A stretch of DNA of 22,497 bases, taken from positions 1-22,497 of the IMG/VR virus record IMGVR_UViG_3300030450_000555. The stretch is one strand, 5' to 3'. The translations under genes were made by a program, and so were the position numbers. Each line of letters begins with the position of its first letter. Within the stretch, counting starts at the first letter, position 1. This document shows positions 1-22,497 of the stretch, piece by piece. The notes under the pieces are model-generated. The model did no database searches and was not told where the DNA came from. It worked only from the letters and a program-made list of their open reading frames with translations. The DNA comes from a virus.

Positions 1-2
1 CT

Positions 3-119
3 AGTGGATCAAGAAATGTTCCTATGGGTGCATGGGCTATGGGAAGAGTCAATAGCTTTATCTCTGGAAAAGGTGGAGCAAGAAAAGCAGATGCTGATTT
101 GTTGAGGAAAAAGAAGTGA
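3..119 (+). CDS. 3' end of an unidentified structural-region gene (partial)
   Basis: An open frame enters from the left edge and ends at TGA 117-119, giving the last 38 residues of a protein. The tail is rich in Gly, Ala, Arg and Lys and ends in a basic run (LLRKKK). It overlaps the next gene by 4 nt (GTGA), so it belongs to the same operon. By position, just before the scaffold and capsid genes, it could be the end of a portal-region or minor head protein, but nothing in these 38 residues identifies a family. The start lies outside the window. Confidence 0.6.
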   Translation, partial: SGSRNVPMGAWAMGRVNSFISGKGGARKADADLLRKKK

Positions 120-271
120 GGCTGACTACCAGACAAAAGAACACACTTGCAAAGCACCAGAAGGCTCATGGTCACACAAAGGCTCACATGGAATATATGA
201 AACGTAAGATGAGAGAAGGGGTTTCATTTACCGAGGCACACAATATGGCAATGAAGAGGAAAGGCAAATGA
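116..271 (+). CDS. small basic conserved phage protein (51 aa, GTG start)
   Basis: A 51-residue frame runs from GTG 116 to TGA 269-271. It overlaps the upstream stop by 4 nt (GTGA) and the next start by 4 nt (ATGA), a coupled arrangement that supports translation. The protein is very basic and rich in His and Lys, with an amphipathic pattern (TTRQKNTLAKHQKAHGHTKA near the N terminus, then FTEAHNMAMKRKGK at the end). I remember similar short Arg/Lys/His proteins beside head genes in marine phages, but I know no function. A nucleic-acid-binding or packaging role is only a guess from charge and position. The GTG start is chosen because no ATG lies before residue 28. Confidence 0.65.
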   Translation: MRLTTRQKNTLAKHQKAHGHTKAHMEYMKRKMREGVSFTEAHNMAMKRKGK

Positions 272-549
272 GTGATCCTAGACTCAAAAGATTTGGATTA
301 GCTGGTTTTAATAAACCAAAAAGAACCCCATCACACCCAACAAAGAGTCACGTTGTTTTGGCAAAAGAAGGCGATAAGGTCAAACTCATCAGGTTTGGTA
401 TGCAGGGAGCCAAGAATAAACCGCCAAGAAAGGGCGAATCAGAGGCAGATAAGGCAAAACGCAAGAGTTTCAAGGCTAGACACGCAAAAAATATTGCCAA
501 AGGTAAAATGTCAGCGGCATTTTGGGCGAACAGAGAAAAGTGGAGCTAA
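268..549 (+). CDS. basic conserved phage protein of unknown function (93 aa)
   Basis: The 93-residue protein starts with MSDPRLKRFGLAGFNKPKRT and has a conserved-looking second half containing KSFKARHAKNIAKGKMSAAF. It is strongly basic with no membrane segment. The ATG overlaps the preceding TGA (ATGA), indicating coupling with the 51-residue gene. I recognise the pattern as one common in phage head regions, where an 'RLKRFG..G.NKPKRTP' start and a 'RH..NI.KGKMSA.YW' end recur, but I cannot name a reliable Pfam family. Its place between the presumed portal/terminase side and the scaffold fits a DNA-packaging or capsid accessory role. That role is inferred. Confidence 0.8.
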   Translation: MSDPRLKRFGLAGFNKPKRTPSHPTKSHVVLAKEGDKVKLIRFGMQGAKNKPPRKGESEADKAKRKSFKARHAKNIAKGKMSAAFWANREKWS

Positions 550-578
550 GATTGTGAATAATTGTAAATTTTTTATTT

Positions 579-1247
579 ATGGCAGACGAAGTAATCAAGC
601 CTGATAACTCAGCGGAAGTAGCTGCGTTGAAAGCTGAAGTTGAAAGACTAAGAAAATCTAATAGTGAAATATTAGATGATTACAAGAAAGCTAAAGAAGC
701 TGCAAAAGCTGTTCCTCAAGATGTAGATGTAAATGCTTTGATTGCTTTCAAGCAGAAAAAAGAACAGGAAGAGCTTGAGGCAAAAGGCAGATATGAAGAG
801 GCTACAGAAAAACTAGCAACTCAGTACAGAGAGGCAGAGCAACTCCAGAAACAGAAGATTGAGCAGTTATTAGCTGAGAAGAGACAGCTTGAAGTTGAAG
901 CTCCAGCAGTAACAGCACTGGCTGATGTTGTACACGACCCTCAATATGTTTTGAGTCGTATAAGCAAGGATCAGCTTGCTAGGGAAGCAGACGGCACAGT
1001 TGTAGTTGTTGATGGGTATAACAGAACACCAGTCAAAGAGTGGGCCATGTCTCAAATGCCTCAATGGGTTCAAAAGAATCCAAGACCTCAAGGCGGTGGA
1101 GCTACGACAACAAAGGTACAGACTGAGTTTGTTGCAACAGATAAAAACCCATTTGCAAAGGAGTCATTCAACCTTACAGAGCAAGCTAGGTTATACAGAA
1201 CAGATATTAATAAATATAATATGCTCAAAAACGCAGTTACAGGTTAG
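579..1247 (+). CDS. capsid scaffold-like protein
   Basis: This 222-residue acidic protein carries long Glu/Lys/Gln/Ala-rich stretches with heptad character at about residues 12-45 and 55-110, as expected of a coiled-coil assembly scaffold. The end contains a short conserved-looking segment (NPFAKESFNLTEQARLYR, near residue 190), a pattern I remember at the C terminus of many pre-capsid proteins. It lies directly before the major capsid gene, the standard place for a scaffold. No Ser-His protease motif is visible, so a maturation protease, if present, is elsewhere. The start has no Shine-Dalgarno sequence: a U-rich run (TTTTTTATTT) directly precedes ATGGC. It is encoded at ordinary scaffold length. 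Confidence is moderate because coiled coils are not specific. Confidence 0.75.
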   Translation: MADEVIKPDNSAEVAALKAEVERLRKSNSEILDDYKKAKEAAKAVPQDVDVNALIAFKQKKEQEELEAKGRYEEATEKLATQYREAEQLQKQKIEQLLAEKRQLEVEAPAVTALADVVHDPQYVLSRISKDQLAREADGTVVVVDGYNRTPVKEWAMSQMPQWVQKNPRPQGGGATTTKVQTEFVATDKNPFAKESFNLTEQARLYRTDINKYNMLKNAVTG

Positions 1248-1261
1248 TATATAACTAACGT

Positions 1262-1289
1262 GGTTGTGCCATGTCAGAGGTTGTGCCTC
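1262..1289 (+). repeat. 9-bp direct repeat with small hairpin before the capsid gene
   Basis: GGTTGTGCC occurs at 1262-1270 and again at 1279-1287. The second copy sits in a small possible stem-loop, GAGG-TTGTG-CCTC (1277-1289). It lies in the 67-nt gap between scaffold and capsid genes. A role in capsid mRNA processing or translation is possible but unproven. Confidence 0.35.
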
Positions 1290-1314
1290 GAAGTAAACAT
1301 TCTTATTAATTCAC

Positions 1315-2352
1315 ATGGCGACAGTTCGCAGTGATTTAATCATTCCAGAGGTGTTTACACCCTATTTGATTGAGGCTACTACACAGACAGATAGCTTTCT
1401 TCAAAGTGGGGTTGTGCAACCTTTGGCTGAATTAAATCTTTCAGCAGAAAGAGGTGGCGACTTTGTAAAGATCCCATCATATTCTGCAAACTTATCAGGT
1501 GATTTTGAAGTTTTAACAGACTCAACATCATTAACTCCAGCAAAGATCACTACAGGCGATCAAATTGCAGCCGTACTCCACAGAGGACGTGCGTTCAGTG
1601 CGAGAGATTTAGCTAGTCTTGCTGTTGGAAGCAGTACAGATCCAATGGCTGCTATTGCACAAAAGATGGCTGCATACGTCAACAACCAGAAACAAAAGGA
1701 TCTATATTCTTGCTTGACTGGTGCATTTGGTTCTATCAATAACAACTCAAGTGCTTCAGCATTGTTTGATCTAACAATCGACTCTGAATCAGGTGATACA
1801 CCTACAGCATTGAGTCCTAGACACGTTGCAAAAGCTCAGTCATTACTTGGCGATCAAGGTGGCAAGCTTACAACAATTGCAATGCATAGCCGTTGTTACT
1901 ATGACTTGGTAGAAAGAAGAGCAGTTGACTTTGTTGCAGCAACAGACATCAATGGTGGTGGTGCTACAGCGTCAGGTGGTTCTATCCAGAACGCATTTGG
2001 AAATCCAGCAGTGCCAACATTTATGGGGCTTCGGATAATCGTTTCGGACGACATTCCAACAACAGGAACTGGAGCTACAACGGAATACAGCGTGTTCATG
2101 TTCCAAAACGGAGCAGTTGTTACAGGCGAACAGGCTCCAATAAGAACACAGACAGATAGAGACATTCTTGCTCTTGAGGAAGCAATGGCAGTGGATCTCC
2201 ATTACATCTATCACCCTGTAGGTCTTAAGTATGCTGTTTCAACAGTAAACCCAAGCAGAACAGTTTTGGAGACAGTAGGTTCATGGTCGAGAACTTATGA
2301 ATTGAAAAATATCGGGATTGTCAGGGCGACAGTCGTGAGCAATAACGACTAG
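1315..2352 (+). CDS. major capsid protein (HK97-fold family)
   Basis: The 345-residue protein starts MATVRSDLIIPEVFTPYLIE, continues with GGDFVKIPSYSANLSGDFEV and LHRGRAFSARDLASLA, and has a C-terminal KNIGIVRATV segment. This is the pattern I know from major capsid proteins of marine siphophages related to the HK97 fold. It should form the icosahedral shell around the packaged genome after scaffold-guided assembly. Position directly after the scaffold and before the neck genes supports the call. There is no obvious N-terminal delta domain, in keeping with a separately encoded scaffold. The start lacks a Shine-Dalgarno sequence and is preceded by an AU-rich leader (TTCTTATTAATTCAC). Codon use is less AT-rich than in the tail genes (30 of 60 bases are G or C at 1561-1620). 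Confidence 0.92.
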   Translation: MATVRSDLIIPEVFTPYLIEATTQTDSFLQSGVVQPLAELNLSAERGGDFVKIPSYSANLSGDFEVLTDSTSLTPAKITTGDQIAAVLHRGRAFSARDLASLAVGSSTDPMAAIAQKMAAYVNNQKQKDLYSCLTGAFGSINNNSSASALFDLTIDSESGDTPTALSPRHVAKAQSLLGDQGGKLTTIAMHSRCYYDLVERRAVDFVAATDINGGGATASGGSIQNAFGNPAVPTFMGLRIIVSDDIPTTGTGATTEYSVFMFQNGAVVTGEQAPIRTQTDRDILALEEAMAVDLHYIYHPVGLKYAVSTVNPSRTVLETVGSWSRTYELKNIGIVRATVVSNND

Positions 2353-2363
2353 AGGTACTTATT

Positions 2364-2729
2364 ATGTCATCTTTATTTGATGTAACTGCTGGTTCATTAA
2401 TCGGCCCAACAACAGGCGGCACTGTAACTCAGGCATCTAACAAGTCAACAGGTGTGACTTTAAATGCTGAGTCTGGCCAGATCACCATGAACGGTGCGGC
2501 TTTAGGTGCTGGAGCAGAAGTCAGCTTCACTGTCACAAACAGCAAAATCTCATCTACTGATGTTGTTCTTGTAAACCATAGTTCTGGCGGTACTGCTGGA
2601 GCATACATGGCACAAGCCAACTTGATTGCTGACGGATCATTTAAAATATCTGTTACCAATTTGACAAGTGGATCTGAGTCTGAAGCGATTGTCCTTAGCT
2701 TTGTTGCCCTAAAAGGTGCTTCAAGTTAA
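2364..2729 (+). CDS. probable head decoration / head-fibre protein
   Basis: This 121-residue protein is almost all beta-prone Thr/Ser/Ala/Gly/Val sequence. The core pattern (KSTGVTLNAESGQITMNGAA, then AEVSFTVTNSKISSTDVVLV and a late SEAIVLSFVALKG) is a motif set I remember from phage capsid accessory or head-fibre domains, where it forms a small beta-sandwich. It follows the capsid gene by 11 nt and has a good ribosome binding site (AGAGGT at about 2351-2356). It probably decorates the shell surface. I see no enzymatic motif. It could alternatively be a short tail-associated structural protein, but the location argues for the head. Confidence 0.65.
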   Translation: MSSLFDVTAGSLIGPTTGGTVTQASNKSTGVTLNAESGQITMNGAALGAGAEVSFTVTNSKISSTDVVLVNHSSGGTAGAYMAQANLIADGSFKISVTNLTSGSESEAIVLSFVALKGASS

Positions 2730-2875
2730 TGTCAATTTACGCTTTTAGGCGTATGAGGGAACAAAACGAAGCTGCTCAAAAGGCGGCTTCAGTTTCCACA
2801 TCTAAGCCAAAACCAAAACGCAAGTCACAAAAGGTATCTGCAAATGGCGATCTCAATAGTAGCGACAGTCGGTAG
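2729..2875 (+). CDS. small Lys/Ser-rich protein between decoration and connector genes (48 aa)
   Basis: ATG 2729 overlaps the last base of the preceding TAA (TAATG), and the frame runs 48 codons to TAG 2873-2875, overlapping the next gene by 32 nt. The product begins MSIYAFRRMREQNEAAQKAA and continues with a Lys/Pro/Arg-rich stretch (KPKPKRKSQK). It is predicted to be helical at the start and disordered later. I recall similar short 'IYA..R.RE..EAA' proteins in this location of other phage genomes. The overlap on both sides supports a real coupled gene. The function is unknown. Confidence 0.6.
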   Translation: MSIYAFRRMREQNEAAQKAASVSTSKPKPKRKSQKVSANGDLNSSDSR

Positions 2876-3404
2876 TGCGACAGCTAATAGTTATGTCACA
2901 TTGACTGAAGCTCAAGCTTTTATTGATGGGCTGACTGAATCTGATGACGTGACTGCATGGGCTAGTAGCACTGACGATCAAAAAAACAGGGCTTTGTTTA
3001 CTTCAACCCAGAGAATTGATCGTGAGAAGTTTTTGGGAGCTAGAGTTGCCGATACACAGGCACTTGAATGGCCAAGATCAGGAGTAAGGAAACCTGACAC
3101 ATATACAAACCTATATGGCTTAAGCTTTCCAAATAGATTAGTTGCAGACTATTACCTTGACACTGAGATTCCAGATCGAGTTAAACACGCACAGATTGTT
3201 CTTGCTGTTTATTTAAACAACAATAAGGACGGTATGGGACTAAGTGGGCTTGAGGACTTTGCCTCAGTTAATATTGGGAATTTAAACGTCACTCCCAGAT
3301 TTTATGGGGCTGTGGGCATTGATAGGATTCCACCAATCGTTGACCACTATTTAATGGGTATTAGAATAGGTGGAAGAGCAAACTTACAAATCAAGAGGTC
3401 ATGA
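2844..3404 (+). CDS. head-tail connector / DnaT-like family protein
   Basis: A 186-residue protein whose N-terminal half matches the pattern of phage proteins often labelled 'putative DnaT-like ssDNA-binding' (ANSYVTLTEAQAFIDG, a helical middle, then LEWPRSGV). In these phages the family sits at the head-tail connector position and is better read as an adaptor that binds the portal ring. The segment from about residue 110 (DRVKHAQIVLAVYLNNNK) is a helix typical of connectors. It is followed by stopper, tail-completion and terminator genes in the standard neck order. The start at 2844 is preceded by AAAGGT. The ssDNA-binding label should not be taken as function. Confidence 0.75.
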   Translation: MAISIVATVGSATANSYVTLTEAQAFIDGLTESDDVTAWASSTDDQKNRALFTSTQRIDREKFLGARVADTQALEWPRSGVRKPDTYTNLYGLSFPNRLVADYYLDTEIPDRVKHAQIVLAVYLNNNKDGMGLSGLEDFASVNIGNLNVTPRFYGAVGIDRIPPIVDHYLMGIRIGGRANLQIKRS

Positions 3405-3406
3405 AA

Positions 3407-3652
3407 ATGGGCTACGGCTACGACTATCCATCAGCAATAATCATTACAGATCATACTCAGGCATTTACTGGTAGATTTGGAAAAGTTGTTGCATTAAAAA
3501 ATTCAACTGTTGATCTAGTTGCTGAAAACATCACAGAGAACACATCTTCAACAATTTCTGGGATACCTTTGCACCATTCAGCAGAAATATGTGGCGTAAT
3601 TACAAGCGTTCAAGTTGCAAGTGGTGACGCTGTTATTGCTTACCGTTTATGA
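3407..3652 (+). CDS. small conserved beta-rich neck/structural protein (81 aa)
   Basis: Two ATGs lie close together (3401 and 3407). I choose 3407 because GAGG at 3395-3398 is 8 nt from it but only 2 nt from 3401, and the protein then begins MGYGYDYPSAIIITDHTQAF. The 81-residue product looks beta-rich (FGKVVALKNSTVDLVAENIT, then ICGVITSVQVASGDAVIAYR), with no membrane segment or catalytic motif. It is nested in the neck operon, ending in an ATGA overlap with the stopper gene. The C-terminal 'G.ITS..VASG..IAYR' pattern recurs, in my memory, in small structural proteins of cyanophages. A head surface or neck role is inferred. Confidence 0.65.
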   Translation: MGYGYDYPSAIIITDHTQAFTGRFGKVVALKNSTVDLVAENITENTSSTISGIPLHHSAEICGVITSVQVASGDAVIAYRL

Positions 3653-4002
3653 GCATTGCAAACGCATTAAAAAAAGCAGCGTCCAAGACAATCAAAGCTC
3701 TTGGTGGCGATATTACTTATAGAAGAGTGACGACTGGAATATACAACCCAACCAGCGGCTCAATGAGTGAAGTCAAAACAGATGTCAGTATAAAGGGTGT
3801 CGTGAGCAACGTGACAAGGTCTGAGGTTACTGACCTAGTTTCTAGTCAGGACAAACGACTTACTATATCTGCTGGTGATATAACTTTTACTCCAACAACA
3901 TTTGATCGGGTGGTTATAAGCGGAACAGAATATAAAGTGGTTCAAATTAATACAAATGAGCAAGATAATACAGCTATCAGCTTTGACATTTTCTTGAGGT
4001 AA
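3649..4002 (+). CDS. head closure (stopper) protein
   Basis: This 117-residue protein has a short helical start followed by a beta-rich body with the pattern seen in head-closure proteins: a ribbon TYRRVTTGIYNPTSGSMSEV (residues 23-42), then DITFTPTTFDRVVISGTEYK and a final strand. Such proteins form a ring under the connector that holds DNA in the filled head until the tail joins. The gene order connector, small protein, stopper, tail-completion, terminator agrees. It overlaps the upstream gene by ATGA, with no separate Shine-Dalgarno sequence, so coupling is likely. The family call is from length, predicted fold and position. Confidence 0.7.
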   Translation: MSIANALKKAASKTIKALGGDITYRRVTTGIYNPTSGSMSEVKTDVSIKGVVSNVTRSEVTDLVSSQDKRLTISAGDITFTPTTFDRVVISGTEYKVVQINTNEQDNTAISFDIFLR

Positions 4003-4004
4003 TT

Positions 4005-4367
4005 ATGACTAGACGAATTGAGATAACTCAAATGGACGATTTCTTTCAAGAAAAAGTGATTGATATTGTTCAAGCTACAACTCTTGAATGGACAAAAAGA
4101 GTTAAAAAGGCAACACCAGTTGATACTGGTAGATTAAGAACTGCATGGCAAACAAAAATACCTTTAAGAACTGCAACAAGAAACAAAGAAAGTTTTATAG
4201 GTTTAATTACAAACAATGTTGTTTATGCAGAGCCTGTTTGTTTTGGTGTAAACCTACCGCCATCATGGGGCGGTCAATATAGAACAAGACAAAACACTGT
4301 TGCTGGCTTTCCTGAGCTTATTGGAAAAGAACTTGAAACATATATTTTAAGACAATTCGGGAGGTAA
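4005..4367 (+). CDS. tail-completion / minor capsid protein (HK97 gp10-like)
   Basis: The 120-residue protein contains ATPVDTGRLRTAW at about residues 38-50, the signature of the HK97 gp10-like neck/tail-completion family, followed by a second conserved block with NNVVYAEPVCFG and PPSWGG. These proteins sit in the joint between head and tail and are needed to attach tails. The start has a strong ribosome binding site (GAGGT, 7 nt upstream), and the gene lies 2 nt after the stopper. The family signature is clear. The exact joint it occupies is inferred from the order of genes. Confidence 0.8.
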   Translation: MTRRIEITQMDDFFQEKVIDIVQATTLEWTKRVKKATPVDTGRLRTAWQTKIPLRTATRNKESFIGLITNNVVYAEPVCFGVNLPPSWGGQYRTRQNTVAGFPELIGKELETYILRQFGR

Positions 4368-4370
4368 AAA

Positions 4371-4808
4371 ATGGCAGCTACAAATTTAAATACAGTTAGA
4401 GCAACCATAGAAAAACGATTAAATGATGAATTTAGAGTAGGCCCAATAATACCTTTGGTTTTTAATAATGTCCCTTTTGATGCCTCTACTGTCGATCAAT
4501 ATATTCAATGCGTTACTAGCTTTGGATCAAGTGAATACCTTACACAGCAAGCACCTAATTCAGCCACCACAGCAACTAATCTTGTTGTGGGTCTTATTAC
4601 TTTTAATATTTATACAGAGCAGGGATTAGGAGCAGGGGCAAACTTTGCTATTGCTCAAAGACTTAGAAATTTATTTAATAGAATAACTGTTTCTGATGTT
4701 CGATTTGATCCACCAGTAGGGCCTGAGATATTTCAATCTACTCCAGAGGGAAAATTTCAGACACAGATTAGAATAACATTTGAATTATATGAGGCACTAA
4801 CACCATGA
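4371..4808 (+). CDS. tail terminator protein (DUF4128-like)
   Basis: The 145-residue protein begins with an amphipathic helix (NLNTVRATIEKRLNDEF), then a central beta region with STVDQYIQCVTSFGSSEYLT and NLVVGLITFNIYTEQGLG, a helix (NFAIAQRLRNLFNRI) and a final strand (KFQTQIRITFELYE). This is the lay-out of tail terminators of the DUF4128/gpU type, which cap the growing tail tube and bind the head neck. GGAGGT stands just before ATG 4371. The position between tail-completion and tail-tube genes fits. It overlaps the next gene by ATGA. Confidence 0.8.
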   Translation: MAATNLNTVRATIEKRLNDEFRVGPIIPLVFNNVPFDASTVDQYIQCVTSFGSSEYLTQQAPNSATTATNLVVGLITFNIYTEQGLGAGANFAIAQRLRNLFNRITVSDVRFDPPVGPEIFQSTPEGKFQTQIRITFELYEALTP

Positions 4809-5038
4809 TTGAAATTACAGAAGAAATGCTTGACGCTATTGAAGCAGTCAAGGGCAGAAGGGAACCACAATACTGGGATCATCAATGCAGACGATATTTA
4901 GAAAAACAAAAAAATCTGCAAAATTTATCAAAAGATGAACTTGAAAAAAAAGGTAGAGAGCTTGGAATTGAATTAGATAAAAGAAAATCTAAAGACAAAC
5001 TAATTCAAGAAATAGAAAAACTACAGAAAAAAGGTTAA
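4805..5038 (+). CDS. small helical protein with a SAP/Rho-N/HeH-like motif (77 aa)
   Basis: ATG 4805 overlaps the terminator gene's stop (ATGA). The first half is an acidic helix (MIEITEEMLDAIEAVKGRRE) and a WDHQCRRYLEK segment. The second half (about residues 43-75) reads NLSKDELEKKGRELGIELDK followed by RKSKDKLIQEIEK. This two-helix 'LsKdELkkkareLGIe...sKdkLIekI' pattern is that of SAP, HeH/LEM or Rho N-terminal domains, which usually bind DNA or RNA. Finding it between tail terminator and tail tube is unusual. It might be a small assembly or nucleic-acid-binding factor. The motif is visible; the function is not. Confidence 0.7.
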   Translation: MIEITEEMLDAIEAVKGRREPQYWDHQCRRYLEKQKNLQNLSKDELEKKGRELGIELDKRKSKDKLIQEIEKLQKKG

Positions 5039-5067
5039 TATAATTATAAATATTTCTTTTTTATGTT

Positions 5068-5487
5068 ATGGCTGCTGTAAAAGGTGATGTGGGGCAAGTC
5101 AAATTTGATGATGGCGGCTCCTCAGTTAACCCAGTTTTAGGCACTAAGGAGTGGTCTATGTCTATCACCAAAGATACCCAAGAAACAACTGTTCAAGGTG
5201 ACACTTTCAAATCTTTTGTTGGTGGACTTATTGAAGGTGAGGGATCTGCTGTTCTTCAATATGACAACGCTGCCTCTGGTGAGACTGCAACTTTTATGGA
5301 CGGCATTTTAACGACTGGCGACCCAGCAACAGCATCATTTGAGCTTTTTCCTGATAGTGCAAGCGGAACTAAAAAGATCAGCTTCAGCGGCCTTATAACA
5401 AATTTTGAGCAGGGTTCAGCTATAGGTGATGTAAGCACAATCAACATCACATTCAAGCCATCTGGCACAATTACATCAGCAATCTAA
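5068..5487 (+). CDS. major tail tube protein
   Basis: The 139-residue beta-rich protein has features of tail tube proteins of long-tailed phages: a first strand pair around VGQVKFDD and VLGTKEWSMSITKDTQETTV (residues 24-43), a GGLIEGEGSAVLQYD segment, and a final strand pair ending INITFKPSGTIT. Stacked hexamers of such a protein form the tube through which DNA passes. The order terminator, tube, chaperone, tape measure is canonical. The start is without Shine-Dalgarno and follows an AU-rich leader with TATAAATATTTCTTTTTT. As the most abundant tail protein, strong translation from this unusual leader is expected. The family call is firm and comes from pattern and position. Confidence 0.88.
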   Translation: MAAVKGDVGQVKFDDGGSSVNPVLGTKEWSMSITKDTQETTVQGDTFKSFVGGLIEGEGSAVLQYDNAASGETATFMDGILTTGDPATASFELFPDSASGTKKISFSGLITNFEQGSAIGDVSTINITFKPSGTITSAI

Positions 5488-5511
5488 AAGTAAAATTCTT
5501 CGCATTTATTT

Positions 5512-5865
5512 ATGGCAACTGAAAGAACCGCAGACGTTATTCTTGGGGCGTTTCAAGATGAAATGACTGCAAGAAAAAAGTTTGATTTAAAAAATTCTAA
5601 AGGTAAATTAATTACTACTCTTTATTTCAAACCGATAACAAGATATGCAAGAGTTAAAGCACAGCAATTAGCTGGAACAGACGAAGCTCTCACTGTATCT
5701 ACTCAACTACTTTGCCAAATGGCAGAAAAAGAAGATGGCAGTCCAGCCTTTGATATGTCAGATGCTCCTAGACTCCAAAGATTATTACCAGAAAAAGTTT
5801 TAAATGATTTAGAGCTATTTTTGCATGACATTAAACTTGATATAGAAACAGCAAAAAAAGATTAA
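5512..5865 (+). CDS. tail assembly chaperone, short form (lambda G analogue)
   Basis: This 117-residue protein precedes the tape measure gene, as gpG does in lambda. It contains KFDLKNSKGKLITTLYFKPI and a helical domain with QQLAGTDEALTVSTQLLCQM and PRLQRLLPEKVLNDLELFLH. Such chaperones coat the tape measure protein during tail assembly and are absent from the mature virion. The frame ends in AAA AAA GAT TAA, and the seven consecutive A residues there (5853-5859) allow a -1 slip into an overlapping frame, giving the longer GT form (see the entry for 5512-6041). The start at 5512 shows a U-rich context (GCATTTATTT directly before ATG) and no Shine-Dalgarno sequence. Confidence 0.88.
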   Translation: MATERTADVILGAFQDEMTARKKFDLKNSKGKLITTLYFKPITRYARVKAQQLAGTDEALTVSTQLLCQMAEKEDGSPAFDMSDAPRLQRLLPEKVLNDLELFLHDIKLDIETAKKD

Positions 5866-6041
5866 AAGAGGATAGTTGGTTAAGATTTGAACTATTCCTC
5901 GCAGTTGAATTAGGTAAAACTTTAGATGAGCTTAGAAAAAATATGACGGAAGCAGAGCTTATTTATTGGGCTGCTTATTACGAAGTAAAGACTGACGAAG
6001 AAAAAAAGGCATATCAACGACAAAAACACAAATCAAGGTAA
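5512..6041 (+). CDS. tail assembly chaperone GT form by -1 ribosomal frameshift
   Basis: A -1 slip at A AAA AAA (5853-5859) moves the ribosome into the frame that continues AGA TTA AAA GAG and ends at TAA 6039-6041. The fusion would have 116 residues from the first frame and 60 from the second, 176 in all. The added part reads KEDSWLRFELFLAVELGKTL, then DELRKNMTEAELIYWAAYYE and a Lys-rich tail. This is the typical 'T' segment, which in lambda binds the tail tube subunit while G binds the tape measure. The extra frame has no start of its own before an internal ATG at 5943, so it is readable only by frameshifting. The slip site and downstream stem are described separately. Confidence 0.85.
5853..5900 (+). 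promoter_or_regulatory. -1 programmed frameshift signal (slippery A7 plus stem-loop)
   Basis: The slippery heptamer A AAA AAA is at 5853-5859. After an 8-nt spacer, GAGGATAGTT (5868-5877) can pair with AACTATTCCTC (5890-5900): ten base pairs with one bulged T and a 12-nt loop. Spacer length and stem position are those of known bacterial -1 frameshift stimulators. The zero-frame stop (5863-5865) lies in the spacer. Confidence 0.85.
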
Positions 6042-6065
6042 TATAGAAGAAAGGCTTTTTTATTT

Positions 6066-8060
6066 GTGGCAGAGGCAGTTGTTAGATTAAGAGTTGATGC
6101 GAGTGGAGCTACAAGGGCGTTAAATGGTGTTCAGAATCAGACTAATAAATTACAGAGATCATTCAATGGCTTAAGAAGTGCGATTGCTGCAACTGGTATA
6201 GCTTTAATTGGAAGGCAAGCGGTAAAAACATCAGCAACATTTGAAAAATTAAACGTCAGATTAAGGTTGTTAACAAAAAACAGTAGGGATTTTGCAAAGT
6301 CACAAAAGATTGCGACAGATGCACAAAAAGCTTTTGGCCTTAGTGCAACTGAAGCTTTGGAAGGGGTTACAGATATAACAGCGAGATTAGCACCACTTGG
6401 AACATCAGTTGAAGATATAAAAACTGTATTTTTTGGATTTAACACTGCCGCCAAATTAGCTGGTGCATCAGCAATAGAATCATCAAACGCATTTAGACAA
6501 CTAGCTCAGGCTCTTGGCTCAGGAAGGCTGGCTGGTGATGAATTTAGGAGTGTTTCAGAGCAAGTACCGACTGTTCTTGCACCCATAGCTGAAGAGCTTG
6601 GAGTAACTATAGGTGAACTTAAAAAATTAGCTGCTGATGGCAAATTAACCAGTGATGTTGTGCTGAGAGCTTTGGGAAGAATCGGAAAAGAGGGCAGTGG
6701 TTTTTTGAAAGAATTACTTGCAAATGATCCTACTCAAGTATTTAAAAACTTTAGCAATGCAACTGAGGATCTTTCAAGAAGATTTGGTGATGAGTTAAGG
6801 CCAGCAGTTGAATCAGTAACAAAAAATTTAACAATATTAATCAATAAACTTTTGGAGTTTTCTAATTCAGACGCTGGCAAAGCTGCAATATTAATTACAA
6901 AGATAGCTGTTGCTGCAAAACTTTTAGCTGTTGGTATCCCGCTTGTCACAGGTGCTTTTACAGCTTTACTTGTAAAACTTAATGCTGTTGGTGTTTCTAG
7001 TCTTATTGCCTCTGGAGGTTTGACTGGTATGCAAGCCGCTGGATTATTGGCAGCAAAGGGAATAGGAGCAACTACTTTAGCTCTTGGTGCGTTAAAAGTT
7101 GCTATAGCAACAACTGGAATAGGTTTATTGGTTTTGGCTGTTGGTGGTCTTACAACCGCATTTATGAAAGCAAGAAGAGAGGCACAAGAGTTTCAAAGCA
7201 TTATCACTGAGGGTTCTGGAGAGGAAGTAGAAAAAGCATTAAAAAAACAACAAGAGGCACTCAAAGAAATAGATAAGCGATTAGCAAAAGCAAAAGGCAG
7301 AGCAGAACAATCACTTGAAAGACAAAGAAAAGCGATTGAGAATGATATTAAGGCACTACAAAAAAGACAAGAAATTTTAGCAGAAGAAGAAAAGATAACA
7401 GAGGAGCAAAAAAAACAAAATGAAGAGAAGGAGAAATCAGCAGAACTAATAAAAAAACAACAAGATGCAACAGAAAAATTAAAAGAACGATTTATGGAAA
7501 TTGGAAAAGCTGTAGAAGAAGGAATTGTGCAAAATTTAACAGATGCTGTGATGGGTACACAAACTTTGGCGGAAGCAGCAATAAATGTATTAAATAAACT
7601 AAAGAGAAAACTAATTGAAGTGGCAGTTGAGAGAGCAGTTGCTGGTATTGGTGATTTTATAGGAAATGCTTTAGGTGGGATATTAGGTGGCGGTGGCGGT
7701 GGCGTTACAAAAGTATCTGCAGATTCTATGAGATTAGGCAGAGCAGCTTCAAAGGCAACAGGTATTCCTATGAAGTTAAAAGCTGGTTCATTTGCTGAAG
7801 GTGGCAGACCGCCAGTTGGTCGTCCATCTTTAGTCGGTGAGAGAGGGCCAGAATTGTTTGTTCCTTCCAGATCAGGTACTATTATTCCAAACGATAAGAT
7901 TGGTGGTTCCTCTATTACAAATAATATTAGTATTAATGTAGATGCCTCTGGTTCATCTGTTCAGAGCGATGGTGATGGCCAGCAATTTGGTGAAGCTATT
8001 GCTACTGCGATTCAGGCTGAAATTATCAAACAAAAACGCAGCGGAGGTTTGTTGAGATAA
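6066..8060 (+). CDS. tail tape measure protein (GTG start)
   Basis: The 664-residue protein follows the G/GT pair and fixes tail length. Residues about 50-205 carry the tape-measure N-terminal domain, with FGLSATEALEGVTDITARLA and the highly typical ALGSGRLAGDEFRSVSEQVP. Residues about 270-370 hold hydrophobic segments (KIAVAAKLLAVGIPLVTGAF; TTGIGLLVLAVGGL) likely to insert into the host membrane during DNA entry. Residues about 375-490 are a Lys/Glu/Gln-rich coiled coil. Near 590-600 lies VGERGPELFVP, a C-terminal motif common in lambda-type tape measures. At 664 residues it predicts a rather short tail. No lysozyme or peptidase domain is visible. GTG 6066 is preferred because its context (TTTTATTTGTGGC) copies that of neighbouring genes. 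Confidence 0.92.
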   Translation: MAEAVVRLRVDASGATRALNGVQNQTNKLQRSFNGLRSAIAATGIALIGRQAVKTSATFEKLNVRLRLLTKNSRDFAKSQKIATDAQKAFGLSATEALEGVTDITARLAPLGTSVEDIKTVFFGFNTAAKLAGASAIESSNAFRQLAQALGSGRLAGDEFRSVSEQVPTVLAPIAEELGVTIGELKKLAADGKLTSDVVLRALGRIGKEGSGFLKELLANDPTQVFKNFSNATEDLSRRFGDELRPAVESVTKNLTILINKLLEFSNSDAGKAAILITKIAVAAKLLAVGIPLVTGAFTALLVKLNAVGVSSLIASGGLTGMQAAGLLAAKGIGATTLALGALKVAIATTGIGLLVLAVGGLTTAFMKARREAQEFQSIITEGSGEEVEKALKKQQEALKEIDKRLAKAKGRAEQSLERQRKAIENDIKALQKRQEILAEEEKITEEQKKQNEEKEKSAELIKKQQDATEKLKERFMEIGKAVEEGIVQNLTDAVMGTQTLAEAAINVLNKLKRKLIEVAVERAVAGIGDFIGNALGGILGGGGGGVTKVSADSMRLGRAASKATGIPMKLKAGSFAEGGRPPVGRPSLVGERGPELFVPSRSGTIIPNDKIGGSSITNNISINVDASGSSVQSDGDGQQFGEAIATAIQAEIIKQKRSGGLLR

Positions 8061-8428
8061 TGGCTACATTCAATGATAATGATGTTGGGACAACTACAGG
8101 TGCAACAACACCTACTTATAGCTCTGTAGAAAACGCATCACCAAGAATTATCACAGTGCAATTTGGGGACGGCTTTAAGTCACGCAATACGTTTGGCCTT
8201 AATCAAAATCCTAAATCTTACAATTTATCTTTTGTTGTTTCTGTTGCTGATGGAGATAAAATTTTAGACTTTTTCGATACAAGGGCAAAAAATAGTGAAA
8301 GTTTTACATTTACACCACCAGCTACAAGCACTGCAAGAACATTTATTTGTGATAGATATAGTAGAACAAATGTATATTTGAATAGAGTTACCATATCAGC
8401 AACATTTGAGGAGGTATTTCAACCATGA
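8060..8428 (+). CDS. minor tail protein, lambda gpM-like
   Basis: The 122-residue beta-rich protein contains PRIITVQFGDGFKSRNTFGL (about residues 28-47), NLSFVVSVADGDKILDFFDT, and a C-terminal strand with VTISATFEEVF. This is the lay-out of the Phage_min_tail (gpM) family, whose ring links the tail tube to the tip. It overlaps the tape measure stop by one base (TAATG) and has GGAGG upstream. It is followed by L-, K- and I-like genes in lambda order, which makes the call safe. Confidence 0.85.
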   Translation: MATFNDNDVGTTTGATTPTYSSVENASPRIITVQFGDGFKSRNTFGLNQNPKSYNLSFVVSVADGDKILDFFDTRAKNSESFTFTPPATSTARTFICDRYSRTNVYLNRVTISATFEEVFQP

Positions 8429-9018
8429 CCATTCCTATTGAGCAGTTACAAAAATTAGAAAATATTTCAATAATTGAATTATTCCAGATAAATTTAGTAT
8501 CTGGGCTGCATTACAGTTCAACTGATACAACTGCAACTACTCTTTATAGATTTCACAATGGGACAAATGAAATCAGCACAGACATCAAATGGCAAGATAA
8601 CACTTATACAGCAATTGCTTGTGATATAGATGGTTTTGAAACAGGTGATAACACAGTTATGGCAAGACCGACAATTTCTTTTGCTAATACAGTCGGCAAT
8701 ATTTCCACAATTTTAGAGTTAGTAAATCAAATAACACCTTTTAATGATTTACAAAAAGCTGAAGTAGTCAGAATAAGAACAATGGCTCGTTTTTTAGATG
8801 CTGATAACTTTTCAAACAATACAAATCCCTTTGGAACACCTAACCCTAATATGGAATTAGAACAACATAAATATCAAATAAATAAAAAAATAACTGAAAA
8901 TAATGAAATATGTGCTTTTGAATTAGTGAATACAATAGATTTTGAAGATCTGTTTTTACCGAGAAAGCAAATAACAAAAGACAGATTTCCAGCTACAGGT
9001 ACTTTTGTGTTTGTATGA
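8425..9018 (+). CDS. minor tail protein, lambda gpL-like, short C terminus
   Basis: The 197-residue protein has the gpL-type core: IIELFQINLVSGLHYSSTD at the start, a strand block YRFHNGTNEISTDIKWQDNT (residues ~42-61), DIDGFETGDNT, and a KYQINKKITENNEICAFELV to DFEDLFLPRKQI region. In lambda, gpL is about 232 residues and carries a C-terminal cysteine-rich iron-sulphur region. Here the chain ends shortly after the LPRKQI segment, with only two cysteines in the whole protein, so that cluster-binding part is missing. Strong ribosome binding site (GAGGAGGT) upstream; ATGA overlap with the upstream gene. It should form part of the tail tip. Confidence 0.85.
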   Translation: MTIPIEQLQKLENISIIELFQINLVSGLHYSSTDTTATTLYRFHNGTNEISTDIKWQDNTYTAIACDIDGFETGDNTVMARPTISFANTVGNISTILELVNQITPFNDLQKAEVVRIRTMARFLDADNFSNNTNPFGTPNPNMELEQHKYQINKKITENNEICAFELVNTIDFEDLFLPRKQITKDRFPATGTFVFV

Positions 9019-9353
9019 CTTGGAAAGAAGATGCTAAAAAACATTTTATAGATTGTCAGCCAGCTGAGGGTTGTGGTTTTTTAGTTGAAAGAGGAGGAAA
9101 TGAATTTTTTTATCCTTGTAAAAATATAGTTTCTCATGTAGAAGAAGAGGTGACTTTTGCTATAGATCCTTTAGATTATGCAGCTTGTGAAGATACTGGT
9201 GCTGACATACTTGCAATTATTCACTCTCATGTAGAAGGCAATGCCGACCCATCTGAAGCTGATATTAAAAATTGCAATTTATACATGACGGATTGGTATA
9301 TTTATTCTATACAAGATGATAACTGGTGTTTTTTGGAGACAGATTATGATTAG
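9015..9353 (+). CDS. JAMM/MPN metallopeptidase-like tail-tip protein (lambda gpK N-terminal half)
   Basis: The 112-residue protein carries a complete JAMM zinc motif: Glu18 (in PAEGCGFLVERG), then HSH at residues 70-72, seven residues, Ser80 and Asp83 (HSHVEGNADPSEAD). In lambda gpK such a domain is joined to an NlpC/P60 peptidoglycan hydrolase domain. Here the gene stops after the JAMM part, so the second domain is absent. JAMM enzymes cut isopeptide or peptide bonds, and in tail tips the substrate is not known. The gene overlaps the upstream L-like gene (ATGA) and the downstream I-like gene, giving L-K-I order. The catalytic residues are intact. Confidence 0.88.
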   Translation: MTWKEDAKKHFIDCQPAEGCGFLVERGGNEFFYPCKNIVSHVEEEVTFAIDPLDYAACEDTGADILAIIHSHVEGNADPSEADIKNCNLYMTDWYIYSIQDDNWCFLETDYD

Positions 9354-9894
9354 AAAAATAAAACTTTATGGGCCATTAAGAAAACTGTCAGGAGTAAAAG
9401 AATTTGAAGCTAATGTTTCAAATGTGGATCAAGTTTATAGTTTTATAAAAGTAAACTATCCTAACTGTCATCAACACTTAAATCAGGCTTGTTACAGCGT
9501 TGTCATGAATGATGTTGATATAACTTTTAAAAATTTGGTTATAAATGGTGAGGGTGATATTAAAGTAATACCTGTTGTAAGTGGCAATGTTTTCTTTTTA
9601 CCTTTTTTAAGTACTTTTGTAGGCGGTTTATTTGTTCAAGGTGCAACTATAGCTTCAGCATTAACATCTGCTCTTGTTGTTGGTGGTTTGAGTTTTTTGG
9701 CTGATCTACTTGCCCCAACTCCACCATCAAGTAATGAGATACAAAGCGACCCAGAGATTAATTCATTTATAAGTGGCGCAACTACAAATACAACAAAATC
9801 AGGTGGTGCTGCCCCTTTAATTTTTGGTGAGTTTTTAGTAGGTTCAGTGGTCATAAGTGCTTCCGCTGATACAGTAGAAGTAAGAAATATCTAA
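9346..9894 (+). CDS. tail assembly protein I (lambda gpI-like)
   Basis: I choose ATG 9346 (182 residues), which overlaps the K-like stop by 8 nt and gives MIRKIKLYGPLRKLSGVKEF, the standard family start; a longer start at 9316 would add ten residues inside the upstream gene. Residues 1-75 form a ubiquitin-like beta-grasp region. About 80-125 is a hydrophobic Gly/Ala-rich stretch (FLPFLSTFVGGLFVQGATIA then ALTSALVVGGLSFLADLL) usual in gpI. The end (GGAAPLIFGEFLVGSVVIS) matches the conserved 'G..vPiifGe..vGs.vis' block. In lambda, gpI acts with J, L and K in tip initiation and is not retained in virions. Confidence 0.85.
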   Translation: MIRKIKLYGPLRKLSGVKEFEANVSNVDQVYSFIKVNYPNCHQHLNQACYSVVMNDVDITFKNLVINGEGDIKVIPVVSGNVFFLPFLSTFVGGLFVQGATIASALTSALVVGGLSFLADLLAPTPPSSNEIQSDPEINSFISGATTNTTKSGGAAPLIFGEFLVGSVVISASADTVEVRNI

Positions 9895-9907
9895 ATGAAA
9901 TAAATTT

Positions 9908-12900
9908 ATGGCAAGAGAAATTAACAGTTACACCAGACTCGTTGACCAAATGGGTCTAAGTGAAGATTTACCTGATAATTTTATAAGAGCAGTACAATTT
10001 TTTACTTTTTTAGATTTAGTTTGTGATGGTGCTGAAATTGAAGGTTTTGCTACACCATCAGCTAACGGTAAATCTATCCCGACCTCACTTTTAGGGCCTT
10101 CACCAGCAAATGATGTTGCAACTCTTACACCTGATGAAAGGGAATATATTGAATTAGCACAACGAGATATTTTTCTTAATGGAAAAGCTATAAGAAATTC
10201 AAGTGGTAATGAAACTATTATTAATACTTCTCTTGCATTAAGAGTGGGCGCAGATAATCAACAGATAATGACAGGAATAGATACTTTAAGACGATCTGAA
10301 ACTTTGACACCAGCTACTGTAAAAAATAATGGAGATATGGAAGCAAATAAAGTAACTGGAACAGTTCAAGCAGGGCAAACTAAAGATGACACGCCAACTC
10401 ATGTGATTATAACTTTAAGTTGGGCAAGTTTAAGACAGCTACACCCTTTTGATGGAAGCTCTCAAGGTTTACATATTACTGAAGGCGAATTTCGAAATAG
10501 ACCAATAACTGATCTTTTATCAGGTGCAGTTTTTATACGTTTTAGAATTTTAAACAAAAATGGAGTTCAAATACTACAACACGATCCACCACAAATAGCA
10601 TCAATTTCAGTTGGAGCTTACGCAAGAGATTATCAACTTCAAATCCCAGCAGCTATTTTACTCAATGACACCACTATAAGCGATAATTTCCCACTAGAAG
10701 TTCAAGTACTAAGGCGAGATCAAGAATTAAGATCTAATGCAACACTAGGTCGTAATCCTTTTGCAGATCTTAAACAAGGTCGAGATACAAAAAGAGTTAA
10801 TGTTTATGAAGAGGGAACAAGAAGATTTACTGAATTTACATTTGCAAGGTTGCAAAGTTTGATTCCAGCAAACCCAACAACTGCAACATTTCCAAAGTCT
10901 GCTTATATAGGCTTACGTTATTCAGCGGAGCAATTTCCTAATATTCCTCAAAGGCAGTTTTTAATTAGGGGAATTAAGATAAAAATTCCAACAGGAACTA
11001 ATAATGGAACTGTCCCTGTTGATAGTTCAAACGGTAGAATACTTTATCCTACAGGTTATTCTTTCAGCGATTTGAATAGTGACGTAACAAAAAAAAGATG
11101 GACAAGTGACCCTGCATGGATTTTATATGCTTTATTAACTCAAGATTATGGCTTAGGTATTGATGAGGCAAAAATTGACAAGGCATCTTTTTTTGCTGCA
11201 AGTCAATATTGTTCAACACCTGTTACAGGTGAGAACACTCCAAGATATTCATTCAATGGTGTAATTAATCAAAGGCGCAAAGCATTAGATCTCATAAAAC
11301 AAATAGCTGGTCTTATGAGGGCTACTGTTTACTATAGAAATGGTAGTATAAAAATTGCTTTAGATAAAGCTGAAACAACTACAGATTATTTATTTACCAA
11401 TGCAAATGTAGTTAATGGTAAATTTAATTATTCTGGAATAGATAAAGATAAAAAATATACTCAAGTAAATGTTACTTATTTCAATAATAATATTCAGGAG
11501 TTGGATCAAATTTCTGTTAGTGCAGATCAAATTCCTGATATTTCTGCTTTTTCAGATGAAAGCAAATATGGTTTAAATCAAACCAATATTCAAGCCTTAT
11601 TTACTACAGATAGATCACAGGCCATAAGACTTGGCAGATCAATTTTATACACAAATTTACTTGAAAGTGAGGTTGTTAATTTTGAGTGCGGTATAGAAGC
11701 TGCATCAATGCTAGAACCATTTATGATAATTAAAATTGCTGATAGGTTAAAAGAAAATTTTAGAGCTAGTGGCCGAATCAAGTCGGTTACAAGTGCAACG
11801 GTTTTAGTAGTAGATGATAGTACAAATACGACAGTCGGGATAGCTGGTGATAATTTTTTAGTTATTGATAAAAACGGAGGACTACAAGAAAGAACAATTG
11901 ACTCAGTAAGCGGAAGTACTATTACATTATCTTCATCATTAGATACTTTGCCCCAAGCTGGGACGGTTTGGGCGGTGAAAACTGGCAATATTCAACATAG
12001 AAAATTTAGAATTTCCAACATTAAACAAAATTCAAATTTTACTTTTTTAATTACTGCGATTGTTTATGATGATAATAAATATACATTTGTTGATACTCTT
12101 GATTTAGGAAATGGAATTGGAAGAGATCCGACAACTTTATTAGATACAATAGGCTCACCACCGATTTATAATATTCAAGAAGAATTAATAAGAGTGAATG
12201 GAAAAGCTACAAGTCGACTTATTTTAGACTTTGGTTATGTTGATGGGGCTAAAAAATATCAAATTAGTTATAAGCAAAGTGGCAATGGACCTTTTGTAAG
12301 TTATATATTTTCAAATCAATTTATTATAAATAATAATCCAGCGGGTTTTTATGAATTTTCAATTAAGTCTATTTCTTCAAATGAACTTGCAAGTGTAAAT
12401 GCCTCTGAAACTACGTTTATTGCTAGTGGTACAACAAGATCTATTGGTAATGTACAAAATTTAAGAGCAGTAGAAAGCGGAAAAGATTTAGTTTTAAGAT
12501 TTGATTCTTCAGAAGATCAGGATGTTTTAAACTTTGGATTAGTAAGAGTGAAATATCATACCAGTACTGATGGATCTGGTGTTTATGCAAATGCAGATTT
12601 TGAAAAAGATGTCGATGGAAGCGCAACAGAAATAACTATAAATAATTATCAAAATGGTGAATATTTACTTAAATTTATTGATTCAGCTGATAATGAATCA
12701 GCAGTTGCAACCTCTATTGTTGTAAATAAATTAATAGCCACTGATGATAAAACTGTATCAGTAAGAGAAGAGTCACTTTTTTCTGGAAACAAAACAAATA
12801 TGGTGAAAGATAATTCACTAAATGCGTTAATTCTTACAAGTGGTACTAATTTTGACTCATTGACTGATTTTAATAATTTAACAACGGCCACAGAAACTTT

Positions 12901-13594
12901 TGCAAGTTTAGATCTTGTAACTGGTGGTATATCTGATACAGGGGACTATACCTTTAATGCTAATGATATAGATTTAGGTGCTGCTTTTAGGTTTGAAGTT
13001 GATACACATATCAAAAAATCTGGTTTTAATACAATTACTTTATGGGATGACTACACAGATCTTATAGATACATGGCCTGAAAGTATTTTTACTGGATCTG
13101 GTGATTCAGGAGAAAGTGCAACAGTTACATTCAAAGTTGCTAAAAGTCAAACAGGCACAGCAAGCACAAGTTTTGAAACTTTTACAAATACAGAAATGAC
13201 CGCAAGAACTGTATCTTTCAAAATTGATGTCGTTAATGATAGTGGTTATAAAAACGTGGCTATATCAGAGTTAGGCGTGAATTTTGTATTTAAAGCAAGA
13301 ACCGAAAGAAGTATTGACAATTCAAGTGCAACAAACGGTGTTCTTACAAGTTCTGGAAGTGGTGCAACAACAGTTACTTTTGCTAAAAAATTTTTTACAG
13401 GAACTGCGGCTGTAGGAGGAAGCACATCTGCTTTTAATCCTATTGTTTTTGTAAATATAAATAATATGCAATCAGGAGATTTCTTTACTATTGATAGTGT
13501 TTCTTCAAGTAATTTTGTGGTAAGTATAAAAAATGGTTCAAGTTTTGTGGCTAGAAATTTCACATATAGTGCTTTTGGTTATGGTTCAGGCTAA
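9908..13594 (+). CDS. central tail-tip / host-specificity protein (lambda gpJ-like)
   Basis: The 1228-residue protein follows L, K and I, as gpJ does, and is of similar size to lambda gpJ (about 1130). The first 350 residues hold baseplate-hub-type beta domains. At about residue 398 begins WTSDPAWILYALLTQDYGLG, followed by INQRRKALDLIKQIAGLMRA, both typical of the gpJ core. From about 735 to 935 there are fibronectin-III-like segments. The last 250 residues are Ser/Thr/Gly-rich beta sequence and probably variable. In siphophages this trimeric protein forms the tip and touches the receptor. The second half is very AT-rich. The start is SD-less in a TAAATTTATGGC context. Confidence 0.9.
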   Translation: MAREINSYTRLVDQMGLSEDLPDNFIRAVQFFTFLDLVCDGAEIEGFATPSANGKSIPTSLLGPSPANDVATLTPDEREYIELAQRDIFLNGKAIRNSSGNETIINTSLALRVGADNQQIMTGIDTLRRSETLTPATVKNNGDMEANKVTGTVQAGQTKDDTPTHVIITLSWASLRQLHPFDGSSQGLHITEGEFRNRPITDLLSGAVFIRFRILNKNGVQILQHDPPQIASISVGAYARDYQLQIPAAILLNDTTISDNFPLEVQVLRRDQELRSNATLGRNPFADLKQGRDTKRVNVYEEGTRRFTEFTFARLQSLIPANPTTATFPKSAYIGLRYSAEQFPNIPQRQFLIRGIKIKIPTGTNNGTVPVDSSNGRILYPTGYSFSDLNSDVTKKRWTSDPAWILYALLTQDYGLGIDEAKIDKASFFAASQYCSTPVTGENTPRYSFNGVINQRRKALDLIKQIAGLMRATVYYRNGSIKIALDKAETTTDYLFTNANVVNGKFNYSGIDKDKKYTQVNVTYFNNNIQELDQISVSADQIPDISAFSDESKYGLNQTNIQALFTTDRSQAIRLGRSILYTNLLESEVVNFECGIEAASMLEPFMIIKIADRLKENFRASGRIKSVTSATVLVVDDSTNTTVGIAGDNFLVIDKNGGLQERTIDSVSGSTITLSSSLDTLPQAGTVWAVKTGNIQHRKFRISNIKQNSNFTFLITAIVYDDNKYTFVDTLDLGNGIGRDPTTLLDTIGSPPIYNIQEELIRVNGKATSRLILDFGYVDGAKKYQISYKQSGNGPFVSYIFSNQFIINNNPAGFYEFSIKSISSNELASVNASETTFIASGTTRSIGNVQNLRAVESGKDLVLRFDSSEDQDVLNFGLVRVKYHTSTDGSGVYANADFEKDVDGSATEITINNYQNGEYLLKFIDSADNESAVATSIVVNKLIATDDKTVSVREESLFSGNKTNMVKDNSLNALILTSGTNFDSLTDFNNLTTATETFASLDLVTGGISDTGDYTFNANDIDLGAAFRFEVDTHIKKSGFNTITLWDDYTDLIDTWPESIFTGSGDSGESATVTFKVAKSQTGTASTSFETFTNTEMTARTVSFKIDVVNDSGYKNVAISELGVNFVFKARTERSIDNSSATNGVLTSSGSGATTVTFAKKFFTGTAAVGGSTSAFNPIVFVNINNMQSGDFFTIDSVSSSNFVVSIKNGSSFVARNFTYSAFGYGSG

Positions 13595-13623
13595 TATAAT
13601 AGGAAAAAGAAAAAAGTAGAACA

Positions 13624-14868
13624 ATGCCTAGTAAACCAGCCGATTATGAGATTGCTAACGATACAGGAGCTAATGTTCGTACTGATTTAAATAATGTTTT
13701 TAATGCTATACAAATAAACAACGGATACGGAAGTGAGCCTACAACTAAACTTGGCTTTATGTGGTATGCCGATACCAGTTCAAATAAGATGAGTTTTTAT
13801 AAGGCTACTCCAAGTGACGGAAGAATATCTTTTATTCATTTAGCAAACGGAAATTTCTTTGGCCCTGACGGAACTGTAAGCGATCCTTCCTACACTTTTG
13901 AAAATCAATCAAGCACTGGTTTTTACAAAGCAGGAACTAATATTATAGGAATATCAAATAATTCTGTTTCTATGGCAGAATTAAGAACAGACAGAGCTAT
14001 TTTTAAGGGAGTCCTTGATGTTATTCCAAATTCAGGTGGAGCAAATTTAAATGTACAAACAAATGGTGTAAATGACCAAGATGCAAATATTAGACTTGTT
14101 GCTGATACATCATTTACTACTGCTGGTTTTTCAATTACAAGAAAAGCATCAAATACAGGAAGTACAGAGTTAGTGCATAGAGGCACAGGAGATTTAGTAA
14201 TAGACACTGATGAAGCTGCTGATATGGTGTTCAAGACAGACAGCACCATGCGACTTTCGTTAATGGGTTCTGGAACAGAGGAAGGATCTTTAATTTCACA
14301 CGATCACACAAGAAACACTTTAGATACTGCTGGTTTTGCTTTTGTTAATACATCAAATGACAATGGTGCTGGATTTGAAATGTTATCTCTTGTTAAAAGC
14401 GGAAATGCTACTGGTGCAGCCTTATTTATAAATAGGCTTGCATCTGCTGGACTTCCTGATACAGGAAGTACAGGTAGATTAGTTGAATTTGAATATAATG
14501 GTACTAATGTTGGCAGTATTACCACTAACGGAAGTACCACAGCTTTTAACACTGGTTCTGATTATAGATTAAAAGAAAATATTGTTGATTTGACTGATGG
14601 CATTACTAGGTTAAAAACCTTAAAACCATGTAGATTTAATTTCAAAACTAATACAACAAAAATAGTTGATGGATTTTTAGCACATGAAGTAACAACAGTC
14701 CCCGAAGCTGTGACCGGTGTGAAAGATGATGTGGATAGTAATGGTAATCCTGTTTATCAACAAATAGATCAATCAAAATTAGTTCCATTATTAACTGCTG
14801 CACTTCAAGAAGCTATAGTTAAAATAGAAACATTAGAAACAAAAGTCGCTGCACTTGAGGCAAGTTAA
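13624..14868 (+). CDS. tail fibre with C-terminal S74 intramolecular chaperone
   Basis: The 414-residue fibre begins MPSKPADYEIANDTGANVRT with an adaptor region (about 1-110) containing LGFMWYADTSSNKMSFYK, a pattern I recall from cyanophage fibres. A Ser/Thr/Gly-rich shaft follows. Residues 312-414 form an S74 (endosialidase-type) chaperone domain: Ser312 and Lys317 in the SDYRLKENI motif are the expected catalytic dyad, and the end is a coiled coil (ALQEAIVKIETLETKVAALE). The domain helps the fibre trimerise and then cuts itself off, so the mature fibre would be about 311 residues. It is the first gene after J and overlaps the next gene by one base. A TATAAT at about 13597 just upstream has no good -35 box. 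Confidence 0.85.
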   Translation: MPSKPADYEIANDTGANVRTDLNNVFNAIQINNGYGSEPTTKLGFMWYADTSSNKMSFYKATPSDGRISFIHLANGNFFGPDGTVSDPSYTFENQSSTGFYKAGTNIIGISNNSVSMAELRTDRAIFKGVLDVIPNSGGANLNVQTNGVNDQDANIRLVADTSFTTAGFSITRKASNTGSTELVHRGTGDLVIDTDEAADMVFKTDSTMRLSLMGSGTEEGSLISHDHTRNTLDTAGFAFVNTSNDNGAGFEMLSLVKSGNATGAALFINRLASAGLPDTGSTGRLVEFEYNGTNVGSITTNGSTTAFNTGSDYRLKENIVDLTDGITRLKTLKPCRFNFKTNTTKIVDGFLAHEVTTVPEAVTGVKDDVDSNGNPVYQQIDQSKLVPLLTAALQEAIVKIETLETKVAALEAS

Positions 14869-15215
14869 TGGCTATTATTGCTGGTGATTATGATTTCACT
14901 GTTCAAAGACGGTCAGATCATACAGAATCAATAAGAATCACAGATAGTAATGATGCTGCTATTGACCTAAGTTCGTTCACAATAGCTGCACAAGTTTGGG
15001 ATAAAGATAGAACCGGAAAATATGCTGATTTCACAATTGTTAAAACAAATGCCAGTAACGGTGAATTTACAATGAGTCTTACTCATGTACAAACTTTGCA
15101 GTTTACTCCAAATGAATTAGCTTATGACGTTCTTTTATTAAATTCAAATAATGAGCGTGAATATTATATTCAAGGTACTATATTCGTAAGTGAGGGCTAT
15201 ACAACTATCGAATGA
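14868..15215 (+). CDS. BppU-like baseplate/fibre accessory protein (115 aa)
   Basis: A 115-residue beta-sandwich-like protein starting MAIIAGDYDFTVQRRSDHTE, with a middle IDLSSFTIAAQVWDKDRTGK and a final NELAYDVLLLNSNNEREYYI plus IFVSEGYT. The pattern 'g.dftl..r...t....dg.piDLtg.ti.aqvr......' followed by 'y.yDv.l......y...G.i.v..' resembles BppU N-terminal-like domains found in many phage tail regions, where they anchor receptor-binding proteins. It overlaps the S74 fibre stop (TAATG) and the following collagen-like gene (ATGA). It is probably a connector between the tail tip and fibres. The role is inferred. Confidence 0.7.
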   Translation: MAIIAGDYDFTVQRRSDHTESIRITDSNDAAIDLSSFTIAAQVWDKDRTGKYADFTIVKTNASNGEFTMSLTHVQTLQFTPNELAYDVLLLNSNNEREYYIQGTIFVSEGYTTIE

Positions 15216-15454
15216 GCAACATAAACATCACGCAAAACAAAAATACAGTTACAGTTAATGGTGAAACAAGAGTAGTCACTGTAAAAACAGCCGGACCACA
15301 AGGACCACAAGGACCACAAGGCGCATCTGGATTAATTGTAGATGATGCTAATAAAGTTGATGGATCTATTGTTTATTATGATGCTAGTAGTGCTACATTT
15401 AAAGCAGATTCAACAACAACAAAACTTACATTAGTCTTTGGGGGTAGTTTTTAA
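15212..15454 (+). CDS. short collagen-like fibre protein (80 aa)
   Basis: The 80-residue protein has a beta-prone N terminus (NTVTVNGETRVVTVKT), then three perfect Gly-Pro-Gln triplets followed by GAS, a very short collagen-like rod, and an end part (VDGSIVYYDASSATFKADST) finishing in LVFGGSF. Collagen-like triplets are frequent in fibres of phages and help trimer formation. The ending GGSF resembles the GGTF end of the next gene. It starts inside an ATGA overlap and stops directly before ATG 15455, so it is tightly coupled. It may be a cut-down fibre or an adaptor piece. There is no evidence of frameshift or truncation. Confidence 0.65.
   Translation: MSNINITQNKNTVTVNGETRVVTVKTAGPQGPQGPQGASGLIVDDANKVDGSIVYYDASSATFKADSTTTKLTLVFGGSF
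15293..15319 (+). repeat. three perfect 9-bp collagen-triplet repeats
   Basis: GGACCACAA occurs three times in tandem, encoding Gly-Pro-Gln x3. Identical codons in all copies suggest recent slippage expansion or contraction. It is a likely length-variable site in the fibre gene. Confidence 0.85.
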
Positions 15455-16855
15455 ATGGCTAACACGATCAGAATTAAAAAAAGGGCAGCTAGTGGTAGTG
15501 CTGGCGCACCTTCAACGCTTGCCCCATCAGAGTTAGCTTTTAATGAAAATACTGGAGACTTAAAACTATATTATGGATATGGTGATAATGGTTCTGGAGA
15601 AGCATCTTCGATTATCACTGTTGGTGGTTCTGGTGCATTTTTTAGTAAAACTGATACAAGAACTGCAAATACAATTTTAGCGGGTCCAACAACTGGAAGT
15701 GCTAGTGCGCCTACATTTAGATCTCTCGTTGTCGCAGACATACCAACACTTACATCAACAAAGGTAAGCGATTTCGATACACAAGTAAGAACATCAAGAC
15801 TAGACCAATTAGCAAGTGCAACAAACCCAGTATCAGGGGTTACTCCTACTGCTGATGCTCATTTTGCAACAAAAGGATATGTAGATTCTGTTAGTGAGGG
15901 TCTAGATGTAAAACAATCTTGTAAGGTTGCTACGACAGCAAATATAACTTTATCTGGTACACAAACTATTGATGGTGTGGCTGTTTCTGCTGATGAAAGA
16001 GTACTTGTAAAAGATCAATCTACAGCTTCAGAAAATGGTATTTATCTTTGCAAAGCTAGTTCATGGGTAAGGTCTGATGATTTAGCTACTGGTGCAAACG
16101 CTGCTGGAGCTTTCACCTTTGTAGAGCAAGGTTCTACAAATGCAGATATTGGATTCGTCTGTACAACTGATACTGCGACAGTTGGTACAAATAACTTAGC
16201 TTTTAGTACTTTTTCATCTAGTGGTAATGTCACTGCTGGAAATGGATTAGATAAATCTGGTAATGAATTAAGTGTTGATCTAAAAGCAAATGGTGGTCTT
16301 GTTATCGAATCAACTGAAATAGCTGTTGATTTAGCTGCAAGTTCAATTACAGGAACTTTAGCCATAGGTGATGGTGGTACAGGTGCAACCTCTGCTTCGG
16401 CTGCTAGAACTGCTTTAGGTTTAGCTATTGGTACGAATGTTCAAGCCTATGATGCTGATTTAGATAACTTATCTGGTTGTCAGTCAGGTGCTTCTGCTGC
16501 TTTAGCTTTACTTACTTCAACAGAAGTGGGAATCCTTGACGGTGCAACAGTTACAACCGCTGAATTAAATATTCTCGATGGCGTTACGGCAACAACTTCT
16601 GAACTAAATATTTTAGATGGAGTTACATCTACAGCATCAGAATTAAATATTTTAGACGGAGTAACTGCAACAACCACAGAAATCAATACGGTTTGTGATG
16701 GTAATACTTCAGCCTCTACACCGACACTTGTTGCAACAGATAAATTTATCGTTAATGATGCGGGAAGCATGAGTCAAGTTGCGTTGAGTGGGTTAGTCAC
16801 GTTTCTTGAAGATGGTGCTACATCAGGGTTTGATGTGGACGGTGGCACTTTTTAA
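15455..16855 (+). CDS. tail fibre with tandem 13-residue repeats
   Basis: The 466-residue protein starts MANTIRIKKRAASGSAGAPS, an attachment-type N terminus followed by LAFNENTGDLKLYYGYGD. The middle (about 140-260) holds HFATKGYVDSVSEGLDVKQS and ADERVLVKDQSTASENGIYL, a domain known to me from many phage fibres. Residues 357-421 consist of five 13-residue repeats with the core ELNILDGVTATT, a repeat common in cyanophage fibres. The chain ends in DVDGGTF. There is no S74 domain, so it must be folded by another route or by a partner. It likely belongs to the host-recognition apparatus. The N terminus resembles that of the next fibre. Confidence 0.8.
   Translation: MANTIRIKKRAASGSAGAPSTLAPSELAFNENTGDLKLYYGYGDNGSGEASSIITVGGSGAFFSKTDTRTANTILAGPTTGSASAPTFRSLVVADIPTLTSTKVSDFDTQVRTSRLDQLASATNPVSGVTPTADAHFATKGYVDSVSEGLDVKQSCKVATTANITLSGTQTIDGVAVSADERVLVKDQSTASENGIYLCKASSWVRSDDLATGANAAGAFTFVEQGSTNADIGFVCTTDTATVGTNNLAFSTFSSSGNVTAGNGLDKSGNELSVDLKANGGLVIESTEIAVDLAASSITGTLAIGDGGTGATSASAARTALGLAIGTNVQAYDADLDNLSGCQSGASAALALLTSTEVGILDGATVTTAELNILDGVTATTSELNILDGVTSTASELNILDGVTATTTEINTVCDGNTSASTPTLVATDKFIVNDAGSMSQVALSGLVTFLEDGATSGFDVDGGTF
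16523..16717 (+). repeat. five 39-bp in-frame repeats in the fibre gene
   Basis: Five consecutive 39-bp units start at 16523, 16562, 16601, 16640 and 16679. They encode EVGILDGATVTTA, ELNILDGVTATTS, ELNILDGVTSTAS, ELNILDGVTATTT and EINTVCDGNTSAS. The middle three are nearly identical in protein but differ at synonymous positions, so the repeat is held by selection on the protein. Confidence 0.9.
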
Positions 16856-16860
16856 CTAAT

Positions 16861-16877
16861 AGGAGGTAAATCTTTTG
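16861..16877 (+). promoter_or_regulatory. strong Shine-Dalgarno deciding a TTG start
   Basis: AGGAGGT at 16861-16867 stands 7 nt before TTG 16875. No ATG or GTG lies at a suitable distance, and TTG gives the family N terminus (M)SNTIKLKRG. This is among the closest ribosome binding site matches in the window and probably compensates for the weak start codon. Confidence 0.8.
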
Positions 16878-18590
16878 TCTAATACTATTAAACTTAAGAG
16901 AGGTACAAGCACACCTACTTCTAGCGATATTGTTGATGGCGAAGTTGCTATTGATAAATCAGCACAGAAATTATACGTAAATGATGGTGGAACGATAAAA
17001 GAAATTGGTGGAGGGGGTGGTGTAAGTGATGGAGATAAAGGTGATATAACTGTTAGTTCCTCTGGTGCAACTTGGACTATTGATAGTGGAGTTGTAACAT
17101 CAGCCAAGATAGCAGATGGAGCAATTGTTAATGCTGATATAAATGCAAGTGCAGCGATAGATGGATCAAAAATCTCACCAGCTTTTACATCAGACATTAC
17201 AGGAACAGGAAATTTTACCCTTACATCAACTGACGCTGGTAGTTCTGCGGCCCCAGAATTGGAGTTATATAGAAATAGTGCTTCTCCAGCAGATGCGGAT
17301 TACTTAGGTCAACTTAAATTTACTGGCGAAAGTGATGACGGTAGCAAAGAAGTTTATGCAAAGATCACAGGAAAGATAGATGATGCAAGTTCTGGGACAG
17401 AAGATGGAATTATCGAATTTGCACATAGAAAAGCTGGTTCAAATGTTATTACAGGAAGATTTAAAAGTACAGAATTACAATTATTAAACGGTACAAATTT
17501 AGATGTTGATGGAACTTGTACAGCTACTACTTTCAGCGGATCGGGGGCTTCTTTAACTAGCTTGCCTTCGGGTCAATTAACTGGAGCATTACCAGCTATA
17601 GATGGTTCTAACTTAACAGGAATATCAGGTGGTTTATCCTCAGACGCACAACAAAACACATTAGGAGGTACTGCTGCTGGAGAGGATTTAAACGGTACTG
17701 CTGATCAAAATACATTTTTTGGACAAAATAGTGGTCGGAATACAACTTCTGGTACAAGAAATTCAGCTTTTGGTGCTTATTCTCTTGACACAAACACTAC
17801 AGGTTTAAGAAATGCTGTTTTTGGCAATAATGCTGGATATAGCCTTACTACAGCAAGCTACAATACCTATTTGGGGACAATGGCTGGTCAGTTAGGAACA
17901 ACTGGTGGCAACAATACGGCGGTAGGATATAAAGCATCATCAGCAGGTACTACAGCAGCAAATGGAGTAGCAGTGGGATATGAAGCTCTTACTTCATGTA
18001 CAACAGCAAATGACAATACTGCAATAGGTTATAAAGCTGGAACTGTAATTACTACTGGTGCTGGTAACGTTTGTGTCGGTGTTGAAACTGGACTATCAAT
18101 CACTACTGGAAGTACAAACACCTGTGTAGGACAGGATGCTGGTAATACATTAACTACTGGTTCAAATAATACTTGTCTGGGAAATAACGCTGTGCCTAGT
18201 GCAGCAGACGTTTCAAATGAAATTACTTTAGGTGATAGCAATATTACCTCCTTGCGTTGTCAGGTTCAAACTATTAGTTCTCTATCTGACGCAAGAGACA
18301 AAACAGATATTGTTGATTCACCAGATGGATTAGAACTTATTAATTTGCTTAGACCTAGAAAATTTACATGGGCAATGCGTGAAGAAAGTGAAAATAATGG
18401 TAGAACAGAACTCGGTTTTATAGCACAGGAATTAGATGAAGCATTAGGTGATAAAAACGATTATATACACGCTGTAAATAAAAATAACCCAAATAAATTA
18501 GAGGCTTCTTACGGTAAACTTATACCTATTCTTGTCAAAGCGATCCAAGAGCTTACAATAGAGGTTGAAACATTAAAATCAAATGGCTGA
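16875..18590 (+). CDS. tail fibre with YadA-like head repeats and S74 chaperone (TTG start)
   Basis: The 571-residue fibre begins (M)SNTIKLKRGTSTPTSS and DGEVAIDKSAQKLYVNDGG, an N-terminal attachment module like that of the preceding fibre. Residues about 110-210 form a beta domain. Residues about 255-440 are 14-16-residue repeats of the type NTAVGYKA...TTG, which resemble the trimeric left-handed beta-roll of YadA-type adhesins. Residues 471-571 are an S74 chaperone domain with Ser471 and Lys476 (SDARDKTD) as the expected cleavage dyad and a helical end. The mature fibre would be about 470 residues. Translation starts at TTG with a strong ribosome binding site. It probably binds the cell surface; the target is not predictable. 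Confidence 0.88.
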   Translation: MSNTIKLKRGTSTPTSSDIVDGEVAIDKSAQKLYVNDGGTIKEIGGGGGVSDGDKGDITVSSSGATWTIDSGVVTSAKIADGAIVNADINASAAIDGSKISPAFTSDITGTGNFTLTSTDAGSSAAPELELYRNSASPADADYLGQLKFTGESDDGSKEVYAKITGKIDDASSGTEDGIIEFAHRKAGSNVITGRFKSTELQLLNGTNLDVDGTCTATTFSGSGASLTSLPSGQLTGALPAIDGSNLTGISGGLSSDAQQNTLGGTAAGEDLNGTADQNTFFGQNSGRNTTSGTRNSAFGAYSLDTNTTGLRNAVFGNNAGYSLTTASYNTYLGTMAGQLGTTGGNNTAVGYKASSAGTTAANGVAVGYEALTSCTTANDNTAIGYKAGTVITTGAGNVCVGVETGLSITTGSTNTCVGQDAGNTLTTGSNNTCLGNNAVPSAADVSNEITLGDSNITSLRCQVQTISSLSDARDKTDIVDSPDGLELINLLRPRKFTWAMREESENNGRTELGFIAQELDEALGDKNDYIHAVNKNNPNKLEASYGKLIPILVKAIQELTIEVETLKSNG

Positions 18591-18831
18591 ACGTACCGCA
18601 GAAGAAGTTGCCACAATTTTCAGACTTGCTGGAGATAGCGTAACTCTTATCAATCAACTTGCTGCCTTATCTTCTCTAACAGATGAGCAGAAAGATACGA
18701 TTAAAAGAAACGTAGAACATCTTGAAATTATCAAAGCCTATAAAAAGGAGGATAATACTACTTCTATCTGGACAACAGAGGACTTTACTGCACAAGATGC
18801 TGCTGTTACACTAGGTAAAACAAAGTATTAA
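18583..18831 (+). CDS. small conserved cyanophage-type protein (82 aa)
   Basis: The 82-residue protein is helical for the first 55 residues (AEEVATIFRLAGDSVTLINQ; DTIKRNVEHLEIIKAYKK) and ends with TSIWTTEDFTAQDAAVTLGK. I recall small proteins with the pattern 'vkrNv.HLE..ka.k..dgtt.iwt.eDft..d.ai..G' next to fibre genes in many cyanophages, without known function. It overlaps the S74 fibre by 8 nt, so it is co-translated. It could be a fibre assembly chaperone or a fibre-associated part. Both ideas are inference from position only. Confidence 0.7.
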   Translation: MAERTAEEVATIFRLAGDSVTLINQLAALSSLTDEQKDTIKRNVEHLEIIKAYKKEDNTTSIWTTEDFTAQDAAVTLGKTKY

Positions 18832-18834
18832 TTT

Positions 18835-19005
18835 ATGGCTCGTAAGACAACTGAAGAGTTACAGGAAGAACTTAAGACGTTACAGAAAAATTACGAAGAG
18901 GCTGTTCAAGTCCAGAAAAATATACAGGATAGAGCAGTTGCTATAAATGCAATTTTAGCTGATAGAGCAGAGGAAGAAGCTGAAAAAAAGTCTTCTGCGA
19001 AATAA
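18835..19005 (+). CDS. short coiled-coil protein (56 aa)
   Basis: ATG 18835 follows the preceding stop by 3 nt in an AATTTATGGC context and runs 56 codons to TAA 19003-19005. The product is a nearly continuous amphipathic helix (MARKTTEELQEELKTLQKNY, then EEAVQVQKNIQDRAVAINAI) with an acidic then basic end. It looks like an oligomerising coiled coil. Its place directly after the fibre cassette suggests an accessory factor, but nothing more specific can be supported. The frame is open, and its start context matches that of the large structural genes. Confidence 0.65.
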   Translation: MARKTTEELQEELKTLQKNYEEAVQVQKNIQDRAVAINAILADRAEEEAEKKSSAK

Positions 19006-19118
19006 TAGAAAAGCAGTGTAGATGCTGTGGTAAGGTGTTTTCTACCACAGAGCAAAGAAGAAAATATTGTTCTAATGCTTGTAAGACAAAATTTTATCGT
19101 AGGAAAAAAGTTACTTAA
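19002..19118 (+). CDS. mini zinc-ribbon protein without a canonical start codon (38 aa)
   Basis: The frame ending at TAA 19116-19118 encodes QCRCCGKVFSTTEQRRKYCS followed by NACKTKFYRRKK. Two cysteine pairs (CxxC, then CxxxC) separated by 14 residues form a typical small treble-clef/zinc-ribbon, as in many short phage DNA-binding proteins. The frame opens after TGA 18981-18983 and contains no ATG, GTG or TTG before the first cysteines. The first GTG (19035) would cut through the zinc site. The nearest plausible starts are ATA 19002, which overlaps the preceding stop (ATAA), or ATA 19005. The zinc motif is clear. The start is unresolved. Confidence 0.55.
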   Translation: MIEKQCRCCGKVFSTTEQRRKYCSNACKTKFYRRKKVT

Positions 19119-19150
19119 CAGTTGCCATTTTTCTTGTTAAAAATCCTAAT

Positions 19151-19179
19151 GTGACGTATGGAGGAGTGACTATTATAAT
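19151..19179 (+). promoter_or_regulatory. sigma70-type promoter before the membrane-protein pair
   Basis: GTGACG (19151-19156; four of six match TTGACA) and a perfect TATAAT (19174-19179) are separated by exactly 17 bp. Transcription would begin near 19186, giving a short leader to ATG 19208. The 89-nt gap between 19118 and 19208 has no obvious terminator. An alternative reading, a small open frame through this gap, is given among the findings. Confidence 0.5.
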
Positions 19180-19207
19180 GAAAAGTAACACTAGACTTTT
19201 TAAGTAA

Positions 19208-19429
19208 ATGCTAAACCGCATCTGTCAAATTTTGAGTATTGTTTCATTTGTAATGGTAGCTTCTATGAGTGCAGGGGCATTTGTTACTTACAGATTTGTT
19301 ACGTCAGAGCAATTTAAAAGCCAAGTTATGAATCAGATACTTTCTGAAGTTAGTGGGTCTATGGGAAAAGTTTTAGATAAACAACTTCCAAAATCAACAG
19401 GTGTATCTATTCCTTTTAATGGAAATTAG
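19208..19429 (+). CDS. small membrane-anchored protein (73 aa)
   Basis: The 73-residue protein has one N-terminal hydrophobic segment (about 7-30: QILSIVSFVMVASMSAGAFV) behind a short basic start (MLNR), followed by a helical tail (EQFKSQVMNQILSEVSGSMG) and SIPFNGN. It looks like a signal-anchored inner-membrane protein with the tail outside, or an uncleaved exported protein. I remember similar 'MLNRI.QI...VSF..' proteins in cyanomyoviruses. It is the first gene after the putative promoter and overlaps the next gene. Holin or spanin-like roles are possible but unsupported. No ribosome binding site is seen. Confidence 0.7.
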   Translation: MLNRICQILSIVSFVMVASMSAGAFVTYRFVTSEQFKSQVMNQILSEVSGSMGKVLDKQLPKSTGVSIPFNGN

Positions 19430-20063
19430 AGAAATAAAAATAAATGAATTAGTTGTTCCTAAAATTAAAGTTTATGAACCATTAATTCCACGCATCAAAA
19501 AAGTACCAAAATTAATTGTTGATTATCCAGCCTGTATAAAAGTTCATAGAAATAATTTAGCAACACAGATTGATATTGATGAAAATGGCACAGTTATTGA
19601 GTGCGGTTTACAAGTGCCGAGTTTTGAGCCACTAGATTACACTCCTATGTACTTCAACCCAACATACTCATCTTTGACTAACAAAGCAGAACAAGAACCA
19701 GAAATTAAATCAGAAGAACAAAAAGTTGCAAGAAAGAAAAAAGAAGAAGACCTTTATGAACCTTGCCCACCTTTAAATCCTCAATTTATGAAAGGTGATT
19801 ACAGAAATGATAAAAGGCTGTTCAGATTTGATTCATACGAAAGAATAGAAATAGATGGAGTTATTGAGTGTGTCGAAAATTGGGAAAAAGTACCATTCAG
19901 AGAGAGTTTTATTGGTACGCCTCAAACTCTTATTTCAACTACTTTGCTCGGTGTGGTTGCTGGTGGCTCTGCGCTTTTGGCTCCTTTGATAAAAAAGCTA
20001 ATTTCTACAATATTTAAACAACTAAAGAAAAAGATCTCAAAAGAAGAAAAAGACAAGATATAA
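19419..20063 (+). CDS. conserved cyanophage-type protein with C-terminal membrane helix (214 aa)
   Basis: I choose ATG 19419, which overlaps the upstream stop and yields MEIREIKINELVVPKIKVYE; a GTG at 19401 would add six residues. The first 90 residues are Pro/Val/Ile-rich extended sequence. The middle (about 93-120) is a Lys/Glu-rich linker, then come two Cys-containing parts (YEPCPPLNPQFMKGDYRND; IECVENWEKVPF). Near residues 170-190 is a hydrophobic helix (TLISTTLLGVVAGGSALLAP), followed by a very basic tail (KQLKKKISKEEKDK). The general design, Pro-rich start, late helix and basic end, is one I recall from T4-like cyanophages, function unknown. Genes of this kind probably act at the cell envelope. 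Confidence 0.7.
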   Translation: MEIREIKINELVVPKIKVYEPLIPRIKKVPKLIVDYPACIKVHRNNLATQIDIDENGTVIECGLQVPSFEPLDYTPMYFNPTYSSLTNKAEQEPEIKSEEQKVARKKKEEDLYEPCPPLNPQFMKGDYRNDKRLFRFDSYERIEIDGVIECVENWEKVPFRESFIGTPQTLISTTLLGVVAGGSALLAPLIKKLISTIFKQLKKKISKEEKDKI

Positions 20064-20084
20064 ACATAAGCAGACATTTTTACA

Positions 20085-20121
20085 AGCCCCTTACAGGCGA
20101 TTCTGAAGGGGCTATTTTTTT
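20085..20121. terminator. rho-independent terminator between convergent operons
   Basis: AGCCCCTT (20085-20092) and AAGGGGCT (20106-20113) form an 8-bp perfect stem around a 13-nt loop, followed by A and seven T on the plus strand. It ends the plus operon. The minus strand also carries A/T-rich flanks (its downstream run is GTAAAAATG), so the hairpin may work weakly in both directions. The minus-strand stop codon lies inside the stem. Confidence 0.85.
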
Positions 20122-20783
20122 GTTTTTACGTCAATTTTGTGTGAGTGCGGTATAACTTGACCCATCTTTTCAGTAACTATGACATCAGAGCAAATAGAAT
20201 GATATGGGCTTTTAGGGTGGTATTGGATTCCAGCGATTTTAAGTTCACCGCAATTCTTTAATCTTGCTAATTCATAGTCTAATTTTTTATTATTTAATAT
20301 TTGATTCTGTATTTTCTCCTGTGTTGTAGCTGATCGTAAACAGGCATCTTGATATGCAGATCCTAAAGGAATAGAAAACGTAGCTGCTATTCCAAAATTT
20401 ATTCCTAAATTGTCTTTGTTTGCAGAATAGTTTTCTTGGTGATATAAAATCTCACCAGCGTTGGTCAAATTCCCTTGTTCGTCAGTTGCTAAATTATATA
20501 CAGGCGTTGTGTAGCGTAAGTCTTGAGGACGTTTTTGATTGAACGTGGTAGTTACAAACGGAGAGATAGTGAGCATTGAGTTTTGGCAAACTACACCACC
20601 GCCAAATTGAGACTCAATGAGATTGCCTTGTAAGACTTGCACCGCCTGATTGGAAACGCTTGATGACGACTGAGCTACGGGCGCTGCGGTTGATGAAGAA
20701 TTTGCTAAAATTGGCTTATTTATGAGACAAGTAAGACTTGTTATTGCGAGAATACTGTAGTGGTTTCTGTGACGCTTTCTGAT
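20112..20783 (-). CDS. exported Cys-containing cyanophage-type protein, start unresolved
   Basis: The frame ends at TAG 20114-20112. Its body (STAAPVAQSSSSVSNQAVQV; GGGVVCQNSMLTISPF; LARLKNCGELKIAGIQYHPK; SICSDVIVTEK) matches a family I recall from cyanophages. An N-terminal signal peptide is visible: basic RKRHRNHYS, hydrophobic ILAITSLTCLI, then NKPILA before Asn-Ser-Ser. Four cysteines in the mature part suggest disulphides in the periplasm. The only canonical start in frame is ATG 20912, which overlaps the upstream gene by 172 nt and would bury the signal peptide. I give 20783 (an ATC) as the N-terminal limit of the signal. ATT 20753 and ATA 20744 are other candidates. It is the last gene of the operon. 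Confidence 0.65.
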   Translation of the reverse strand: MRKRHRNHYSILAITSLTCLINKPILANSSSTAAPVAQSSSSVSNQAVQVLQGNLIESQFGGGVVCQNSMLTISPFVTTTFNQKRPQDLRYTTPVYNLATDEQGNLTNAGEILYHQENYSANKDNLGINFGIAATFSIPLGSAYQDACLRSATTQEKIQNQILNNKKLDYELARLKNCGELKIAGIQYHPKSPYHSICSDVIVTEKMGQVIPHSHKIDVKTKK

Positions 20784-21160
20784 GTTATTTGTCTTGTTAC
20801 GTCTGTAATTCTGCTTACTGAGGGCTGTTTGTAAACCTCTGTAAATTGAAAGGCTGCTCCATTTGTTGTTAGTGAAAAGTTTGCTTTGTTGTCTAGATCT
20901 ACTTGTTTCCATGTATAAGTTTCACCGTTCAAAGTGGTTTGTAAGTCAGTATATTTAGGACTGATACTACCGTCAGCACTGACACCCGAACCTGTAACGC
21001 TGTAAGTAGATCCTGAAAACTCCACTGTTTTAATCTGTTCGTTGATATTAGTAGTTGTTCTTGTGGTGCTAAAACTCGAGCCTTGACTGAAATTTGGGAC
21101 GACAGGGATTGCATACAGTGGGTTAGATATAAATAAAATTAATAAACCTAACCATTTCAT
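20741..21160 (-). CDS. exported beta-rich protein, paralogue of the upstream gene (139 aa)
   Basis: The 139-residue protein has a signal peptide (residues 1-17, MKWLGLLILFISNPLYA) with cleavage before IPVVPNF. The mature part is Ser/Thr-rich beta sequence with STYSVTGS at 51-58, YTWKQVDLDNKANFSLTT around 82-99, and GAAFQFTE at 101-108. It ends in SESVTETTTVFSQ. I recall similar proteins in cyanomyoviruses. Two of its motifs also appear in the 21160-21669 protein, so the pair looks like an ancient duplication. The ATG overlaps the upstream stop by one base (TAATG). Periplasmic or outer-surface location is inferred, and function is unknown. Confidence 0.75.
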   Translation of the reverse strand: MKWLGLLILFISNPLYAIPVVPNFSQGSSFSTTRTTTNINEQIKTVEFSGSTYSVTGSGVSADGSISPKYTDLQTTLNGETYTWKQVDLDNKANFSLTTNGAAFQFTEVYKQPSVSRITDVTRQITSESVTETTTVFSQ

Positions 21161-21669
21161 TAATCTAATATTGAAAGTTCTGTTACAAATTGGCCTATAG
21201 CAGTAGTACCAGCACCACCAGCCGTCACCGTTGTTAGCCCTGCACTTGTTACAGTACCAGCTAAGTTTCCAGCAACCCCACCAGAATAACTTGTTGTCTT
21301 ACTAAAAACAGGCAGATCCGCAATAATCCCCGAAGCGACATCTACTCCAGAGCCGACTGTATATGCGGCATCACCAGAAATAAATGACTCTTGGAAAGAA
21401 AATGCACTTCCCGCAGTATTAACGTCATAGGTACCAGCATCTAATGTGGCTGCGGCTGTAGCACTTGCTGGTGCAACTAACTTTCCGAAGTGATCGTCAG
21501 CGGATGCAACTTTTATATTTGAACCTGAAACACTATATGTACTAGCACCACGTTCAGCAACGGTGTAAGCACCGTCAACAGTAAGTTGAGTCGAACTGGT
21601 CATTTTGTGAATCATGTCAGCTTGCGCCGCTGGCATAAGTAACGCTGCAAGAATTAAAAACTTTTTCAT
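21160..21669 (-). CDS. exported Ala/Thr/Gly-rich protein (169 aa)
   Basis: A clear signal peptide (MKKFLILAALLMPAAQA, residues 1-17) with an AxA-type cleavage site precedes DMIHKM. The mature part contains QLTVDGAYTVAERGASTYSV with STYSVSGS at 43-50, LDAGTYDVNT and GSAFSFQE at 87-94, then an Ala/Gly/Thr-rich end with GQFVTELSILD. It is a low-complexity beta protein without cysteine. I know closely similar sequences from T4-like cyanophages. The ATG overlaps the upstream TGA (ATGA). Base composition is less AT-rich than in the tail genes (31 of 60 at 21181-21240 are G or C). Role unknown; envelope or outer-membrane action is likely. Confidence 0.8.
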   Translation of the reverse strand: MKKFLILAALLMPAAQADMIHKMTSSTQLTVDGAYTVAERGASTYSVSGSNIKVASADDHFGKLVAPASATAAATLDAGTYDVNTAGSAFSFQESFISGDAAYTVGSGVDVASGIIADLPVFSKTTSYSGGVAGNLAGTVTSAGLTTVTAGGAGTTAIGQFVTELSILD

Positions 21670-21917
21670 TTGATTCCAGATTTAGTATTCTTATTATCTA
21701 CTATACCGTTTTTATTGTTGTTGCCTTTTTTACCAATACTTAGGCCCAGAGAAGCAGTTGACGCACTGAAGATCGAGGCTATAAAAGTTGGATCAAAGTC
21801 CACAATTTTTTTACCGTCTGGAGGCTCGTAATATGAGAGAGATAACAGCGTTGCGCTCCAAATCAAAATGGAAATTTTAACAATAGTTTCAACTCTACTG
21901 TCTTTTTCTTCTTCCAT
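21666..21917 (-). CDS. small protein with two membrane helices (83 aa)
   Basis: The 83-residue protein has an acidic start (MEEEKDSRVE), a first helix (ETIVKISILIWSATLLSLSY, ~10-29), a loop with YEPPDGKKIVDFDP, a second hydrophobic segment (TFIASIFSASTASLGLSIG, ~44-62) and an Asn/Lys-rich tail. It is the first gene of the minus operon and ends in an ATGA overlap. Size and two-helix hairpin resemble class II holins, but no charged-tail pattern decides this. Similar proteins with 'YE.P......DP.FIA..FSA..AS.G' occur in cyanophages as I recall. A membrane role in the exported-protein module is the safest reading. Confidence 0.7.
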   Translation of the reverse strand: MEEEKDSRVETIVKISILIWSATLLSLSYYEPPDGKKIVDFDPTFIASIFSASTASLGLSIGKKGNNNKNGIVDNKNTKSGIK

Positions 21918-21946
21918 AAAATTAAGGTTTCTTGTTTAATACTGGC

Positions 21947-21975
21947 ATTTTAGCTATGTTTGGAAAAACAAACAA
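21947..21975 (-). promoter_or_regulatory. possible promoter of the minus-strand operon
   Basis: On the minus strand TTGTTT (21975-21970) and TAAAAT (21952-21947) are separated by 17 bp; the -10 matches five of six consensus bases and the -35 three. Transcription would start near 21940, about 23 nt before ATG 21917. It lies inside the start of the divergent gene. Confidence 0.35.
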
Positions 21976-22141
21976 TTTAATGATTAGAATTATCAAGCCC
22001 ATTTTAAAATTTTTCGTAAAGAGTAATGCAGTTAAATCTTTGGTGATTTCACTTTTGGAGGACTACAGCGCATCTACAGAAACAGAAATTGATGATGAGA
22101 TTGTGAAACTGGTGAAAGAAAAATTATGGCCTACTTTATGA
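21956..22141 (+). CDS. small unrecognised protein, divergent from the minus operon (61 aa)
   Basis: From ATG 21956 the protein has 61 residues, MFGKTNNLMIRIIKPILKFF, then VKSNAVKSLVISLLEDYSAS and an acidic-to-basic end (TEIDDEIVKLVKEKLW). TTG 21932 is an alternative start adding eight residues. It begins with an amphipathic basic-hydrophobic helix that could lie on a membrane, followed by a second helix. No family is recognised. The stop overlaps the start of the next gene (ATGA), which supports coupling and a shared function. No clear ribosome binding site is visible before either start. Confidence 0.55.
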   Translation: MFGKTNNLMIRIIKPILKFFVKSNAVKSLVISLLEDYSASTETEIDDEIVKLVKEKLWPTL

Positions 22142-22422
22142 AAAATATTATTGATACATTAACCAGCAGCTACAGCCTTGAGGGTGAGTTCGAGGTGCAA
22201 AAGTCCATTCAGTTCATACAGAACATGGAAGATATTGAACTGCTTAAGCCCTATGCCATAAAGCTTTTACAGACAAATGCAAAACAAGCCCATTTTGTAA
22301 GTAGTGCCATAGAATTTATTGCTCATCAACAAGCTTATGTTGTAAGGCTAGAAAGCAAAGTACGCAAGAAAAAAGCGACCTTCTGGGATCGCTTTAGATA
22401 TATAATGTTTGGGAAGAAGTAG
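22138..22422 (+). CDS. conserved cyanophage-type helical protein (94 aa)
   Basis: I choose ATG 22138, which overlaps the upstream TGA (ATGA) and gives MKNIIDTLTSSYSLEGEFEV; ATG 22126 would add four residues. The protein is helical with FEVQKSIQFIQNMEDIELLK (about 18-37) and AHFVSSAIEFIAHQQAYVVR, then a very basic tail (LESKVRKKKATFWDRFR). I remember this pattern ('GEFEVQ..I..iQN.edi..Lk....L..qn.kQ..f......IA.QEa....LE..VRk') from many cyanophages, without a known role. The basic end might bind nucleic acid or membrane. Confidence that it is a gene is high, and that it is cyanophage-like is moderate. Confidence 0.75.
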   Translation: MKNIIDTLTSSYSLEGEFEVQKSIQFIQNMEDIELLKPYAIKLLQTNAKQAHFVSSAIEFIAHQQAYVVRLESKVRKKKATFWDRFRYIMFGKK

Positions 22423-22445
22423 AGGTCTTACAGACTGACTTGCTT

Positions 22446-22488
22446 ATATAAAGACGGAAACCTGTATCAGGGTTGACTCTCTTTATAT
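22446..22488. repeat. nested inverted repeat at the right end
   Basis: ATATAAAGA (22446-22454) and TCTTTATAT (22480-22488) are perfect 9-bp arms. Between them AACCTG (22459-22464) and CAGGGTT (22468-22474) can form an inner hairpin with a TAT loop and one bulged G. No T-run follows, so a plain terminator is unlikely. TTGACT at 22473 could be a -35 box whose -10 would fall past the window. Confidence 0.5.
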
Positions 22489-22497
22489 CCTCGAAGG

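Follow-up and report, generated by a model that had tools for sequence, protein, structure and literature searches.

A six-gene cassette of predicted exported and membrane proteins shared by unrelated marine cyanophages, with a long conserved gene overlap and a possible role in late outer-membrane disruption

Six genes in two convergent arms form a cassette that is common to otherwise unrelated marine cyanophages, and the whole set is present in a 22,497-base virus record, the full stretch of DNA analysed here and called the window below. T4-like cyanophages were already known to contain these families and the cassette, whose siphovirus arrangement represents a variant; what is new is its late, exported and dual-coding character. 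The original prediction described an operon of four minus-strand genes between 20112 and 21917, and these four open reading frames are real and lie exactly at the positions given. The unit, however, consists of six genes, since it includes the plus-strand genes p568 and p570 (19208-20063), which converge on the other four. The elements of the cassette are the following:

21666-21917, minus strand: g1, 83 aa; DUF6450 / phrog_21865, phrog_721; T4-GC 218 of cyanophages
21160-21669, minus strand: g2, 169 aa; phrog_564; T4-GC 237; predicted signal peptide and Ser/Thr/Gly-rich beta protein, paralogue of g3
20741-21160, minus strand: g3, 139 aa; DUF6322 / phrog_650; T4-GC 236; predicted signal peptide and beta protein
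20112-20912, minus strand: g4, 266 aa; phrog_848 / phrog_1755; T4-GC 235; start inside g3, long basic n-region, predicted signal peptide and exported domain
20741-20912, minus strand: g3/g4 dual-coding overlap; the last 172 nt of g3 code also, in the -1 frame, for the first ~57 residues of g4, start ATG at 20912
20703-20762, minus strand: hydrophobic core and cleavage region of the g4 signal peptide (ILAITSLTCLINKPILA/NSS), extending past the end of g3
19208-19429, plus strand: p568, 73 aa; phrog_568 ('plasmid stability'); membrane segment at the N-terminus, short tail at the C-terminus; part of the convergent arm
19401-20063, plus strand: p570; phrog_570; T4-GC 234; N-terminal domain rich in proline, followed by a C-terminal membrane segment with a basic tail; ATG at 19419 is the likely start
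20086-20125, plus strand: inverted repeat GCCCCTT...AAGGGGC followed by a T-rich run, read from the sequence; overlaps the end of g4

The junctions of the minus-strand arm were also as predicted, with an ATGA (4-nt overlap) between g1 and g2, a TAATG between g2 and g3, and the g3 stop within g4, giving a 172-nt out-of-frame overlap. Two of the genes matched Pfam families well above the curated cut-offs: g1 matched DUF6450 (PF20048) with 70 bits (cut-off 25), and g3 matched DUF6322 (PF19847) with 83.1 bits (cut-off 30.6). The name of p568 is doubtful, because no plasmid maintenance family in Pfam or NCBIfam was matched and only the PHROG label says so; the protein looks like a small membrane protein. 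The cassette proteins matched no defence family and no NCBIfam family, and the search of solved structures by sequence revealed no homology, with a single match at 0.009 between g2 and a glucanase. The inverted repeat at 20086-20125 is a probable intrinsic terminator of the plus-strand arm; it was absent from the output of a terminator scan that allows loops of up to 8.

The siphovirus context of the window was confirmed by the alignment of its capsid region to the Prochlorococcus siphophages MED4-117, MED4-184 and P-HS2 (76% identity) and by a gene for a lambda-type minor tail protein at 9015-9353. Two tail-fibre-like proteins (13624-14868 and 16875-18590) have similar ends (DYRLKENI and DARDKTDI) that recall the peptidase S74 intramolecular chaperone. 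A small protein is encoded between the tail genes and the cassette (18583-18831), with a GA module (PF01468) match near the cut-off (21.2 bits vs 24).

To describe the distribution of the cassette, profile HMMs were built for the six families, and approximately 240 environmental loci from three scans (some 250 in the clustering count) were typed as siphovirus or myovirus by their neighbouring genes. In the loci with enough flanking sequence, each of the six genes was present in 24-25 of the 25 siphovirus-labelled and in 37-38 of the 38 myovirus-labelled loci, the labels resting on neighbours on short contigs and being rough for some loci. Co-occurrence is thus all-or-none, with no scattered singletons, and the module is indeed present in siphoviruses. 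The commonest siphovirus order was g1 g2 g3 g4 facing p570 p568 (59/96), vs g2 g3 g4 facing p570 p568 g1 in myoviruses (61/108), so that g1 switches arms between the two types. The cassette families occur in hundreds of cyanophage records, in agreement with their assignment to T4-like cyanomyoviruses in the original prediction; the T4-like arrangement has g2-g3-g4 converging on an arm that contains p570 and usually also p568 and g1. The podophage P-RSP2 has a reduced version, with g1, g4, a single gene of the g2/g3 type and a convergent gene that is similar to p570 at its C-terminus, as judged by eye. Among the siphophages, the cassette of MED4-117 and MED4-184 (P-HS2) has the same six genes in matching order and orientation, but the g4 proteins are only ~30% identical to that of the window. 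None of the six genes was found in the T4-like phage S-SZBM1. This phage has a gene annotated as rare lipoprotein A (S-SZBM1_29, locus L270, 9327-9629), possibly a different envelope gene; a lipobox scan of S-SZBM1 found no lipobox despite this annotation.

Part of this module had been described before. In Sullivan et al. 2010 (PMC3037559), T4-GCs 218, 219, 234, 235 and 237 and a 'plasmid stability' gene are presented as a clustered, possibly mobile cassette of T4-like cyanophages, hypothetical and with no function given, and S-PM2 is reported to lack it. According to the numbers in the S-ShM2 record and our HMM matches, 218 corresponds to g1, 234 to p570, 235 to g4, 236 to g3 and 237 to g2; in this phage, p568 lies ~30 kb away from the remaining cassette genes, and no gene numbered 219 was found in the S-ShM2 stretches examined. 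The orthologues of T4-GCs 218 and 234-237 were found clustered, often together with the 'plasmid stability' gene. The cyanomyovirus cluster and the cassette of the window consist of the same gene families plus p568 in convergent arms, and differ in that g1 usually belongs to the p570/p568 arm in the former and leads the exported arm in the siphovirus type. The expectation of a module present in different lineages held for the siphovirus. The module itself is not new, as the T4-like cluster was published in 2010 and MED4-117 and MED4-184 already carry the cassette. The gene overlap and the exported nature of the products are not mentioned in the available part of the 2010 paper, and no paper naming DUF6322 or DUF6450 together with cyanophages was found in the literature collection searched. 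New here are the siphovirus and podovirus versions, the all-or-none co-occurrence, the late promoter upstream of the exported arm and the conserved 165-171-nt overlap. In addition, the doubtful label of p568 weakens the published argument that a 'plasmid stability' protein explains the mobility of the cassette.

Movement of the cassette between unrelated phage types, the exchange of an envelope-directed module suggested by the original prediction, is supported by its presence in unrelated phages. In a g4 tree of 80 confidently labelled sequences, a branch with support 79 separated the 17 siphovirus copies from the myovirus and two podovirus copies. Several branches of the tree are very long. 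As only two label changes are needed in total, the exchange was apparently long ago and seldom. A host origin of the genes was rejected: a scan of 84,980 prokaryote genomes gave 11 matches, on contigs that look viral or mis-binned. Cyanophage-like cassettes were seen in loci L256, L257, L260, L261, L263 and L265, from assemblies labelled Nonlabens, Formosa, Sphingobacteriales, Bacteroidetes, Euryarchaeota and Gammaproteobacteria, and are most likely mis-binned or contaminating phage contigs.

The overlap between g3 and g4 is far beyond chance. The g4 frame was open across the end of g3 in nearly all homologues, and in most loci an ATG precedes the g3 stop by 165 or 171 nt. Expected values were obtained by re-drawing the g3 codons synonymously, with the codon usage of g4 and of the remainder of g3. 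In a first set of loci, the g4 frame was open in 88 of 90 (0.6 expected) and an ATG at -171 was present in 80 (27 expected). Since two of the six search patterns used for this set lay inside the overlap, the test was repeated with loci found by mature-domain patterns, located outside of it, and the frame was open in 136 of 143 loci vs 5.9 expected; the loci are related, and these counts are hence not of independent events. Variation at g3 third positions was nearly equal inside the overlap and upstream (ratio 0.92), which indicates that shared ancestry alone is insufficient to account for the open frame. The same ratio gives no support to a strong amino-acid constraint on the overprinted N-terminus of g4, and suggests that the openness, start and charge of this stretch seem to matter more than its exact sequence. 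The overprinted stretch provides g4 with a basic n-region (median net charge of +11 in 50 residues) ahead of the signal peptide. Shorter overlaps were found in P-RSP2-type podoviruses, and the g4 start of MED4-117 precedes the g3 stop by 138 nt. MED4-184 has an interruption in its g4 frame (L003, 21047-21202), whereas the frame is open in its close relative MED4-117 (L004, 21047-21760); this difference is due either to a genuine mutation or to faulty sequencing of one of the records.

Production of g4 by -1 frameshifting from g3, as a fusion with no start of its own, would agree with the finding that 142 of 143 loci have g4 in the -1 frame of g3, but is very improbable and was rejected as the main reading, because most loci have an in-frame ATG at one of two fixed distances from the g3 stop (165 or 171 nt), which is enriched over chance (80 vs 27 expected), no X-XXY-YYZ slippery heptamer was seen at the end of g3, and a fusion would bury the signal peptide and its cleavage site downstream. 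The 'fused' gene CPXG_00058 of P-RSM6 is not a fusion, but merely the g4 frame extended upstream.

The predicted signal peptides of g2 and g3 and the signal-like N terminus of g4 were recovered across the families: 96% of g2, 78% of g3 and 100% of g4 homologues have an AxA-type site downstream of the hydrophobic core, as counted with a simple heuristic and not with SignalP. As for g1, predicted as a two-helix membrane protein, the first helix is clear and above threshold, whereas the second segment is only weakly hydrophobic; its C-terminus is basic. The membrane segment is N-terminal in p568 and C-terminal in p570, which has no N-terminal signal; the basic tail that follows this segment suggests that the C-terminus of p570 lies inside. 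Four cysteines are invariant among g4 homologues, and four are conserved at ~87% in the N-terminal domain of p570, which would suit an oxidising compartment for both. The g2 and g3 proteins are paralogues (hhalign probability 97.5%, E 6e-12). The g3 model is confident (pLDDT 87) and contains two strands of 24-25 residues, one at each end; its matches to solved structures were not significant (best E 1.6e-3, TM ~0.2-0.3) and included phage collar and upper-tail tubes, oligomeric pores and spore-appendage fibres, while among viral models the matches were to cyanophage relatives and, at a weak level, to the lower collar of a podovirus (E 6e-3). The g4 model, of poor to fair quality (pLDDT 69), shows a beta sheet and a 42-residue helix, with no significant match among solved structures (best E 0.85). 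Neither model gave a significant structural match to oligomeric beta-barrel pore proteins.

Of 80 distinct myovirus loci, 64 had a motif resembling the T4 late promoter no more than 70 nt upstream of g2, vs a background of 1.2% at random positions in the same loci. Late expression of the exported arm is therefore very probable in T4-like phages, a lineage other than that of the window. In the siphovirus, we infer late expression from the position of p568 and p570, which follow the tail genes.

Our best reading of the cassette, unproven and tentative, is that it encodes a late envelope assembly that breaches or rearranges the outer membrane at lysis; among the functions listed in the original prediction, we rank this one first as a hypothesis. 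According to this proposal, g2, g3 and g4 would be exported late in infection and reach the periplasm or outer membrane; there the g2/g3 pair, rich in beta structure, would assemble with g4, which would bear disulfides, and this assembly would work with the three inner-membrane proteins g1, p568 and p570 to breach or rearrange the outer membrane. The more specific proposal, that this is a lysis module of a new type replacing spanins, in which exported beta proteins and a disulfide-bonded partner assemble late in the outer membrane and break it together with three inner-membrane proteins, the export signal of one gene being encoded inside the end of the preceding gene, is more doubtful.

Disruption of the outer membrane at lysis is the task of spanins in other phages. 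The cassette may perform it, given that the phages that carry it have no recognisable spanin gene, and a late, exported and disulfide-rich cassette with three membrane proteins, in spanin-less phages, is a reasonable candidate for the missing step. In 20 phages of Prochlorococcus and Synechococcus, including S-ShM2, S-RSM4, P-HM1/2, P-SSM2/4/7 and Syn9, a survey by Kongari et al. 2018 (PMC6139136) identified no spanin; its authors suggested that the outer membrane is fragile or that the spanins have a different topology, for example an N-out protein anchored by a C-terminal membrane segment and paired with an outer-membrane partner. Our all-frame lipobox scan, which recovered the positive controls lambda Rz1, Bor and T7 gp18.7, detected no lipobox, and hence no candidate spanin lipoprotein, in either the window or P-RSP2; in MED4-184, MED4-117 and S-ShM2 it gave a few doubtful candidates at most. 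The MED4-117 hypothetical proteins that were tested matched no holin, endolysin or spanin family. The association is imperfect, as S-PM2 is spanin-less and is yet reported to lack the cassette, and the lack of a lipobox in the cassette proteins weighs against this reading, as does the lack of an N-terminal signal in p570, which makes translocation of its N-domain uncertain.

Like the two-component spanins (lambda Rz/Rz1, T7 gp18.5/18.7), the cassette is late and envelope-directed and has an out-of-frame overlap and probable periplasmic cysteines, the four invariant ones of the exported g4. In contrast to them, it has no lipoprotein, more components and no detected sequence similarity, and both overlapping products carry signal peptides, neither being an inner-membrane protein. 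Candidates for an inner-membrane partner with a domain in the periplasm are p568, by its N-terminal segment, and p570, by its C-terminal segment and basic tail. The g1 protein is similar to class II holins in its small size, two possible membrane segments and basic tail, but its second segment is weakly hydrophobic, it matches no holin family and no endolysin gene adjoins it.

Two other functions are real rivals to outer-membrane disruption at lysis. The first, which we consider unlikely, is superinfection exclusion or receptor masking, whereby the exported proteins would coat or alter the outer membrane and block adsorption or injection of further phages. The exported and membrane-associated nature of the products would suit such a role, as would the distribution of the cassette, widespread yet wholly absent in some relatives, and the absence from T4-like cyanophages of the r genes, which in T4 act in superinfection and lysis inhibition (PMC2984593). 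On the other hand, exclusion usually acts early, whereas the promoter of the cassette is of the late type, and no defence family was matched. The second, which ranks below exclusion, is a surface or periplasmic fibre or ring made of the g2/g3 beta proteins and anchored by g4 and the membrane proteins, acting in envelope remodelling or non-lytic release. It is suggested by the paralogy of g2 and g3, by the two very long antiparallel strands of the g3 model and by its weak matches to spore-appendage fibres, ring and pore proteins and phage collar tubes; these matches are, however, non-significant, and long hairpins easily match such proteins.

An improbable alternative is that the products are packaged in or attached to the virion and act at entry. 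Late expression and the location of p568 and p570 after the tail genes of the siphovirus would fit virion proteins, but cleavable signal peptides argue against assembly in the cytoplasm, and no solved virion chain was matched. Moreover, structural genes of S-ShM2 bear the note 'similar to Synechococcus phage S-SM1 protein', which appears to mark S-SM1 virion proteins, and no cassette gene is so noted. Virion proteomics of S-SZBM1 is uninformative in this respect because this phage lacks the cassette.

The function of the cassette bears on how marine cyanophages breach the outer membrane of their hosts, as the 2018 survey lists 20 phages of Prochlorococcus and Synechococcus with no identifiable spanin. 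If outer-membrane disruption proves not to be the function, there would still be a late, exported, all-or-none cassette common to three phage morphotypes, and a long conserved overlapping gene pair. If it proves correct, the last step of one of the commonest lysis events in the ocean would become testable gene by gene.
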